Source of the DNA: Desulfofundulus kuznetsovii DSM 6115
Lineage (GTDB): Bacteria; Bacillota; Desulfotomaculia; Desulfotomaculales; Desulfovirgulaceae
Assembly (NCBI RefSeq): GCF_000214705.1
Contig: NC_015573.1
Location: 198,501 to 262,500, forward strand
Length of the DNA stretch: 64,000 nucleotides
Direction: 5' to 3'
The translations under genes and the position numbers were made by a program. Below the pieces are notes generated by a model. That model did no database searches and was not told the DNA's origin. It saw nothing but the letters and a program-made list of their open reading frames with translations. The stretch's first letter is position 1; each line of letters opens with the position of its first letter. Of this stretch, positions 1 to 64,000 are shown piece by piece.

Positions 1-139
1 GGTGGCCGATGTAAACGAGGCTCTGTGCCAGGGGTGCGGGGCCTGCGTGGCCGCCTGTCCCAACGGTGCTTCCCAGCAGAAGGGGTTTGAAAAGGCCCAG
101 CTCCTGGCCATGCTGGAGGCGGCCCTGGAAGCGGTGTAG
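1..139 (+). CDS. hdrA: HdrA-like protein, C-terminal end (partial)
   Basis: The window opens inside a reading frame whose last 45 codons encode a ferredoxin-type cluster motif (CQGCGACVAACP) and a short helical tail ending at TAG. These 139 bases are nearly the same as the last 139 bases of the complete hdrA at 522-3536, so this is the tail of a tandem paralogue of heterodisulfide reductase subunit A. The two diverge mainly in the final 20 codons. Only the end is visible, so the length and any domain differences cannot be judged. Confidence 0.85.
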   Translation, partial: VADVNEALCQGCGACVAACPNGASQQKGFEKAQLLAMLEAALEAV

Positions 140-147
140 GTTTGTTA

Positions 148-215
148 GGCGCGGAGCACTAAGTGAGGGGAATAATGACGTGTCTGTCTAAAGTACCCCT
201 GAAGCGGGTTGACTA
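148..215. repeat. Remnant of intergenic palindromic repeat family I
   Basis: The stretch starting GCGCGGAGCACTAAGTGAGG and running to GAAGCGGGTTGACTAAC resembles the right arm of the repeat at 52719-53036 (GCGCGGAGCACATGAGTGAG, then AAGCGGGTTGTCTGAAC). Only this arm is present. No left arm or outer inverted repeat is visible, so I read it as a decayed or partial copy. Confidence 0.4.
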
Positions 216-225
216 ACAACTTACG

Positions 226-493
226 TTTAAGGTCTGAACTATCGTTTTTTAGCCTGTTTTGGCTCGGAAGCGAGCGACTTGAGCCAAGCGGCAAGCCAAA
301 CTTAGCGAGGCGAAAAGCGAAGGCAGGCCCGAGGGCATGGATGCCCGAGGCCGGCAACTGAGGCAGGATGCCGAATTTGCCGGGAAGCCTGCCGGAGCTT
401 TGAGCCGAGCATTAGTTTGGCCCGCGAGGCTCACCGGAGCGAGCGAGAGCCAAAACAGGCTGGGTTGGAAAGTGGGGATAACTCAGGTTTAAG
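226..493. repeat. Palindromic intergenic repeat, family II
   Basis: Fills the gap between the two hdrA genes. A perfect 14-bp inverted repeat (252-265 and 447-460, GCCTGTTTTGGCTC) encloses about 180 bases rich in short GAGCGAG/GGCTCG inverted pieces, so a transcript could fold into a long imperfect hairpin. The outer right flank, about 431-490, recurs on the minus strand at 9249-9306. An open frame continues upstream of hdrA through this repeat, but there is no ribosome binding site for it. Confidence 0.65.
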
Positions 494-521
494 GCGATGT
501 TTTAACAAGGAGGCAGCTACC

Positions 522-3500
522 GTGGCAACAAACAGCCAGCCAAGAGGCTCCGTGGTGGTTGTGGGTGCCGGCATCAGCGGGATGCAGTCGGCCCTGGACC
601 TGGCCGAGGCGGGGTTTAAAGTCTACGTGGTGGAGCGGGGCCCCGCCATTGCCGGCCACATGTCCATGCTGGATAAAACCTTCCCCACCAACGATTGCTC
701 CATGTGCATCCTTTCCCCCAAAGTGGCCGACCTGGGAGGCCATCACAATATCGAAGTGCTCACCCTGGCCGAGGTTACCGGAGTGAGCGGCGAGCCGGGC
801 GACTTTACCGTTACCGTCCACAAACACCCCCGCTTTGTGGATTTAACCCGCTGTGTCAGCTGCGGCCGCTGCGAGCAGGTCTGCCCCCAGGAAGCGGCCG
901 ACGACTTCAACCAGGGCCTGGGTGTGCGCAAGGCCATCTACAAACCCTATGCCCAGGCTTTTCCCAACGCCTATGTGGTGGATCCCGGCGCCTGCCTGCA
1001 GTGCGGCGCATGCGTGGAGAAATGCGCCCGCAAGGCCATTGATCACAATATGCGCGGGGAAGAATTGCAGATCCGGGCGGGGGCGGTGATCCTTTCCCCC
1101 GGCTTTGAGCTGTTCGATGCGGCTGTCCGGCCGGAGCTCGGTTACGGGCGCTTCCCCAACGTGGTTACCAGCCTGCAGTTTGAGCGGATCTTGAGCGCTT
1201 CGGGGCCATATGAAGGCCATCTGGTGCGGCCTTCCGACGGCAAAGAGCCCCGGCGCATCGCCTGGCTGCAGTGCGTGGGCTCCCGGGAGCCCCGTTCCGG
1301 GATCGATTACTGCTCGGCGGTGTGCTGCATGTACGCGACCAAGGAGGCCATCGTCGCCAAGGAACACACACCCGGGCTGGAAACAACCATCTTTTACATG
1401 GATATGCGGGCCTACGGCAAGGGCTTTGAACAGTATTACCGGCGGGCAAAAGACGAGCTGGGTGTACGCTACGTCCGCTGTGTAGTATCCGAAGTGAAGG
1501 AAATACCCGGCACCAGGAACCTGCTGCTGCGCTACCGCACCCCGGAAGGCATTTTCCGGGAGGAAGAGTTCGACATGGTGGTGCTGTCGGTGGGCATGCG
1601 CCCCGCCCGGGGAGCCCGGGAACTGGCCGCCGCGCTGGGGGTGGAGCTGAACCGGTTCGGTTTTTGCCGGAACGATCCGTTTAACCCGGTGGCTACCTCC
1701 AGGCCGGGGATCTTTGCCGACGGCGCCTTTGCCGGCCCCAAGGACATCCCCGAGACGGTGACCGAGGCCAGCGCCGCGGCGGGCTGCGTCTCCCGGTTGT
1801 TGAGCGCCGCCCGGGGCAGCGAAACCCGGGTCAAGGAGTACCCCCCGGAAAGGCCGGTACATAAAGAGCCGCCCCGGGTGGGAGTGTTTGTCTGCCACTG
1901 CGGCATCAACATCGGCAGCGTGGTACGGGTGCCCGAGGTGGTGGAGTACGCCAAACGCCTGCCGTGGGTGGTGCACGCCCAGGAGTTTCTCTTTGCCTGC
2001 GCCCAGGACAGCCTGGAGAAGATCCGCAGGACCATTGTCAACCGCAAGCTCAACCGGGTGGTGGTGGCGTCGTGCACGCCGCGGACCCACGCGCCGCTGT
2101 TCCAGAACGTTTTGAGGGAAGCGGGGCTGAACCCCTACCTGTACGAGCACGTAAACATCCGGGAGCACTCCTCCTGGGTGCACCGGGACCGGCCGGAAGA
2201 AGCCACGGAAAAGGCCAAGGACCTGGTGCGCATGGCCGTAGCAAAGGTGCGCCTGCTCACCCCCATCACCCAGACCTATACCGAGATCAACAAGGGTGCC
2301 CTGGTGGTGGGCGGGGGAGTGGCGGGCATGACGACGGCCCTCTCCCTGGCGGAACAGGGCTTTCAAGTGAGCCTGGTGGAAAAGGAACGTGAGCTGGGCG
2401 GGAACGCCAGGTACCTCTACTACACCCTGCAGGGTTCGGATCCCCGGCAGTACTTGAACGAACTCATTGATAAAGTGCTCAACCACCCGTTGATCCAGGT
2501 GTTTACCGGGAGCCAGGTGGTGGAAGCCGGGGGTTACCCGGGCAACTACCACAGCCGCATCAAAACGCCGGAAAAGGAACTGGAAATAAGCCACGGGGCG
2601 GTGGTTCTGGCCACTGGGGCCAGGGAAGCCCGGCCGCAGGAATACCTTTTAGGGCAGCATCCCCGGGTGATGACCCAACGGGACCTGGAGGAACGCATCC
2701 ACCGGGGGGAAGTGCAGGGCCTCAACACGGTGGTCATGATCCAGTGCGTGGGATCGCGGGACGAGGAGCGGCCCTACTGCAGCCGGATCTGCTGCAGCCA
2801 TGCCCTCAAGAACGCCCTGAAGCTGAAGGAGCTGAAACCGCAGGCGAACATCTACATTCTCTACCGGGACATCCGGGTGTACGGGTTAAACGAGCAATAT
2901 TACACGCAGGCGCGGCAGAAGGGGATTATCTTCATCCGCTACGACCTGGGGAAAAAGCCGGAAGTGGAAGCGGCGGGCGAGGGTCTGGTGGTGAGGGCAG
3001 TGGACCACATTCTGGGGGTGGAACTGGCCATCGAGCCGGACGTGCTGGTCTTGAGTACGGGCGTGGTGCCCGGGGAGGACAACGGCAGGCTGAGCCAGCT
3101 GTTCAAGGTGCCTTTGAACAGCGACGGGTTCTTTTTGGAAGCGCACATGAAGCTGCGGCCGGTGGACTTTGCGGCGGAAGGGTTATACCTGTGCGGCTTG
3201 GCCCACTCGCCCAAGCTGGTGGGGGAAAGCATCACCCAGGCCAATGCGGCGGCCATGCGGGCGGTGACGCTGCTGGCCAGGGACAGGTTGGCCAACGTGG
3301 CCATTACCGCCACGGTGGAGGAGGAACTCTGCGTGGGCTGCGGCATGTGCGTTAAGGTGTGTGACTACCAGGCCCGGAGCATAGACCCTTTGCGGCGGGT
3401 GGCCGATGTAAACGAGGCTCTGTGCCAGGGGTGCGGGGCCTGTGTGGCCGCCTGTCCCAACGGCGCTTCCCAGCAAAAAGGTTACGAAAAGGGACAGTTG

Positions 3501-3536
3501 TTGGCCATGGTCAGCGCGGCCCTGGAAGCGGTGTAA
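522..3536 (+). CDS. hdrA: Heterodisulfide reductase subunit A-like, double-module flavoprotein (1004 aa)
   Basis: Iron-sulfur flavoprotein expected to be the FAD-containing, electron-bifurcating centre of an Hdr complex. The N-terminal half has an FAD-binding GAGISG loop near residue 15, two 4Fe-4S motifs (CVSCGRCEQVCP near 111-121, CLQCGACVEKC near 165) and the HdrA-type CVGSRE...CSAVCC cluster. A second nucleotide-binding loop (GGGVAG, about 595) opens a second module with CVGSRD...CSRICC, and two 4Fe-4S motifs close the protein (CVGCGMCVKVC, CQGCGACVAAC). At about 1000 aa it is much longer than methanogen HdrA (about 650 aa), consistent with fused modules. GTG start chosen because AAGGAGG (507-513) lies 8 nt upstream. 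It is followed by mvhD, an FrhB-like gene, hdrC and hdrB. Confidence 0.9.
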   Translation: MATNSQPRGSVVVVGAGISGMQSALDLAEAGFKVYVVERGPAIAGHMSMLDKTFPTNDCSMCILSPKVADLGGHHNIEVLTLAEVTGVSGEPGDFTVTVHKHPRFVDLTRCVSCGRCEQVCPQEAADDFNQGLGVRKAIYKPYAQAFPNAYVVDPGACLQCGACVEKCARKAIDHNMRGEELQIRAGAVILSPGFELFDAAVRPELGYGRFPNVVTSLQFERILSASGPYEGHLVRPSDGKEPRRIAWLQCVGSREPRSGIDYCSAVCCMYATKEAIVAKEHTPGLETTIFYMDMRAYGKGFEQYYRRAKDELGVRYVRCVVSEVKEIPGTRNLLLRYRTPEGIFREEEFDMVVLSVGMRPARGARELAAALGVELNRFGFCRNDPFNPVATSRPGIFADGAFAGPKDIPETVTEASAAAGCVSRLLSAARGSETRVKEYPPERPVHKEPPRVGVFVCHCGINIGSVVRVPEVVEYAKRLPWVVHAQEFLFACAQDSLEKIRRTIVNRKLNRVVVASCTPRTHAPLFQNVLREAGLNPYLYEHVNIREHSSWVHRDRPEEATEKAKDLVRMAVAKVRLLTPITQTYTEINKGALVVGGGVAGMTTALSLAEQGFQVSLVEKERELGGNARYLYYTLQGSDPRQYLNELIDKVLNHPLIQVFTGSQVVEAGGYPGNYHSRIKTPEKELEISHGAVVLATGAREARPQEYLLGQHPRVMTQRDLEERIHRGEVQGLNTVVMIQCVGSRDEERPYCSRICCSHALKNALKLKELKPQANIYILYRDIRVYGLNEQYYTQARQKGIIFIRYDLGKKPEVEAAGEGLVVRAVDHILGVELAIEPDVLVLSTGVVPGEDNGRLSQLFKVPLNSDGFFLEAHMKLRPVDFAAEGLYLCGLAHSPKLVGESITQANAAAMRAVTLLARDRLANVAITATVEEELCVGCGMCVKVCDYQARSIDPLRRVADVNEALCQGCGACVAACPNGASQQKGYEKGQLLAMVSAALEAV

Positions 3537-3631
3537 CAACGTACGAGAATTGGTCTTCCGAAGGCCGTTGGCCAAAAGACCGGCGCACCAAGTCCGTGCA
3601 CCGTTAAGTATTCAAGTGAGGAGGTTTTCCC

Positions 3632-4129
3632 ATGAGCGTGATGCTTTCGCAACCGCCGTTAGCGGACCCGGTTTCGCAAGAACGGCAGGAACCCGACCTG
3701 AAAGTGGTGGCTTCCTTCGAGCCTAAAATTGTCGGCCTGGTGTGTAACTGGTGCTCCTATGCGGGGGCGGACCTGGCCGGGACCTCCCGCATCCAGTATC
3801 CGCCCAACATCCGCCTGGTAAGGGTTATGTGCACCGGTTCGGTGGATCCCCTCTATATCCTGCGCCCCCTGATGGACGGGGCCGACGGCGTGCTGGTGGG
3901 CGGGTGACACCCGGGAGATTGCCACTATGGTAGTGGCAATTACAAAGCCCGGCGCCGCCTTGCGGCCTTAAGGGCCATCCTGAAACAGTTTGGCATCGGG
4001 GAAGAGCGGGTGTGGTTCCGTTTCATCAGCGCTTCCGAGGGCAAACGGTTTGCCGAAACAGTCCAGGAAATGGTTAACGAGTTGAAAAAACTGGGGCCCA
4101 ACCCCCTGCGCCGCCGCTGGGATATTTGA
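3632..4129 (+). CDS. mvhD: MvhD/FlpD-type hydrogenase delta subunit, probable selenoprotein (UGA = Sec92)
   Basis: Small iron-sulfur protein that passes electrons from a hydrogenase or formate dehydrogenase to HdrA. The frame opens with ATG behind GAGGAGG and reads through a TGA at 3905-3907 (codon 92) in the same frame to TGA at 4127-4129, giving 165 residues. Before the TGA lies the family segment GADGVLVGG; after it comes HPGDCHYGSGNYKARRR, then ISASEG near residue 135. Family members have GCHxGDCHY here, so the TGA sits exactly where Cys is expected. A perfect hairpin follows the UGA at bacterial-SECIS distance. A simple nonsense mutation is less likely because the downstream frame is fully conserved. 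Sec-containing members of this family are known. Insertion would need selABC elsewhere in the genome. Confidence 0.88.
3905..3940 (+). promoter_or_regulatory. Bacterial SECIS-like hairpin after UGA codon
   Basis: Immediately downstream of the in-frame TGA, ATTGCCACTA (3918-3927) pairs perfectly with TAGTGGCAAT (3931-3940), leaving a TGG apical loop. The loop begins 20 nt after the UGA and has G among its first residues, matching the general bacterial SECIS pattern (apical stem-loop roughly 16-37 nt after UGA). The hairpin lies within coding sequence, as bacterial SECIS elements do. Confidence 0.8.
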
Positions 4130-4166
4130 AGGGGTTAATGGGTCGCCTGCAAAAAGGTGATGGCTT

Positions 4167-5294
4167 ATGAAAACGGCTTTGCTTAAAGTTGAATCCGGTT
4201 CCCCCCGGCAGGCCGCGGCAAATTTTTTCCAGGCCCTGCTGGACCGGCAGGTGGTGGATGCCCTGATCGTTCCCAGGGAAGTGCCTTCCCGGCGCATGGT
4301 GGTGCCCGCCCTGGCCGTATCCGGGGATGGGCTGTCCGGCGCGAACCCCTTTGCCCCCGTGGCCATTATCAATGCTGCCCGGGCCGTAAGCAGGCTGACT
4401 TCCCGGGATCCCGGGGTGAAAGTGGGGGCGGTTTTGCGTCCCTGTGAAATCCGGGCGCTGGTGGAAATGGCCAAATTCCAGCAGATTACCCTGGAGCAGG
4501 TGCTGATCATCGGTACGGACTGCCTGGGCACCTTTGAGCCGGCCGATTATTACCACCTGACGGGGGCGGGCTTTGATACCGACGCCTGGCTGGCGCAGGC
4601 GGCCGGCTCCGGCAAGGCGGCCTTGAACGGGACGAAGATCAGAACGGCCTGTGCCATCTGCGAGGCCATATCTCCGTCAGGTGCCCATTTATCCCTGCAC
4701 TGGGTGGGCTGTGATGTTCACCGGGAGCTCTACATTGCCTGCGACGATGAACGGGTCAACCTGGACGCTCTCTTTGACGGCGGCATTTTAGTTCCGCACG
4801 AATTGCCGGCGGCCAGGCAGTCCCTGGTGGAATCCCTGCAAAAAGAGCGCCGGGAGCTGGCGCAGGAGATGTGCCGGGATTTTGCTTCACGGGTTGCGGA
4901 CGTCAACCGGCTGCTGGATGAACTGGCCCCCTGCCTGGGCTGCCATAACTGCCGGGAGGTTTGTCCCATCTGTGTCTGCCGGGAGTGTGTTTTTGACAGC
5001 AACCTGTTTGAACACGAGCCGTCAAGGTACCTGCACTGGGCGGCAGCCCGGGGTGCGCTGGAGCTGCCCACCGACACGCTGCTGTATCACCTGACGCGCA
5101 TGCATCACATGGGCGTCAGCTGCGTGGGCTGCGGCCAGTGTGAGAGCGGCTGTCCCAGCAAGATCCCCCTGACCCTTCTTTTCCGCACCATCGGGCAAAA
5201 GCTGCAGGACCTCTTCTCCTATGTGCCCGGTGCCAGCGTGGATGAGCCGCCTCCCCTGACCACTTACAAGGAGCACGAGCTGGAGCCCCGGTAA
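4167..5294 (+). CDS. FrhB/FdhB-family iron-sulfur protein (coenzyme F420 hydrogenase/dehydrogenase beta-like)
   Basis: A 375-residue cytosolic protein of the FrhB/FdhB family. The N-terminal half carries the family segment VLRPCEIRALVEMAKFQQ and LIIGTDCLGTF (about residues 90-120). The C-terminal half adds cysteine clusters CLGCHNCREVCPICVCREC (about 255-273) and CVGCGQCESGCPSK (about 319-332), fitting at least two 4Fe-4S centres. Related subunits bind flavin and exchange electrons with NAD(P)H, F420 or ferredoxin. The position between mvhD and hdrC suggests it is the pyridine-nucleotide or formate-dehydrogenase-facing module of the Hdr complex; that role is inferred. Separated from mvhD by 37 bp, so probably cotranscribed. 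Confidence 0.8.
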   Translation: MKTALLKVESGSPRQAAANFFQALLDRQVVDALIVPREVPSRRMVVPALAVSGDGLSGANPFAPVAIINAARAVSRLTSRDPGVKVGAVLRPCEIRALVEMAKFQQITLEQVLIIGTDCLGTFEPADYYHLTGAGFDTDAWLAQAAGSGKAALNGTKIRTACAICEAISPSGAHLSLHWVGCDVHRELYIACDDERVNLDALFDGGILVPHELPAARQSLVESLQKERRELAQEMCRDFASRVADVNRLLDELAPCLGCHNCREVCPICVCRECVFDSNLFEHEPSRYLHWAAARGALELPTDTLLYHLTRMHHMGVSCVGCGQCESGCPSKIPLTLLFRTIGQKLQDLFSYVPGASVDEPPPLTTYKEHELEPR

Positions 5295-5335
5295 CGCCGG
5301 GCGGCGGTGATGTGAGTGATGCGAGGTGAGTTTTC

Positions 5336-5905
5336 ATGGCTACGGCCACTCTCCACCTTCCGGCAGGGGCAGTAACAGTGGATGCGGCGTTCCGGGAAGA
5401 GGTGGCCCGCTTAAGCGGCCAACCCCTGGAGCTCTGCTTCCAGTGCCAGAAATGCGCCTCCGGCTGTTACCCCACCCAGGAAGGTGACTATACGCCCAAT
5501 GAAATTATGCGCCTGATTCAGTACGGGGCCCGGGACGCGGTGTTGAGGAGCAGGACCATCTGGCTTTGTACGTCCTGTGAAACCTGCGGCCTGCGCTGTC
5601 CCAACGGCATCCGTATTGCAGAGGTTATGGACACTTTAAAACAAATGGCTGCTGCCCGCGGCATTGCACCGGCCGGTGAGACCGGCCCCCTGTTTCATAA
5701 CCTGTTTCTAAGCGAAATCCGGGCTGCCGGCCGGGTGCACGAAACCATGCTGATGCTGAAGTACAAGTTAAAAACCGGCAACCTTTTTGCGGACATGAAG
5801 CTGGGCTGGCAGCTTTTCCGGCGGGGCAAGCTGCCCCTGGTGCCGCGGCTGAAAAAAGACCCGGCGGTGCGGCGGATTTTTGAACGGGCCAGCGGGCAGG
5901 AGTAA
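5336..5905 (+). CDS. hdrC: Heterodisulfide reductase subunit C-like iron-sulfur protein
   Basis: A 189-residue ferredoxin-like protein with two CxxCxxCxxxC clusters (CFQCQKCASGC near residue 35 and CTSCETCGLRC near residue 80), the standard HdrC layout. The segment between them (YTPNEIMRLIQYGARDAVL) is also typical. HdrC relays electrons between the HdrA flavin centre and HdrB. It lies 41 bp after the FrhB-like gene, with hdrB 79 bp downstream, in the operon order hdrA-mvhD-frhB-hdrC-hdrB. Confidence 0.9.
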   Translation: MATATLHLPAGAVTVDAAFREEVARLSGQPLELCFQCQKCASGCYPTQEGDYTPNEIMRLIQYGARDAVLRSRTIWLCTSCETCGLRCPNGIRIAEVMDTLKQMAAARGIAPAGETGPLFHNLFLSEIRAAGRVHETMLMLKYKLKTGNLFADMKLGWQLFRRGKLPLVPRLKKDPAVRRIFERASGQE

Positions 5906-5935
5906 GCGGGGACAACGCCGTGCTCCTTATGGCAA
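5899..5935. repeat. Possible scrap of repeat family I between hdrC and hdrB
   Basis: GAGTAAGCGGGGACAACGCC followed by GTGCTCC overlaps the hdrC stop codon and matches the right core end of the family I repeats (GAGTAAGCGAGGACAGCGCC at 29870-29889; GAGTGAGCGGGATAACGCC at 52988-53006) at most positions. It is too short to exclude chance, but the match lies in the only sizeable gap of the operon. Confidence 0.3.
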
Positions 5936-5984
5936 CCAATACCCTTCCGGCTGAAATGTTTCCTGAAAGAAGAGGTGCATCATC

Positions 5985-6836
5985 ATGCAATACAGCTACT
6001 ATCCCGGCTGTTCCCTGGAGGCCACCGGGGTGGAATACAACCTTTCCACCCGGGCGGTGGCCGGGGCCCTGGGGCTGGAGCTGGTGGAACTGCCCGGCTG
6101 GACCTGCTGCGGCTCCTCCTCCGCTCACGCGGTGAACAAAGACCTGGCCCTGGGTCTGGCGGCCCACAACATCGCCCTGGCCCAGGAGCAGGGGCGCGAC
6201 CTGGTGGTGCCCTGCTCGGCCTGTTATACCCGGCTGTGCAAGGCCGACCACGAGATGAGGCATGACCCCGCAGAAAAGGCCCGGGCGGAAAGGCTGGCCG
6301 GCTTTTCTTACACGGGCAAGATCCAGATTTATTCCTTTCTGGAAATAGTGAAGGACCGGGTGGGCTGTGATGAGGTGGCCCGGGCCGTGCGCAAACCCCT
6401 GACCGGCCTGAAGGTGGCCTGCTACTACGGGTGCCTGCTGGTACGCCCTCCGGAAGTGCGCCCTTTTGATCGGGCCGAGGATCCCACCTCCCTGGATGAG
6501 CTGGCTGCCGCCCTGGGGGCGGAGCCGGTTCCCTGGTGTTATAAAACCACCTGTTGCGGGGCCGGGCTTTCCCTGACCCGGCCGGAGGTGGTGGAGCAGC
6601 TGGTGGCCCGGATTTTGTCCGCCGCCCGGGAAGCCGGGGCCGACGCCCTGGTTACTGCCTGTCCGTTGTGCCAGAACAACCTGGAGATGCGCCGCCCGGC
6701 TCAAGAGGGCATCCCCGTGTTTTACTTTACCGAATTAATGGGCCTGGCTTTCGGGTTGGGGGAGGCACCCGGCTGGTTGAAGAAACACCTGGTCGATCCC
6801 TTCCCTTTGTTGCAGCGCTTTTCCCTGGTGGGGTAG
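5985..6836 (+). CDS. hdrB: Heterodisulfide reductase subunit B-like CCG-domain protein
   Basis: A 283-residue protein with two CCG cysteine-rich repeats: first YYPGCS (residues 5-10) with GWTCCGSSSAH (about 41), second CYYGC (about 145) with TTCCGAGLSL and CPLCQNNLEMR (about 190-230). CCG domains hold the noncubane 4Fe-4S clusters that form the disulfide-reducing site in HdrB. ATG start preceded by AAAGAAGAGG. It ends the Hdr gene series; no coenzyme M/B chemistry is expected in a bacterium, so the natural acceptor is unknown. Confidence 0.9.
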   Translation: MQYSYYPGCSLEATGVEYNLSTRAVAGALGLELVELPGWTCCGSSSAHAVNKDLALGLAAHNIALAQEQGRDLVVPCSACYTRLCKADHEMRHDPAEKARAERLAGFSYTGKIQIYSFLEIVKDRVGCDEVARAVRKPLTGLKVACYYGCLLVRPPEVRPFDRAEDPTSLDELAAALGAEPVPWCYKTTCCGAGLSLTRPEVVEQLVARILSAAREAGADALVTACPLCQNNLEMRRPAQEGIPVFYFTELMGLAFGLGEAPGWLKKHLVDPFPLLQRFSLVG

Positions 6837-6904
6837 CCTGGGCGGAGGTCTCTGGACAGCGGTCGCCCGGTGTAGTATCTTATGGTCCAGGAAGAATTTA
6901 CCTC

Positions 6905-6953
6905 TTGCCTTGGAACAAGTGTTCTGGCTAAAATGGGATCAGAACACTTGTTC
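6905..6953 (+). promoter_or_regulatory. dinB promoter with two LexA (SOS) operators
   Basis: A sigma-A-like promoter TTGCCT (6905-6910), 18-nt spacer, TAAAAT (6929-6934) precedes dinB. The spacer contains GAACAAGTGTTC (6913-6924), and GAACACTTGTTC lies at 6942-6953 just after the -10. Both fit the Gram-positive LexA/DinR box GAAC-N4-GTTC exactly and are inverted copies of each other, 29 bp centre to centre. LexA binding would cover the promoter, so dinB should be SOS-inducible. Confidence 0.8.
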
Positions 6954-6971
6954 AGTGCAGGAGGTTTTATT

Positions 6972-8237
6972 ATGTCCCGGGCCATTTTGCTGGTTGACAT
7001 GAACGCCTTTTTTGCCAGCGTCCATCAGGCCCTGGATCCGGGCCTGCGGGGCAAGCCCGTGATCGTTGCCGGGGATCCGGCCAGGCGCCACGGCATTGTC
7101 CTGGCTGCCAGCTACGAGGCCAGGGCCAAAGGGGTGAAGACCGGCCTGACGGTGGCCGAGGCCCGCCTGGCCTGCCCCGAAGGAATCTTCATCAAGCCGC
7201 AGCACGACCTCTACGTTCGCTTTTCCGCCCGTATCCTGCGCATCCTGCACGACTTCACCCCACTGGTGGAGCCCTTTTCCATTGACGAGGCCTTTTTGGA
7301 CGTTACCGGCTGCCACAAGCTCCTGGGTTCCCCGGTGGAAATTGCCCACCGGCTAAAGGCGCGTATCCGCCAGGAGGTGGGCATAACCTGCAGTGTGGGG
7401 ATTGGCCCCAACAAGCTCCTGGCCAAAATGGCGGCGGAACTGCAAAAGCCCGACGGCCTCACCCAGCTCACTTTCGAGGATGTACCCCGGCGCCTGTGGC
7501 CCCTGCCGGTGCGGGAACTTTTCGGCGTGGGCCCCCGTTACGAGGAGCACCTGAGAAAGTTGAACATACATACCATTGGCGACCTGGCCAACTTTCCGGT
7601 GGACGTCCTTAAAAGGCGATTTGGGGCCTACGGAGAAGCCCTGTGGTTCTGCGCCCGGGGTATCGACCACAGCCCCGTGGATCCCGGCAGTTTAAAGCAG
7701 GTGAAGAGCATCGGGCAACAAATCACCCTTCCCCGGGATTACCGGGGCGAGGAGATCAAGGTGGTGCTGTGGGAACTGGCCGACCGGGTGGCCCGACGGG
7801 CCCGGGCGGGAGAATATGCCGGCAGAACGGTGGTGCTGTCCCTTAAAGACACCCGCTTTAACTGGCTGTCCCGCCGTAAAACCCTGCCTTTCCACACCAG
7901 CCTGGCCGGGGATATTTACCGGGCCGCGGCGGATTTGCTGGAACAGCACTGGTCCCCGCACTGGCCGGTGCGCCTGGTGGGGCTTGCCCTGGGCGGCTTA
8001 ACGGCCCGCCTGCCGGAACAGCTGACCCTCTTCGGCGAAAGAGAAAGGCGGCAAAGGGCGGAACAGGCCTGCGATGCCATTAAGAAACGGTACGGGGAAA
8101 AGGCCATTTTCCGGGCCGTATCCCTCACCCCGGCGGGGGTATTCTATACAGAACCACCCCGTACCGCACCGTCTTTTCTTATGAAAGTGCCGGAAACAGG
8201 TCAGATGGGGGTGGGGATGGATGATGGAAGGCAATAA
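6972..8237 (+). CDS. dinB: DNA polymerase IV (Y-family)
   Basis: Error-prone translesion DNA polymerase, 421 residues. The N-terminus has the catalytic metal-binding segment LVDMNAFFASV (Asp9), followed by the Y-family signature SIDEAFLDVT (about 103-112) and the thumb motif GIGPNKLLAKMAAELQKPDG. The little-finger domain lies at about 240-350. The C-terminus does not show an obvious clamp-binding peptide beyond EQLTLFGE. ATG chosen because GCAGGAGG lies 7 nt upstream; the longer frame from 6882 would include the LexA boxes. It is transcribed alone or with the small overlapping gene that follows. Confidence 0.93.
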   Translation: MSRAILLVDMNAFFASVHQALDPGLRGKPVIVAGDPARRHGIVLAASYEARAKGVKTGLTVAEARLACPEGIFIKPQHDLYVRFSARILRILHDFTPLVEPFSIDEAFLDVTGCHKLLGSPVEIAHRLKARIRQEVGITCSVGIGPNKLLAKMAAELQKPDGLTQLTFEDVPRRLWPLPVRELFGVGPRYEEHLRKLNIHTIGDLANFPVDVLKRRFGAYGEALWFCARGIDHSPVDPGSLKQVKSIGQQITLPRDYRGEEIKVVLWELADRVARRARAGEYAGRTVVLSLKDTRFNWLSRRKTLPFHTSLAGDIYRAAADLLEQHWSPHWPVRLVGLALGGLTARLPEQLTLFGERERRQRAEQACDAIKKRYGEKAIFRAVSLTPAGVFYTEPPRTAPSFLMKVPETGQMGVGMDDGRQ

Positions 8238-8517
8238 ACTTTGGTGGAGCCGCCGGCTCATGCTGCCGGAAATGAGGGAAAAGGCCGTACATACCTGCAG
8301 TGACTGCCGTTTTCTGGTCAGGATACAGGGGCGGGAGGAAGTGCGCTGGGGCTGTGTGGCCGGGCTTCCCGGATACGGCATGCTGGAAAGGCGCGTACCG
8401 CCGGAAATCCATGCCCTGGATATTTTAAAAATGGCCGGCCGGGAGGGATTGCAGGCCGTGCTGGCCTTTGGCGATCCGGATCGCCCCGCCTGCGGCTTGT
8501 TCCGGCCCCGCATTTAA
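8224..8517 (+). CDS. Unknown small four-cysteine protein
   Basis: A 97-residue basic protein not recognised as a known family. It overlaps the end of dinB by 14 nt, so it is probably translationally coupled. It has CSDCRF near residue 25, WGCVAG near 43 and ACGLF near 90, a spacing that could bind a metal. An alternative start lies one codon earlier, at 8221. Coupling to dinB hints at a role in the SOS response, but nothing in the protein itself shows this. Confidence 0.6.
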   Translation: MEGNKLWWSRRLMLPEMREKAVHTCSDCRFLVRIQGREEVRWGCVAGLPGYGMLERRVPPEIHALDILKMAGREGLQAVLAFGDPDRPACGLFRPRI

Positions 8518-8557
8518 ACTCCCACGGTTCTGCCGCAATTCCTGCCGTCCGGAGCGT

Positions 8558-8899
8558 TTACATTATTCCCCACCGGCGTGTATACTCCAGTTTGATCTCA
8601 TACTCGCAGGGCGCGAATCCATGCTCCTCCAGCAAGTCCTTCACCTGATACGCCTCCAGGTCGCTGCCTTCCAGGATAACGGCCTTCCGGGTGCCCCGGC
8701 AGCAAAAGCCCCTTTCCTGCAACAGCTCGATCATGGAAGCCACCCGCTCCAGCCGTTCCTTAAGAAAATCACCCAGCCGGCGCACGTCTTCCGGCCGGAC
8801 CATGCCCGCGCCCTGGATTTTCTCCAGGGGCGGGACTTCCCCGGGCAGCCAGTTTCTTTCCAAAAGCTTCAGTATCACCGTAACCCGGTAGTTCACCAT
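8558..8899 (-). CDS. Conserved-looking hypothetical protein
   Basis: A 113-residue protein with an even mix of helix-forming residues, charged, without membrane segments. It converges on the preceding gene with a 40-bp gap. GAGATGAGAGG lies upstream of the ATG. Cys-Cys in GFCCRG and a single Cys near the C-terminus are the only cysteines. I do not recognise the family. Codon usage matches its neighbours, which supports a real gene. Confidence 0.6.
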   Translation of the reverse strand: MVNYRVTVILKLLERNWLPGEVPPLEKIQGAGMVRPEDVRRLGDFLKERLERVASMIELLQERGFCCRGTRKAVILEGSDLEAYQVKDLLEEHGFAPCEYEIKLEYTRRWGIM

Positions 8900-8934
8900 A
8901 ACCTCTCATCTCCTGCACTTACCATAATTGAATG

Positions 8935-9228
8935 CTGTCGCATAACTGCCGGGGCGGCGGTCGTCCCTCGTCGCTCCGTGCTACGGGCCGGACGAAACAT
9001 CGGCTTGCCTCGGAGCGAACCTGGCAGCGCTGCATATGCGCCGATAGACTTTCTTCCTCAGGGATAGTTACAGCCTAAGTAGCTCAGCCATTCTACCAAT
9101 ACCATTACCAGCGCGATTCGCGCTGCCGGTTCGCTAACCTCGGCAGCGCCGTGTTTCGTATCCGGCCCTCCGCAATGTCGCTCCTTAAGGGACGACCGCC
9201 GCCCGTTTCGTTTCTGGTTTTGCGACAG
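8935..9228. repeat. Large palindromic intergenic element
   Basis: A 294-bp unit with nested inverted repeats: outer CTGTCGCA/TGCGACAG (8935-8942, 9221-9228), a perfect 16-bp arm GGGCGGCGGTCGTCCC/GGGACGACCGCCGCCC (8952-8967, 9189-9204), then GGGCCGGACGAAAC pairing with GTTTCGTATCCGGCCC. The central third contains GGCAGCG/CGCTGCC pieces. It is not protein coding and has no transposase. Its layout (outer arm, GC-rich arm, variable centre) parallels the family I repeats, but the sequence is different. Confidence 0.7.
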
Positions 9229-9248
9229 TCCATATTGATAACCAAACG

Positions 9249-9306
9249 CCCTGAGTTATCCCCACTTTCCAGCTACCTTGTTCTGGCTTCCACTCGCTCC
9301 GGTGTG
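9249..9306 (-). repeat. Second copy of repeat family II flank, overlapping a gene end
   Basis: Read on the minus strand this gives CACCGGAGCGAGTGGAAGCC, then CTGGAAAGTGGGGATAACTC, matching plus-strand positions 431-490 at most bases. The repeat starts inside the end of the PAS-sensor gene and supplies its last codons and stop, so it either inserted at the gene end or was recruited as coding sequence. Confidence 0.65.
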
Positions 9307-10772
9307 GAGACCGTGCTACCCCCTTGTTCCGGAGCCTCCAGCAGCACCAGCGTCCCGGCGTATACCCCTTCGTCGTCGTAGACGAAAATCACTTCGCCGT
9401 CCAGGTGGCGGGAGTTCAGGTGCACCCTTTTCACGGACCGGGAGCCCATGTTCCGGTAAATGAAGCCGGCCAGCTCGGGGTCTACGGCATCTATGCTGAT
9501 GCCCGTCTCCAGGCTGCCCAGGTAACAGCGGGCCATCAGGTTGGCCTGGACCACCCTGTGGTTACGGTCCACATAGACCGCTCCCTGGGGCAGGGTTTCC
9601 ATCAGGCGGGACAGGACCCGACTGCAGGTTTCCTCCTCCCTGCCGCCGGCACCGATTACCGTCAGCGCCCCCAGCACCTTGCCTTTTTTCACGATGGGCG
9701 AGTGAATGGCCTCCAGCAGGCGGTCGGCGGTCTTCAGGGTCAGGGTGCCGTACCGGTTCTTTTCGCCCGGGGCATCCCCGATATGCCCCAGTATTTCCTT
9801 TAATTTCGCTCCCTTCAAGGGCCCTTTTGCGCTGAAAATCTCATGGGCCGCCTGGTTGGCGAAGAGCACCCGCCCGGCGTTGTTGGAAATAATCACTCCC
9901 TCATGCACATGGTTAAAAATGTTGAAATCGATGTTTTCGAAATAGGTCCGGGCGCTGTTCACCCCCCACAGTTCCACCAGGAACTGGTAGAGGCAGCAGT
10001 AGAGGGCAAATAGCAATAACATGATGGTAATGATGCGGTAGGTGTCGAAGTTGTTTTCCCGCAGGAAGAAGTACAGCTGCCAGGGAGGATCACCCATGGT
10101 CAGGGAATTTACGTCGTATGCTAGCTGGTTGGCATAGAATTTTTCTTCCCGGCCGCTGAACTGGTCCAGCAATTCCCGTTCAAAGGGCCACACCACGGGA
10201 GTCTTCCCACCGGCAAAAACGGCCACCTTACAGGTGTTGCCCAGGAATTCCTGGGAGAGCTCCTGTTGAAAGTCCATAATGCTGAAGTCCAGGGCCAGCC
10301 ATTCCTTCCCCAGGGGAGTGACCACGGTTACCACCGTTTGAGCGCCGTCACCGGCATGCACCCCCAGCACCCGGGACCCCTGCCGGGGTGGCTGTGACCG
10401 GAACTTTTCCAGCGGCAGGTCTCCAGGGGGTATCCCTGTTCGAGCCACCACTCGTCCTGTGGCGTCCAGAATATATGCGCCGGTAATGCGGTGATCGAAA
10501 AGGGGCAGCTCTTTTAAAGCGGCGTTCCTGTCGGGCCGGCCGTTGAGTTTCCGGGCGGCCCCTTCGGTGACTCCCCGCAGGTTGTTGAGAAAAAAGCTGG
10601 TTTTATTGACGGCCACCTGGCGGATGGTTTCTTCGTAGTCGTTCATGATGCCTTTTAAAAAGCGGAATTCCACAACGAAGAGCATGGTTATAATGGTCAG
10701 GAAGAAGAGCATTATAAACATCAGCCAGGCGCTGTTTACCGTCAGGGACTTTTTCATCGTACCCACCGCCAC
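9273..10772 (-). CDS. Membrane PAS-domain sensor without kinase or other output domain
   Basis: 499 residues. A membrane segment at about 15-36 and another near 247-268 enclose an extracytoplasmic region of about 210 residues resembling a Cache-type sensor (GAYILDATGRVVART). Two PAS-like domains follow: about 280-370 (GVIISNNAGRVLFANQAA) and about 385-480 (GAVYVDRNHRVVQANLMA). There is no histidine kinase, GGDEF, EAL or methyl-accepting domain, so the output is missing or supplied by a partner. It is third in the kinase/regulator operon and may sense a signal for that kinase. GTG start at 10772; an ATG five codons later is an alternative. The last nine residues come from repeat sequence. Confidence 0.8.
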   Translation of the reverse strand: MAVGTMKKSLTVNSAWLMFIMLFFLTIITMLFVVEFRFLKGIMNDYEETIRQVAVNKTSFFLNNLRGVTEGAARKLNGRPDRNAALKELPLFDHRITGAYILDATGRVVARTGIPPGDLPLEKFRSQPPRQGSRVLGVHAGDGAQTVVTVVTPLGKEWLALDFSIMDFQQELSQEFLGNTCKVAVFAGGKTPVVWPFERELLDQFSGREEKFYANQLAYDVNSLTMGDPPWQLYFFLRENNFDTYRIITIMLLLFALYCCLYQFLVELWGVNSARTYFENIDFNIFNHVHEGVIISNNAGRVLFANQAAHEIFSAKGPLKGAKLKEILGHIGDAPGEKNRYGTLTLKTADRLLEAIHSPIVKKGKVLGALTVIGAGGREEETCSRVLSRLMETLPQGAVYVDRNHRVVQANLMARCYLGSLETGISIDAVDPELAGFIYRNMGSRSVKRVHLNSRHLDGEVIFVYDDEGVYAGTLVLLEAPEQGGSTVSTPERVEARTR

Positions 10773-10856
10773 TACCAGTTTGTTTAACTGACGGACGATT
10801 TATTTCCTGCACTTGCCCGGTTTGCCTGCAGATCGTGATGCCGAAGGAGGCTGGCA

Positions 10857-11471
10857 CTACCTTACCAGTCCCCTGCGGGCGGCGGCAGCCAGGGCTTCCT
10901 CCAGCGTCTTTACCCCCAGTTTGGTGCAGATGCCCCGGATGCGGCGCCGCAGGGTGGACAGGCTGATGTAGAGTTTGGCGGCCACTTCCTTCTGGTCTTC
11001 GCCCCGGGCAATGAGCTGCAGAATGCTGGTTTCCTGGTCCGTCAGCACGGGGCTGTCGGGTTTTAACAGCAGTTCGGCCTGCAGCCCCGGATAGAGGTAG
11101 GTCCCGCCCTTGTACACCATATTGATGGCCGAGCGGATCTCATCAAAAAAGGCATATTTGGGTACAAACCCGTGTACGCCCCTTTCCATGGCCTTGCGGA
11201 TAAAGGTTACATCGTCATAGGTGGTCAGGGCTACAAATTTTACATGGGGGTGGGATTGGACCATGCGCCCGCACAGGTCGAGGCCGTCACCGTCCGGCAG
11301 GCCGATGTCCAGCAGAACTATATCCACGTGGGGGCCCATGTTCTGCAGCGCTGTGGCGCAGGAATCGGCCTCGGCCACCACCTGCATGTTTTCTTCCATA
11401 TCGATCAGCTTTTTCAAGCCCTCGCGGAAAACGTTATGATCCTCCACCAGCATGATCCCGATCTTCTTCAC
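10857..11471 (-). CDS. LuxR/NarL-type response regulator
   Basis: 204 residues. An N-terminal receiver domain with acidic pocket (VEDHN, Glu10-Asp11), phospho-acceptor Asp55 in LLDIGLPDGDG, and the conserved Thr in ALTTYDD. A C-terminal helix-turn-helix of the LuxR/NarL type occupies about 140-200 (LTDQETSILQLIARGEDQKEVAAKL), though the second helix (SLSTLRRRIRGICTKLGV) is more basic than usual. Its start overlaps the end of the histidine kinase by 38 nt, indicating a cognate pair. Targets are unknown; the divergent transporter promoter at 13081-13478 is a natural candidate. Confidence 0.9.
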   Translation of the reverse strand: MKKIGIMLVEDHNVFREGLKKLIDMEENMQVVAEADSCATALQNMGPHVDIVLLDIGLPDGDGLDLCGRMVQSHPHVKFVALTTYDDVTFIRKAMERGVHGFVPKYAFFDEIRSAINMVYKGGTYLYPGLQAELLLKPDSPVLTDQETSILQLIARGEDQKEVAAKLYISLSTLRRRIRGICTKLGVKTLEEALAAAARRGLVR

Positions 11472-13080
11472 TGCCTTTCCCCCCTTCAGTAAGTGGTACG
11501 GTCAGGATTACGCAGAATCCCCCATCCATAAAGCCGTATGCCAGGTCCCCCCCGATAAACCTGGCCCTTTCCTTCATTCCCCACAGTCCTTTTCCGGGTA
11601 CGGGCTCCTCTTCCCGCATTCCCCCGTTGTCCAGGATCTCTATCTGCAGGGTATCGCCTGTTTCGTTGAAATGGATGTCCACCTCCGTGGCCGCCGAGTG
11701 CCTGACCACATTGGTCAGGGCTTCCTGAATAATGCGGTAAATGAATATTTCCCTGTCCCGGCCCAGGCGCAATGAACGCTGGCTGTAGAAAATATAGACC
11801 CTGCGGTTATGGATGCGTTCGAAATTGGCGCTGTAGGATTCCAGGGCCGGGATCAGCCCCACCTTTTCGATCAGGTAGGGGTGAATGTCGTTCATGATGC
11901 TTCGCATGTCGATGGCTGCATTCTGGCACTGTGTACGCAGCAGGCACAGGTTGTTTTGCACCTCTTCCGGCAGCTTTTCCCCGTGCACACGCAGCACGTA
12001 GTCCAGGCCGTGGATGATGCTGGACAGGTACCGGCCGATCCAGTCGTGAATTTCAATGGACAGGTGCTTTCTTTCCCTTTCAATGGTGTCCAGCAGGATG
12101 GTGCCGTCCTTCGGTTCGGGCGCCTGCCGGGCGGTAAGCACGGCACCGGCCGTTCTGCCGAAAAGGTAGACCGGGGCGCAGTCCACGGTCAAGAGCAGCC
12201 GGTTCCCTTCCCGGCTATAGCTCAGCGGGCAGTCCACTGTTTTTTCCTCCTGCAAAAGGGCCTGGTAAATGGGCTGGACCACCTTCTGCCAGTGGGGGTA
12301 CAGGATCAGGATGTCCCCCAGGTTTTTACCAACCGCCGTTTCCCGGGAAAGGTTAAAAAGTTTTTCCGCCGCCGGGTTTAAATACTGTACCTTTTCCTTC
12401 CGGTCCACAAAGACCACGGCCCTGGAAGAGTCCCTCACCAGGTCCTGCAGGCAGGAATACCAGGCCGCCAGGGGCCGGGCCGCCGTACCGGCCCATAATA
12501 CCGCTCCCAGGGAAAGGAAGGAAAGAAAAAACATCAGCAGGCCTTCTTTATGTAATAAAGCCATGGTACGTTCCAGCAGGTCTTTATTTTTCTGCCCGCC
12601 GTCCCCGGCCAGGGCGGCGGCCCGGTAGGCCAGCTGCCGGCTGAGGTCCCGGTGCTGCCACAGCAAAAGTTCACGGCCGGTATCCCGGTGGGATGCCCCG
12701 CGTGGTATTACTTCCCTTTCCACAAAGGAGGTATAGGCCCTGGTCAGGGCCATTAATTCCGCCACATCCTGCTTTCTGGACTGTTCCACCAGGTTATAAA
12801 ATTCCAGTTCCTTTTTTATCGTTTCTGCACTGTAGTGACGGAAATCATTTAACGCCTGTGCATCACCGTAAATAATATATTCCTGTACAGCGCCGGTCAG
12901 GTGATAAATGATGGATGTTATTTCCTGGTACTCAATTTGGCGCTGAAATTCCAGCTCTACCTGGCTTAACTGCTGCGGCAGGATGTAACCTGTGTAAATT
13001 AACAGCAAAACCGGCAGCAGTATCGTGATGAACAATGCTGTCCATGGCCATCCGCTCCATTTTTGACTCACTGGCGTCAC
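11434..13080 (-). CDS. Sensor histidine kinase, HisKA_3 (NarL-partner) type
   Basis: 548 residues. Membrane segments at about 16-34 and 188-206 bracket a mostly helical extracytoplasmic domain. A PAS domain follows (SSRAVVFVDRKEKVQYLNPA, about 235-255). The dimerisation domain has the phospho-accepting His in SIEIHDWIGRYLSSIIHGLD, and a HATPase_c domain closes the protein (IIQEALTNVVRHSAA N-box; ILDNGGM; GKGLWGMKERA). The HisKA_3 type matches the LuxR-type regulator encoded just downstream. First gene of the three-gene minus-strand operon. Confidence 0.9.
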   Translation of the reverse strand: MTPVSQKWSGWPWTALFITILLPVLLLIYTGYILPQQLSQVELEFQRQIEYQEITSIIYHLTGAVQEYIIYGDAQALNDFRHYSAETIKKELEFYNLVEQSRKQDVAELMALTRAYTSFVEREVIPRGASHRDTGRELLLWQHRDLSRQLAYRAAALAGDGGQKNKDLLERTMALLHKEGLLMFFLSFLSLGAVLWAGTAARPLAAWYSCLQDLVRDSSRAVVFVDRKEKVQYLNPAAEKLFNLSRETAVGKNLGDILILYPHWQKVVQPIYQALLQEEKTVDCPLSYSREGNRLLLTVDCAPVYLFGRTAGAVLTARQAPEPKDGTILLDTIERERKHLSIEIHDWIGRYLSSIIHGLDYVLRVHGEKLPEEVQNNLCLLRTQCQNAAIDMRSIMNDIHPYLIEKVGLIPALESYSANFERIHNRRVYIFYSQRSLRLGRDREIFIYRIIQEALTNVVRHSAATEVDIHFNETGDTLQIEILDNGGMREEEPVPGKGLWGMKERARFIGGDLAYGFMDGGFCVILTVPLTEGGKGSEEDRDHAGGGS

Positions 13081-13478
13081 CTTCTACCCTCATAACAGGT
13101 TGACTTTCCGTTCCTTAAAACAATAAGAGTACCCAATATAAGAATACGGCAGGGATGGTATAATTCCTACGGGAATCTTCTGGTCATGTGCGGGATGTGG
13201 CGTCTCTTTCCAAGATCATTGTGGCAAACTGCACAAAACGTTCTTTTTGATGAACCAAAAAGTTCACCTTTGTGAATGAAACGCTTCGTTTGTTTGATCA
13301 TTCAGTTCATCCTGCCCTGCAGTCGTTGATCCTCCGGCGATGGTGCACTAAGATAAGCTTGACTAATGAAAAGCATAAGAAGTGGGGGTGTTTTGGCAGG
13401 AGCGGGAAAAAGGTGTAGATTTAAGGGATTGTGAGCACAAGCATGAAAGCGGAGTTTCGTTATGGGGAGGGAAAAGAA
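13081..13478. promoter_or_regulatory. Divergent intergenic region with overlapping palindromes
   Basis: About 400 bp between the kinase operon (minus) and the YeiH transporter (plus). It contains TTCAC-CTTT-GTGAA (13263-13276) overlapping TGAAC-N6-GTTCA (13251-13266), both perfect short inverted repeats, AT-rich DNA around 13120-13160, and a second AT-rich stretch at 13340-13385 preceding the transporter. No clear sigma-A promoter can be assigned. The palindromes are plausible operators for the adjacent response regulator or a Crp-type protein; this is inference. Confidence 0.4.
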
Positions 13479-14861
13479 ATGAATGGTACACAAACTGCCG
13501 GAATGAAAGCTGGTGCGGGCATGCCTGCAGTACCGCAGTCCCACGGGTGGTCCGATCTCTGGAAAAAAGAGGACTACTGGGCCATCTGGATGGGCCTGGG
13601 CGTTGTGCTGGCCGCCCTGATCTTCTTCTATGCCGGCAGTTCCATCAAGCCCATTGCCGTGGCGCCGCCCACCTGGGTGGATTTCAGTGAGGTTTCCAAA
13701 CATTTCGCTGCCAAGTGGACCTGGTACGCCGGACTTTATGTACTCTTTATCGCCCTTTTCACCATAAGCAGCGCAGTCATGGGCTTCAAGGCAGGGGAAT
13801 TCATTCCCGGTTTCACCATCCTTTTCATTATTTCCACGGTCATCCTGGTTGTTGGCTCCTGGAAGACGGCCATCGACCTGAACCTGGAACCGCCCCTTTT
13901 AGCCCTGCTGCTGGGCATGATCGTCAGTAACGCCTTCAAACTGCCCAAATGGCTGGATACCACCTTCCGCACGGAATTTTACGTCAAGACCGGTATTGTA
14001 TTGCTTGGTGCCACGCTGCCCTTTACCCTGATCATCCAGGCCGGCCCGGTGGCCTTCCTGCAGGCCACCATTGTGGCGGTGGTAACTTTCCTGACCATCT
14101 TCTTTGCCGCCACCCGGTTGTTCGGCCTGGACAGGCGCTTCGGTGCCACCCTGGCCGCCGGCGGATCCATTTGCGGGGTGTCGGCCTGCATTGCCCTGGG
14201 TGGTGCGGTGAAGGCCAAAAAGGAACACGTCTCCATCGGCATTTCCCTGGTGGTCATCTGGGCCATCATAATGATTATCGTTCTGCCCCTGGCGGCCAAG
14301 GCCATGGGCATGCCGCCCGGTATTGCCGGGGCCTGGATCGGTACTTCCGAATTTGCCGATGCGGCCGGTTTTGCGGCGGCCGCGGCCATCGGTGACGAAG
14401 CGGCCATCCGGTCCTTCACCCTGATGAAGGTGGTGGGCCGGGACATCTGGATCGGCCTGTGGTCGCTGATCATGGCCGTTATCGCCTGCACGGTGTGGGA
14501 GCGCAGCTGCTCCGCCGGACAGGGTGAAAAGGTAAACGCCATGGAAATATGGTGGCGCTTCCCCAAGTTTGTCATCGGCTTCTTCCTGGCTTCCCTGATC
14601 ATGACCTTTGTGGCCATGCAGTTTTCACCGGCGGAATTTAAAAAAGTGCTCACCCCCGAGGTTATCGGACCCATCAAGACTTTACGCACCTGGACCTTCG
14701 TTTTTACCTTCCTTTCCATCGGATTTACCACCCGGTTCAGGGAGCTGACCGCCTTCGGCTGGAAGCCCCTGGCCGCCTTTACCCTGGGCGTGGCCGTAAA
14801 CGTGCCCCTGGGTTACATCCTGTCGGTGCTCATCTTCGGCCATTACTGGGCGAAGATTTAA
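13479..14861 (+). CDS. YeiH/UPF0324-family membrane transporter (putative sulfate exporter family), long form
   Basis: A polytopic membrane protein of 460 residues with about 11 hydrophobic segments. Family hallmarks include LALLLGMIVSNAF, the KTGIVLLGATL helix, AAGGSICGVSACIALGGAVKAKKE and GTSEFADAAGFAAAAAIGDE. Members are annotated as putative sulfate/sulfonate exporters, but substrate evidence is thin. ATG start chosen because GGGGAGG (13464-13470) is 8 nt upstream; 16 extra in-frame codons precede it. An N-terminal extension of about 70 residues with an extra helix distinguishes it from the next gene, its paralogue. In a sulfate or sulfite reducer, export of a sulfur oxyanion would make sense. 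Confidence 0.85.
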   Translation: MNGTQTAGMKAGAGMPAVPQSHGWSDLWKKEDYWAIWMGLGVVLAALIFFYAGSSIKPIAVAPPTWVDFSEVSKHFAAKWTWYAGLYVLFIALFTISSAVMGFKAGEFIPGFTILFIISTVILVVGSWKTAIDLNLEPPLLALLLGMIVSNAFKLPKWLDTTFRTEFYVKTGIVLLGATLPFTLIIQAGPVAFLQATIVAVVTFLTIFFAATRLFGLDRRFGATLAAGGSICGVSACIALGGAVKAKKEHVSIGISLVVIWAIIMIIVLPLAAKAMGMPPGIAGAWIGTSEFADAAGFAAAAAIGDEAAIRSFTLMKVVGRDIWIGLWSLIMAVIACTVWERSCSAGQGEKVNAMEIWWRFPKFVIGFFLASLIMTFVAMQFSPAEFKKVLTPEVIGPIKTLRTWTFVFTFLSIGFTTRFRELTAFGWKPLAAFTLGVAVNVPLGYILSVLIFGHYWAKI

Positions 14862-14884
14862 CAAAATGTTTACATGCCTGCCGT

Positions 14885-14916
14885 GCCCTGCCCCGTAGCG
14901 GGCGGGGCTTTTATTT
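14885..14916 (+). terminator. Intrinsic terminator after YeiH-like gene
   Basis: GCCCTGCCC (14885-14893) pairs with GGGCGGGGC (14900-14908), one G-T wobble, followed by TTTTATTTG. Confidence 0.8.
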
Positions 14917-14986
14917 GTTCCTCCCTTTTGCTAAAATTAAAAAAGGTTTATGAATTTTCGCCATTTCTCCCCGGAGGGCTGGTTTC

Positions 14987-16108
14987 GTGGGCAAGATTAT
15001 TATTTTCGCCAAAACTATCCCCGGTATTTTGCTCATGGTGGCCATTGCCGTACTGGCCCGGGGCGGAGGCGATTTGGGATTGCCCTGGTGGCCGGGGTTG
15101 GAGAGTCTTCTCGCCGGCAGCCCCCTGGCCAGGAGGGTGTTTATTGATATTCTTCATCTTAACCACATTCTTATCTCCATTATCCTGGGTATGCTGGTGG
15201 GGAATCTTTTAGGCATACCTCGCTGGGCGGCGACAGGCATCCGGACTTCCAGCCTGTTCATTAAAATAGGCGTTATTTTACTGGGTTCGCTTTACAGCGT
15301 CATGGATCTGGCTGCCCTGGGCAGCACGGCAGTAATCATCATTGTCTGCTTTATCATCTTTATGTTGCTGTTTACCGTCTGGCTGGGCAACAGGGTGGGC
15401 ATGGACCCGGCCGGTGCAGCCACCCTGGCGGCAGGCACGGCGGTATGCGGTGTTTCGGCCATTCTGGCTACCGCCCCGGCGGTTCGGGCCAAAAACACCG
15501 ATGTGGTGTTCTCCATTGCCACCATCCTGTTCTTTGGCCTGATCAGCCTTTTTGTCTTCCCCGTCGTGGGTACGCTGCTGGGGTTAAGCCCCCACCAGTT
15601 TGGCGTATGGGCCGGCACGGGCATCATGAATTCCGGCCAGGTTCTGGCCGTATGTCTCACCTTTGACCCCGGTACCGTTACCCATCCTTCGGTAAGCCTG
15701 AAAACCGGGGAGATTTACAACCTGACGCGGGTAATTTTCCTGCCCTTCGTGGTGCTTTTCCTGGCCCTGTTTGCCAGCCGCTACTTTACGGGTGAGGACG
15801 AAGTCAACATTAATACCGGCCTGTGGAGCAGATTTCCCGTTTTTGTTCTGGGTTTCTTGACCATGGTTTTGCTCACTTCCTTTGGCTTTTTGGGGCCTAC
15901 GTCGCCGCCTTCCAGGGAACTCACCATCATCCGGCACCTGTACAGCTGGTTTTTTGCCATCGGCCTTGCCGGCCAGGGGATGCGCATATCTCTGGCCGAA
16001 TTGCGCCGGGCCGGGAGCAAGCCGCTTCTGGTGGGCACCGTGGCCGCCTTTTTAAAGGCCTTGCTGGCCCTGATTGTGGTGATCCTGTTTGTACCGCGGG
16101 ATCCCTGA
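14987..16108 (+). CDS. YeiH/UPF0324-family membrane transporter, short form
   Basis: A 373-residue polytopic membrane protein, paralogous to the gene at 13479 (shared LGMLVGNLLGIP, IKIGVILLGSLYS, LAAGTAVCGVSAILATAPAV and GTGIMNSGQVLA segments). Begins with GTG behind GGAGG about 12 nt upstream. It lacks the N-terminal extension of its neighbour and is about the normal family length. A terminator separates the two, so it has its own promoter or depends on readthrough. It is followed 20 bp later by a small membrane protein. Confidence 0.85.
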   Translation: MGKIIIFAKTIPGILLMVAIAVLARGGGDLGLPWWPGLESLLAGSPLARRVFIDILHLNHILISIILGMLVGNLLGIPRWAATGIRTSSLFIKIGVILLGSLYSVMDLAALGSTAVIIIVCFIIFMLLFTVWLGNRVGMDPAGAATLAAGTAVCGVSAILATAPAVRAKNTDVVFSIATILFFGLISLFVFPVVGTLLGLSPHQFGVWAGTGIMNSGQVLAVCLTFDPGTVTHPSVSLKTGEIYNLTRVIFLPFVVLFLALFASRYFTGEDEVNINTGLWSRFPVFVLGFLTMVLLTSFGFLGPTSPPSRELTIIRHLYSWFFAIGLAGQGMRISLAELRRAGSKPLLVGTVAAFLKALLALIVVILFVPRDP

Positions 16109-16128
16109 AAATGAAAAGGGGTGGAGAA

Positions 16129-16272
16129 ATGTTGCTCTATCCGGACAAAAACGAACGTTTCCCGGGGGATGAGGAAGAATTTTTTTCCGTGTATGTAACG
16201 GAAAGGCTGGAGGATTACCTGGCCCTTTCCCTGGCGGCCATAATTCTGATCGTCATTCTCTTGTTTTTTTAA
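16129..16272 (+). CDS. Small single-span membrane protein (47 aa)
   Basis: A short gene 20 bp after the transporter. It encodes an acidic N-terminal half (RFPGDEEEFFSVYVTERLED) and a C-terminal hydrophobic helix (LALSLAAIILIVILLFF) ending the protein. GGGGTGGAG lies a few bases before the ATG; an in-frame ATG at 16111 would add six residues. The arrangement fits a small accessory subunit of the adjacent transporter, though no family is recognised. Confidence 0.6.
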   Translation: MLLYPDKNERFPGDEEEFFSVYVTERLEDYLALSLAAIILIVILLFF

Positions 16273-16465
16273 ATGGTGGACCCCGCCACCAGGGGACAGG
16301 GAAGGATATTTGTCAAGGAAAAACGGAAAAAAAAGCCTTTGTCCACAAAAATGAAAAATATTTGTTTTACATTGGAAAAAAATGAATAAGTCTCTCCCTC
16401 CTGTTATATACTATCACTGGAAAGTTCAATCGTGCCAGATTGTAAAAAAGGAGGGAAGGGTGACC

Positions 16466-17026
16466 ATGAAAGCAACGGGCATTGTTCGCCGCATTGATGA
16501 TCTAGGAAGAGTCGTAATTCCCAAGGAAATTAGAAGGACGCTTCGCATCCGTGAAGGAGACCCTCTGGAAATTTTTGTAGACAGGGAAGGTGAGGTAATC
16601 TTAAAAAAGTACTCGCCCATTGGCGAGTTGGGGGACTTTGCCAAAGAATATGCCGATTCCCTGCATGAAGCCCTGGGGCACATTGCCTGCATTGCCGACC
16701 GGGATACCATTATTGCCGTTGCCGGGGCGCCCAAGAAGGAATATCTAAATAAACCCATTGGTGCGGCCGTGGAAAAGGTGATGGAAGAACGCAAGGCAGT
16801 GATCATCAACAATCCCGGGGAAGATCCCTACTGCAAGGAATGCTTGACCGCGGACGAAGGGGAATGCAAGTATTCAGCGGAAGTTATTGCCCCCATCATT
16901 GCCGAAGGCGACCCTATTGGAGCGGTGATCCTGGCTTCCAAGGAACCGGATGTGAAAATGGGGGAACTGGAGTTGAAGCTGGCCGAAACGGCAGCCGGCT
17001 TCCTGGCAAAACAGATGGAACAGTAA
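16466..17026 (+). CDS. spoVT: Stage V sporulation protein T, AbrB-type regulator
   Basis: Transcription factor controlling sigma-G-dependent forespore genes. The first 50 residues form an AbrB-type swapped-hairpin DNA-binding domain (GIVRRIDDLGRVVIPKEIRR) and the rest a GAF-like domain (about 55-186), total 186 aa, close to the usual 178. A stronger SD (AAGGAGG, 16448-16454) sits 11 nt from the chosen ATG and 5 nt from an in-frame GTG two codons earlier, so the start may be GTG. Its position before mazG matches the conserved order in Bacillus and Clostridia. Confidence 0.95.
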   Translation: MKATGIVRRIDDLGRVVIPKEIRRTLRIREGDPLEIFVDREGEVILKKYSPIGELGDFAKEYADSLHEALGHIACIADRDTIIAVAGAPKKEYLNKPIGAAVEKVMEERKAVIINNPGEDPYCKECLTADEGECKYSAEVIAPIIAEGDPIGAVILASKEPDVKMGELELKLAETAAGFLAKQMEQ

Positions 17027-17029
17027 AAG

Positions 17030-17055
17030 GTGGCCTGTCGGCCACTTATTTTTTG
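17030..17055 (+). terminator. Intrinsic terminator after spoVT
   Basis: GTGGCC-TGTC-GGCCAC (17030-17045) followed by TTATTTTTTG. Confidence 0.85.
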
Positions 17056-17176
17056 TCGGGTACGCCGGCCAAATATAATAATCCTAAATGTCTGCGACTT
17101 GATGTATAATAATTTTTGTCGTGTTGACGATATAAACATTGGGGGGTGAAAGGTCCGTTTTTGGGCGGGCTTAATT

Positions 17177-18703
17177 ATGGGTGCACAGATTACCGTGGTT
17201 GGATTGGGACCGGGCAATCCCGGTCACCTGCCCCTGTCCGTGTGGGAGGTGTTGCGCAAGGCAAAACGTTTATTTTTGCGCACCGAGCAGCATCCGGTAG
17301 TTCCCTGGCTTAAAGAAAAGGGCATCTCCTTTGAAACCTTTGATTGCCTCTACGAAACCGGCCGGGATTTTCAGGAAATCTACCGGCACATGGCCGAAGC
17401 CCTGTTCAGGGAAGCGGCCAAAGAGCCCCTGGTTTTTGCCGTGCCGGGCCATCCACTGATGGCCGAAGAAACCGTGGGGATTATTTTGGAAGAAGGGCCC
17501 CGGCGGGGCTTGAAGGTGGACGTGCTGCCCGCCATGAGCTTTGTGGATGTGATCTGCAGCGCCCTGGGGCTGGACCCGGCCGGCGGGTTGCACCTGGTGG
17601 ACGGTTTGCGCCTTGACCGATTGGAACCAGTGCCGGGGGTAGGCAATATCATCTTCCAGGTATACAGCCGCCTGGTAGCTTCGGATGTCAAGTTAACACT
17701 CATGGAGTACTATCCCGCATCCCACCCGGTGACGGTGATCCGGGCGGCAGGGGTGCCCGGCCTGGAGCGAATTGAGGAACACCCCCTATATGAACTGGAC
17801 CGGCTGGATTGGTTTGATCACCTGACCAGCCTGTACCTCCCCCCTTGTTCCGGGGCAGCCGGGAAATGCCGTTATCCACTGGACTCCCTGGTTGAGGTTA
17901 TGGCCACCCTGCGGGGCGAGAAGGGCTGTCCCTGGGACCGGGAACAGACCCACCGCAGCCTGCGCCCCTTCTTGCTGGAAGAGACCTACGAAGTACTAGA
18001 AGCGATTGACCAGGAAGACATGTATAAACTTTGTGAGGAATTGGGAGACTTATTGTTACAAATAGTATTTCACAGCCAGCTGGCCAGGGAAAAGGGCTTC
18101 TTCGACATAAATGATGTGGTAAAGGGGATTACCGCTAAAATGCTGCGCCGGCACCCCCATGTCTTTGGAGATGTTTTGGTGCGGAACAGTGCGGAAGTCC
18201 TTGCCAACTGGGACCAGATTAAAGCGCGGGAGGGGGGCAAGGAAAGGCCAGCCTCTCTTTTAAAGGATGTTCCCCGCTCCCTGCCGGCCCTGTTGCAGGC
18301 CAGCTCCCTTCAGGCCCGCGTGGCCCAGGTTGGTTTTGACTGGCCAGATTACCGGGGTGCCCTGGACAAGGTTTTCGAGGAATTGCAGGAAGTAAGGCAG
18401 GCTCTTTCCGGGGGCCGGAAGGCGGAGCTGGAAAGGGAACTGGGAGATCTGCTTTTTGCGGTGGTCAATCTATCCCGGTTGCTGGGTGTGGAAGCTGAAG
18501 TAGCCCTTTGCGGGGCTATCAACCGTTTTCGACGCCGCTTCCAGCATATAGAGGAACGGGCGCGACAATACGGCCGGGAGCTGTCCAGCTTTACCCTGGA
18601 CCAGCTCGACGCCTGGTGGGAGGAGGCAAAGAAGGTGGAACAGGTAGAAAAAAAGCGGAATAATTTTCATGTTGGGAGGAAACCCAAGAGATTTAGCGAA
18701 TAA
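17177..18703 (+). CDS. mazG: YabN/MazG-type nucleoside triphosphate pyrophosphohydrolase with methylase-like domain
   Basis: 508 residues. The N-terminal half is a tetrapyrrole-methylase (SAM-binding) fold (VVGLGPGNPGHLPLSV at 8-23; AVPGHPLMAEETV near 93). The C-terminal half is a tandem MazG domain (GEKGCPWDREQTHRSLRPFL; EELGDLLLQIVFHSQLA; second unit ERELGDLLFAVVNLSR), whose EExxE...D residues hydrolyse non-canonical dNTPs to monophosphates. This fusion is the B. subtilis YabN arrangement, and the locus (spoVT before, hup and yabP after) agrees. Confidence 0.93.
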   Translation: MGAQITVVGLGPGNPGHLPLSVWEVLRKAKRLFLRTEQHPVVPWLKEKGISFETFDCLYETGRDFQEIYRHMAEALFREAAKEPLVFAVPGHPLMAEETVGIILEEGPRRGLKVDVLPAMSFVDVICSALGLDPAGGLHLVDGLRLDRLEPVPGVGNIIFQVYSRLVASDVKLTLMEYYPASHPVTVIRAAGVPGLERIEEHPLYELDRLDWFDHLTSLYLPPCSGAAGKCRYPLDSLVEVMATLRGEKGCPWDREQTHRSLRPFLLEETYEVLEAIDQEDMYKLCEELGDLLLQIVFHSQLAREKGFFDINDVVKGITAKMLRRHPHVFGDVLVRNSAEVLANWDQIKAREGGKERPASLLKDVPRSLPALLQASSLQARVAQVGFDWPDYRGALDKVFEELQEVRQALSGGRKAELERELGDLLFAVVNLSRLLGVEAEVALCGAINRFRRRFQHIEERARQYGRELSSFTLDQLDAWWEEAKKVEQVEKKRNNFHVGRKPKRFSE

Positions 18704-18742
18704 TAAGTCAGAATATGTCTAAACCTTCTGAGGGGGGTATTT

Positions 18743-19021
18743 ATGAACAAAGCAGAACTCATTTCCCAGGTGGCAGAGAAAACAGAGCTGACTAAAAAGG
18801 ATGCCGAAAAGGCTGTGAGCGCCGTGCTGTCCGCTATTGAGGAAGCTCTGGCCCGGGGGGATAAGGTTCAGTTGGTCGGCTTTGGCACCTTTGAAATCCG
18901 TGAACGGGCCGCCCGCAAAGGCCGCAATCCACAAACAGGGGAAGAAATCGAGATTGCAGCCGCTCGCGTTCCCGTATTCAAAGCTGGCAAGGCCCTGCGG
19001 GATGCCGTTTCAGCTACATAA
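18743..19021 (+). CDS. hup: HU-family DNA-binding protein
   Basis: A 92-residue histone-like protein. [20 protein letters not shown] begins the helical dimerisation body, and the beta-arm carries [20 protein letters not shown] with the signature Pro. It bends and compacts DNA non-specifically. GAGGGGGG precedes the ATG. In Bacillus this position is occupied by the S4-domain protein RqcP/YabO; here an HU gene stands between mazG and the spoIID-like gene. Confidence 0.95.
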
Positions 19022-19036
19022 CAAGCAAATGTGTAA

Positions 19037-19069
19037 AGAGGCCTGAAATCCGGGCCTCTATTTATTTTC
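19037..19069 (+). terminator. Intrinsic terminator after hup
   Basis: AGAGGCC (19037-19043) pairs with GGCCTCT (19053-19059), followed by ATTTATTTT. Confidence 0.8.
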
Positions 19070-19675
19070 AACGCAAAAGATGGCGGATGCACGAGCAAAA
19101 TGAAGGGACAGGCCCCATTTTATTCCTTTTTAGCCAAAAATCACTATCGACTTCCCGTGTGTATTTATGGTATCATTAACAATAAATACCAGTGGGGGTG
19201 ATAAATTTGTGCTTGGATAAGCATATTGGAATTTCTGGAAAGTGCAGAGGGGAATCCACTGGCGGAAGGTGTGGGCGTTCAGGAGGGAAGGCGCCGTACC
19301 CCGCTTTTAAGGTTTTGTGCCGGGGAGCGGGCCGGGTGTGGCGATGGCGAATGGGTATGGGGGTGAGAGGGCCTTGACGGTTTAGAGGGCCGGCAAAGGG
19401 GAGATGGTTGGTGGTGCGGGTAATCCAAAAAGGTGAGGACGCCTGGTCCAGGAATGCGTGTGGCTTCTTTATAAAAGCCTTTAAAAACGCGAAAGAGCGG
19501 TACCCCGCCATCGACAGGGAGCTGTTTCATGTTACCGTACCGGCCGGCCGTACGGAATTTAAAAAGCAAGGAGGTGTGACGGGCATTGCCGGCGTGGGCA
19601 TAATTTTACCCCTCCGGGCAAAAAATAAGGGGCAAATGCCCAGTAATGCTATTTCGCTACGGAGGGGAAGTAAAG
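19070..19675. other. Gene-poor gap of about 600 bp
   Basis: No recognisable gene. Open frames exist (a plus-strand frame from 19408 running into the spoIID-like gene; a short Gly/Arg-rich frame from 19192), but neither has a convincing ribosome binding site or familiar protein sequence. The stretch 19230-19400 is purine-rich and strongly G-biased, unlike flanking coding DNA. An AT-rich promoter-like patch with TATTTATGGTATCATTAAC lies at 19160-19185. Confidence 0.4.
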
Positions 19676-20623
19676 ATGTTAAAGCCCACGTTCACCCGTG
19701 CAGTTATTGTCACCACCTTGGTCGGTCTTTTAATTGCCGGTTGCACCAGGGCGGCACCCCGCAAACCGGCACCCCCTGCTCCCGGCCGGGAGCCTACCAT
19801 CAGCCTCTATGTTAATGAAACCGGTGAAAGGAAAAACATAAAATTGGAAGACTATGTGGCCGGCGTAGTAGCGGCGGAAATGGAACCGACCTGGCCGGTC
19901 AATGCCCTGGCAGCCCAGGCTATTCTGGCCCGCACCTTTACCATGGAAAACATCAAGGCCGGACGGGTAAAGAAACTCCACGGTACCGATGCCTCTACCA
20001 GTGTTCAGGAGTTTCAGGCCTACAATCCTTCCCGCATTAACGATAACATACGGCAGGCCGTGGCCCGCACCCGGGGAGAAGTAGCAATGTACAGGGGGGA
20101 CTATATCAAGGCCTGGTTTAACGCCTGCGATGGTGGTGTGACCGCCTCTGCGGCCGAGGGGTTGGCCTACACCAGGACCCCCACACCCTATGTGCGGGCA
20201 GGTGTGCGGGATAACTGCCTGTCCATTACCACACCCGAGAACCGGCACTGGGAGAGGCGCATTCCCTTAGAGCAGGTCCGGGCGGCAGTAACAAAAATCA
20301 CCGGACGGGATCCGGGGCCAATTACATCGGTGCGCATAGTGCGCCGCGGCCCCTCGGGACGGGCTGAGCAGCTGCAGGTTGGGAAGGCAACCGTAAGTGG
20401 CCCGGCACTCCGCCTGGCCCTGGGGAGCGAGTGGGTACGCTCCATGCTCCTTACAAGTGCCCGGGTAGAGGGCAATGCCCTGGTTCTAGCCGGGAAAGGG
20501 TTCGGACACGGTGTGGGCATGTGTCAGTGGGGAGCCAAGTTGCTGGCTCAAAGGGGACGTTCTCCGGAGGATATCGTCCGCTTTTACTTTAAGGACATTG
20601 AAATAAGAAAGTTATGGCAGTAA
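19676..20623 (+). CDS. SpoIID/LytB-domain lipoprotein
   Basis: 315 residues starting at an ATG behind GGAGGGGAAG. The signal peptide has a lipobox (LLIAGC, Cys near residue 23) and a Pro-rich linker. A SpoIID/LytB domain follows (ISLYVNETGERKNIKLEDYV, VAAEMEPTWPVNALAAQAILART, DASTSVQEFQAY, and C-terminal GKGFGHGVGMCQWGAKLLAQ with the catalytic-type pattern). SpoIID proteins are lytic transglycosylases needed for engulfment. This copy is a lipoprotein outside the usual spoIID-spoIIQ locus, so it may be a paralogue rather than SpoIID itself. Confidence 0.85.
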   Translation: MLKPTFTRAVIVTTLVGLLIAGCTRAAPRKPAPPAPGREPTISLYVNETGERKNIKLEDYVAGVVAAEMEPTWPVNALAAQAILARTFTMENIKAGRVKKLHGTDASTSVQEFQAYNPSRINDNIRQAVARTRGEVAMYRGDYIKAWFNACDGGVTASAAEGLAYTRTPTPYVRAGVRDNCLSITTPENRHWERRIPLEQVRAAVTKITGRDPGPITSVRIVRRGPSGRAEQLQVGKATVSGPALRLALGSEWVRSMLLTSARVEGNALVLAGKGFGHGVGMCQWGAKLLAQRGRSPEDIVRFYFKDIEIRKLWQ

Positions 20624-20626
20624 ACA

Positions 20627-20652
20627 GGTGGTGCCCGCCACCTTTTTTTTTG
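20627..20652 (+). terminator. Intrinsic terminator after SpoIID-like gene
   Basis: GGTGG-TGCCCG-CCACC (20627-20642) followed by nine T residues. Confidence 0.85.
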
Positions 20653-20678
20653 CATAAAACCCGCCGGGGTGCATAGAT

Positions 20679-20981
20679 ATGAAAGTGAGCAGTCCGGGGG
20701 TGAGGTCTGTGGAAGGTAAGCACAAAGTAATGTTGACCGACCGCAAGTACCTGCTGGTTGAAGGCGTGCGGCATGTGGAGAGCTTTGACGAGAACGAGAT
20801 CACCCTGGACACCACCATGGGTTTTCTGACCTTAAAGGGGGAAGGTTTACATATCACCCAGCTGGACCTGCAGAAAGGCAATCTGACCGCCGAAGGGTTC
20901 TTTGCCAGCTTTTTGTTCCAGGAAGACAAAGGCAGGGGGCGGGCCAAAGGAAAAAACGTGCTGAAACGGCTGTTGAAGTAA
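20679..20981 (+). CDS. yabP: Sporulation protein YabP
   Basis: 100 residues of the YabP/YqfC family (KHKVMLTDRKYLLVEGVRHV, ITLDTTMGFLTLKGEGLHIT). Required for spore envelope assembly in Bacillus, with no known catalytic activity. It is followed by yabQ, as in other endospore formers. The lysine/arginine-rich C-terminal tail (GRGRAKGKNVLKRLLK) is longer than usual. Confidence 0.92.
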   Translation: MKVSSPGVRSVEGKHKVMLTDRKYLLVEGVRHVESFDENEITLDTTMGFLTLKGEGLHITQLDLQKGNLTAEGFFASFLFQEDKGRGRAKGKNVLKRLLK

Positions 20982-20987
20982 GCATAT

Positions 20988-21011
20988 AAGCGCGGGCGGG
21001 CGCTTTTTTTA
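20988..21011 (+). terminator. Intrinsic terminator or attenuator between yabP and yabQ
   Basis: AAGCGC (20988-20993) pairs with GCGCTT (21000-21005), loop GGGCGG, then seven T residues in total. It lies 28 bp before the yabQ start, so it may act as partial attenuation within the operon. Confidence 0.7.
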
Positions 21012-21032
21012 CTGGCCAAGGTGGTGATGCCC

Positions 21033-21584
21033 ATGACTCTGGCGGAACAATTAAACGCCTTCCTTTTAACCCTTTTGACCGGTTTAATGTCGGGCTTTGT
21101 CTACGATCTTTACCGGGTTTTGCGGGAAATGCTCCGTCTTAAGAAAGCGGGCACTTTTATTGGAGACCTGCTCTTCTGGCTGTTCCTGCTGGTGGTGGTG
21201 TTTGGCCTTTTGCTGGTGGGCAATGATGGTGAGGTACGCTTTTATGTTTTTCTGGGACTGGCCCTGGGAGCGGGAATACACCTGATCTTTTTTAGTTCTG
21301 CAGCCCGGCGTTTTATTTACCGGAGCATTTATCTTTTCTTACGGGCAATCCAAATAATTACGGCCGGGGCGGTGGCATTCTTTCGTATACTTACCTTCCC
21401 CTTCCGGGTCATTTTTTTCCTGGTGGCCTGGCCCGTGGCTCAGGGAGGGCGCGCTTTACGCCTGGCGGGCAGGGGGATTGGCCGGGCGGGTAAAGGTGTC
21501 TTGGCCCCTCCCGTGCACCACTTTTCAAGAGGCTTGCGTGCCCGGTGGCAGCGCTGGAGCAACAGCTGGCGTACGCGGCGGTAG
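21033..21584 (+). CDS. yabQ: Spore cortex protein YabQ
   Basis: 183 residues. It has membrane helices near the N-terminus (LNAFLLTLLTGLMSGFVYDLYRV; LLFWLFLLVVVFGLLLVG; VFLGLALGAGIHLIFF) and a basic C-terminal tail. YabQ localises to the forespore membrane and is needed for cortex formation. ATG at 21033 chosen because AAGGTGG (21018-21024) is 8 nt upstream; GTG and ATG codons four and two codons earlier are possible. A further hydrophobic stretch (ILTFPFRVIFFLVAWPVAQ) extends the usual family core. Confidence 0.88.
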   Translation: MTLAEQLNAFLLTLLTGLMSGFVYDLYRVLREMLRLKKAGTFIGDLLFWLFLLVVVFGLLLVGNDGEVRFYVFLGLALGAGIHLIFFSSAARRFIYRSIYLFLRAIQIITAGAVAFFRILTFPFRVIFFLVAWPVAQGGRALRLAGRGIGRAGKGVLAPPVHHFSRGLRARWQRWSNSWRTRR

Positions 21585-21717
21585 TTGTCCCCGCGTATGG
21601 GAGCGTCCGGATAAACTAAACACAGGCTACTTTCTTTTTTCAGGAAGGATTTTTATCCTTAAACGTAGAATGAACGTGGGAGAATTGTGCCTTGATCTCA
21701 TAAGTTTTTGCCAACTG

Positions 21718-21759
21718 CCCGGGGACAAGGGGATACGGGGCGGATTGTTTTGTCCCGGG
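21718..21759. other. Inverted repeat in the yabQ-divIC gap
   Basis: CCCGGGGACAA (21718-21728) pairs with TTGTCCCGGG (21750-21759) across a G-rich 21-nt loop, 45 bp before divIC. There is no T-run, so it is not a standard terminator. It could be an RNA processing or stability structure. Confidence 0.45.
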
Positions 21760-21804
21760 GATCAAGGGGGCCTGCCGGCCCCGGTGAGGAGATGATACCG
21801 CAAG

Positions 21805-22161
21805 ATGAGTTTTACTACCACCCATAAGCACAGGGCATCCCTCCCGCTGCGGCACCAGGTCAGTACCGGGCGGCGGCGCCTGCGTTTCAACAAAAACCGT
21901 CTGCCCGGCTTGCTGGTGGTGGTTCTACTTTGTTACCTTATACTCTCGTTTTTTTCCCAGTTCCACCGCCTGGATGCCATGCAGCAGGACCTGAAACAAC
22001 TTCAGGCCCAGCTGGCGGATCTGCAGAAGAAAAATGCGGAGTTAAAACAGCAGCTGAAGACGGTACAGTCGGACGAATACATAGAACAGGTGGCCAGGGA
22101 ACGCCTGGGCCTGGTGAAGCCGGGAGAGGCACGTATCGTACCGGTGAAGCCGGGGAATTAA
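21805..22161 (+). CDS. divIC: Septum formation initiator, FtsL/DivIC family
   Basis: 118 residues: a basic cytoplasmic N-terminus, one membrane helix (LPGLLVVVLLCYLILSFF, about 33-50), then a coiled coil (MQQDLKQLQAQLADLQKKNA) and the family C-terminal motif YIEQVARERLGLVKPGE. It acts in the divisome at mid-cell with FtsB/FtsL-like partners. Gene order (yabP-yabQ-divIC-S1) is the classic Firmicute arrangement. Confidence 0.92.
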   Translation: MSFTTTHKHRASLPLRHQVSTGRRRLRFNKNRLPGLLVVVLLCYLILSFFSQFHRLDAMQQDLKQLQAQLADLQKKNAELKQQLKTVQSDEYIEQVARERLGLVKPGEARIVPVKPGN

Positions 22162-22188
22162 CCGCATTTTCCTGTTTTAAAATCTTTC

Positions 22189-22218
22189 TTGACACTTACA
22201 CTTTTCCGGGCATATAAT
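22189..22218 (+). promoter_or_regulatory. Sigma-A promoter of the S1-domain gene
   Basis: Perfect consensus hexamers TTGACA (22189-22194) and TATAAT (22213-22218) with an 18-nt spacer, about 43 bp before the S1-domain gene. Confidence 0.85.
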
Positions 22219-22260
22219 TAACCAAGGTTTTTAACAATAAGGGAGGCAAAACCGCAGGTT

Positions 22261-22650
22261 ATGCCGGTAGAAGTGGGAAGCGTTTTAGAAGGCGTGGTGA
22301 CCGGTATTGCTAACTTCGGGGCCTTTGTTAAGCTTCCCGGTGGTGAAACCGGTCTGGTGCACATTTCCGAAGTGGCCGATGAGTATGTAAAAGATATTAA
22401 CCAGTTTTTAAAGATTAATGACCGGGTACCGGTAAAGGTGATTTCCGTGGATTCCCGCGGGAAAATCGGGCTTTCCATCAGGCAGGCCAGGGATTCCGGG
22501 GAAAGGTCATCCCGGCGCAGGCGGTTTGAGCCTTCCTTTGAGGAAAAGCTGAGCCGTTTCCTTAAAGAAAGCGAAGAGTTGCAGCAGTCCCTGCGCAGGA
22601 GCCTTGATGCCAAGCGGGGCGGCCGGGGCTCCGGGCGGCGGTTTCTTTAG
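22261..22650 (+). CDS. S1 RNA-binding domain protein (YabR-like)
   Basis: 129 residues. An S1 fold covers residues 5-75 (VGSVLEGVVTGIANFGAFVK, GLVHISEVADEYVKDINQFL, KVISVDSRGKIGLSIRQA), followed by a basic arginine-rich tail. Equivalent to B. subtilis YabR, between divIC and spoIIE. It binds RNA or ribosomes and its exact role is unsettled. It has its own strong promoter and terminator. Confidence 0.9.
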   Translation: MPVEVGSVLEGVVTGIANFGAFVKLPGGETGLVHISEVADEYVKDINQFLKINDRVPVKVISVDSRGKIGLSIRQARDSGERSSRRRRFEPSFEEKLSRFLKESEELQQSLRRSLDAKRGGRGSGRRFL

Positions 22651-22686
22651 CATTGGTAAATAACCCGGCGCAAAGCTGGTTATAAC

Positions 22687-22716
22687 AGCATTCCGAAAAA
22701 GGGAATGCTTTTTTAG
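22687..22716 (+). terminator. Intrinsic terminator after S1-domain gene
   Basis: AGCATTCC (22687-22694) pairs with GGAATGCT (22702-22709) around GAAAAAG, followed by TTTTTAG. Confidence 0.85.
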
Positions 22717-22742
22717 TTTTGGTCAGGGAAAGGGGTTTGATT

Positions 22743-23648
22743 ATGCGCGTGGCGGTCATTGATATCGGCACCAATTCCACCCGTTTGCTGGTCGCCGATG
22801 TCCGCCGGGAGAAAGTGGAACGGGTGGTTCATTTCGACCTGGTGACCACCAGGCTGGGGGAAGGAATTGGCTCCGGGTATTTGCACAAGGACGCCATTGC
22901 CCGCACCTGTGAGACCTTAAAGCATTACCTGGAACGCATACACCCCCTGCAGGTGGAGCGTGTGGTGGCGGCGGCTACCAGTGCCGTGCGGGATGCCCGC
23001 AACCGGGAAGAGTTCCTGGAGGCGGCCCGCAGGGTTGGTTTGGAGGTAGCAGTTCTTTCCGGGGAAGAGGAAGCCTACCTCAGTTACCTGGGGGTTCAGG
23101 CCGGGCTTGCGGTGGATGGGGCGGGGCTGGTGGTTATGGATGTTGGTGGCGGGAGCACCGAATTTATCTGGCAGCGGGAGGGGTCCCTTTTTTGCCGCAG
23201 CGTCAATGTGGGAGCGGTGCGCATGACCGAAGGAGGGCATGACGATGCCGCCATCAGCCGTCTCCTCTCGCCCACGCTGAACCAGGTCCGGCTCAGCTCC
23301 CCCCGGCGCCTGGTGGGGGTGGGCGGAACGGTTACCACATGTGCGGCCATGGTACAAAAACTGGCGGTTTATGACCCGGCCCGGGTACACGGTTTCGTGC
23401 TTTCCCGGGCGGATGTGGAAAATATACTGGCCATTCTTTCCCGGTGCACCCTGGAAGAGCGACGCCGCCTGCCCGGGCTGCAACCGGAAAGGGCCGATAT
23501 TATCACCGCGGGAGTGCGCATCGTGCGATTGGTGATGCGGGAACTGGATATGCCTTCCCTGCAGGTGAGCGAAACGGACATAATGCACGGTCTGGCCATT
23601 CAGGCTGCGTCCGGTGTCGAAAGAAAAAACGTTGTAATTTACCAATGA
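22743..23648 (+). CDS. ppx: Ppx/GppA-family exopolyphosphatase
   Basis: 301 residues. An actin-like ATPase fold with phosphate loop 1 IDIGTNSTRLLVADV (residues 5-19) and loop 2 VMDVGGGSTEFIW (about 128). Hydrolyses polyphosphate or pppGpp. ATG chosen at MRVAVIDIG with AAAGGGG upstream rather than the earlier frame start at 22719. Length matches the short (single-module) Ppx form. Its last codons hold one of two Spo0A-like boxes preceding spoIIE. Confidence 0.9.
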   Translation: MRVAVIDIGTNSTRLLVADVRREKVERVVHFDLVTTRLGEGIGSGYLHKDAIARTCETLKHYLERIHPLQVERVVAAATSAVRDARNREEFLEAARRVGLEVAVLSGEEEAYLSYLGVQAGLAVDGAGLVVMDVGGGSTEFIWQREGSLFCRSVNVGAVRMTEGGHDDAAISRLLSPTLNQVRLSSPRRLVGVGGTVTTCAAMVQKLAVYDPARVHGFVLSRADVENILAILSRCTLEERRRLPGLQPERADIITAGVRIVRLVMRELDMPSLQVSETDIMHGLAIQAASGVERKNVVIYQ

Positions 23649-23680
23649 TGACAAAAATTGCCCACCCCCTGTACTATAAT
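23615..23680 (+). promoter_or_regulatory. Putative Spo0A-controlled spoIIE promoter
   Basis: ATGACA (23648-23653) and a perfect TATAAT (23675-23680) are separated by 21 nt, the unusual spacing known for the Spo0A-activated spoIIE and spoIIG promoters of Bacillus. TTTGTCATC (minus strand, 23647-23655) overlaps the -35 and resembles a 0A box, and an exact TGTCGAA core lies upstream at 23615-23621. Confidence 0.7.
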
Positions 23681-23713
23681 TTTCAATTGAGGGACTAATA
23701 AGGGGTGGCATTT

Positions 23714-26158
23714 GTGTCTGACGAAATCAACGTCTATCCCTACCAGCGGACAGGACAGGGTAAAGAAAGAAAACGTTTGCCGAAAAAACGAAAACGCTGG
23801 CAGTTTTTGTGCAGGCCGGCGGGGGCAACGTTCCTGACCCGCGAGGGACTTCTTTTGTTTATTGCCGGCTTTTTTTTAGGGCGGGCCGTCTTGCTGGGTG
23901 AAATTGTTCCCTGTGCTGCTGCCTTTGTGGCCGCCGCAACCCGTACCTTTCCAGGGTCCGGACTGGCCGCCCTTTTGGGTGCCGGTGCCGGCCTGGCTAC
24001 TGTAAGCTCCGGCCTGTCCCTGGCCGGGGCACTGGGTACCGTGGTGTTTACCTGGCTGTTGGTACAGGCCATGCCCGGTGGCGTTAAAAGGCCGCAGCTG
24101 GTGGTGGCGGCAGCCGTCTTTTCCCTGACTGTAGTCGTCAAAGCGGGTATGCTGGCCTTTACCGGGCCCTCTCCGTACCAGTACATTACCATCTTTTTTG
24201 AAGGCGGGTTTGCCGCCCTTTTAACCCTGGTTTTTCTTGCGGGCCTTCCTCCCCTGGACAAGCTTACCGGCCTGGCCTCTTTGACGGGGGAAGAATTGTT
24301 TTCCATGCTGGTGCTGCTGGCGGCGGTGGTGGCCGGCACGGGCGACTTGCAGGTGGCCATGTTTACCTTAAAGGGGCTCCTGAGCCGGTTGATTATTTTG
24401 CTGGCGGCTCTTTTAGGAGGCGTGGGGCTGGGCGCCGCCGTGGGAGCGGTGGTGGGCGTTATTCCGGGGCTGGTTTATACTGCAGTTCCGGCTATGATTG
24501 GCGGCTACTCCTTTGCAGGACTGCTGGCCGGATTGTGCCGGGGTTTTGGTAAGCCCGGGGTTGCTTTGGGTTTTCTTCTGAGCAATATCATTTTATCCGT
24601 TTACCTGGCTGATTTCGGGGATCTGACGGCGGTGATGGGGGAAACTGCCCTGGCCGTGTTGCTTTTCCTGCTCATCCCGGGGCGCTACATCGGCTCTTTG
24701 AGTAAATCCCTGTTCCCCGTTGTTTTGAGGGTGCAGGGTGCAACACCCGCCGCGGACCGGGTGCGGGCGGTGGTTGCCGGCCGCATGCGCAACTGGTCCC
24801 TGGTTTTCGACGAGCTTTCCCGCAGTTTTAATCAAAGTTGCGCCACGTCGCCCCAAGAGCAGGAAGAACCGTCCCTGCAGTCTTTGTTTAACCAGATTGC
24901 TGACAAGGTGTGCCAGGGATGCGGTCTTTACCGCACCTGCTGGGAATGGGAATTTTTTCGCACCTACCAGAGCCTGCTGGATCTTTTTACCCTGGTGGAA
25001 ATATACGGGCAGGTCACCGGGGCTGACCTGCCGGATACGCTCCAAAGGCGCTGTTCGCGGCCAAAGGAACTGGCCATTACCGTCACCTGCCTTTATGAAA
25101 CCTATAAGCTTAACCGCTACTGGCTGAAAAGACTGGCCGAGAGCAGGGAGATTGTTTCCGAACAATTGAAGGGTGTGGCCCAGATTATTGAGAATCTTTC
25201 GTCGGAACTGGAATTTGAGGTTCGGGCCCTTACGGGCGACGAGCAGCTGCTGAAACAAAAGCTCAAACAGGCGGGATTCCCGGTGGCCGAAGTGCATGTC
25301 CAGCGCCAGGGGGATGGCAAAACGGAGGTCATGATCACCCGCAGCGCCTGCGGGCGGCAGCATGAATGCAGGGACCTGGCGGCGCTGGTATCCCGGTTGA
25401 TGGGGGAATCCTTCGCCCTGCCCTTCAGTCAGTGTCCCGTTTTTAAGCCTGACCCGTGGTGTACCTTCCGCCTGTATAGCGGGCTGAAGTTTGCCCTCAA
25501 CCTGGGGGTGGCCGGGATAGGTAAGAACGGGAGCTCCGTTTCCGGGGATAGTTACGCCTTCCTGCCCTTAAGGGAAGGCAAGTTTGCCCTGGTCTTAAGC
25601 GACGGCATGGGCAGCGGTGCGGAGGCGGCCCTGGAAAGCAGTACGGCCGTATCCCTGCTGGGCAGGCTTTTAGAAACGGGGCTGGACCGCAACCTGGCCG
25701 TAAAAACCGTTAATTCCATCATGATCCTCCGTTCACCCGGGGAAACTTTTGCCACCCTGGACATGGCCATGCTGGACCTTTACGAAGGCCAGGCCGATTT
25801 TGTCAAAATTGGTGCCCCACCTACCTTTCTTATTAGAAACAGGCGGGTCAGTATGATCCGCGCCAGTTCCCTGCCGGTGGGCATTATCAGGGACATTGAC
25901 GTGGCTTCCGTGGCCAGGACCCTTCTGGAAAGGGACGTACTGGTCATGGTCAGTGACGGCATCATCGACTCTTACCGCGGTTCGGGAGATAAGGAGGACT
26001 GGATCCTTGGCGTGCTCCAGGAGATAAGCGACTTCAGCCCCCAGGAGATGGCTGAGTTGCTGCTCAAGCTGGCCCAGACCGGAGCGGGCGGGGAAAAACA
26101 AAATGCGGACGACATGACCGTGCTGGTGGCCCGGGTGGAAAAGGCGACGCCCTCCTAA
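23714..26158 (+). CDS. spoIIE: Stage II sporulation protein E (PP2C phosphatase)
   Basis: About 814 residues. The N-terminal third has some ten membrane helices (about 40-340), a central FtsZ-interacting region follows (about 350-570), and a C-terminal PP2C-type phosphatase domain (about 585-814) has VSGDSYAFLPL, LVLSDGMGSGAEAALES and MVSDGIIDS metal-binding motifs. SpoIIE dephosphorylates SpoIIAA at the polar septum to activate sigma F. GTG at 23714 chosen because AAGGGGTGG lies 6 nt upstream. The Cys-rich CQGCGLYRTCWEWE segment in the middle is also seen in clostridial homologues. Confidence 0.95.
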   Translation: MSDEINVYPYQRTGQGKERKRLPKKRKRWQFLCRPAGATFLTREGLLLFIAGFFLGRAVLLGEIVPCAAAFVAAATRTFPGSGLAALLGAGAGLATVSSGLSLAGALGTVVFTWLLVQAMPGGVKRPQLVVAAAVFSLTVVVKAGMLAFTGPSPYQYITIFFEGGFAALLTLVFLAGLPPLDKLTGLASLTGEELFSMLVLLAAVVAGTGDLQVAMFTLKGLLSRLIILLAALLGGVGLGAAVGAVVGVIPGLVYTAVPAMIGGYSFAGLLAGLCRGFGKPGVALGFLLSNIILSVYLADFGDLTAVMGETALAVLLFLLIPGRYIGSLSKSLFPVVLRVQGATPAADRVRAVVAGRMRNWSLVFDELSRSFNQSCATSPQEQEEPSLQSLFNQIADKVCQGCGLYRTCWEWEFFRTYQSLLDLFTLVEIYGQVTGADLPDTLQRRCSRPKELAITVTCLYETYKLNRYWLKRLAESREIVSEQLKGVAQIIENLSSELEFEVRALTGDEQLLKQKLKQAGFPVAEVHVQRQGDGKTEVMITRSACGRQHECRDLAALVSRLMGESFALPFSQCPVFKPDPWCTFRLYSGLKFALNLGVAGIGKNGSSVSGDSYAFLPLREGKFALVLSDGMGSGAEAALESSTAVSLLGRLLETGLDRNLAVKTVNSIMILRSPGETFATLDMAMLDLYEGQADFVKIGAPPTFLIRNRRVSMIRASSLPVGIIRDIDVASVARTLLERDVLVMVSDGIIDSYRGSGDKEDWILGVLQEISDFSPQEMAELLLKLAQTGAGGEKQNADDMTVLVARVEKATPS

Positions 26159-26171
26159 GGAGGGCTTTTTT
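26149..26171 (+). terminator. Intrinsic terminator overlapping spoIIE stop
   Basis: GCCCTCC (26149-26155) pairs with GGAGGGC (26159-26165), then TTTTTTA. The loop is the spoIIE stop codon. Confidence 0.85.
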
Positions 26172-26270
26172 ACTGACCGTTAAAGATATCACATTTTCTA
26201 CCACCGGGAAGGAAAAAGATATTATTTGTGGAATTGTAGTATTTCGGATGCGTATTTGGGAGTGCCGGGG

Positions 26271-27701
26271 ATGGCTTTGGAACAAAACGTGCGTATTTTC
26301 ATGGATAAATTCCACATGATCTCCCCCGGGGATAAGGTGCTGGTCGGGGTGTCCGGCGGCCCCGATTCGGTGGCTCTTTTGCATTTGCTCTGGCGCATGA
26401 AAGAGGAGCTGCAAATTTCCCTGGCTGTGGCCCATTTAAACCACATGTTTCGCGGAGAGGAGGCCCGGGCCGATGCCCGGCTGGTGGAAGGACTGGCGAA
26501 AAGCCTGGGACTGCCGGTGCATGTGGAAGAATTTGACGTGCCCGCTTACCGGGAACGCACCGGCCTTTCGGCCCAGGATGCGGCCCGCCGGGTGCGTTAC
26601 CGCTTTTTCGAGGAAGTAGCCAGGCGTACCGGTGCCTCCCGGGTGGCCCTGGGCCATCACGCCGACGACCAGGCGGAAACCATTCTCTTTAATTTCCTGC
26701 GTGGCACGGGACTGGCCGGTTTAAAGGGCATCCCCCCTGTCCGGGGAAAGTACATTCGCCCCCTGCTGGACATCCGCCGGCGCGAAATCGAGGATTATTG
26801 CCGGGAACACTCCCTGCCCGTGCGGGAGGATGCTTCCAACAAGAAAACCATTTACACCCGCAACCGGATTCGCCTGGAATTAATTCCCCGTCTGGAGGCG
26901 GATTATAACCCCCGGCTGGTTGATGCTCTTGTACACCTGGGGCACATTTGCCGGGAGGAAAACGATTACCTGGAAGAACAGGCCGCCCTCCTTTACGGGC
27001 GGGCATTAAAAACTCAAAAGGAGCACTACCTGCTCTTTGCTGTTACCGAGCTGTTATCCTCTCCCCCGGCCCTGGTGCGCCGTGTTTTGCGCCGGGCCTG
27101 GCGTCACCTCACCGGTGAAGTAGATTTATCCTATCTACAGGTGGAGTCCCTGCTGGCCCTTTTGCATAACCCTGCCGGAGGCAAAGTGGTGGAGCTCCCC
27201 CGGGGGGTAAGGGCGTCCCGCCAGGGTCAGGTTTTGCGCCTGTGGATAGGGGGTGATGCCCCTGGTGTGCCCGATTACAGTTATCCCCTGGAAGTGCCGG
27301 GCATAACCTATATTCCAGAGATTAATTCTTCCATCAAGGCCCGGCTCATTTCCATTGACGAAGCCCCTGATCCCCGGTTTCTTTCTGCCCGGGAAGCCCT
27401 TTTAGATTATGATACCCTGCCCGGGCTACTGGCCGTCCGCCGGCGCCGGGACGGGGACCGGTTTCACCCCCTGGGCATGCCCGCCCGTACGAAATTAAAA
27501 AAGTTTCTCATTGAGCAGGGGATTCCCCGGCAAGAGCGGGATTGCCTGCCCCTGGTTGTGGCCGGGGACGAAATTATCTGGGTGGGGGGAGTGCGTCCCG
27601 GCGAACCATGGAAAGTCACCCCTGAAACAAAGAGGTGCCTTTATTTGCAAATCCTGGAGGGAAAAGTGCCGGGCGCAAAAATAATTGAAACAGGACCGTA
27701 A
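26271..27701 (+). CDS. tilS: tRNA(Ile)-lysidine synthase
   Basis: 476 residues. The PP-loop ATP pyrophosphatase motif [15 protein letters not shown] (about 25-39) adenylates C34 of tRNA-Ile(CAU) for lysine addition. [21 protein letters not shown] (about 127) is the second family signature. The substrate-binding C-terminal TilS_C domain is present ([20 protein letters not shown]). ATG at 26271 chosen from GGGAGTGCCGGGG upstream. It lies between spoIIE and ftsH as in many Firmicutes, but the hpt gene usually found between tilS and ftsH is absent. Confidence 0.93.
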
Positions 27702-27760
27702 ATATGTTAAAATTAAGCTTATGGTTGAATTCACCGGCTTTGTCGAGAGGAGTGGCTTTG

Positions 27761-29590
27761 TTGAGCAAGGTCCTGAAAAATTTAAGCATATACCTGCTGA
27801 TCGTGCTGGTTATTATAATGCTGATTAAATATACCCAGCCGCCTAATACAGGGATGGAAGAGTGGACTTACAACAGGTTTTTCCAGGCGGTAAATCAGGG
27901 CCAGGTTCAGGAAGTGACCATTCAGTCCCGGGAACATACAAACCTGATCACCGGAACAACGAAAAACGGTACCAGGTTTCAGGTTACAGGGTTGAAAAAT
28001 GATGCCCAGATAGCTACTTTTTTGCTGGAAAAAGGGGTTGAAGTAAAAATTCAAGAGCCCCCCTCCCCGGGCTGGTGGGCCAATATCCTGACCAGCCTTT
28101 TGCCCATCTTGATTTTCGTATTGCTCTTCTTCTTCATGATGCAGCAGACCCAGGGCGGGGGCAACCGGGTGATGTCCTTCGGCAAAAGCCGGGCCCGCCT
28201 GCATACCGACGATAAAAAACGGGTAACCTTTGCAGATGTAGCGGGTGCCGATGAGGTTAAGGAAGAACTGCAGGAGATTGTGGAGTTCCTGAAAAACCCT
28301 AAAAAATTTGCCGAGCTGGGAGCTCGCATTCCCAAAGGGGTACTCCTCTACGGGCCGCCCGGGACGGGCAAAACCCTTCTGGCTCGGGCTGTGGCCGGGG
28401 AAGCCGGGGTGCCCTTTTTTAGCATTAGCGGTTCGGATTTCGTGGAGATGTTTGTGGGTGTCGGCGCTTCCCGGGTGCGGGACCTTTTTGACCAGGCCAA
28501 GAAAAACGCCCCCTGCATTGTTTTTATAGACGAAATTGATGCCGTTGGCCGGCAGCGGGGGGCGGGTTTGGGCGGCGGCCATGACGAACGGGAGCAGACC
28601 TTAAACCAGCTCCTGGTGGAAATGGACGGCTTCAGCCCCAACGAGGGGATCATCATCATTGCTGCCACCAACCGGCCGGACATCCTGGACCCCGCCCTGT
28701 TGAGGCCCGGCCGCTTTGACCGGCAGGTAGTGGTGGATATTCCCGACGTGGCGGGGCGCAAGGAGATTCTCAAGGTGCATGTACGGGGCAAACCCCTGGC
28801 TCCCGACGTGGACCTGGATGTGCTGGCCCGGCGCACCCCCGGTTTTACCGGTGCCGACCTGGCCAACCTGGTGAACGAGGCCGCCCTCCTGGCCGCCCGC
28901 AACAATAAAACCCAGATTACCATGCAGGAACTGGAGGACTCCATAGAACGGGTCATTGCCGGTCCGGAGAAAAAATCCAAGGTCATCAGCGAACAGGAAA
29001 AGAAACTGGTGTCCTATCATGAAGCCGGCCATGCGGTGGTGGGCTATCTCCTGCCCAATACCGATCCGGTGCATAAGGTTTCCATCATTCCCCGGGGCAG
29101 GGCCGGGGGATATACCCTGCTTTTGCCCAAGGAAGATCGCTATTACATGACCCGCTCCATGCTCCTGGACCAGGTGACCATGCTGCTGGCCGGCCGGGTG
29201 GCGGAGGCTCTGGTGTTGAAAGAAATAAGCACCGGCGCCCAGAACGACCTGGAGCGGGCCACCGAAATTGTCCGGCGCATGGTCATGGAGTACGGCATGA
29301 GTGAAGAAATTGGTCCCATGACCCTGGGGCGTAAACAGGAAACGATCTTTTTAGGGCGGGACCTGGCCCGGGACCGGAACTACGGCGAGGAAGTGGCCGC
29401 GGCCATCGACAAGGAAGTGCGGCGCATGATTGAGAGCTGTTATAACCGGGCCAAAGAGCTTCTGGAAAAGCACATGGACACGCTGCACCTGGTGGCCAAA
29501 ACCCTCTTTGATAAAGAAACCCTGGAGGCGGAGGAGTTTGCCGCCCTGATGAAACAGGCCGGGGAAGAGGAGCACAGCGCCAGGAATTAA
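27761..29590 (+). CDS. ftsH: ATP-dependent membrane zinc metalloprotease FtsH
   Basis: 609 residues from a TTG start with GAGAGGAG at 27745-27752; an in-frame ATG at 27704 lacks a binding site. N-terminal membrane helix ([13 protein letters not shown]), extracytoplasmic loop, second helix ([15 protein letters not shown]), AAA module with Walker A GPPGTGKT, Walker [12 protein letters not shown], arginine finger in RPGRFDRQ, and zinc site [10 protein letters not shown]. Degrades membrane and regulatory proteins, in Bacillus including Spo0E, so it is linked to sporulation. Its stop is followed directly by repeat family I. Confidence 0.96.
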
Positions 29591-29608
29591 GCACCGGGGG
29601 CTGTTTCA

Positions 29609-29919
29609 CGTAAATATTCAGGAAAGCCGTTATGACAAGGATGCGGCGCTGTCCGGAGCGAACGACTTGCGAAGCGCCGGTAACAGCACCCGGCGAAGCG
29701 AGGATGCCGGCTCGGCTCTCGAGGACGCATGATGAACTACCCGGAAGAAGACTTTTTAAGACATATTATTTCAACAGGTAACAACGAAGAATGAATTAGT
29801 GGCGGGCAATCCGCAGAGAGCCAGAGCCGGCCCGAAGCAAGCCGCGGTGCTGTCGGCGCGGAGCACTGGAGTAAGCGAGGACAGCGCCGCATCCAACCGG
29901 GGTTCACTGAATATTTGCG
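29609..29919. repeat. Intergenic palindromic repeat family I, copy 1
   Basis: Fills the ftsH-ndk gap. Outer near-inverted ends CGTAAATATTCAG (29609-29621) and CTGAATATTTGCG (29907-29919) surround a core with perfect 16-bp inverted ends GGATGCGGCGCTGTCC/GGACAGCGCCGCATCC (29639-29654, 29879-29894). Inside are further pairing arms (GGTAACAGCACCCGG with CCGCGGTGCTGTCGG; GCCGGCTCGGCTCTC with GAGAGCCAGAGCCGGC) and an AT-richer centre, so the whole core folds as one long hairpin. No transposase is encoded. Other copies lie at 35423-35915 (opposite orientation) and 52719-53036. Confidence 0.85.
29729..29794 (+). CDS. Micro-ORF in the centre of repeat copy 1 (21 aa, uncertain)
   Basis: The AT-rich centre of the repeat reads MMNYPEEDFLRHIISTGNNE-E from ATG to TGA. 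The copy at 35638-35703 (minus strand) keeps the same start, length and stop as MINYPEEELLSHIVSRGNNK-E. Seven of the eight base differences are non-synonymous, which argues against strong selection on the peptide. There is no good ribosome binding site. Listed because the frame is preserved without indels; it may simply be repeat sequence. Confidence 0.2.
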   Translation: MMNYPEEDFLRHIISTGNNEE

Positions 29920-29958
29920 TTTCACTGCTCCGGTAATTATATACAGGAGGAGTCGTAT

Positions 29959-30408
29959 ATGGAACGGACCTTTGTAATGATTAAACCCGATGGTGTACAG
30001 CGAAACCTGGTAGGGAATATTATTGCCTGTTTTGAGAAGAAAGGGCTGAAGATTGTCGGCCTGAAAATGATGCGCATCCCGCGGGACCTGGCGGAAAAAC
30101 ATTACGGAGAACATAAAGACAAGCCCTTCTTTGGCCCTCTGGTCGAGTACATTACCTCGGGGCCCGTGGTGGCCATGGTGCTGGAAGGGAAGGATGCGGT
30201 CTCTACGGTACGGGAAATGATGGGAGCTACCAATCCCTTGAAGGCGGCTCCCGGGACGATTCGGGCCACTTACGGCATGGACATTGGCCGCAACGTGGTC
30301 CACGGTTCCGATTCCCCGGCCAGTGCGGAGCGGGAAATCAACCTTTTCTTTTCCCCGGAAGAACTGGTGGACTACCGGCGGGATGTGGACCGCTGGATTT
30401 ATGAATAG
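29959..30408 (+). CDS. ndk: Nucleoside diphosphate kinase
   Basis: 149 residues, complete. Begins [19 protein letters not shown], has the active-site segment [16 protein letters not shown] with the phosphorylated His (about residue 116), and catalyses NTP/NDP phosphate exchange. CAGGAGGAG precedes the ATG. It is monocistronic: repeat DNA lies upstream and a terminator overlaps its end. Close to the family norm of about 150 residues. Confidence 0.96.
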
Positions 30409-30436
30409 GAGTGGCGGCAGGAAGCCACTCCTTTGT
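30408..30436 (+). terminator. Intrinsic terminator after ndk
   Basis: GGAGTGGC (30408-30415) pairs with GCCACTCC (30424-30431), then TTTGTTC. The stem overlaps the ndk stop codon by one base. Confidence 0.75.
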
Positions 30437-30535
30437 TCTGTGCAGAATTTTTTGTGAACATATAAAAAAATTTTTTTAAGCAGGAATTCTCTGATAAAGT
30501 GACGAACTAGAATGAATAACAAGGGGGGAAGGGAG

Positions 30536-30940
30536 ATGGCGGGAGAACTAAAGATTGGTTTGCGGGGTGAAGCTGTTACCCGGGTGACGGAGGACAATAC
30601 CGCCCTGGCTTACGGCAGCGGCGGGGCAAGGGTTTTTGCCACTCCCGCGATGATTGGCCTGATGGAGAAGGCGGCTCTGTCTTCAGTGGACCCCCTGCTG
30701 GAACCCGGGCAGATCACCGTGGGTATCCGGGTGGATGTGGAGCACCTGGCCGCCACGCCCATCGGTATGGAGGTTGTTGCCCGCTCGGAACTGGTGGAAA
30801 TTGACGGCAAACGGCTGGTGTTCCGGGTGGAAGCCCGCGACGAACAGGAGTTGATCGGCCGCGGTACCCATGAGCGCTTTATTGTAAACCAGGAGCGTTT
30901 TCTTTCCCGGACGGCGGCAAAGCTTAAAACCACCTCTTAA
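30536..30940 (+). CDS. FlK-like hotdog thioesterase
   Basis: 134 residues with the hotdog fold of the fluoroacetyl-CoA thioesterase FlK family: VTEDNTALAYGSGGARVFAT, PAMIGLMEKAA on the central helix, and GRGTHERFIV near the C-terminus. Related proteins in anaerobes are generic acyl-CoA thioesterases; a true fluoroacetate role is unlikely. ATG preceded by GGGGGGAAGGGAG. It sits alone between ndk and fhs. Confidence 0.8.
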   Translation: MAGELKIGLRGEAVTRVTEDNTALAYGSGGARVFATPAMIGLMEKAALSSVDPLLEPGQITVGIRVDVEHLAATPIGMEVVARSELVEIDGKRLVFRVEARDEQELIGRGTHERFIVNQERFLSRTAAKLKTTS

Positions 30941-31098
30941 GTCGATATAGATATTCCGGCACCTACCGGGATATCGTAAATTAATACCAAATTATTTTTG
31001 AAATCGAGGGGGGAAGGAGAGGAATTTATTAGCTGCGGCGTCAAAGGGGTAAAAAGATTAAGATTAATTTTTTGTAAAAGAAAGGGGAGGACAGATTA

Positions 31099-32859
31099 AT
31101 GCCTTACGATGCCACCAAGATGGCGGACTGGCAAATTGCCGAAGAAGCAGAAAAGAATATGCCTACTCCCGATGAGTGGCGGGAAAAGCTGGGCCTGGAG
31201 AAGGATGAGGTCATTCCCTACGGCAGAATCTGCAAGCTTGATTTCATGAAGATCATCGAGCGTCTGAAAGACAGGCCGAACGGCAAGTACATCAATGTTA
31301 CGGCCATTACTCCCACTCCCCTGGGAGAGGGTAAGACAACCACCACGATCGGCCTGGTCGAAGGTCTGGGTAAGAGGGGCAAGAATGTAGGCTGCGCCAT
31401 CCGTCAGCCGTCGGGCGGTCCCACTTTTAACATTAAAGGTACGGCAGCCGGCGGCGGCAACGCTCTGGCCATCCCCATGACCGAGTTTTCCTTGGGTCTG
31501 ACGGGCGACCTCAACGATATCATGAATGCCCACAACCTGGCCATGGTGGCCCTTACTTCCCGCATGCAGCACGAGCGCAACTACGATGATGCCGAGCTGG
31601 CCAAGCGGAACCTGCGCCGCCTGAATATCGACCCCACCAGGGTGGAAATGGGCTGGACCATCGACTTCTGTGCCCAGGCGCTGCGCAACATCATCATCGG
31701 TATCGGCGGCCGGATGGACGGCTATATGATGCAGTCCAAGTTCCAGATTGCCGTCAGCTCCGAGCTCATGGCCATTCTGGCGGTGGCGAACGATCTAAAA
31801 GACCTGCGCGAACGCATAGGCAACATCATCGTGGCCTTCGATATGAAGGGCAACCCGGTTACCACCAGTGACCTGGAAGTGGCCGGCGCCATGACCGCCT
31901 TCATGCGCAACACCATCAACCCCACCCTGATCTCCACTGTGGAGTACCAGCCCGTGCTGGTGCATGCCGGTCCCTTTGCCAATATTGCCATTGGCCAGTC
32001 GTCGATTATTGCCGACCGGATCGGGCTGAAGATGTTCGACTACCACGTTACCGAGAGCGGTTTTGCCGCCGACATCGGTTTCGAGAAATTCTGGAACGTC
32101 AAGTGCCGCATGAGCGGTTTGGTGCCCAACGTTTCCGTAATAGTGGCAACCATCCGCGCTCTGAAGATGCATGGCGGCGGGCCGAAGGTCGTGCCGGGCC
32201 GGCCGATCCCCGAAGAGTACACCAGGGAAAACCTGCCGTTGCTGGAGAAAGGCATCGAGAACCTGATCCACCACATCGGCATTGTCAAGAAGGCCGGCAT
32301 CAACCCGGTGGTCTGCATCAACTCCTTCTATACCGACACACCCGAAGAAATCAAGCTGGTACGCCGTCTGGTAGAGCAGGCCGGCGCCCGCTGCGCGGTG
32401 TCCGAGCACTGGCTCAAGGGCGGCGAAGGCGCGCTGGAACTGGCCGATGCCGTCATCGATGCCTGCAATGACCCGGTGGACTTCAAGTTCCTTTACCCGC
32501 TGGAAATGCCGCTGCGGCAGAGGGTGGAGATTATCGCCAGGGAAGTTTACGGAGCCGACGGTGTAGTCTGGACTCCGGAAGCGGAAGCCAAGGCCAAGAT
32601 GATTGAAGAAAACCCCGCCTACCGTGACTTTGCCACCATGATGGTGAAGACGCACTTGAGCTTGAGCCACGATCCAAATCTCAAAGGCGTACCCAAGGGT
32701 TGGGTTCTGCCGGTGCGTGACGTTTTAATCTTTGCCGGTGCCAAGTTCCTCTGCCCGATGACCGGTACCATCAGCCTGATGCCCGGAACCAGTTCCGACC
32801 CGGCTTTCCGGAGAATAGACGTGGACGTAAATACCGGAAAGGTCATCGGCCTCTTCTAA
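31099..32859 (+). CDS. fhs: Formate-tetrahydrofolate ligase (10-formyl-THF synthetase)
   Basis: 586 residues. ATP-dependent activation of formate on tetrahydrofolate, the entry step of the methyl branch of the Wood-Ljungdahl pathway. P-loop [16 protein letters not shown] (about 71-86), [20 protein letters not shown], and [18 protein letters not shown] near the C-terminus. About 25 residues longer than the common 556-560 aa enzyme owing to an N-terminal extension. GGGGAGGA precedes the ATG. The 158-bp leader shows no recognisable THF riboswitch. A strong terminator follows, so the gene is monocistronic. Confidence 0.97.
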
Positions 32860-32878
32860 AAGAAGAAGAATTCACTAA

Positions 32879-32909
32879 TACACCCCGGGTTTCCCGGGGT
32901 GTATTTTTG
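32879..32909 (+). terminator. Intrinsic terminator after fhs
   Basis: Perfect 11-bp stem TACACCCCGGG/CCCGGGGTGTA (32879-32889, 32893-32903), loop TTT, followed by TTTTTG. Confidence 0.9.
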
Positions 32910-32952
32910 TTCAAAATGGTATCAGAGAAATACGAACTATCTGGTTATTAAA

Positions 32953-32981
32953 TTGACACTCGTTCAGGTTGCCATTATAAT
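32953..32981 (+). promoter_or_regulatory. Sigma-A promoter of the UPF0251 gene
   Basis: TTGACA (32953-32958), 17-nt spacer, TATAAT (32976-32981): perfect consensus. A TGATATCA palindrome directly follows the -10. Confidence 0.85.
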
Positions 32982-33077
32982 GATATCAATGGCCAACAAT
33001 CTTATCAGGCGAAGGAGCCTGGCAGGGCCGGAGTAAGGAATTTTCCAAAAAACGCAGTATAGTTGGGAGTGTTGTCG

Positions 33078-33563
33078 ATGTCCAGACCGCCGAAATGCCG
33101 ACGGGTGGAGTTTTTGCCCCGGCTTACCTTCTTCAAGCCGGCGGGGGTTCCCCTGCGAGACCTGGAAGAGGTGGGCCTGACAGTTGAGGAACTGGAAGCG
33201 ATACGCTTGAAGGATTTGTTGGGTTTGGAGCAGGAGGCCTGTGCAGAAAGGATGGGTGTTTCCCGTCCAACCTACCACCGCATCTTAAGCGCCGCCCGGG
33301 CCAAGGTGGCCGAGGCACTGGTCAACGGCAAGGCCATCCGGGTGGAGGGCGGCAACTTCCAGCTGGTTATGCGCCGTTTTCACTGCGAGAATTGCGGCCA
33401 CGAATGGGAGCTGCCCTGCGGTCAGGGCCCCCGGGGATCGGAGATGGTTTGTCCCAGCTGTGGGAGCACCGAGTTCTACCGTATCGACCAGGACGGCAGG
33501 CCCTTCCGCTGCCAGCGCTGGGAAAAGTGCAGCAAACAGGACGGACTGTTGGAAAACGGGTAG
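33078..33563 (+). CDS. UPF0251 (DUF134) predicted DNA-binding protein with zinc ribbon
   Basis: 161 residues from the ATG before [11 protein letters not shown]. The N-terminal 100 residues form the DUF134 domain, with a sigma-70-region-4-like helix-turn-helix ([40 protein letters not shown]). The C-terminus carries two CxxC pairs ([12 protein letters not shown] and CPSCGSTEF), a zinc ribbon. Members are thought to be transcriptional regulators. A perfect sigma-A promoter lies upstream. The HD-domain gene follows within 33 bp. Confidence 0.85.
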
Positions 33564-33595
33564 TATCTCCTTGTGATTTGGGCGGGGTGGGTCCG

Positions 33596-34120
33596 TTGCA
33601 GCGGGTGGGACGGATTATTGGGGATGATTTTTACCGCTACTGCCTGGAGCAGAACGCGGTCCGGGAAGTGGACAGGCCTTTTTGTCGCCACGATTTTCAG
33701 CATATGCTGGATGTGGCCCGGATCAGTTATATTTTAATGGTGGAAGGCAACCAGCTTTCCGAATTCATTGGCCAGAACCGGCTGGGTAGCCACCAGGCGG
33801 CCAAGGAGGTGGTTTATGCTGCCGGCCTGTTGCACGATATCGCCCGCTGGCAGCAGTATGACACCGGGGAAGACCACGCCCTGGCGGGGGCGCGCCTGGC
33901 CCGCCCGGTGCTGGAACGGGCGGGGTTTCTGCCCCACGAAATTGAGGTGATTGCCCGGGCTATTGCCGCCCACCGCCGGGGAGAGCCCCGGGGAGGGTTG
34001 CTGGGGCGCCTCTTATGCCGGGCCGATGACCTGGCCCGCCCCTGTGCCCTTTGTGCCGCCCGCGGTCAATGCTACAAGGCTGGAAGTATGGACACCCTGC
34101 GGGAGACGCTGGTTTATTGA
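33596..34120 (+). CDS. HD-domain phosphohydrolase
   Basis: 174 residues starting at TTG behind GGGCGGGGTGGG; a GTG three codons earlier is an alternative. The HD metal-binding pattern is visible: CRHDFQHMLDVARI (His near residue 30), LLHDIARW (HD near 80) and a later HALAGARLARP. A Cys cluster (LCRADDLARPCALCAARGQC) at about 145-163 suggests an extra metal site. Substrate unknown. Cotranscribed with UPF0251 upstream and probably with the folate genes downstream. Confidence 0.8.
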   Translation: MQRVGRIIGDDFYRYCLEQNAVREVDRPFCRHDFQHMLDVARISYILMVEGNQLSEFIGQNRLGSHQAAKEVVYAAGLLHDIARWQQYDTGEDHALAGARLARPVLERAGFLPHEIEVIARAIAAHRRGEPRGGLLGRLLCRADDLARPCALCAARGQCYKAGSMDTLRETLVY

Positions 34121-34153
34121 AAGTATATAAGAGATGCCCGGGAGTGATTTGTT

Positions 34154-35368
34154 TTGCCCGTACAGGTACGGAATATTGAAATAAAAAACCGGGCCCAGGC
34201 CCTGGAGGAAATAGCTGCAGTGGGGGCGGACCAGGCCGGCTGCCGGTTGATGGCCCCCAAGGCGGTCCACCGGGTTTTAAAGATCAGCGGCCTGACCCCG
34301 GTCCAGGCCAACATTCTCAAGCAGGAAATGCTGGCTAAAGGTGGGGAGGCGGCCGTGGCCCGGGGGGTAGTCGAACATGCGGTGGACAAAACCGATGTGC
34401 TGCTCATGGGCACCCTGAAGCAGTTTGACGCCCTGCTGGCCAAGCTCAAGCTCCAGCCCTTCGGCCTCGCTGCCCTGGCGGAGGAGATCCGCCGCGTCCT
34501 GCAGCACCTGGAGGGCCGGCCCGCCAGAAGGCTGAGCTGCCGGGGAAAGGAACTGGTGCTGGGGGAAAGGACCCTGGTCATGGGCATACTCAACGTAACC
34601 CCCGATTCCTTTTCCGACGGCGGCAGGTTCAGCGATCCATCGCGGGCGGTGGAGCATGCCCACCGGCTGGTGGAGGACGGGGCTGATATTATCGATCTGG
34701 GCGGGGAATCCACCCGGCCGGGGCACACGCCGGTAACGGCGGAGGAAGAAATGCGCCGGGTAATCCCGGTTCTGGAAAAGCTGGTGCAGGAGATCTCCGT
34801 GCCCATATCCGTTGATACCACCAAGGCCGCGGTGGCCCGGGAGGCCCTGGAAATTGGCGCCCACATCATCAACGACCAGTGGGCCCTGCGGGCCGATCCT
34901 GAAATGGCGGCGGTGGTGGCCCGCTACGATGCCCCCGTGATCCTCATGCACAACCAGAAGGGTACGGAGTATAAGGACCTGATGGGGGATATCATCCGCT
35001 TCTTCCGGGAAAGCATCGCCCTGGCCCTGGAGGCTGGCATAAGCCCTGAAAAAATCATTATCGACCCGGGGATTGGTTTTGGCAAAACCGTGGAGCAAAA
35101 CCTGGAGGTTATGAACCGGCTTTCCGAACTGGCCTGCCTGGGGCTGCCGGTGCTGCTGGGGACATCCCGGAAGTCAATGATCGGCAAGACTTTGGACCTG
35201 CCCGTGGACCAGCGGGTGGAGGGTACGGCGGCCACGGTGGCCGTTGGCATTGCCGCCGGGGTGGACATCGTCCGGGTGCACGATGTCAGGGAAATGGTGC
35301 GGGTGGCCCGCATGACCGACGCCATGGTGCGCCGAAAGCCCGCGCGCTGTGCCTGCGGGGAAGAATAA
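34154..35368 (+). CDS. folP: Dihydropteroate synthase with N-terminal extension
   Basis: 404 residues, against about 270-285 for typical FolP. The C-terminal 270 residues form the TIM barrel (MGILNVTPDSFSDGGRF, GADIIDLGGESTRPG, DPGIGFGKTVEQN, GTSRKSMIG), which condenses pABA with the pterin pyrophosphate. The first 125 residues are an extra domain (RAQALEEIAAVGADQAGCRL, LTPVQANILKQEMLAKGGEA, DVLLMGTLKQFDALLAKLK), seen in clostridial and actinobacterial-type enzymes. TTG start with GGGAGTG upstream. folB and folK follow after a repeat insertion. Confidence 0.93.
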   Translation: MPVQVRNIEIKNRAQALEEIAAVGADQAGCRLMAPKAVHRVLKISGLTPVQANILKQEMLAKGGEAAVARGVVEHAVDKTDVLLMGTLKQFDALLAKLKLQPFGLAALAEEIRRVLQHLEGRPARRLSCRGKELVLGERTLVMGILNVTPDSFSDGGRFSDPSRAVEHAHRLVEDGADIIDLGGESTRPGHTPVTAEEEMRRVIPVLEKLVQEISVPISVDTTKAAVAREALEIGAHIINDQWALRADPEMAAVVARYDAPVILMHNQKGTEYKDLMGDIIRFFRESIALALEAGISPEKIIIDPGIGFGKTVEQNLEVMNRLSELACLGLPVLLGTSRKSMIGKTLDLPVDQRVEGTAATVAVGIAAGVDIVRVHDVREMVRVARMTDAMVRRKPARCACGEE

Positions 35369-35453
35369 AGCTGGCGGCTGCTTGTAATTGCCGCCTTTAA
35401 TTCTTTTTAAGTTTGGATTTTAGTAAATATTCAGTGAGTCCGGTTGGATGCGG

Positions 35454-35549
35454 CCCAGCACTCACTTAAATATGACTCTGCTCCCGGTGTTTCAGGTTTA
35501 ATTGACACATCAGGTTTTGGGAAGAGCTAGTATTCCAGTGAGTGCTGGG
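35454..35549. mobile_element. Nested 96-bp element with CCCAGCACTCACT inverted ends (A)
   Basis: Perfect 13-bp terminal inverted repeats CCCAGCACTCACT (35454-35466) and AGTGAGTGCTGGG (35537-35549) enclose 70 bp of AT-richer DNA. It interrupts the left arm of repeat copy 2. The interior differs from element B, which shares only the ends. No coding capacity. The size and ends suggest a very short MITE-like unit. Confidence 0.7.
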
Positions 35550-35637
35550 TTCCCGCTCACTCCAGTGCTCCGCGTAAGATGCGCACCGAGGCTCGCTTCG
35601 GGCCGGCTCTGGCTCTCTGCGGATTGCCCGCCACTAA

Positions 35638-35703
35638 TCATTCTTTGTTGTTACCTCTTGAAACAATATGACTTAAAAGCTCTTCTTCCGGATAGTTTAT
35701 CAT
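35638..35703 (-). CDS. Micro-ORF in the centre of repeat copy 2 (21 aa, uncertain)
   Basis: The minus-strand counterpart of the 29729-29794 frame: ATG to TGA, 21 codons, with no indel relative to copy 1. The peptide differs at seven positions. The longer minus-strand frame that includes it only exists because of the nested element. Function is doubtful. Confidence 0.2.
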   Translation of the reverse strand: MINYPEEELLSHIVSRGNNKE

Positions 35704-35724
35704 GCGTCCTCGAGAGCCGAGCCG

Positions 35725-35821
35725 CCCAGCACTCACTGAAAAAGCCATACGGGGAAAAATATGCCGCTCACTATCTTTAATAGCAGGCTTAGAAAGAGCA
35801 CCACTGCCAGTGAGTGCTGGG
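35725..35821. mobile_element. Nested 97-bp element with CCCAGCACTCACTG inverted ends (B)
   Basis: Perfect 14-bp terminal inverted repeats CCCAGCACTCACTG (35725-35738) and CAGTGAGTGCTGGG (35808-35821). It interrupts the second arm of repeat copy 2. The interior is unrelated to that of element A by eye, although the length differs by one base. No open frame of note. Confidence 0.7.
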
Positions 35822-35944
35822 TTCACCGGGTGCTGTTACCGGCGTGTGCTGCGTCGTTCGCTCCGGACAGCGCCGCATCCTGCTACTAACGGTAACGGTT
35901 TTACTGCATATTTAGGGATTTTACGGGTTTGGGGTGTAGAGCCA

Positions 35945-36301
35945 GTGGACCGCTTAATTTTAAAAGGTATGGAATTTTACGGACATCACGGCGTTTTGCC
36001 CGAGGAGCAAAGACTGGGCCAGCGGTTTATTGTCGATGTGGAATTGTTCCTGGACCTGGCTCCCGCCGGCAGGACCGACGATCCGGAACAGACGGTGAAC
36101 TATGCCCGGGTTTTCCGGCTGGTGGAGGAAGTGGTTACCGGTGCTCCCTGCCGTCTGATTGAGGCGGTGGCGGAAAAGGTGGCCGGTGCCATCCTGGAAC
36201 ATTTTCCGGTAAGCGAGGTGCTGGTTCGGGTAAAGAAACCCGGCGCCCCGGTGGCCGGTCATTTTGAATACATGGGCGTGGAGATCCACCGCCGGCGCTG
36301 A
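35945..36301 (+). CDS. folB: Dihydroneopterin aldolase
   Basis: 118 residues from GTG behind GGGGTG (35931-35936). Family segments: LILKGMEFYGHHGVLPEEQRLGQ and VNYARVFRLVEEVV, with the acid/base residues in the usual places, and LIEAVAEKVAGAILEHFPV. Converts dihydroneopterin to 6-hydroxymethyl-dihydropterin. The longer upstream frame runs through repeat copy 2 and is not part of the gene. Adjacent to folK, 74 bp downstream. Confidence 0.92.
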   Translation: MDRLILKGMEFYGHHGVLPEEQRLGQRFIVDVELFLDLAPAGRTDDPEQTVNYARVFRLVEEVVTGAPCRLIEAVAEKVAGAILEHFPVSEVLVRVKKPGAPVAGHFEYMGVEIHRRR

Positions 36302-36375
36302 GGACAGGAAGCAGGTTTTCAGGAGCGCTTTCTACGAACTGACAAATTGGCATGTCCTCACAGGGGGGGCTTAAG

Positions 36376-36894
36376 ATGGAAGTTATAGCCTATATCGGCC
36401 TGGGATCGAACATGGGGGGGAAGAAAGCCAATTTAAAGGCTGCCCTGGAACTGCTGGGCCGGGTGCCGGGGGTTAAAATTTTGAGGGTGGCCCCCTTTTA
36501 CCGCACCGAACCGGTAGGTTATACGGACCAGGACTGGTTTGTCAATACCGTGGCGGAAGTGGAAACCACCCTCTCCCCCCGGGAATTGCTGGCCGCCTGC
36601 CTGGAAGTGGAGAACCGCCTGGGGAGAGTGCGGGGTGTGCGCTGGGGCCCCCGGGTGATTGACCTGGACCTGCTCCTTTACAACGGGGAGGTCATTGATG
36701 AACCCGCTCTCGTGGTTCCCCACCCGCGCATGCACGAGCGCGCCTTTGTCCTGGTGCCCCTGGCCGACCTGGCGCCGGATCTGGTCATCCCGGGCCGGGG
36801 CGGGGTGAGGGAGCTGCTGGCCGGCGTTGACCGGCAGGGGGTGGAACAACTGGAGAAAAGTGAAGGCTGGCCGTTCCGGAAGGCCGGCGGATAA
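36376..36894 (+). CDS. folK: 6-hydroxymethyl-dihydropterin pyrophosphokinase
   Basis: 172 residues from the ATG behind AGGGGGG. HPPK signatures IGLGSNMGGKKANL, FYRTEPVGYTDQDWFVNTV and RWGPRVIDLDLLLY (catalytic DxD). Supplies pterin pyrophosphate to folP. The last 107 bp before the C-terminal tail (36760-36866) recur at 44164-44270 as a gene fragment. Confidence 0.94.
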   Translation: MEVIAYIGLGSNMGGKKANLKAALELLGRVPGVKILRVAPFYRTEPVGYTDQDWFVNTVAEVETTLSPRELLAACLEVENRLGRVRGVRWGPRVIDLDLLLYNGEVIDEPALVVPHPRMHERAFVLVPLADLAPDLVIPGRGGVRELLAGVDRQGVEQLEKSEGWPFRKAGG

Positions 36895-36994
36895 AGCTGG
36901 AAAAACATGCATCATTTCCATATTTGTGATAAAATATTTCTGGTTGCATCTATCATAATACAATAGTCCCGGCGCTATAGAGGTGGTGGTTAGA

Positions 36995-37441
36995 GTGAAC
37001 GAACTGGTGCGGGTCAATCTCGATCCGGTGGTTGAGCAGGTTAAGGCAGCACTGCAAAATTTCCCCCAGGTGGCCGGTGCTTATCTGTTTGGCTCCATCC
37101 TGGGGCTATGCCGGCCGGATAGTGACATTGACCTGGGCCTGATACTGGAGCCGGGGATAGTACTGGACAGTGTCGAATCGGATCGGCTGGAAGCAGCCAT
37201 ATCCTTTTTGCTTCCGCCTTATGAAGGGCATCCCTATGATATTGTTCTGGTGAACCCGGAGAAGCCGCTTTTTGCTTTTCGGGTGATTAAAGAAGGGAAA
37301 TTAATCTATGCCAGGAATATGGAGCGCATTACCGATGTAATGGAGTACGTCAGTAGAAGGTATGCCGATTTGTACCCGCGGTACCGGGCGGCGCTGGAAG
37401 AAATTTTTGTCGGGGTGATGGCCGGTGGGCCTGGATCGTGA
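36995..37441 (+). CDS. mntA: MNT-type nucleotidyltransferase antitoxin
   Basis: 148 residues. Minimal nucleotidyltransferase with GS...DxD motif (YLFGSILGLCRPDSDIDLGL, about residues 32-51). In MNT/HEPN systems MntA AMPylates the HEPN toxin to silence it. GTG start with GAGGTGG 9 nt upstream. Overlaps the hepT gene by 17 nt. The promoter area 36901-36975 is duplicated at 44648-44734. Confidence 0.88.
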   Translation: MNELVRVNLDPVVEQVKAALQNFPQVAGAYLFGSILGLCRPDSDIDLGLILEPGIVLDSVESDRLEAAISFLLPPYEGHPYDIVLVNPEKPLFAFRVIKEGKLIYARNMERITDVMEYVSRRYADLYPRYRAALEEIFVGVMAGGPGS

Positions 37442-37880
37442 ACGGATAATGGCCAAAATCAGCTATATACGGGAACAGGTGGCCAGCATCAATGAGTTGT
37501 TGAATAGCAAAAAAAAAGAAGACATATTAATGGACCCCTGGCTGGTCAAAGGCTTAAAATATTCCCTGCAAACAGCGGTGGAAGCAATGATCGATCTGGC
37601 CTACCATATTGCAGCCAAAAGATTCGGTCATGCCCCGGGAGATGCCAGGGATGCCATGCGCGTACTTTTTGAAGGTGGATTGATTACCAGGGATAGATTG
37701 ATGATCTATTCAGCGATGATTGGTTTTCGCAACCGTGTCGTCCATGGCTATCAGGAAGTTTCCGCCGAAAAGGTATATGCAATTGCACGAAAAGAACTTG
37801 GTGATTTTGAAAAGTTTATTCGCGAAATCGGGGCTGTACTGGAAGAGGAAGATAGGGAACAGATGTTACCGGCTGATTAA
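37425..37880 (+). CDS. hepT: HEPN-domain RNase toxin (HepT/DUF86-like)
   Basis: 151 residues, helical. The HEPN RNase motif Rx4H-xY appears as RNRVVHGY (about 105-112), together with YSLQTAVEAMIDLAYHIAAK and LITRDRLMIYSAMIGF, typical of DUF86/HepT. It is expected to cleave RNA unless modified by MntA. GTG start inside the mntA end suggests translational coupling. Both motif residues are intact, so the toxin is probably functional. Confidence 0.88.
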   Translation: MGLDRERIMAKISYIREQVASINELLNSKKKEDILMDPWLVKGLKYSLQTAVEAMIDLAYHIAAKRFGHAPGDARDAMRVLFEGGLITRDRLMIYSAMIGFRNRVVHGYQEVSAEKVYAIARKELGDFEKFIREIGAVLEEEDREQMLPAD

Positions 37881-37915
37881 AGAAAAAGAGGGACTGCTCC
37901 CCGTTACGAGCTTCA

Positions 37916-38227
37916 TTAACTTCTGGTTACGTTAATATAAATCAGAGCCCATATCGGCATTGGTAACACGAGACCCCAAATTATCCAGGCAAGTGTCCCT
38001 TTATTTAGTTTAATTGCTATAGCAGGGAGTAAGTACAAAACTACTAATACAAATTCAAAAAATGGTATATAATAAAATGCAGGTAAACCTCCCAAATAAT
38101 ATATCCAGGGATAGTATATAACACAGCTCAGTATATACCATGGCAGGGATTTTTTAATAATCCCATAAGAAGCCGTTATTATTGAACCAAGAAGAAAAAG
38201 AGTTCCCAAACCCATAATCAAGCACAT
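37916..38227 (-). CDS. Small multi-span membrane protein, unknown
   Basis: About 103 residues (start uncertain: ATG 38227 or 38215) with three or four hydrophobic segments: LGTLFLLGSIITASYGII, YILSCVIYYPWIYYLGGL, FFEFVLVVLYLLPAIAI and WIIWGLVLPMPIWALIYI. More AT-rich than its neighbours. Unrecognised. It lies tail-to-tail with hepT and shares a terminator-like hairpin region with the next minus-strand gene. Confidence 0.5.
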   Translation of the reverse strand: MCLIMGLGTLFLLGSIITASYGIIKKSLPWYILSCVIYYPWIYYLGGLPAFYYIPFFEFVLVVLYLLPAIAIKLNKGTLAWIIWGLVLPMPIWALIYINVTRS

Positions 38228-38251
38228 CCTTCTTTTTTTAGTTAGCGTAAC

Positions 38252-38281
38252 AACAGCCCGGTCTGGAACATCCGGGCTGTT
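38252..38281. terminator. Hairpin between membrane protein and nucleotidyltransferase genes
   Basis: AACAGCCCGG (38252-38261) pairs with CCGGGCTGTT (38272-38281). It follows the minus-strand nucleotidyltransferase gene; there is a T-rich tract on the minus strand only further on. A variant hairpin occurs in the duplicated copy at 44290-44320. Confidence 0.6.
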
Positions 38282-38748
38282 CACTTCCTTTTCCGGTCCG
38301 GCTGTCCCGGTGACAGCAACAAATCCCGCAGGGAATTGCGTAAAAAATATTGCATGTCGAGGTACACATCCCAGGTCTTTTCCACCCATTCATACCGTAC
38401 CTCGTCGTCACGGCTGAAAAGCATCTTGCCGCCGGTAACCGAATGGCACAGGGTTACGGGAGCATAATTTAACACCTTTATATCCACCGGGTAATGTATT
38501 TCCCGCTCCAGTTCCGCACCCAGGGAAAGTTCGTATTCGAGAGCTTTTTCCCGGGGGATGGTATCTTTTTGCAAATATACTCCTATGTCAATATCCCGGA
38601 AGGCAGCTTCTTCCAGAAAAGAACCAAAGGCGTAGGCGAAGATAATTTCTTTTCTTTTCTTTTCTTTTAGCCAGCAGGCGAGTGGCCAGCCGGCAAATCG
38701 ATGGGCGTTCCTTTTCCGGCAGGGAAAATCGCCTGTACATAAAACCAT
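38282..38748 (-). CDS. Second MNT-type nucleotidyltransferase
   Basis: About 155 residues. GS...DxD motif in YAFGSFLEEAAFRDIDIGVYL, then ELEREIHYPVDIKVLNYAPV and a C-terminal VEKTWDVYLDMQYFLRNSLRD typical of the mntA family linked to DUF86 toxins. Start at 38748 is weakly supported. Its HEPN partner appears eroded (see 38812-38895). The 3' third of the gene is duplicated at 44285-44520. Confidence 0.7.
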
Positions 38749-38811
38749 TCCTTTCGGATGGTCAGAGCTCAATCAGTTAATACTTGCTTGCGGCAACCCT
38801 TTGCTCGTCAG

Positions 38812-38895
38812 CTAAAATTCCTCCCTGGTGAGCTCCGTCACCGGCTTAAGCCTGCTCAGGGCCTGACGGATGTCCGCCGCCTTTTGTCGCAGTTT
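38812..38895 (-). pseudogene. Possible remnant of a HepT/DUF86 gene
   Basis: A minus-strand frame without start codon reads LRQKAADIRQALSRLKPVTE-LTREEF-stop, resembling the N-terminal helix of DUF86 (HepT) proteins, directly upstream of the orphan nucleotidyltransferase. It stops after about 28 codons and the rest of the toxin is missing. Weak by itself; the context makes it plausible. Confidence 0.35.
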
Positions 38896-39219
38896 ATTTG
38901 TATTATAATAGATAATTTTATTTTTATTGCGTTTTTTCCTCCATAACCGGCACCATGTTCACATATCTTTATGGAAAGTATATCCTTTCCCTGCAACCTG
39001 AAAGGCGTTTCATGCGTCCCCGGAACGACATTGGAAAAAGGATCTTCCACATAAGAAACGTGCATTCTCTACCTGCGCTTGTATTGCTTCTGCGGTTATC
39101 ACTTTGACCAGACAACCGGGGTTGGGGCACGAAAACGACCCCAATCAAAAAGATATTTTATTATCACAAGTTTAGTGATATAATATCATAAAAACTATGA
39201 TAATAAGGTGATCCGGCAA
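38896..39219. promoter_or_regulatory. AT-rich gap with palindromic promoter of the ATPase gene
   Basis: No gene seen. TTATTATCA (39158-39166) and TGATAATAA (39198-39206) form a 9-bp inverted repeat around TATAAT (39179-39184), with an extra TATCAT/ATGATA pair inside. This looks like an autoregulated promoter directly upstream of the ATPase. Positions 38926-38993 are partly duplicated at 44530-44608. Confidence 0.5.
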
Positions 39220-40347
39220 ATGAAAAAAGAAAAACTATTCCCCCTGGGGGGGCCGGTTTCCGAGGAAGATATAGTCGACCGGGAAAACTTCTTGAGTTCC
39301 CTTACAAACAGGCTTCTCGAAGGCCAGAGCATTACACTGGCTGGCCCGCGCAGGATAGGAAAAACTTCCCTCGCGCTGGAGGTTTTGAGGAGGCTGAGAA
39401 AAGAAGGGTGCTACACGGCATTCGTGGACATGTTCCGCATTTCTGACAGGCGCGACTTCGCCCTGTCCATCATCGACGCATGCCTGGAGAACAGAACGGG
39501 AATCAGGAAAACGGTAAGTGAGCTCATCGGAAACATCAAAAACATTGCAGGTTCGGCCAGTTTGGCGCTCAAGTTGAGGGATCTCGAAATCGACTTCCGC
39601 CTCTTGGAAAGGGACCGGGACGAAAGCAGGTTGCTCGACTATGCCCTGGACCTGCCCGATGAATTGGCCAGAAAAGAAAAGAAGCAAATGGTGGTAGTCT
39701 TTGACGAATTCCAGGAAGCCTCTCGGGTCGCCGGCGGGGAAATTTACAAGAAGATGAGAGCGCACTTTCAAATGCACAAAAACGTGTCCTACCTTTTCCT
39801 GGGTTCCAAAGAAGACCTCATGAAGAACATTTTTGCCAGCAGCAAGCAGGCATTCTACAGGTTTGCCCTAACTCTTCCCATCCCCCCTATTCCGGAAGAC
39901 GCCTGGATAGAATACATCGCCAGAAAGTTCGCCAGCGCAGGCTTAACAGCTGACGAGGACAGTGTAAGGGAAATTGTGAAGCTTACCGGAGGACACCCAC
40001 AAGACACCATGATTGTGTGCTCAGAAGTTTATCACTTCCTCCTCGAAGCTTCCGAAAAAAAGCTTTCCCTCGAAACCGTCAGAATTGGGTACGAGCGGGC
40101 GTTGTACGCGCTCTCCCCCCTGTTCGACAGGATAATTGATGAATTAAACGAAACCCCCCACTCCGGCAAGGTTTTAAAGAGAATTACCCGGGGGGAAAGA
40201 GCTTATTCCCGAAAGGAACACCCTAACGAGGTCAAAAGGGCTATCGATTTCCTGATGACCAAAGGAGTCATAGAAAAAAGCGGGCGCGGAGTGTATAAAT
40301 TTACTGAACCGATGTTCCAGGAATATATCTTGCGGGAACTATCTTAG
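39220..40347 (+). CDS. Orphan P-loop ATPase (archaeal ATPase/STAND type)
   Basis: 375 residues of the ATPase_2 (archaeal-type, STAND-like) family. Walker A AGPRRIGKTSLALEVL (about 45-60), Walker B VVVFDEFQEASR (about 166), sensor-like SYLFLGSKEDLM, and a C-terminal winged-helix region (KRAIDFLMTKGVIEKSGRGV). Such proteins occur with mobile and defence islands; the function of most is unknown. ATG chosen with AAGGTGAT 7 nt upstream. Its TAG stop overlaps the TAA stop of the convergent holin-like gene. Confidence 0.8.
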   Translation: MKKEKLFPLGGPVSEEDIVDRENFLSSLTNRLLEGQSITLAGPRRIGKTSLALEVLRRLRKEGCYTAFVDMFRISDRRDFALSIIDACLENRTGIRKTVSELIGNIKNIAGSASLALKLRDLEIDFRLLERDRDESRLLDYALDLPDELARKEKKQMVVVFDEFQEASRVAGGEIYKKMRAHFQMHKNVSYLFLGSKEDLMKNIFASSKQAFYRFALTLPIPPIPEDAWIEYIARKFASAGLTADEDSVREIVKLTGGHPQDTMIVCSEVYHFLLEASEKKLSLETVRIGYERALYALSPLFDRIIDELNETPHSGKVLKRITRGERAYSRKEHPNEVKRAIDFLMTKGVIEKSGRGVYKFTEPMFQEYILRELS

Positions 40348-40517
40348 TGTGGCCTGCTGGTGACCACCACTATTCCCTCCGCCACCGCCAGCGCCAGCCA
40401 GCGGGTGGGCAGGTGCTTTAACGGTCCTAGCTCCTTCAGGAACTCCACCACGAGAACGGTGGCCGTGACCGCCCCGGTCAGGGTTCCGAGAGAAGTATAG
40501 GTAAAAAGGTCTGACAC
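40344..40517 (-). CDS. Holin-like membrane protein under c-di-GMP riboswitch, possibly truncated
   Basis: 57 residues from a GTG with GGAGGG 11 nt upstream. The sequence (TYTSLGTLTGAVTATVLVVE, then FLKELGPLKHLPTRWLALAV) matches the start of phage-type holin proteins common in Clostridia, with one clear and one partial membrane segment. Homologues I recall are roughly twice as long, so the 3' part was probably lost when the ATPase gene came to lie next to it. A GEMM-I riboswitch and terminator lie upstream. Confidence 0.6.
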   Translation of the reverse strand: MSDLFTYTSLGTLTGAVTATVLVVEFLKELGPLKHLPTRWLALAVAEGIVVVTSRPH

Positions 40518-40540
40518 GGTTATCACATCCCTCCAGGGGA

Positions 40541-40575
40541 AAAAGAAAGACCCGCTGGTAAGAAAGGGCGGGTCT
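40541..40575 (-). terminator. Terminator acting as expression platform
   Basis: On the minus strand AGACCCGC (40575-40568) pairs with GCGGGTCT (40555-40548), followed by TTCTTTTT. It lies between the c-di-GMP aptamer and the holin-like gene. Confidence 0.75.
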
Positions 40576-40595
40576 GACCACCAAAAAGCGCGGCG

Positions 40596-40682
40596 GCCAG
40601 GCTGTCGTAGTGCCATCGCATAAGCACCTTAGACCCTGTAGCTTTGCGTCCCCACCAATGGGTTTGCCCTTGACGCCCGGTA
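40596..40682 (-). promoter_or_regulatory. Cyclic-di-GMP-I (GEMM-I) riboswitch aptamer
   Basis: The minus strand contains the conserved GEMM-I core: AGGGCAAACC, then GGGGACGCAAAGCTACAGGG and TCTAAGG, then a second arm (GCGATGGCACTACGACAGCC) that closes the three-way structure. Pairing P1 involves CCGGGCGTC and the CCTGG region. The first arm corresponds to the tetraloop/receptor helix. It is followed by an intrinsic terminator and a membrane-protein gene, a standard riboswitch layout. Confidence 0.85.
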
Positions 40683-40729
40683 TGCGGTTGTTTGGTGGGT
40701 AAGTAAACCGCCACCTTTCTCCTTCTACC

Positions 40730-40939
40730 TTATAGACGTACCCTAAAGGTAAAATGTTCCATTATTACCAGTGAGAACTTATCGTCTTTTTCCGACAGCA
40801 TTTGTGATTTTGGGTTCTCCAGGATGTTCCTGACCAGCTCGCTGATCGTTAGACCTTGAACCTGGGCTTGGGCCTGGAGTTCGGCCTAAACCTGCATGCT
40901 AACCTTGGCCGTGATTTTTCCCTCCAGTTTAGCGGTCAC
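40730..40939 (-). pseudogene. Ribbon-helix-helix protein gene interrupted by amber codon
   Basis: From a GTG with GGGAGGTG upstream, the frame reads VTAKLEGKITAKVSMQV, TAG (40886-40888, codon 18), then AELQAQAQVQGLTISELVRN-ILENPKSQMLSEKDDK to TAA at 40730. The region after the TAG is a normal RHH dimer helix (LTISELVRNIL). A single C-to-T change from CAG would explain it. Total 69 codons. Confidence 0.6.
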
Positions 40940-41168
40940 TTTGTTCACCTCCCTTGGCACTCGTCAGGTCGACCGGATGTCGACCGGGCAAACCGCCGTG
41001 GTTAAAGCCTTTGCGCAGGCTTTGCCTGCACTGTGGTGTCTCTCTTATCCTGCATTACATAGCCTTGAGTAGTGAACCGAAGGACTGTCCCAGGCCAGTT
41101 TGTTAACCAAAGGTATTGCCCCAATTCCCGCAAACGTGGTAGAATATGGGCAAGGGAGGGGAGGCGGC

Positions 41169-41480
41169 TTGGCTGTGGTCGAGGACGAAACCAGAAAGCA
41201 ACTAGCTGCTGGCAGCGAGGAGCAGGGATTCACCTTCCGCACTTCCTTTGACCCGTTCAACATGATCATGCAGCAGTTGAGCAAGCTGGACACCAAGATT
41301 GACGACCTACGCAAAGAAACGGATGCTAAGATAGAAAAACAAGATACCAGGTTCGACAGACTGGATGCCAAAATTGACGGCCTCCACCAGGAACTGCACA
41401 ACACCACTCGCTGGATAATCGGAACCATCGTGGCCGTGGCCGGGGTAGCCGTGGCTCTGGCGTCCTGGCTGTTTCGGTGA
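41169..41480 (+). CDS. XhlA-like coiled-coil membrane protein
   Basis: 103 residues from TTG behind GGGAGGGGAGG. The middle is a coiled coil (MQQLSKLDTKIDDLRKETDA, then KIEKQDTRFDRLDAKIDGLH) and the C-terminus a membrane helix (WIIGTIVAVAGVAVALASWLF) ending the protein. This is the layout of the phage hemolysin XhlA, which works with a holin in lysis. The nearby holin-like gene fits this, though it lies on the other strand. Confidence 0.65.
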   Translation: MAVVEDETRKQLAAGSEEQGFTFRTSFDPFNMIMQQLSKLDTKIDDLRKETDAKIEKQDTRFDRLDAKIDGLHQELHNTTRWIIGTIVAVAGVAVALASWLFR

Positions 41481-41501
41481 ACCAGATTGGCCCTGTGAGT
41501 G

Positions 41502-41535
41502 AGCGGGGGTTTAACATGTACCCCCGCTTTTTTAT
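41502..41535 (+). terminator. Intrinsic terminator after XhlA-like gene
   Basis: AGCGGGGGT (41502-41510) pairs with ACCCCCGCT (41520-41528), followed by TTTTTTA. Confidence 0.85.
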
Positions 41536-41584
41536 CGCTCCTGGAGGCTTCTGGCGCGTCCTGGGGCCTAGCTGTAGCGCATCC

Positions 41585-41719
41585 TCACTGCCTCCACAAC
41601 GCTACCTGGAGGTTATCCCGGTCCAGACTGTAAAAGGCATCCTCCACCGTTACCGGCCAGGCCATGCTGTTGAAAAGCGTGGCCGCCAGTTTGACCAGGG
41701 CCTTTTCCCCGCTAGGCTA
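41585..41719 (-). pseudogene. Fragment of a small phage- or plasmid-type gene
   Basis: A minus-strand frame without start reads PSGEKALVKLAATLFNSMAW then PVTVEDAFYSLDRDNLQVAL to a TGA at 41585. It looks protein-like, immediately after the replication-type HTH gene, but a stop precedes it in frame. An internal ATG would leave only 26 residues. Probably a decayed downstream partner. Confidence 0.3.
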
Positions 41720-42623
41720 GACCAGGGAGCGGCATCCTTGTGGGCCAGAAGGCTTTAGATGGCGACGCGGCGGCGTCGCTTCCGCTGGCAACAAAGAGGT
41801 TACGGAAAATCTGCTCCTCTACCAGGTGCTGCAGGGTCTTCTCGAAATACGCCTGGTGGTTGGTTATCACGGTACCTTTGTCCAACTGCGCTTCTACCGC
41901 GAGCATGGCCATCACCACCTGCCTTGCATTGGCACCAAACCTCTCCGCGTAGTAGCGGATGAGCGGTTGGAAGTTGACAAAGTCAATCCGTCTGTCCGTC
42001 AGTCTTTTCCGTCCCGGCATCTCTAGATGATGGACTGACGGACGGACTGATGGATCTTCTTCCCCTGGGTATTCTTCACTTGGGTATTGTTTGGTGGCCT
42101 CTCTGACCATCCCGGATGGCCCCACAGACCACCCTGGCTGGTCTACCAGTCCACCCGGGGTGTTCTCACAGAGCACCCCGCCTGTTCCGCCGGAACACCC
42201 CGGGTGGTTCCGGGAAACATCCTCGCTGCAGCCAGAGGCAGCCGGGGATTCTGTTCGCGGTTCCGCATCCGCCGTATCCTTAACGGGAAGCGTCCCCTTT
42301 GGCCCTGGTTCGGGCACAGTGGAAGGGCGAATCAAGGTGTAAAGGTTGGATGTCTGGAAGCTGCACCGGTCGTAACGCGCCTCTTTCAGCAATAATCCGG
42401 CGGCTATGAGGGCCTCAATGGCCCGGCGAACGGTCCTGGGGGAACCCCCCACGTCTGCCGCGATGCGGGCGTAGGTGGGGAAGGCTTGGCTGTCATCGTC
42501 GGCCCGACGGCAAAGGTACAGGTAGACCGCCTTGGCGTAGACGTTGATGTCCCGCCGGTCGAAAATCTCGTTGGGGGCCTGGAAGAAGTCACGTCCCCAT
42601 CCTTTTCTTACCTGGTCTGACAT
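41712..42623 (-). CDS. Replication-initiator-like protein with HTH_36 domain
   Basis: 303 residues. The N-terminus (WGRDFFQAPNEIFDRRDINV, AKAVYLYLCRRAD, YARIAADVGGSPRTVRRAIE) is a helix-turn-helix of the type found in replication and mobilisation proteins of phages, plasmids and integrative elements. A Pro/Gly/Ser-rich low-complexity linker (about 105-190) precedes a helical C-terminal domain (LIRYYAERFGANARQVVMAM). GGAGGTGATT before the ATG. It indicates this island derives from an integrated replicon or prophage. Confidence 0.7.
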   Translation of the reverse strand: MSDQVRKGWGRDFFQAPNEIFDRRDINVYAKAVYLYLCRRADDDSQAFPTYARIAADVGGSPRTVRRAIEALIAAGLLLKEARYDRCSFQTSNLYTLIRPSTVPEPGPKGTLPVKDTADAEPRTESPAASGCSEDVSRNHPGCSGGTGGVLCENTPGGLVDQPGWSVGPSGMVREATKQYPSEEYPGEEDPSVRPSVHHLEMPGRKRLTDRRIDFVNFQPLIRYYAERFGANARQVVMAMLAVEAQLDKGTVITNHQAYFEKTLQHLVEEQIFRNLFVASGSDAAASPSKAFWPTRMPLPGLA

Positions 42624-42639
42624 GTTAATCACCTCCGTG

Positions 42640-43416
42640 GAAAATAAAGAACACCCATAGCGGTGCCAGGCGGATAAGGATTTGCCCTGCTTTGGCCTTG
42701 TACATGCTAAACCCCAGAAATTTCAGTTTCCACGGCCGGTCTACCGCGCTCTTTTGTTCGTTGATTTTGAGCTTCAACCGCTCCTGCAGGAACTTACGGA
42801 TACTGGCCATGACCCTTTCTCCCGCCCGCTTGCTTTTGACATATACGTTACAGTCATCGGCATAACGGACAAACTTGTGGCCCCTCTTTTCCAGTTCTTT
42901 GTCCAGGTCGTCCAGCAGGATGTTAGCCAGGAGCGGGCTTAAAGGTCCACCCTACGGCGTCCCTTCTGCCGTCTCTATGACCACTCCGTTCACCATGACG
43001 CCTGCCTGGAGATAGCGGCGGATAAGTATAAGTACCCTCTTATCCGTCACTTTTCGGGCCACCCGGGCCATGAGAATGTCGTGGTTTACCCGGTCAAAGA
43101 ATTTCTCTATGTCCAGGTCCACGGCCCATTCGTATCCTTCTTCCACGTATTGACGCGCTTTCCTTACCGCGTCATGGGCTCTCCTTCCGGGCCGAAACCC
43201 GTAGCTGGCCTCTGAGAATTGCGGGTCGAAAATGGGCGTCAATACTTGCAGGAGCGCCTGCTGGATCAGGCGGTCCATTGCGGTAGGTATCCCTAATAGC
43301 CGTTTGCCTCCCCCGGGTTTCGGTATCTCGACCCGGCGCACGGGCATCGGTCTGTAGGTACCTGTGAGCAGTTCCTCCCGGATGCGCGGCCTTATCTTAC
43401 ACGAATTTGGTCCCAA
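42640..43416 (-). pseudogene. Group II intron reverse transcriptase fragment with amber codon
   Basis: Minus strand: RIREELLTGTYRPMPVRRVE, IPKPGGGKRLLGIPTAMDRL, SYGFRPGRRAHDAVRKA, then ETAEGTP followed by TAG (42952-42954) where homologues have Gln, then GGPLSPLLANILLDDLDKEL and VRYADDCNVYVKSKRAGERV. These are the RT domains of a group II intron protein including the YADD active site. The N-terminal part and the maturase/endonuclease end are missing. Truncated at both ends and interrupted by a nonsense codon, so inactive. Confidence 0.85.
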
Positions 43417-43772
43417 AACCGTTCGGTCGGGATGCCATTAGTATAATGCTCTACCTCGATGGGGCAACACTGGCGAATTTCAGCCAGCGCCCCCATTTCT
43501 TGTTTTTGGTAAACTATCGCTTGAGCGAACAGTTATCGCAGGTCTCTTTCGGGGAGACGGTAAATCCAGGCTTTGTTTCCTGGGTTATACGTTTTTGGGG
43601 AGGTGGTAATTCCCGCCGTACAGGTAACGATATCTTCCTGTGGATTGTAGATAAATTTTCCATTGGCCAGGTCTTCGGCAATGGCTTTCGGATGGGGAGG
43701 GGGGCCACATTTTGGGGGGTTATGCATTTACCCCTGGGGTTAGATATAATAGGCTCAGGAGGGAAAAGAGTA
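43417..43772. other. Gap between RT fragment and unknown gene
   Basis: No intact gene. A minus-strand frame reading QKQEMGALAEIRQCCPIEVE-HYTNGIPTERFWDQIRV (about 43405-43510) looks like the end of a decayed protein I cannot name. The plus-strand frame continues upstream of 43773 without a binding site. TATAAT at 43745-43750 may belong to the promoter of the next gene. Confidence 0.35.
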
Positions 43773-44096
43773 ATGTCGGATGAAGCTGAAATCGAACGGG
43801 GATTAGATAATGTCCACGCCTGGATAAATTATGCTATTGCATCGGGAGTTCCAGAAACAATAATGTGGGAGTGGTTATTCCATACCAAACCCGAAGGCCC
43901 AGTCATAGTGACGGATATTTTATCCAAGGTGGATGACCTTGTCAAAAGCGGCCAGCTTACTGTTCAACAAATATTCGACATTGCGACTGAATCCGTATCC
44001 CAGGATTCCGCATATGAGGCAGGGGATCCAACCATGGTTTATCATGTTCGAGAGTACCTGGAAAACACGATCAGGCTTTGGAAAAACGGATATTGA
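43773..44096 (+). CDS. Unknown acidic protein (107 aa)
   Basis: Starts at ATG behind AGGAGGG. Charged, helical, without membrane segments: MSDEAEIERGLDNVHAWINY, VPETIMWEWLFHTKPEG, IVTDILSKVDDLVKSGQLTV. I do not recognise a family. The last codons run toward the duplicated DNA beginning at 44164. A plausible promoter precedes it. Confidence 0.5.
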   Translation: MSDEAEIERGLDNVHAWINYAIASGVPETIMWEWLFHTKPEGPVIVTDILSKVDDLVKSGQLTVQQIFDIATESVSQDSAYEAGDPTMVYHVREYLENTIRLWKNGY

Positions 44097-44163
44097 GTTT
44101 AGTACTAAGTTTGGCTTAAGCAATCGCCGTTTCCTGCTAAATTTTATGGAAGCGGCGATTTTT

Positions 44164-44270
44164 CTGGCCGATTTGGCGCCGGATCTGGTCATCCCGGGCC
44201 GGGGCGTGGTGAGGGAGCTGCTGGCCGGCGTTGGCCGGCAGGGGGTGGAGCAACTGGAGAAAAGTGAAGG
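44164..44270 (+). pseudogene. Duplicated 3' fragment of folK
   Basis: 107 bp nearly identical to 36760-36866 inside folK (differences include GACCT to GATTT and GGCGGGG to GGCGTGG). It is not attached to any folK start and the frame ends 19 bases later. Marks the left end of a scrambled duplication. Confidence 0.85.
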
Positions 44271-44284
44271 TCAATTGCTTTTAA

Positions 44285-44520
44285 CGTAACAACAGCCCGG
44301 CTTGCCTGTAACAGCCGGGCTTTTAATTGGCCAGGTCTTGTTTTTCAGTTTTCCCTTATCCGGGCTGGTTGCCCCGGTGACAACAAATCCCGCAGGGAAT
44401 TGCGTAAAAAATACTGCATGTCGAGGTACACATCCCAGGTCTTTTCCACCCATTCATACCGTACCTCGTTGTCACGGCTGAAAAGCACCTTCCCGCGGGT
44501 AACCGAATGGCACAGGGTTA
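44285..44520 (-). pseudogene. Duplicated 3' fragment of the second nucleotidyltransferase gene
   Basis: Corresponds to 38246-38456: same hairpin, then the coding region for the C-terminal segment RYEWVEKTWDVYLDMQYFLR in the same orientation. The 5' half of the gene, including the GS...DxD motif, is absent. Confidence 0.8.
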
Positions 44521-44529
44521 GATAGTTTC

Positions 44530-44734
44530 ATTGCGTGTCTTCCTCCATAACCGGGACTATGATATGTTCGTCAATATCCTTATGGAAAGTATATCCTCTT
44601 TTCCCTGGGAAATCAAGGAGGCCATATTGGTTAGCGATGCCGGGATAGAAAAACATGCATCATTTCCATAATTTAATTTATGATAAAATGTTTATTGGTT
44701 GCACCTATCATAGATTAATACAATCCCCTGCTAT
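44530..44734. repeat. Scrambled duplicate of two intergenic pieces
   Basis: 44530-44608 matches 38926-38993 (CCTCCATAACCGG..., TATGGAAAGTATATCCT), and 44648-44734 matches 36901-36975 (AAAAACATGCATCATTTCCA, GGTTGCA...CTATCATA). In the original locus the second piece lies before the first, so the order is permuted. Confidence 0.75.
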
Positions 44735-44870
44735 GTTACCTTATATTAGTGGTAGCCGGGGGTAAAAGCCGGCCAGCCTGGCATCAATTACCAGTTCCAG
44801 CGCTTTTCCTGGAGAGGAGGTTCCAGTTCCTAACAAATAATCCGTTTGGATCAAAGACGGGGGAGATAGG

Positions 44871-45296
44871 ATGAACGATGAACATGTCACCCTGCCGCGG
44901 GAGTTGAAAGAGTGGCTCTTAAACGATCCTTTCCCCAGGTTGCTGGGAGTGGAAATAGTGGAGCTTGAACCCGGTTATTCCCGGGTCAGGTTGAAGGTGA
45001 CGGAGCATATGACCAACATTCACGGCATTACCCATGGCGGGGTCATTTTTACCGTGGCCGATGTGGCTTTTGGTATCGCCAGTAATTCCCGGGGTGTGCC
45101 AGCCGTTGGTATAAATATGAACATCAGCTATTTAAAGAAAAGTGTTCCCGGCGATGAACTGGTGGCTACCGCCCGGGAGGAAAATTTAACCCGCCATACC
45201 GGGTTGTACCGGATCACCGTGGAGAACCAGCGGGGGGAACTGCTGGCTGTGGCTTCGGGCCTGGTCTACCGGCGGAGCCGGCAAAAGGAAACCTGA
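44871..45296 (+). CDS. PaaI-family hotdog thioesterase
   Basis: 141 residues. Hotdog fold with the PaaI signature NIHGITHGGVIFTVADVAFG (about 44-63), VPAVGINMNISYLKKSVPGD and GLYRITVENQRGELLAVASG. Hydrolyses aryl- or acyl-CoA thioesters, often clearing dead-end CoA esters. GGGGGAGATAGG precedes the ATG. Monocistronic in appearance, just outside the scrambled duplication. Confidence 0.88.
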   Translation: MNDEHVTLPRELKEWLLNDPFPRLLGVEIVELEPGYSRVRLKVTEHMTNIHGITHGGVIFTVADVAFGIASNSRGVPAVGINMNISYLKKSVPGDELVATAREENLTRHTGLYRITVENQRGELLAVASGLVYRRSRQKET

Positions 45297-45706
45297 ACCC
45301 CGGTCTCTTCATGGTCCGCAGGATCCGTTCTCCTTTGTGTTTGGACCTGTTATTGGCCGGACTAAGAAACGGGAGCACAGTACAGCCGGAATAAGGGAAG
45401 CCCTGGGCCATTCACCCAGGACTTTTACTTACTACTTATTCTTCCTCTCCGGGGTCGGGTTGTTTGGCGGCGTCTTATACGGGTTCTTCTCTCATTGGCC
45501 TGCTGCTCGTTCGAAGCGGTGGGGCTTAATTTGCTGGCTTTTCGGATGTGGGCTAAATCGTAACTTGCCGCACCCCTGCTCCTGGAATTACCAAATCTCG
45601 TAATTTTTCCGCGGAGCAGCGGGGTTTGTTAAACAGTTTACAGACGATTGAGGGACATTAAGTTAAGCTTTGGATCATAAAGAACAAATCTTCAGGAGGG
45701 AAAGGT
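45297..45706. other. Gap of about 400 bp without a supported gene
   Basis: A plus-strand frame (45337-45603) encodes a Trp/Phe-rich peptide with one hydrophobic stretch but no ribosome binding site. CCTGGG/CCCAGG (45401-45419) followed by ACTTTTAC may terminate the thioesterase transcript, and CCCCTGCTCC with GGAGCAGCGGGG (45574-45626) forms a larger imperfect hairpin before TTTGTTAAA. Confidence 0.4.
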
Positions 45707-46273
45707 ATGCCCCAAAAAATTTTATGCTGCGGCATTCTGGAAAAAGAATTGGAGTACGTCCTGCAAGGGAAAGAAGTTGAAATTCATTACCTGGAACCGG
45801 GGCTCCACGTGGACTTCGACAAATTGGGAGAAGCCCTTGTGCAGGCCCTGAACGACATTAACGAAGACAGTGTCGCCGTGGTATTTGGCCTCGAGTGCCA
45901 CCCGGAAATGGAGCGGATGGTGACCAGGAGGGGCGGGCGGGTCATCCGGGCCAAAAACTGCATTGAGATGCTGCTGGGAGAACGGCTGGCCGAGCTGGAT
46001 GCCGGGGGCCGCAACTTTTACCTGACCGCCGGCTGGCTGGAGAACTGGCGCAAGATATTCATAGAAGGTTTGAAATGGGACGAGATTGACGCCCGGCAGA
46101 ATTTCGGTTATTATGACCGTATGCTGCTGCTGGACACCGGGATCATCCCTTTTGACGACGAGAAAATCCTGGAGTTCTTTGATTATACCCGGGTGCCCGT
46201 TGAAATACTGCCCATAGATTTGGAACATTTTCGCAGGGAAGTGGAAAAGCTTCTGGAAGAGGGGAAATCATGA
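45707..46273 (+). CDS. DUF1638 protein
   Basis: 188 residues. DUF1638 features include ILCCGILEKELEYVL at the start, VAVVFGLECHPEMERM (about 58-73), and YLTAGWLENWRKIFIEGLKW (about 106-125), with conserved Cys/His in CH near 66. Members often neighbour corrinoid or methyltransferase genes in methylotrophic anaerobes; the function is unknown. AGGAGGG precedes the ATG. Overlaps the Crp-type gene by four bases (ATGA). Confidence 0.85.
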   Translation: MPQKILCCGILEKELEYVLQGKEVEIHYLEPGLHVDFDKLGEALVQALNDINEDSVAVVFGLECHPEMERMVTRRGGRVIRAKNCIEMLLGERLAELDAGGRNFYLTAGWLENWRKIFIEGLKWDEIDARQNFGYYDRMLLLDTGIIPFDDEKILEFFDYTRVPVEILPIDLEHFRREVEKLLEEGKS

Positions 46274-46953
46274 AAAAGATACGCTGCATGAAGGATCTGG
46301 AAATTTTTTCAGCCCTTGATTTTACCGAAAGGGAAAGGATCGGCGCTCTGGCCCGCAAAAGGGTGTACCGTAAGAACGAATTTGTCTTCAGGGAAGGGGA
46401 ACCTGCCGACGCCATCTACCTCATCAAATACGGCCGGGTGAAACTGTTTAAGGTATCCGGTGAGGGCAGGGAGGTCATCCTGGACATCCTCAAAGAGGAC
46501 GACATGTTCGGTGAAAACACCTTCTTCGAGGATACCGTGCATACCATGAGCGCCCAGGCAATGGAGGACACCTTCGTGTGCTCCTGCAGCAGGGAGGACT
46601 TTGCCGTTTTACTTAAAAACCCTCAGATTTCTTTAAAGATTATTCAATTGCTTGGGAAAAAGCTGAACGAGTACACCGACCAGGTGGCCAACATGGCCTT
46701 CAGGGACGTAAGGGGAAGGATTGCCGCTACGCTCCTGAGCCTGGCGGATGAGTACGGAGTTCCCTCTCCGGAAGGTATTACCATCGATATCGAGCTGACC
46801 CACCAGGATATAGGCAACCTGGTCAACGCCTCCCGGGTGATGGTTACAAAGATTTTAGGGCTCTTGAAGCAGGAAGGGATCATTGCCGCCAGGGGGCAGC
46901 GCATCTGCCTGCTGGACAGGGAAAAGCTGGCTGAAGCCATGGAAGCCTGTTGA
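46270..46953 (+). CDS. Crp/Fnr-family transcriptional regulator
   Basis: 227 residues. A cyclic-nucleotide-type effector domain (about 10-125: VFREGEPADAIYLIKYGRVK, LKEDDMFGENTFFEDTV), a long dimer helix, and a C-terminal HTH_CRP (LTHQDIGNLVNASRVMVTKI, about 178-197). The N-terminus lacks the multi-Cys cluster of Fnr, so oxygen sensing through a 4Fe-4S centre is not evident. Overlap with DUF1638 implies cotranscription. It may regulate its own cluster. Confidence 0.9.
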   Translation: MKKIRCMKDLEIFSALDFTERERIGALARKRVYRKNEFVFREGEPADAIYLIKYGRVKLFKVSGEGREVILDILKEDDMFGENTFFEDTVHTMSAQAMEDTFVCSCSREDFAVLLKNPQISLKIIQLLGKKLNEYTDQVANMAFRDVRGRIAATLLSLADEYGVPSPEGITIDIELTHQDIGNLVNASRVMVTKILGLLKQEGIIAARGQRICLLDREKLAEAMEAC

Positions 46954-46969
46954 GAAAGTGTGACACTAA

Positions 46970-47302
46970 ATGAATGATAAACAATCTGGTAAAACTCCAG
47001 CTGCCGGTGATGAAACATTCGCCCTGAAGATCATTCGAAATTTAGCCGGGCAAATCCAGTTTATGGCCCTTCTGCTGTATGAGATCAAAGCCGGAACACC
47101 CCTGGGCAGGGTTCTGGTCGTGTTTTTAAATCTCTACCTGCATTCGGAATACGCTGCGGGTAACAAAAGGGCAAATTTAAAGAATATTCCGATTAGAGTT
47201 CTTGCCGAAGCCGCAGGGGTTACTCCGGAAGAACTCTGGGAATTCCTTGATCAACTGGAAGCGGCTTTTAAATTTGAGTCCTGCAGGGACGGAATGAAGT
47301 GA
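46970..47302 (+). CDS. Unknown protein downstream of the Crp-type gene
   Basis: 110 residues, 16 bp after the regulator. Helical, with a weakly hydrophobic middle (IQFMALLLYEIKAG, RVLVVFLNLYLHSEYAAG) and a C-terminal segment that looks like a helix-turn-helix (IPIRVLAEAAGVTPEELWEF). I do not recognise the family. Probably the third gene of the DUF1638 operon. Confidence 0.6.
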   Translation: MNDKQSGKTPAAGDETFALKIIRNLAGQIQFMALLLYEIKAGTPLGRVLVVFLNLYLHSEYAAGNKRANLKNIPIRVLAEAAGVTPEELWEFLDQLEAAFKFESCRDGMK

Positions 47303-47415
47303 CGTAACATAAAATTTTAGATTTTCTTGTAAACCAGTTAACAGATTCAGTAAGCCGGTGGACTTTATATTTTCTACAAAAGAAAAAAATCAGTAAAAGA
47401 AGGAGGAATTCAGCC

Positions 47416-47655
47416 ATGTCCGTACGTGAAGCCATCAAAGCGCAGATTATCGGGGCGTTGAGAGGGGCGACTTTTCCCATCCACACCCCTGAGGAGTTGC
47501 TGGCGGCGTTTCCCCAGGGAGCCGAAACCACATGCCAGGCTGGCGACTTAAAGATGACCGCCGGCGAGGCCGGCAAACTGTTGAAAGCAGGTGATTTTCC
47601 CTTCAAGTCCGCTGAAGAAGTGGCTGAAACCATTGTTAACCGGGCCGGGCTTTAA
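47416..47655 (+). CDS. MTH865-family small protein
   Basis: 79 residues: [59 protein letters not shown]. This matches the MTH865 fold family (EF-hand-like helical domain without calcium residues), common in methanogens and methylotrophic clostridia. AAGGAGGA precedes the ATG. The 113-bp AT-rich leader suggests its own promoter. Function unknown. Confidence 0.8.
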
Positions 47656-47738
47656 TAACTATCCTGCCGGGAAGTCCCCCCATAAAGGGAGGGGATGAAA
47701 GGCGGTCCTCTTTTCAAAATTTATTTTTATGGTGGGGA

Positions 47739-47813
47739 AGCCACCCGCGACTGGTGCGGCCGGACACTGATTTCCAGGGCCGTCCCGATTTGCGGGTGGC
47801 TCTTTTGTTTTGT
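47739..47813 (+). terminator. Terminator with large compound loop
   Basis: AGCCACCCGC (47739-47748) pairs with GCGGGTGGCT (47792-47801), followed by CTTTTGTTTTG. The 43-nt loop contains its own CGGCC/GGCCG pairing. It follows the MTH865 gene and directly precedes the methyltransferase fragment. Confidence 0.65.
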
Positions 47814-47819
47814 TGAGTT

Positions 47820-48054
47820 GGAACGTCAACTGCGGGACCCTGGTGCGCAACGAGCCGGAAATCATGGCCTGGCTGGTCAACCTGGTCAAGGAGGCCGTCG
47901 ATTTGCCCCTGTGCATTGATAGCCCCAACCCCAAGGCTCTGGAGGTGGGCCTGGAGCTGGCGGCGGAAAGGGGCCAGCCGATGGTCAATTCCATTAGCGC
48001 GGAAGCGGAGCGATACAACAGCGTTCTGCCCCTGGTGCTTAAAAACCCCGTCCG
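47820..48054 (+). pseudogene. Internal fragment of a corrinoid-linked pterin-binding methyltransferase (AcsE/MtrH-like)
   Basis: The frame reads NVNCGTLVRNEPEIMAWLVN, VDLPLCIDSPNPKALEVGLE and RGQPMVNSISAEAERYNSVL-PLVLKN, the TIM-barrel pterin-binding core of AcsE-type methyltransferases. Both ends are missing: it begins right after the terminator and diverges after about 78 codons into unrelated sequence. A deletion remnant rather than a gene. Confidence 0.8.
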
Positions 48055-48187
48055 TAGCATACGCCGGTGGCCCCGGCGCCGGGTGTCCACCCCCTGGAAA
48101 CGCCCATTTCCTGGGCTTTTTTGATCATTTTCGCCTGGCGCCGCCAGTTGGGGGTGATGGGTGATGTCCTCAATTTTCCGGGTCGTA
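48055..48187. other. Unassigned stretch after the methyltransferase fragment
   Basis: No gene supported. A minus-strand frame (WRRQAKMIKKAQEMGVSRGW-TPGAGATGVC, about 48040-48150) looks like a piece of another protein and may mark the second breakpoint of the deletion that removed the rest of the methyltransferase gene. Confidence 0.3.
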
Positions 48188-48216
48188 TTGTACCATACTT
48201 TATTGTATGCTATAAT
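48188..48216 (+). promoter_or_regulatory. Promoter with operator palindrome for the toxin-antitoxin pair
   Basis: TTGTAC (48188-48193), 17-nt spacer, TATAAT (48211-48216). The spacer holds CATAC-TTTATT-GTATG (48194-48209), a perfect inverted repeat suited to an RHH antitoxin operator. Confidence 0.7.
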
Positions 48217-48251
48217 GTATGCAGCAATGTCTGACATTTGGGGTGATAAAT

Positions 48252-48512
48252 ATGGAGCATGTTCGCACGACGATTCGCATGCCCACCAGTCTTCTGAAAT
48301 CCATTGAGGAGGTACGCAACCCTGAAGAATTTCCGACTTTGAGCGACTTCGTGCGGAGTGCGGTGGAACGGTATGTCAAGGAGCTAAAACGGAAGAAGCT
48401 TGCGGAAGAATGTCGCCGGTTGGCGGAAGAAGAAGATCTCGCGGCCTGGGCGGAAGCAGACTTTTCGGAACATATAGAAAGAATGGCCCGGGCTGAAAGG
48501 GGAGAGCTTTGA
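48252..48512 (+). CDS. Ribbon-helix-helix antitoxin (MazE/CopG-like)
   Basis: 86 residues from the ATG behind GGGGTGAT. The RHH domain (VRTTIRMPTSLLKSIEEVRN, FPTLSDFVRSAVERYVKEL) occupies the first 50 residues and an acidic helical tail (EECRRLAEEEDLAAWAEADF) follows, suited to binding the toxin. Overlaps the toxin gene by one base. Probably represses the promoter at 48188. Confidence 0.85.
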   Translation: MEHVRTTIRMPTSLLKSIEEVRNPEEFPTLSDFVRSAVERYVKELKRKKLAEECRRLAEEEDLAAWAEADFSEHIERMARAERGEL

Positions 48513-48844
48513 TGCCCGCCGAAATTCCCCGTCCAGGAGATATATATAGAGTTAGTCTGGAAGGAACGGGCCATATTCTGCGGGGGCCTCACTATGCAGT
48601 GGTGGTCTCCGATGAACCATTTAACTATCTTTCTACCGTTGTAATCGTTCCCCTTTCTACAGGAGCCAGGCCCGCCTCTTTTCGACCGGAATTAACCTTT
48701 CACGGCAAAGTTACCCGCGCACTCCCTGACCAGATACGCGCTGTTGACAAGCGTCGTTTAAAAGACTTTCAAGGCAATGTAGCCAGTACTTCTTTTTTCA
48801 TGGCCCTGCAGGCCTCCCTTCAGGATCTTCTGGCATTAAATTAA
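48512..48844 (+). CDS. PemK/MazF-type endoribonuclease toxin
   Basis: 110 residues. MazF/PemK fold: PRPGDIYRVSLEGTGHILRG, HYAVVVSDEPFNYLSTVVIV, PLSTGARPA, and PDQIRAVDKRRLKDFQGNVA with the usual catalytic Arg and Thr/Ser region. Cleaves mRNA at short sequences unless bound by the antitoxin. An alternative TTG start lies one codon upstream. The protein appears intact. Confidence 0.88.
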   Translation: MPAEIPRPGDIYRVSLEGTGHILRGPHYAVVVSDEPFNYLSTVVIVPLSTGARPASFRPELTFHGKVTRALPDQIRAVDKRRLKDFQGNVASTSFFMALQASLQDLLALN

Positions 48845-48946
48845 ACGTGCAGGATGGTCAGGAGAAGGCTTATGCCCGTTTAACAGGCGCTGGGGCGTCC
48901 GGGGGTCATATATAGCTGTATACTGGCCGTGCGCAGCATTGTGCTT

Positions 48947-49420
48947 TTAAGGGGTGAGGGAGAAGGGATATGCAGAGACCGGGCGTACTTTCTGGATGCC
49001 CAGGGCCTTTTCCAGGTCGATGGCGTGTTCCTGTTCCACCACCACAATGTTTCTAATCTTTTGTGCCGAGTCATACAGGTGAAGGGCTTCCAGCTGTTCA
49101 ATGCGCTGTAAATAGCGGCGGATGGCGTCATATTCGGCCTGCAGGTCCTGGCGCAGCATTTCCACATTGTTCAATGAGGTGAGCCTGGTGGCCACTTCCA
49201 CTGTGGGTATGCCGCCCAGGTATTGAATCAGGTCGCTGATAATCACGGCGTGCTCATGTTCCTGCTGGGCATGTTCCAGCAATTCCTGAATAACGTACGT
49301 ATACTCGGGGCCGGTGAGCATGCTGGCATGCTGGATGTACTGGATCATGGCCGCATACTCCCAGGACAGGTCCAGGTTTAAACCGCTGATGATTTGATCC
49401 AGTTGTTGCTGGCTGGCCAA
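48947..49420 (-). CDS. Ferritin-like/bacterioferritin-family protein
   Basis: 157 residues from TTG behind AAAGGAG. A four-helix ferritin-like fold with di-iron pattern: NLDLSWEYAAMIQYIQHASM (Glu on helix 1), ELLEHAQQEHEHAVIISDLI (ExxH-type), LQAEYDAIRRYLQRIEQLEA and NIVVVEQEHAIDLEKAL. May store iron or detoxify peroxide. The listed GTG three codons upstream sits on top of the SD and is less likely. Confidence 0.85.
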   Translation of the reverse strand: MASQQQLDQIISGLNLDLSWEYAAMIQYIQHASMLTGPEYTYVIQELLEHAQQEHEHAVIISDLIQYLGGIPTVEVATRLTSLNNVEMLRQDLQAEYDAIRRYLQRIEQLEALHLYDSAQKIRNIVVVEQEHAIDLEKALGIQKVRPVSAYPFSLTP

Positions 49421-49682
49421 AGGTATCACTCCTTTCCATTTCTGTTATATGTTATGAATCCGTCTTTTTTCCGGTTACGCCTGGAATGGATAAAAGCCTG
49501 CGGGAATAAAGCCAGCCGGGAAAAGTATGCCGGTTCCGTGTCCGGGGTGAAATTTTCGCCGGGAAGCGGTGCCACCCTGGCTGTGGACGGTGGCATGACC
49601 CGGAATATCGATGCCGGCATTTGCGCAATGGATTTGTTATGTTTCTGCATTTTTGCCGGAAATAACAGGGGGGAATGAATGA

Positions 49683-50174
49683 GTGAAATATCTGGTAAGC
49701 GCATGTCTGGCCGGGCATTCCTGCTCCTACGATGGATTGCCCCGGACCTGTGCGGTTGTGGAAAAGCTGGTCAGGGAAGGCCGGGCAGTACCGGTATGCC
49801 CGGAGTGCCTGGGCGGGTTGCCCGTACCGCGTCCGGCCTCGGAAATACAGGGCGGTACGGGAGTGGACGTGCTGGAGGGGCGGGCGCGGGTGGTCAACTG
49901 TAAGGGGGACGATGTTACCGGGGCCTTTATCCGGGGAGCCCGTGCTACCCTGGAGATCGCCAGGAAGCAGGGCATACAGGCTGCCATTTTAAAGGCCCGG
50001 AGTCCTTCCTGCGGGTATGGCCGTATTTACGACGGGTCGTTTAAAGGGAAAGTCAAAGCAGGTCATGGCGTGACTGCGGCGTTACTGGTGGAATCGGGTT
50101 TTCAAATATTTACAGAGGAAGATGTGGAAAAGGAATGGCCGGCGTACGGGGCGGGCTGCCGGGAGAAAATATAA
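49683..50174 (+). CDS. DUF523 protein
   Basis: 163 residues, GTG start. YLVSACLAGHSCSYDGLPRT, VPVCPECLGGLPVPRPASEI, KARSPSCGYGRIYDGSFKGK and GHGVTAALLVESG are DUF523 signatures, with conserved cysteines that may bind metal. Function unknown. Ends about 30 bp before rlmD, with which it is probably cotranscribed. Confidence 0.88.
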   Translation: MKYLVSACLAGHSCSYDGLPRTCAVVEKLVREGRAVPVCPECLGGLPVPRPASEIQGGTGVDVLEGRARVVNCKGDDVTGAFIRGARATLEIARKQGIQAAILKARSPSCGYGRIYDGSFKGKVKAGHGVTAALLVESGFQIFTEEDVEKEWPAYGAGCREKI

Positions 50175-50205
50175 TCGTGTGACTAATTTTACCTGGAGGA
50201 TAACC

Positions 50206-51570
50206 ATGGCTGGTATACAGCCCGGAGAGCAAGTTGTACTTGAGGTGGAAAACCTCAGCCACAGCGGCGAGGGAGTGGGCCGCTGGCAGGGGCGGGTGGT
50301 ATTTGTGCCCCTGGCCGTGCCCGGCGACCGGGTGCGGGCAACGGTGGTGGAGGTTAAGAAAAAATACCTGCGGGCCCGGCTGGAAGAAGTGCTGGTCCCC
50401 GGCCCCGCACGCTGCCGCCCCCGCTGCCTTTCTTTTGCCCGTTGCGGCGGCTGTCACGTCCAGCACCTGCCTTACGACTACCAGTTGCAGTACAAAACCA
50501 GGCTGGTACGGGACAGCCTGGAGCGCATCGGCAGGTTAACCGGGGTAAAAGTTTTGCCCATTCTGGGAATGGACAACCCCTGGCACTACCGTAACAAGGT
50601 AAGGTTTCACGTGGCATACCGGGAAGGGAGGCTGGCCCTGGGCCTTTATGCCCCCGGTTCCCACGTCCTGGGACACTGGATGGCACGGGATGCCGTATGT
50701 CACATCCTGGACGGGGAACTGAATAACCTGGCCCTCAGGATTGAGTGTTTATTGAATAAATATCGGGAGAGCCTCCTGGACGGCTTCAAACCCCTCCTGT
50801 CTTATGTAACTTTGCGCAAAGCCGTGGCGACGGGAGAAACCATGGTGGTGCTGGCCACCACCAAAGACCGCTGGCCCCGGCAGGAGGAACTGGCCGGCGA
50901 GCTGGCCGGCACCGGCCGGGTAACGACGGTCGTCCAGCAAACGGCCGTCCTCCCGGGCAGGGAGCCTGACGATGGACGGACAAGGACCCTTTACGGCAGG
51001 GGATACATCACCGACCGCCTGGGCGACCTCGTCTTCCGGATTTCCGCCGCTTCCTTCTACCAGGTCAACCCCGTACAGACCCGGGCTCTGTATGAAAAGG
51101 TCAGGGAGTACGCCGGCCTTACGGGGATGGAGAATGTGGTGGACGCCTACTGCGGCGTGGGTACCATTGCCCTTTTCCTGGCCCGGCAGGCCCGGGAAGT
51201 GCTGGGTGTGGAGGTGTCCCCCCGGGCCGTGGCCGATGCCCGGCAAAATGCCCGGCTCAACAACCTGAACAACGTCTCCTTTGTCCGGGGAGCGGTGGAA
51301 AAACTCCTGCCCCGGCTCTTTGACCGGGGCGACGGTCCCGATGTGCTGGTCCTGGATCCTCCCCGGCGGGGATGCCACCGGTCTGTCCTGGAAGCCCTGG
51401 CCCGTTACCCGGTGCCGCGGGTGGTCTACGTTTCCTGTGACCCGGGGACCCTGGCCCGGGACCTGGGCTTCCTGGCCGGGCACGGCTACCGGGTGGTGGA
51501 AGTCCAGCCGGTGGATATGTTCCCCCAGACCTACCATGTGGAGTGTTGTTGTTTGCTGACCAGTATTTAG
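50206..51570 (+). CDS. rlmD: 23S rRNA (uracil-C5)-methyltransferase, RlmD/RumA family
   Basis: 454 residues from the ATG behind GGAGGATAACC. An N-terminal TRAM domain (about 5-62), a 4Fe-4S site (CRPRCLSFARCGGC, Cys70, 74, 80, 83), a central domain and a Rossmann SAM domain (VVDAYCGVGTIALFLARQA). The catalytic Cys lies in VVYVSCDPGTLARDLGFL. Methylates U1939-type positions of 23S rRNA; the exact target could also be U747. Some 28 extra upstream codons overlap DUF523 and are not needed. Confidence 0.92.
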   Translation: MAGIQPGEQVVLEVENLSHSGEGVGRWQGRVVFVPLAVPGDRVRATVVEVKKKYLRARLEEVLVPGPARCRPRCLSFARCGGCHVQHLPYDYQLQYKTRLVRDSLERIGRLTGVKVLPILGMDNPWHYRNKVRFHVAYREGRLALGLYAPGSHVLGHWMARDAVCHILDGELNNLALRIECLLNKYRESLLDGFKPLLSYVTLRKAVATGETMVVLATTKDRWPRQEELAGELAGTGRVTTVVQQTAVLPGREPDDGRTRTLYGRGYITDRLGDLVFRISAASFYQVNPVQTRALYEKVREYAGLTGMENVVDAYCGVGTIALFLARQAREVLGVEVSPRAVADARQNARLNNLNNVSFVRGAVEKLLPRLFDRGDGPDVLVLDPPRRGCHRSVLEALARYPVPRVVYVSCDPGTLARDLGFLAGHGYRVVEVQPVDMFPQTYHVECCCLLTSI

Positions 51571-51851
51571 GCTATAGCGAACGACCGGGCAGATGGAATG
51601 CGTGCGGTGATGCATCTACTCTGGTAGTTTAGGGGGTGGGATATTTTTTTGACAGACCATGGGCTGTAAAAAGCTTCAGTTTATGGGGCTTTGAGAAGGG
51701 AAAACTGCTTAATTGGAAGAAGGTGTAACCTGGCATGTTTTGTCTCCATGCGGGTGAGGTAAATCGCGGTCACCGGTATACCGGGGTATACAGCCAGGTT
51801 AAGGCGGATAAAGGTTATCTAACTTTCTTTTTGGGGAGAGATGATGGCGAT

Positions 51852-52637
51852 TTGAAATGGCATAAGTCTAAAATACTGGCAGTTTTGCTTGTTACCTTAA
51901 TGCTGCTGGCGGTTGGTTGTTCCGGGGGCACTCCGGATAACGGCCAAATTCAGGATGCGGACGGTAAAGTGCAAAAGCCGCCCGCCCAAAGCCAGTCCGT
52001 TTCCCCAGTTGAACCGGGTGAAAAGAAGGTACCCGCCGGGCTGTTGGCCGCCACCGTAACCCGGGTGGTGGACGGGGATACCCTGGTCGTGCGCCTTAAG
52101 GACGGGAAAAGCGAGACGGTGCGCCTGATCGGCGTGAACACTCCCGAGTCAACCAGGGAGGTGGAGCCCTACGGTAAAGAGGCCTCCGCCTACACCAGGA
52201 GCCGTTTGGACGGCCGGCGCATCTGGCTGGAGAGGGATGTGCAGGAAAGGGACCATTACGGGCGCATCCTGGCCTATGCCTGGCTTGAACCGCCAGCGGG
52301 AGATAAGCCGGGGGAAGACGCCGTGCGCAGCCGCATGTTCAACGCCGAACTGCTGCTCAAAGGCTATGCCCAGGTGATGACGGTTCCGCCCAATGTGAAA
52401 TACGCGGACCTTTTTGTGCGGCTGCAGCGGGAAGCCCGGGAAAAGAAGCGGGGCCTGTGGGGCCTGGAGGTTAAGGATAGGGAGCCCTATTACATCGGCA
52501 ATGCCCGCAGCAAGAAATTCCACCGCCCTGACTGCGAATATGGCCGGCAGACGGCTCCGGACAACCGGGTGAGGTTTGCCACCAAGGAAAAGGCCCTGGA
52601 CGCGGGATACGAGCCCTGCAATGCCTGCAAGCCGTAG
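51852..52637 (+). CDS. Staphylococcal-nuclease-type lipoprotein with C-terminal Cys motif
   Basis: 261 residues from TTG with GGGGAGAGA upstream. A signal peptide with lipobox (LMLLAVGCSGG) directs it to the membrane surface. The SNase domain spans about 75-205 (ATVTRVVDGDTLVVRL, VRLIGVNTPEST, YGRILAYAWL, GYAQVMTVPPNVKYADLFVR), with the catalytic Arg/Glu/Arg set. A C-terminal segment YIGNARSKKFHRPDCEYGRQ... GYEPCNACKP resembles the metal-binding part of Ada-type domains. Probably degrades extracellular DNA or RNA. Confidence 0.85.
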   Translation: MKWHKSKILAVLLVTLMLLAVGCSGGTPDNGQIQDADGKVQKPPAQSQSVSPVEPGEKKVPAGLLAATVTRVVDGDTLVVRLKDGKSETVRLIGVNTPESTREVEPYGKEASAYTRSRLDGRRIWLERDVQERDHYGRILAYAWLEPPAGDKPGEDAVRSRMFNAELLLKGYAQVMTVPPNVKYADLFVRLQREAREKKRGLWGLEVKDREPYYIGNARSKKFHRPDCEYGRQTAPDNRVRFATKEKALDAGYEPCNACKP

Positions 52638-52718
52638 AAAAATTCCTGCACCTGGAAGCCCGGGCATGGAAGGAGTTACGGGTTATCAGGGCGAACGTAT
52701 AAAAAATAAAAATTTTAT

Positions 52719-53036
52719 GGTAAATGTTCAGTAGAACCGCTCTGTTAACTACAAAGGCACGGCGTTATCCGGAGCGAACGATTTTGCGGAGCGCCGGTAA
52801 CAGCACCCGGTGAAGCGAGGTTGCCGGCTCGGCTCTCGAGGACGCCAACGAAACCAGGCGAGGGAAATGTGGAAGAACCACATCGGGTAGAAAAAGTGAA
52901 ACAGCATAAAAATAGTATCGATGGCAATCCGCAGAGAGCCAGAGCCGGCCCGAAGCGAACCGCGGTGCTGTCGGCGCGGAGCACATGAGTGAGCGGGATA
53001 ACGCCGTGCCATAAGCGGGTTGTCTGAACATTTACC
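52719..53036. repeat. Intergenic palindromic repeat family I, copy 3
   Basis: 318 bp between the nuclease and flavoprotein genes. Perfect outer ends GGTAAATGTTCAG (52719-52731) and CTGAACATTTACC (53024-53036); perfect core ends GGCACGGCGTTATCC/GGATAACGCCGTGCC (52756-52770, 52996-53010), where copies 1 and 2 have a different 16-mer. Arms match copy 1 (GGAGCGAACGA, GGTAACAGCACCCGG, CAGAGAGCCAGAGCCGGC), but the centre is a different sequence. Compensatory changes in the paired ends suggest the hairpin is maintained. Confidence 0.85.
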
Positions 53037-53060
53037 TTTTATGAAAAAGGGAGGATTTTT

Positions 53061-53687
53061 ATGAAGATCCTGGCAATTAATGGCAGCCACCGCAAGGGGA
53101 AGAACACTGCCGTCATGTTGCAAGCGGTTCTGGACGAAGCCGCCAGGGCCGGCGCGGAGACGGAACTGGTGGAACTTACCGATTACAACATCAAGCCCTG
53201 TCTGGCCTGCAACCGTTGCCTGGGCAAAACGGAATGTTCCATCAAAGACGATGACATGGGCGTGCTGGCCGAGAAAATGCTGGCGGCCGACGGGATTGTA
53301 CTCGGTTCCCCGGTGTACTGGGCCAATGTGACCGGCCTGATGAAAAATTTTATCGACCGTACCCGCTGGATGCACATGGCCAGGAACCTGCTTTACGGCA
53401 AGGTGGGGGGAGCGGTTACCCATGCCGGCCTGCGGAACGGGGGGCAGGAGCACGCCCTGGCCATCATGGAACGTTTTCTGGTTGCCCAGGGGCTTATTCT
53501 GGTCGATACCCGCGACCAGGAAAGCGGCATTTGCAACGGTGGAGCCATGGGAACCATGTTTAACAATCTGGAGGAAGGCAAGATTTCCTGGAAACGGGGC
53601 GTGCACGAGGATTTGCTGGCCCTGGAGGAATGCCGCCGTTTGGGGCGCAATATGGTGGAGATGATTAAACGTCTTGGCCGGGCTTAA
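53061..53687 (+). CDS. NADPH-dependent FMN reductase-type iron-sulfur flavoprotein
   Basis: 208 residues. Flavodoxin-like fold: ILAINGSHRKGKNTAVMLQA (FMN phosphate loop), ADGIVLGSPVYWANVTGLMK (flavin binding), and CLACNRCLGKTECSIKDDD (about 48-66), whose closely spaced cysteines resemble the 4Fe-4S motif of iron-sulfur flavoproteins. A redox partner for ferredoxin or oxidants. GGGAGG precedes the ATG; repeat copy 3 fills the region upstream. Confidence 0.88.
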   Translation: MKILAINGSHRKGKNTAVMLQAVLDEAARAGAETELVELTDYNIKPCLACNRCLGKTECSIKDDDMGVLAEKMLAADGIVLGSPVYWANVTGLMKNFIDRTRWMHMARNLLYGKVGGAVTHAGLRNGGQEHALAIMERFLVAQGLILVDTRDQESGICNGGAMGTMFNNLEEGKISWKRGVHEDLLALEECRRLGRNMVEMIKRLGRA

Positions 53688-53791
53688 GAAAACCTGGAAC
53701 GTCGCGCGCTATGGCCGTGCGCCAGGCCCTTCAGGTAACAAAGAAAAAACCGGCCATCCTTTCGGCTGACCGGTTGAAAGAATGACTTGCG

Positions 53792-53814
53792 AAAAGGACG
53801 GTTGCGTCCTTTTA
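53792..53814. terminator. Bidirectional terminator
   Basis: AAAAGGACG-GTTG-CGTCCTTTT (53792-53811 region): a symmetric stem with A-run and T-run, serving the flavoprotein gene from the left and the small membrane gene from the right. A second hairpin with ACCGG arms and a minus-strand T-run lies at 53743-53775. Confidence 0.7.
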
Positions 53815-53928
53815 GAAAATGATTACCAGTATGCCGGCAATGAATACCAGCACGCCCAGGAAGGCTATAATTATACCGAGTATCAACTCGACGGTAGGAT
53901 TGAAACGTTTGGTTTCAACATCCGGCAT
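53812..53928 (-). CDS. Small membrane protein (38 aa)
   Basis: Minus strand, ATG with AAGGAGG six bases upstream. Sequence MPDVETKRFNPTVELILGII then IAFLGVLVFIAGILVIIF: a short polar N-terminus and a single hydrophobic helix. Its strong SD, codon usage and terminator on the minus strand support a real gene. Function unknown; similar one-helix proteins often assist larger membrane complexes. Confidence 0.65.
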   Translation of the reverse strand: MPDVETKRFNPTVELILGIIIAFLGVLVFIAGILVIIF

Positions 53929-54018
53929 GTGTAATTCCTCCTTTTTCTAGTTTTGTTTTTATACTATGTTTTTCCTCAGACAAATGTTACCAGTAGGGGC
54001 TTATTATGCAAAAAATAG

Positions 54019-54047
54019 ACATCCCCCGGGAATCGGGGGATGTTTTA
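54019..54047. terminator. Intrinsic terminator, bidirectional
   Basis: ACATCCCCC (54019-54027) pairs with GGGGGATGT (54035-54043), flanked by AAAAAA on the left and TTTT on the right. It ends the minus-strand gene at 54068-54445. Confidence 0.75.
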
Positions 54048-54067
54048 ACCTTATTTGAACCTTGTCT

Positions 54068-54445
54068 CTAACATTGCTCCTGCTTGGCAAAAACTTTCCC
54101 GCAGCGGCAGCCGTAAGTGACCAGGTGGCAGTTCCGGCGCTCCTGGACGCTTAATATGCGTACCCTGCTGGAGAGGCCGTACAGTTTTTCGCCGCACTGG
54201 GGGCAGACCGTACCGGTGACATATTTGCGCGCCCGCACCACCGAGTAACCCGGCGTACGGGTGGCCTCCACCACGTAGTCGGGAAAAGAGAACTTGGAGA
54301 TGCGGTAGCGATCCAGCACCGCCCGGATGGTCTTAAGCATGGTGTTCCGGGCACGTCCGGTCTGGCTGGTGAGAAAAACGTGGATGGCGGTTTGGATCAC
54401 CTGCTGGTCTTCCGTGCTGGGGAAGGGATAGATTTTGGCCGGCAT
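54068..54445 (-). CDS. Unknown protein with zinc-ribbon-like C-terminus
   Basis: 125 residues. The N-terminal half is helical (STEDQQVIQTAIHVFLTSQT, RARNTMLKTIRAVLDRYRIS). The C-terminal half has CPQCGEKLYGL and, after SVQERRNCHLVTYGC, CGKVF, a possible split zinc site. Not recognised. It lies 115 bp from another small Cys-rich minus-strand gene. Confidence 0.55.
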   Translation of the reverse strand: MPAKIYPFPSTEDQQVIQTAIHVFLTSQTGRARNTMLKTIRAVLDRYRISKFSFPDYVVEATRTPGYSVVRARKYVTGTVCPQCGEKLYGLSSRVRILSVQERRNCHLVTYGCRCGKVFAKQEQC

Positions 54446-54568
54446 CTTACACACACCTGCTCTTTATGTTTCTTTATGTTCCGGTTTTCAGGACAGGCCG
54501 GGTTGTCCACTTTTGGGTTAAAAAATTTTTACCCGGAGTTCCTGCCTCACCAGATTATTATTTCCAAT

Positions 54569-54832
54569 TTAGTGCCCGCAAATAACCCGTTCGGAGCCGG
54601 GGTCGGCGCGGCGGGCCTGCTCCAGTACCTGCCGTACTGCTTCTATGTGCCGGCAGCGGAAGCCCGGGTCGAGGCGGGAGCGGAAACGAAAAGTGCAGCA
54701 TGTGCAGCTTTCGGGCGTGGTGGTTAGTTCAATCCGGCAATCCACTTCAACCACGTGGGCTACCCGGGGGGAAACAAAGTAGACGACCAGGTCGTTGACC
54801 AGAAACGGGGTTTTGACTATCTTTGCGGCCAT
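54569..54832 (-). CDS. Small protein with SWIM-type zinc finger pattern
   Basis: 87 residues. SCTCCTFRFRSRLDPGFRCR-H (about 42-62) has the CxC...CxH pattern of a SWIM zinc finger, preceded by VVEVDCRIELTTTPES. SWIM domains bind DNA or protein. GAAGGAGAATTCCC precedes the ATG. Partners with the next small gene are possible. Cytosolic. Confidence 0.6.
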   Translation of the reverse strand: MAAKIVKTPFLVNDLVVYFVSPRVAHVVEVDCRIELTTTPESCTCCTFRFRSRLDPGFRCRHIEAVRQVLEQARRADPGSERVICGH

Positions 54833-55130
54833 GGGAATTCTCCTTCATGTTGTGCACAATTAAACAGCTCTTATAAAACATGAATTGGCCATGGACAAGG
54901 AATATTCCTGCCTCAAATTTAAGCGATTTAAGTATTAAATTGTAGAATTAAGCAGGCATGATTATTATACCTGTCCCTGAAACCGCCGGTAAGCTACATA
55001 GGAGTATAGCGCGCTCAGGGCTACGGCGCCAATGATCGCGCCAACGCCTGTTACCAGGTGATGTAGCAGGTCCGGTAACTACAGGTTTACTTTTGTTGAT
55101 GCCGGGGCTTCAAGCCAATTTTTGCTCCGC
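54833..55130. other. AT-rich gap with a start-less hydrophobic frame
   Basis: About 300 bp. A minus-strand frame ending at 54965 reads LHHLVTGVGAIIGAVALSAL-YSYVAYRRFQGQV, a membrane-helix-like peptide, but an in-frame stop lies just upstream and no start codon is available. It may be a decayed small membrane protein gene. Confidence 0.3.
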
Positions 55131-55154
55131 AAAAAAGCCTGCGGTATGGCAGGC
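55131..55154 (-). terminator. Intrinsic terminator of small minus-strand gene
   Basis: On the minus strand GCCTGC-CATACC-GCAGGC (55154-55137) followed by TTTTTT. Confidence 0.8.
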
Positions 55155-55191
55155 TCAAAAGATTTTGGAGCGACTATATCATTAGACAAAC

Positions 55192-55329
55192 TTACTCTCG
55201 AATAATTCCATGGCTGCGGCCAATGACCACTTCCTTACCGTGCTGGTTGCGGCGTACCGTTTCCATGGACACCCTTGTATAACCCTGGTTCAAAAAACTT
55301 AACAATTCCTGATACACTGTACCATTCAT
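55192..55329 (-). CDS. Unknown 45-aa protein
   Basis: From the ATG behind GGGGAGG: MNGTVYQELLSFLNQGYTRV then SMETVRRNQHGKEVVIGRSH. Basic and soluble. A clear terminator follows. It lies just beyond the end of the IS607-type element and may be unrelated to it. Confidence 0.5.
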   Translation of the reverse strand: MNGTVYQELLSFLNQGYTRVSMETVRRNQHGKEVVIGRSHGIIRE

Positions 55330-55595
55330 TGTTAAGCGGCCTCCCCATGACCAGGCTTTCGCTCCTTTCCGGATTGGATTTGCCCGCCCCTGGGAGCGGG
55401 CATAGCGACAGGGAGACCTCGGCCCCGGGAGTCCCACCCGAACGGGAGAACTGCGCGAAACAGGCACCTCCGGCTTGCACCTTCATCAATGTTGACTATT
55501 TCGCGGCCCCAGCACTCAAGTTTCTTGAGTGCCGAACGCCCCCCGCAACCTGTTAGGTACGGCCTACCGGTTTGTCCGATACCGGCTAAACGGGG
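55330..55595 (-). ncRNA. Structured region at the tnpB 3' end, candidate omega RNA / element right end
   Basis: Directly downstream of tnpB on the minus strand. Contains GCACTCAAG-AAA-CTTGAGTGC (about 55512-55532), GCCGGTATCGGACAAACCGG and GCCCGCTCC...GGAGCGGGC-type arms. TnpB guide RNAs come from exactly this position. The precise ends of the element cannot be set from one copy. Confidence 0.4.
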
Positions 55596-57299
55596 TCACC
55601 TACTTGATAAAACGAGCTGCATCAACTCGTGCCAGACGGAATAAAACGATTCCTGCTTAAAACGGGTCAACCCGTTGTGAATGGGAATCTTTCCTTCCAG
55701 CCGCTTGAAGAGTCGCTTCACCTTTCGGGTCATCCCTCTTCCTTCCCCAGGTAAGGAATCAACCTTCTGGTTCAGCTTCTCTTTGATGACTCGAATCTTT
55801 TGCTTCAACTCGCTGGTAATGCACTCTCTGAAGCCTATCGCACGCCGGGCAATAACCAGTGCAGCGGCGTGGTGGACAATTACCCCGTACCGCTCCATGT
55901 ACTTGTAATAGCCGATGGTGGACGTGTGCGCCGGCCAGACCGGTTCTACTCCAATACCTTCCTTGAATGCCCTCCTCATGACGGCCTCGATTATCTTCTT
56001 GAACGGGAAGTTGGCCGCTATGCGGTTGAATTTCCTGTCCGTATCCAGCCGGTCTTTCCCAAAGTCCAGGTCTTCCAAGGCAATGGGCTTACCTAAAAAT
56101 TTGGCAATGTCCACCACTACCTTGGCCAGTACGCCAATTAAGTATGTGCGCCGGTACCCCCGGCTGTAAGCAAGTTCCGGTATCTTGATGTACAGAAAAC
56201 CGTTCGGTTGTACTGTCACCTGGAATTCCCCGGCAAATTTGTGCAGGGCCTTCGGATGTGGTACAGTAAATCCTTCCGGCCAGGGTTCCGGTTGGCCGAA
56301 ATAATTGACGTTGGCTAAAGCCACCCCGTCCGGGTTGGTGTCCATCCCCAGATAGCCCCGGCTGGGACTGGTCACCGGTTCAGGTGCTGTTATGGCAAAG
56401 GAAATATGTACCCTGTACCGGCCGTCCCTGCCCCTGATCAGTTCCACAGTGTAGGGTGTGCCCAAAAGAAGCAACTCCCACACCTTCAACCGGTGCTTCT
56501 CCGGCAGCCAGAGCTTTCCCTCCACCCGAGGAGCCCTCGTCATTACCGGTCTTCCTCTGCTGTCCGTGCCTGTCTGCTCGGACAGGTGGGAGATGGTCAC
56601 GGACAAAGCAAATTCTCCGCTGCGGTAGCTTATCTTAATGTTCGGATTGCCGCCCTTGGTTTCGTCTCCCCGGGCGTACAGCCGATCCTGCCGGGCATTT
56701 CGCCATTCTTCTTTTGTGGCTCTGCCCCTGCAGACCCGCTTCCACAGAGAACGGCCGCCAAAAACTACCGTGGGTATGGTGCCGTTATTTTGATGGGTTT
56801 TCAGTTCATCCAGCTTCGTCTTCAGTCTTTTGACCCGCGCTTTGCGGCCGTGTACGGCGCGTTCGGCTTTCTCGATTTTTACCGGGTCGTTTGCTTCAAC
56901 CGCTTTACCCAGGTCTTTTTCCGCCCAGCCGAGTTTCTTCCTGGCACGGGCCAGCTTTGTTTCCGTTTCCTCGATTTCCAGCGCCAGCAGTCCCCTCTGT
57001 GATTCAATAATGGCCTTTGCTTTCAATACGGCATCGTCACAAAAACGGGAGTTTATGCCAAATAGCTTCTGGCCTTCTCTTTTGAGCTCTTCACGGGAAC
57101 GGCCTTCCTGCAGCCGGTTGAACGCCCAACGCTGGCATGAACAAAAAAGGCGCATCTCGGTGGCCAGGGGGTCTTCGCCACCTCGACCCCAACGCAGGCT
57201 GCGCCGGGCAGGAAAACTTTCCGGAAACCACTCGCCGCATACGGTGTATTTTATACTTTCATCCGGGTTAATTGTTGCCTTCTTTTTTGGCTTTTTCAT
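55596..57299 (-). CDS. tnpB: TnpB-family protein of an IS607-type element
   Basis: 567 residues, an RNA-guided nuclease family. A basic, coiled N-terminal half (ALEIEETETKLARARKKLGW). RuvC-like motifs: GYLGMDTNPDGVALANV (Asp320) and KPIALEDLDFGKDR (Glu409). The third motif region reads YGVIVHHAAALVIARRAIGF, with no evident Asp, and no CxxC...CxxC zinc ribbon is present. These omissions, and its length over about 400 aa, place it in a divergent subgroup. Start overlaps tnpA by 32 nt. Confidence 0.85.
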   Translation of the reverse strand: MKKPKKKATINPDESIKYTVCGEWFPESFPARRSLRWGRGGEDPLATEMRLFCSCQRWAFNRLQEGRSREELKREGQKLFGINSRFCDDAVLKAKAIIESQRGLLALEIEETETKLARARKKLGWAEKDLGKAVEANDPVKIEKAERAVHGRKARVKRLKTKLDELKTHQNNGTIPTVVFGGRSLWKRVCRGRATKEEWRNARQDRLYARGDETKGGNPNIKISYRSGEFALSVTISHLSEQTGTDSRGRPVMTRAPRVEGKLWLPEKHRLKVWELLLLGTPYTVELIRGRDGRYRVHISFAITAPEPVTSPSRGYLGMDTNPDGVALANVNYFGQPEPWPEGFTVPHPKALHKFAGEFQVTVQPNGFLYIKIPELAYSRGYRRTYLIGVLAKVVVDIAKFLGKPIALEDLDFGKDRLDTDRKFNRIAANFPFKKIIEAVMRRAFKEGIGVEPVWPAHTSTIGYYKYMERYGVIVHHAAALVIARRAIGFRECITSELKQKIRVIKEKLNQKVDSLPGEGRGMTRKVKRLFKRLEGKIPIHNGLTRFKQESFYSVWHELMQLVLSSR

Positions 57300-57928
57300 C
57301 CCGCTCCACTCCCACTATCAGCTCCCGAAACCCCTGCCTAACCCTCCTGCCGCCCCTGGCGCCGTACAAACGGGCCGAAAAGGTCGTGACTATGGCCAAA
57401 AGGTCCCGGACCAGCTCGGAATTGACGTCCTCCGGCTCTTTTTCCGCGATGGCGATTATTTCTACGCCGCAGTACCTTAAATGCCGCTCGATATACTCAT
57501 AACCAAACCGGGCCAGCCGGTCGGGATATTCGATGATGAGCTTCTTATACTCGCCCTGCTCGGCCAGCTTGAGCACGTTCGCTAAACCGCGGCGCTTCTG
57601 GTTCAGGCCGCTGGCCACGTCTGTGAACTCCGCCCTGATGGTAAAACCGTTTTCCCGGGCGTACTGCCGCAGCCGTTCGATCTGCCGGTCCAGGTTGCCC
57701 GCGTCGGCCTGCTTTTTTGTGGATACCCGGGCGTAAAGCACGACTGCTTCCTGCCCGTCATTCAACTGACCGGACTGCAGGAGCCTGTTGAGTTCGTCCA
57801 TAGAGTACCGGCGCTGGCCTCCAGGCAAACGAACGGGACAAGATTTTGCCGCGTTTTTCCCAGTTGCGCAGGCTGTTGGGATGAACGCCTAATTTTTTTG
57901 CCGCTTTGCTGATGGTTAATAGTTCCAT
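57268..57928 (-). pseudogene. tnpA: IS607-type TnpA serine recombinase, frameshifted
   Basis: The ATG at 57928 opens a MerR-like domain (MELLTISKAAKKLGVHPNSL, RNWEKRGKI). The serine recombinase domain (AVVLYARVSTKKQADAGNLD with catalytic Ser, YPDRLARFGYEYIERHLRYC) continues in another frame from PVRLPGGQRRYSM. One extra T (near 57838) after AAAATCTTG separates them. Either an inactivating insertion or, less likely, internal initiation at the TTG at 57828 gives a recombinase without its DNA-binding head. Confidence 0.8.
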
Positions 57929-58058
57929 AACTTCATGGTAACTATTTTGTTATGTTTTGTCAATATTTGTTGGCCTGTTGGCAACTGCTACAAACCTCCT
58001 TCCCTTAACGAACAGCAGGAAAGGTCAAACGAAATCAAAGAAACCCATAACTGTACCA

Positions 58059-58088
58059 AAGGGCCTGCCGGCAGGGGCAGGCCCTTAT
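58059..58088. terminator. Terminator hairpin after tetR gene
   Basis: AAGGGCCTGCC pairs with GGCAGGCCCTT around GGCAGG (about 58059-58087); it ends the minus-strand fad operon. Confidence 0.7.
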
Positions 58089-58101
58089 AGCTATTCCGGG
58101 G

Positions 58102-58695
58102 TTAGCCGTCCTTTGCCGCCAGGGCCCGGAAAAGCAACCGGTAAACCTCCGGCGCCAGGGCCACCAGGCTGTAAGGGCGGTGGGACATCACCCAGCAGGT
58201 GGCCACCTCGTCCATGGTTCCGAAAATCATCTGCCGGGCCAGGCGCACGTCCAGGTCGGCCCGGAACTCCCCGGTTTCGATGCCACGGGAGACAACCCCC
58301 TCGATGAGCCGGGAATAAGCCCTCAGGGGTTCGGTTATGCCCTGGCGAATGGTGGGGTCCGACTGCCGCAGTTGTATTTGCATTACCGTGGCCAGGTGGC
58401 GGTCCGCCTCCAGCCTGGTGAAATGCAGCTCGATCAGGCGGGCCAGCTGCTCCGCGGCCCCGGCACAGGCTTGCAGTTCCCGCTTTACCGCCGCAATAAA
58501 CTCGCCCATCTTCACCTTGAACAGGGAAATGAGCACATCTTCCTTGTTGCGGAAGTAAAGGTAGATGGTGCCGTCGGCCACCCCCGCCTCCCGGGCGATT
58601 TTGGAAACCTGGGCGTTATGGTAGCCGTTTTCGGCAATTACCTTTACCGCCGCTTCAATAATAGCCCTGTACTTGTCGCCGCTTCTCCTGGCCAC
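58102..58695 (-). CDS. TetR-family regulator, FadR-like
   Basis: 197 residues, GTG start behind AAAGGAG. N-terminal HTH (IIEAAVKVIAENGYHNAQVS, KIAREAGVADGTIYLYFRNK) and a helical ligand domain. Position at the end of a fadN-fadA-fadE operon and similarity to Bacillus FadR suggest acyl-CoA-responsive repression of beta-oxidation. Separated from fadE by 30 bp, so cotranscribed and possibly autoregulatory. Confidence 0.88.
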   Translation of the reverse strand: MARRSGDKYRAIIEAAVKVIAENGYHNAQVSKIAREAGVADGTIYLYFRNKEDVLISLFKVKMGEFIAAVKRELQACAGAAEQLARLIELHFTRLEADRHLATVMQIQLRQSDPTIRQGITEPLRAYSRLIEGVVSRGIETGEFRADLDVRLARQMIFGTMDEVATCWVMSHRPYSLVALAPEVYRLLFRALAAKDG

Positions 58696-58725
58696 GTGTA
58701 AACTCCTTTCCCGTACTGGGGAATA

Positions 58726-60474
58726 TTATACCACATATTTTTCCGCTGTGAGTACCCGGTCGGCAATCTGCCGGCGCAGGCCGATCAGGTCCACCGGCTG
58801 GTGTTTGCACATCCGCTTGACAATGGAGAGCTGGGTCTGCCGCATATCCCCTTCAAACAGGAAGCACATGGCCTCCCGGGCCCACTTTTCCAGCAGGGGG
58901 TAGGTGTCGTGTACGTAGGCCTGGGCCAGGAGAAGCTTTTTATCCGCCTGACCGTTTCCGTGCGCTTTTAACACCCGCACAATAGCGCTTTCCATGGCGT
59001 AGATGACAATAGCCAGGTCAGCCAAAATCCCCATGATTTCTTGCTGCTGGGCCAGCTTATCCATGTATTTTTCCACCGCTTGACCACCAATGAAGAGGAA
59101 GAGCTTTTTGGCCATGGCCAGCATTTGCCGCTCGGCAGCCAGGGGCTTGCCGTCGTCTTCGGGCAGGGTGGCCCTCAGGTTTAAAATTTCCCGGGCAAGG
59201 GTCCTGGCAGCGCCGAGGAAATTGAGCTGTCCCTTCATGGCCCGGCGGGCGATAGTGGCCGGAATGAGCAACCGGTTGACCTCGTTGGTGCCCTCAAAGA
59301 TGCGGTTGATGCGCGAGTCGCGGTAGAACCGCTCGGCGGGGTATTCCTGAATATAGCCGTAGCCGCCGTAAATTTGCACCATCTCGTCCACCACGTAGTC
59401 CAGCACCTCGGAGGCCAGTACCTTGGCAATGGAGCATTCGATGGCATACTCACTAATAGCCTCTACAGCGGCGGGGCCTTCTTTTTTATCCGCCAGGGCC
59501 TCTTCTAGCATACCGGCTATGCGGTAAATGACGCTTTCGACAGCATAGGTCCTGGCGGCCATCATGGCCAGCTTGTGCTGGATGAGGCCGAACCGGGCAA
59601 TGGGCTGGGCAAACTGTACCCGCTGCAGGGCGTACTTGGCTGCGTGCTCCACGGCCAGCTTGCAGGAGCCCACGCAGGCCGCGCCCAGCTTGAAGCGGCC
59701 GATGTTGAGGGCGTTGAAAGCAATGAGGTGCCCCTTGCCAATTTCGCCCAGGACGTTCTCCACCGGTACCTTGGCATCTTCAAAGATGAGGCTGCGGGTG
59801 GAGGAACCCTTAATACCCATTTTCTTTTCTTCCTGGCCCAGGGAGAATCCCGGAGTATTCCGCTCGACGATGAAGCCGGTAAACTTATCCCCGTCTACCT
59901 TGGCATAGGTAATATACACGTCGGCAATGCCGCCGTTGGTGATGAACATCTTTTCGCCGTTTAAGAGGTAGTGCTTGCCGTCGGGCGAAAGGACGGCCCT
60001 GGTGCGGATGGAGAGGGCGTCGGAACCGGCGTTGGGCTCAGTGAGGGCATAGGCGGCAATAGCCTCACCGCTGGCCAGCCGCGGCAGGTATTTTTTCTTT
60101 TGCTCTTCGTTGCCGAAAAGAAGGATGGGCATGGTGCCGATGCCCGTGTGGGCGCTGTGGGTAACGGCAAAGGACCCGCCTGCCACCACGTTTTCGGCAA
60201 TGAGGCACGAGGCTACTTTCCCCAGGTCTGCGCCGCCGTATTCCTCGGGGATGTCTGCGGAGAGCAGGCCCAACTCGCCCGCCTTTTGCATGAGCTCCCG
60301 CATGAGCCCTTCGGGCTGGTTCTCCAGTTCCTCGGCTTTAGGGGCCAGCTCGTTGACCGCGAAGTCGGCCACCGTGCTTTGAATCATGCGGTGCTCATCG
60401 GTAAAATCCTCGGGGGTAAACACATCCTGGGGGTCAATGTCCTCCAAGAGAAAAGCGCCGCCTTTTTGAAGCAT
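58726..60474 (-). CDS. fadE: Acyl-CoA dehydrogenase, long form
   Basis: 582 residues from the ATG behind AAGGAGG. FAD enzyme performing the first step of beta-oxidation: PEEYGGADLGKVASCL, AAYALTEPNAGSDALSIRTR, GEKMFITNGG, GGYGYIQEYPAERFYRDSRI, and RIFEGTNEVNRLLIPATIAR with the catalytic Glu. The extra C-terminal domain of about 170 residues is typical of Bacillus FadE. Electrons would pass to ETF. Confidence 0.93.
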   Translation of the reverse strand: MLQKGGAFLLEDIDPQDVFTPEDFTDEHRMIQSTVADFAVNELAPKAEELENQPEGLMRELMQKAGELGLLSADIPEEYGGADLGKVASCLIAENVVAGGSFAVTHSAHTGIGTMPILLFGNEEQKKKYLPRLASGEAIAAYALTEPNAGSDALSIRTRAVLSPDGKHYLLNGEKMFITNGGIADVYITYAKVDGDKFTGFIVERNTPGFSLGQEEKKMGIKGSSTRSLIFEDAKVPVENVLGEIGKGHLIAFNALNIGRFKLGAACVGSCKLAVEHAAKYALQRVQFAQPIARFGLIQHKLAMMAARTYAVESVIYRIAGMLEEALADKKEGPAAVEAISEYAIECSIAKVLASEVLDYVVDEMVQIYGGYGYIQEYPAERFYRDSRINRIFEGTNEVNRLLIPATIARRAMKGQLNFLGAARTLAREILNLRATLPEDDGKPLAAERQMLAMAKKLFLFIGGQAVEKYMDKLAQQQEIMGILADLAIVIYAMESAIVRVLKAHGNGQADKKLLLAQAYVHDTYPLLEKWAREAMCFLFEGDMRQTQLSIVKRMCKHQPVDLIGLRRQIADRVLTAEKYVV

Positions 60475-60516
60475 GAGAATAACCTCCTTAGTCTTGAACT
60501 TATTTAACATGGGGCT

Positions 60517-61692
<1,176 letters not shown>

Positions 61693-61751
61693 TTCCGGGA
61701 TCCCTCCGTTCTCAGTACAGATTGGCTAAAGGCGGTCGTCTTTCGCATGAT

Positions 61752-64000
61752 TTAATTCCGCAGGGGCTTGTTGGTGGCCAGCATATGGCGGATCCGTTCG
61801 ATGGTTTTGGGTTCGCCTAAAAGGCTCAGGAAGGCCTCCCTTTCCAGGTCCAAAAGATCCTGCTCGGTGATGGGAGTGCCGGGGGTTACGCCGCCGCCGG
61901 TAAGCACGTAGGCAATTTTTTTGGCGATCCTGGCATCATGTTCGGTGATCTGGTTGCCCCAGCGCAGGGTCTCGATGGCCAGCTGCAGGGCGGCGTAGCC
62001 GGCGGTGCCCACGGCCGGGATGGTGGCCGGGCGGGGAGGACGGAAACCCCGGCGGGCCATTTCCAGCACCAGGTTCTTGGCATCGCCGATAACCCGGTCC
62101 CGGTTGGTGGTGATGCGGTCGGTGGGGCGCAGGTAACCCAGCTTGACGGCCTCCGGGCCGCTGGTGGATACCCTGGCCATGGCAATGGTTTCAAAGGCCC
62201 GGTTAATCAGGGGCTGGACCGTGTTAATGCCTCCCACCTTGATCTGGGTTTCGGGAGTCTGCCGTTCCATGGCCCGCAGGACCATTTCCTTGCACCCGCC
62301 GCCTGCCGGCAGCAGGCCCACGCCCACCTCCACCAGGCCCATGTAGGTTTCCGCGTGGGCGTTGACCCGGTGGCAGTGCAGGCAGACCTCGCAGCCCCCG
62401 CCCACGGCCATGCTGTGGGGCGCGGCCACCACCGGTTTGGAGCAGAACTTCAACTTCATGTTGGCCTGTTGAAACTCCCGGATCATCAGGTCCAGTTCGT
62501 CCCATTCCTCGTCTTCCGCTTCCATTAAAATGAGCATCAGGTTGGCACCCACGGAGAAGTGGCGACCGTAATTGCCTATGACCAGGCCCTCGTAATTTTG
62601 TTCCACTTCCTTCACGGCATAGTTAATCATTTGAACAATATCGCCGCCGATGGCATTGGCCCTGGAATGAAACTCCAGGCAGAGTACCCCGTCTCCCAGG
62701 TCAATTAAACTGGCGCCGGAATTGGACTTGACTACCCGGTTCTGCTCCTTCAGGGGGGCGAGGAAAATGACCCCTTCCGGGATGTGCTCCTGCCTGCTTT
62801 CCTTGGTGCGCCAGTCGAAGATGTAACGGATGCCTTCCCTCTTTTCATAGAAAGAGGTCCGGCCCGCTGCCAGCAGTTCCTCCACCACGGGCGGCACGGG
62901 TTCCCCTTCGGCTTTCAGCCTTTCCACCATGCGCGGCACGCCGATGGCGTCCCACAGCTCAAAGGGGCCCAGGTCCCAGTTGAAGCCCCATTTCATGGCT
63001 TCGTCCACGGACTGGATGTCGCCGGCAATTTCGGGCAGCTTGCTGGCCGCGTACACCAGCACTTCCTTGGTAATGCGCCAGGCAAATTGCGCCCCCTTGT
63101 CCTTGTCGAAAAGCAGCGCCTGGAGCTGTTTGTCGGGGCTGCCGGCGGTCCTGGCCGTTTCCAGGGAGGGGAACCGGACCTTTTGCCTGGGGCGGTATTC
63201 CAGGGTCTTGTAGTCCAGGGCATAGATCTCGGTTCCGGCAGCGCCCTTCACTTTTTTGTAAAAGCCCTGGCCGGTTTTATCCCCCAGCCAGCCCCTGGCC
63301 ACCATTTCCTTTAAGAAGTCGGGAACGGTAAAGGTTTCCTTTTCCGCCGGGTCGTCCACGGCCTCATACATGTTCCGGGCCACATGGGCCAGCACGTCCA
63401 GCCCGACCATGTCCAGGGTGCGGAAGGAGGCGCTTTTCGGCCGCAGCAGGGCCCGGCCGGTGAGGGCGTCCACCTCCTCCACCGTGAGGCCGGTGTCCAG
63501 CATGGCCCGGATGGTGGCGCACATGCCGTAGACGCCTATGCGGTTGGCAATAAAGTTGGGGGTGTCCTTGCAGATTACCACGCCCTTGCCCAGCACCCGT
63601 TCACCGAAATCCTTCATGAAGTCCACGATTTCCGGCAGGGTGTCCCGGGCCGGGATGATCTCTAAAAGGCGCATGTAGCGGGGAGGGTTGAAGAAGTGGG
63701 TGCCCAGAAAGTGCTGCCTGAATTCCAGCTGGCGGCCTTCCACCATCTTGTTGATGGAAAGGCCCGAGGTATTGGAACTGACGATGGTGCCCGGCCGGCG
63801 GTATTTCTCCACCCGGGCCAGGAGGTTTTGCTTGATGTCCAGCCGTTCCACCACCACTTCGATGATCCAGTCCACTTCGGCCAGCCTGTCCAGGTGGTCC
63901 TCCAGGTTGCCCGGGGTGATCAGCCCGGCGTTTTCCGGCAGGTAGAGGGGGGCCGGTTTGGCCTTCACCAGTTGTTCAATGGCCTTTGTCGCCAGACGGT
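61752..64000 (-). CDS. fadN: 3-hydroxyacyl-CoA dehydrogenase/enoyl-CoA hydratase (FadN-type), 5' end outside window
   Basis: About 750 residues visible; the start and the NAD-binding loop lie beyond the window edge. The N-terminal 3-hydroxyacyl-CoA dehydrogenase part has GTIVSSNTSGLSINKM, GTHFFNPPRYMRLLEIIPA and CKDTPNFIANRIGVYGM. A C-terminal crotonase-like domain follows (VIGNYGRHFSVGANLMLILM, APHSMAVGGGCEVCLHCHRV, VGVGLLPAGGGCKEMVLRAM). The domain order matches FadN of Bacillus rather than E. coli FadB. First visible gene of the fad operon. Confidence 0.93.
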   Translation of the reverse strand, partial: RLATKAIEQLVKAKPAPLYLPENAGLITPGNLEDHLDRLAEVDWIIEVVVERLDIKQNLLARVEKYRRPGTIVSSNTSGLSINKMVEGRQLEFRQHFLGTHFFNPPRYMRLLEIIPARDTLPEIVDFMKDFGERVLGKGVVICKDTPNFIANRIGVYGMCATIRAMLDTGLTVEEVDALTGRALLRPKSASFRTLDMVGLDVLAHVARNMYEAVDDPAEKETFTVPDFLKEMVARGWLGDKTGQGFYKKVKGAAGTEIYALDYKTLEYRPRQKVRFPSLETARTAGSPDKQLQALLFDKDKGAQFAWRITKEVLVYAASKLPEIAGDIQSVDEAMKWGFNWDLGPFELWDAIGVPRMVERLKAEGEPVPPVVEELLAAGRTSFYEKREGIRYIFDWRTKESRQEHIPEGVIFLAPLKEQNRVVKSNSGASLIDLGDGVLCLEFHSRANAIGGDIVQMINYAVKEVEQNYEGLVIGNYGRHFSVGANLMLILMEAEDEEWDELDLMIREFQQANMKLKFCSKPVVAAPHSMAVGGGCEVCLHCHRVNAHAETYMGLVEVGVGLLPAGGGCKEMVLRAMERQTPETQIKVGGINTVQPLINRAFETIAMARVSTSGPEAVKLGYLRPTDRITTNRDRVIGDAKNLVLEMARRGFRPPRPATIPAVGTAGYAALQLAIETLRWGNQITEHDARIAKKIAYVLTGGGVTPGTPITEQDLLDLEREAFLSLLGEPKTIERIRHMLATNKPLRN

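Follow-up and report, generated by a model that had tools for sequence, protein, structure and literature searches.

A probable selenocysteine-containing MvhD subunit, read through an internal UGA, in a bacterial Hdr gene cluster of Desulfofundulus kuznetsovii

The window, by which we mean the whole stretch of 64,000 nucleotides of Desulfofundulus kuznetsovii DNA analysed here, carries five genes side by side on one strand in the order hdrA-mvhD-fdhB-like-hdrC-hdrB. The second of them (3632-4129, plus strand), preceded by what reads like a ribosome-binding sequence (GAGGAGG, 3618-3624, plus strand), is very probably, judging from its sequence, a genuine selenoprotein gene: an mvhD (FlpD family) with a product of 165 amino acids and selenocysteine (Sec) at residue 92, assigned on the basis of PF02662, PDB chains and a single in-frame TGA. 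Its frame runs over 166 codons from the ATG at 3632 to the TGA at 4127-4129, and the sole internal stop is the TGA at 3905-3907, the codon of residue 92. The read-through translation, ...VLVGG-U-HPGDCHYGSGNYK..., covers PF02662 from end to end (residues 33-155, profile positions 1-123 of 123, 179.4 bits, E 3.1e-53), passing the gathering score of 22.3 bits across the whole domain, and matches six distinct PDB chains of MvhD type with E values from 3.1e-52 to 4.9e-36. An earlier sequence-only reading had the frame continue in phase beyond the TGA into the rest of MvhD, which the full-length domain match confirms. It had also placed the TGA (plus strand) at the first Cys of GCHxGDCHY; in the two alignments printed, those with 8rvu_F and 8rvv_F, residue 92 indeed faces the Cys of GGCHxGDCHY, and this aligned Cys, together with the TGA in relatives, is why we read the codon as selenocysteine. 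The conserved Cys set 38, 41, 67, 92 (as Sec) and 97 is invariant in a five-sequence alignment (A1) in which U was written as C. As the protein scores 148.4 bits with the VhuD model NF045873, below the NCBI cut-off of 215, we regard it as a relative of VhuD and not as VhuD proper.

The hdrA homologue in front of mvhD (417-3536, plus strand) is a mechanical open reading frame of 1039 amino acids free of internal TGA, for which the GTG at 522, located behind AAGGAGG at 507-513, appears to be the likelier start. Residues 481-638, behind a first flavin half (47-409), correspond to the N-terminal part of 8rvu_a, and a second flavin half, together with the C-terminal ferredoxin part, extends to residue 1037; the modules of methanogen HdrA are reordered here, with the 'N-terminal' part in the middle. 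Downstream of mvhD follow a gene for an FdhB/FrhB-like Fe-S subunit of 375 amino acids (4167-5294, plus strand; C-terminal domain PF04432 at 24.2 bits, cut-off 23.3), matching the PDB formate dehydrogenase chains 9t1s_M, 8rvu_E and 7bkb_E, an hdrC-like gene (5336-5905, plus strand; TIGR03290, E 3.5e-18) and an hdrB-like gene (5985-6836, plus strand; the CCG domain PF02754 in two stretches; TIGR03288, E 1.3e-50). Since HdrA (989 against an NCBIfam cut-off of 1100), HdrC (66 bits against a curated cut-off of 160) and HdrB (172 against 345) all score below the curated cut-offs, they are homologues and not the methanogen CoB-CoM heterodisulfide reductase.

At its left edge the window cuts an upstream HdrL-like gene (1475 amino acids), of which the 3' end lies at 1-139 (plus strand). 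Its product is a protein of HdrA type that includes a GltD-like part for NAD(P) binding (NF009410, 616 bits, cut-off 516, residues 153-659). The HdrL-like gene and hdrA stand in tandem (1-139 and 417-3536 of the window; L056:5712-13536), and blocks of 300 nt that are 98% and 90% identical lie beside blocks of 72-74% identity, which suggests recent gene conversion. Further upstream (L056:2824-4943) are encoded a DsrK-like protein (NF045796, 337 bits, below the cut-off of 400) and a hydrophobic protein of 242 amino acids, the latter with no Pfam match at 1e-5 and no NCBIfam match at 1e-10; the two perhaps connect the Hdr complex to the membrane. Elsewhere in the window (32878-32904), a perfect, G+C-rich hairpin of 12 bp followed by TTTTG on the plus strand is probably a transcription terminator.

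Behind the internal TGA, a spacer of 10 nt (3908-3917) leads to a perfect stem of 10 bp (3918-3927 paired with 3931-3940) closed by the loop TGG (3928-3930). We interpret this element (3918-3940, plus strand) as a bacterial SECIS hairpin on account of its model fit, the synonymous constraint on its codons and the contrast between Sec and Cys sequences. The sequence-only reading had described a perfect 10-bp stem with a small G-containing loop 10 nt beyond the TGA, and the coordinates agree. In the passages covered, the bSECIS model is given with a loop of 3-9 nt, a G at loop position 1 or 2, a stem of 4-16 bp, a UGA-to-loop distance of 16-37 nt and a minimum free energy of at most -7.5 (PMC13188914). 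The UGG loop of 3 nt, the stem of 10 bp, the spacing of 20 nt and the energy of -14.1 kcal/mol lie within every one of these constraints. Judged by folding energy alone (z -2.7), the 61-nt stretch is only moderately unusual, because 5 of 200 shuffles were equally stable. Among the 1532 TGA triplets of the window, counted in any frame on both strands, seven precede a perfect stem of at least 8 bp at SECIS spacing with a G within the first two loop bases, and the mvhD TGA is one of these seven. An Rfam search of window positions 3500-4200 gave zero matches; to our knowledge, Rfam has no family that covers bacterial SECIS elements in general.

For a comparison of hairpins between Sec and Cys homologues, 113 loci were used as input, namely the window gene, two paralogues, L061, L027-L055 and 80 named loci, the last being the best 80 of 589 confirmed in a scan of named genomes with two peptide patterns, one of which contains Cys. 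Three loci had no motif match, and the removal of duplicates left 50-nt sequences, 27 with Sec and 77 with Cys; a further paralogue, L023, in which Sec sits elsewhere, was left out. The 8-bp stem core was fully paired, with G-U allowed, in 26 of the 27 Sec sequences, most of which come from one order and have identical hairpin letters, and in none of the 77 Cys sequences, which include those from the best 80 of 589. The lone incomplete Sec sequence (L095) has seven of the eight core pairs, the most that Cys sequences reach as well (3/77). Median hairpin energies were -11.1 kcal/mol for Sec and -3.2 kcal/mol for Cys sequences. In the Cys set the amino-acid motif is nearly identical, and therefore protein constraint alone does not create the hairpin. 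As most Sec sequences have one common hairpin sequence, base-pair changes are few and the evidence is one of constraint, not of covariation. The named-genome scan yielded Cys and Sec in a ratio of 74:3 among the best 80 of 589 (3/80 unparsed), a ratio that is uninformative on frequency because one pattern contains Cys, so that the set is usable only as Cys controls.

The sequence-only reading had named the sel genes as a check, and they were found in the genome, a single contig of 3,601,386 bases. Adjoining selA (1,557,252-1,558,622; 631 bits, cut-off 268) and selB (1,555,321-1,557,207; 377 bits, cut-off 242) as well as selD (2,621,043-2,621,966; 399 bits, cut-off 125) exceed curated cut-offs that were reached by one (selA), two (selB) and two (selD) of 14 control genomes. 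The selD frame (L017:1501-2424) is itself interrupted by one in-frame TGA (AAG-U-AAK). A tRNA-Sec (selC) with the anticodon TCA lies at 1,535,798-1,535,891 (74.8 bits, cut-off 47; ARAGORN). Given that the tRNA-Sec model also matches all 14 control genomes, five of them over the cut-off, and exceeds the cut-off at four more places in the same genome, which are taken to be other long tRNAs, it is the anticodon call by ARAGORN that carries weight.

A TGA is present in each of the four stand-alone MvhD matches of the genome, namely the window gene, L021, L022 and L023, and absent from three additional matches that form domains of large proteins. L021 and L022 have Sec at the same site as the window gene. 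In L023 (genome 1,484,452-1,484,868, minus strand), Sec falls in the first motif (CHYU), with Cys at the Sec site of the window gene, so that two Sec placements coexist in one genome (L020-L022 versus L023). The TGA of L023 also has a hairpin behind it (-15.1 kcal/mol for 52 nt), and the TAA counted in this match opens the matched stretch as its first codon and terminates the preceding hdrA-like frame. Two of the other Sec-MvhD genes belong to a cluster elsewhere in the genome (L058) in which we read, from the translations, putative metVF- and flx-like genes.

An order-wide search of 113 genomes returned a match to the protein in 108, all paralogues counted. Of the 30 best matches, among them the window gene itself, 28 were assigned to its type on the grounds of similarity (64-99% identity); inspection of synteny covered G038 and G039. 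The alignment with homologues proposed by the sequence-only reading brought out the Cys/Sec pairing at residue 92: of the 28 closest sequences, with the window gene counted, 27 have TGA at this codon, and the exception, L037 of genome G038, has TGT (Cys) at the site and no hairpin. The remaining two of the 30 best matches (L054 and L055) have TGC, and in the genome of L054 the gene adjoins what read like hydrogenase subunits (L062). Nearly identical genes (99%) are present in Desulfofundulus thermosubterraneus DSM 16057 (L063) and in a Desulfovirgula sp. metagenome-assembled genome (L064). Across 27 Sec sequences, the synonymous difference per comparable pair was 0.06 at codons +4 to +11 beyond the TGA, compared to a mean of 0.52 over 118 others, and of 124 overlapping stretches of eight codons this is the one with the least synonymous variation. 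That 27 of the 28 closest sequences have the TGA, and that synonymous variation is at its minimum over the hairpin codons, rules out chance.

Pairs of equal-scoring MvhD matches were seen in six genomes (G038:C7, G042:C13, G053:C1, G057:C1, G058:C1 and G056), 7.8-8.5 kb apart in five of them and on two contigs in G056, which suggests a tandem duplication of the whole cluster. The two in G038, the genome of L037, are further MvhD matches and contain TGA. A candidate MvhD with two TGA codons (G062:C27) was rejected as an artefact, as the first TGA precedes the start codon. Viral contigs gave 16 pattern matches and zero MvhD relatives.

A sequencing error that turned TGC or TGT into TGA might be invoked, given that Cys stands at the site in 77 distinct homologue sequences, a set partly gathered with a Cys-containing pattern and including those from the best 80 of 589. 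However, TGA is found at the same codon in 26 of the 27 other closest sequences, five of them from the same genus, and it is TGA, not a Cys codon, that is accompanied by the full hairpin. An error is therefore excluded by relatives from separate assemblies, and we assign it practically no probability. It is likewise exceedingly improbable that the gene is a decayed pseudogene, or that it truly ends at 3907 with an unused tail, even though a plain stop reading gives an open reading frame of 91 amino acids. Across the 67 tail codons that were compared, none of the 28 closest sequences has a further stop. In nine pairs chosen for dN/dS, the ratios for the part after the TGA were 0.013, 0.015, 0.027, 0.033, 0.033, 0.034 and 0.113 in seven Sec-Sec pairs and 0.039 and 0.047 in two Sec-Cys pairs with L037, all of them rough because several pairs come close to saturation at synonymous sites. 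Without the hairpin codons, six Sec-Sec pairs gave 0.015-0.127, and the pair L036-L039 was not computable due to saturated synonymous sites. On these ratios, purifying selection plainly acts on the sequence behind the TGA.

The open frame beyond the TGA, taken by itself, would also fit a codon passed by near-cognate suppression or a reassigned code without any selenocysteine. This reading has to contend with a complete Sec machinery in the genome, a SECIS-type hairpin at the required spacing and homologues with Cys at the TGA site; general reassignment is further disfavoured because the mvhD frame itself terminates at a TGA (4127-4129). We consider it very unlikely. The prediction of selenocysteine at residue 92 is thus strongly supported by the machinery, the Cys/Sec pairing, the hairpin pattern and purifying selection.

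We hypothesize that three features hold together, and their joint reading is almost certainly the best explanation of the sequence data: an MvhD with Sec 92, insertion directed by the hairpin, and a role of the protein as the [2Fe-2S] subunit of an HdrABC complex. SelB and Sec-tRNA(UCA) would bind at the hairpin 10 nt beyond the UGA and insert Sec at residue 92; without this insertion, translation of mvhD would stop after 91 amino acids. As the small [2Fe-2S] subunit of the complex, MvhD would hand electrons to the flavin of HdrA, and the complex may be fed by the FdhB/FrhB-like partner, the NAD(P)H-linked HdrL partner or both. By homology, we propose an electron path similar to that of Elp-Hdr and Fdh-Hdr, for which NAD(P)H may serve as donor by way of HdrL. 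Sec 92 would be a ligand of the cluster or lie next to it. A tentative extension, which we regard as rather doubtful, is that Sec 92, as a selenolate ligand of the [2Fe-2S] cluster or as the residue beside it, adjusts the potential of this cluster to the bifurcating flavin, a separate adaptation common across the order and located at another Cys than that of CxxU.

The link to an Hdr complex drawn by the sequence-only reading is supported by the gene order, but its wording 'Sec-dependent' should soften to 'Sec-using', since the Cys counterpart L037 sits in a similar cluster (L059). This counterpart, together with two Sec sites in one genome, amounts to a natural experiment within the order that makes the role of Sec testable. 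The analysis corrects the reading of mvhD, a gene that a plain ORF caller halves, and connects an electron-transfer complex of the Hdr type in a bacterium with the supply of selenium; what is known of Sec in the MvhD family stays as it was. Sec-MvhD was already known (passages of PMC13188914 and PMC2702500), and so was its occurrence beside hdr genes in a bacterium (PMC2702500). The less documented aspect is the Sec site GUHxGDC, other than the listed CxxU, of which no description was found in the literature passages covered; the two-Sec protein tabulated in PMC13188914 may well contain it. No published description of the window mvhD was found among the papers listed in literature searches, as judged by titles, the start of abstracts and passages. 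By term search, the D. kuznetsovii methanol paper (PMC5770442) has no mention of seleno-, Hdr, Mvh, heterodisulfide or Desku_02. The same kind of search found one HdrA and no MvhD or selenocysteine for D. gibsoniae (PMC4148979), a Sec formate dehydrogenase and no Hdr or Mvh for D. salinus (PMC11206085), and the Sec machinery with glycine reductase and again no Hdr or Mvh for S. schinkii (PMC4642661).

That Sec is known in the MvhD family, as the sequence-only reading had stated, agrees with the passages covered of two papers, one on Desulfobacterium autotrophicum (PMC2702500) and one tabulating VhuD/MvhD/FrhD (PF02662) as experimentally verified selenoproteins with the motif CxxU and 2 Sec (PMC13188914, 2026); the VhuD of Methanococcus voltae is also listed as a selenoprotein (PMC2933860). 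In contrast to the methanogen CxxU with two Sec, the window MvhD has one Sec, in GUHxGDC, with CNWC intact, and while the archaeal SECIS is sought in the 3'-UTR (PMC11227280), the window hairpin is of the bacterial kind and lies within the reading frame. Window and methanogen proteins share the family, the use of Sec for Cys and the part of an electron connector to HdrA. Desulfobacterium autotrophicum belongs to a different phylum from the window host. Both are bacterial sulfate reducers with Sec-MvhD near hdr genes: D. autotrophicum is described with Sec in mvhD1, 2, 3 and 5, and its mvhD genes adjoin hdrA/hdrL genes (PMC2702500, as far as covered). Some of its HdrA and HdrL are Sec proteins too, unlike the window hdrA with no internal TGA.

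Flx-Hdr clusters of acetogens and sulfate reducers are bacterial HdrABC with MvhD. An HdrABC-MvhD-MetVF complex is described from bacteria as well (PMC5736913, in the part covered), whereas no metVF was seen beside the window cluster. For methanogen Elp-Hdr/Fdh-Hdr, the passages covered describe electrons that run from an FdhB-like subunit through the N-terminal clusters of HdrA and the MvhD-like [2Fe-2S] cluster and presumably on to the bifurcating flavin (PMC12350162). The structures 8rvu and 8rvv seem to belong to the Elp work, in that 8rwn, named in that paper, has an HdrA sequence common to 8rvu. It is unlikely that a role of F420 carries over unchanged from the methanogen complexes. Although no FdhA/ElpA-like gene was found among the annotated window neighbours and the HdrA modules stand in a different order, the HdrA, MvhD-like and FdhB-like chains of Elp-Hdr/Fdh-Hdr (8rvu, 8rvv, 8rwn; 7bkb, 7bkc) are matched by three neighbouring genes of the window.
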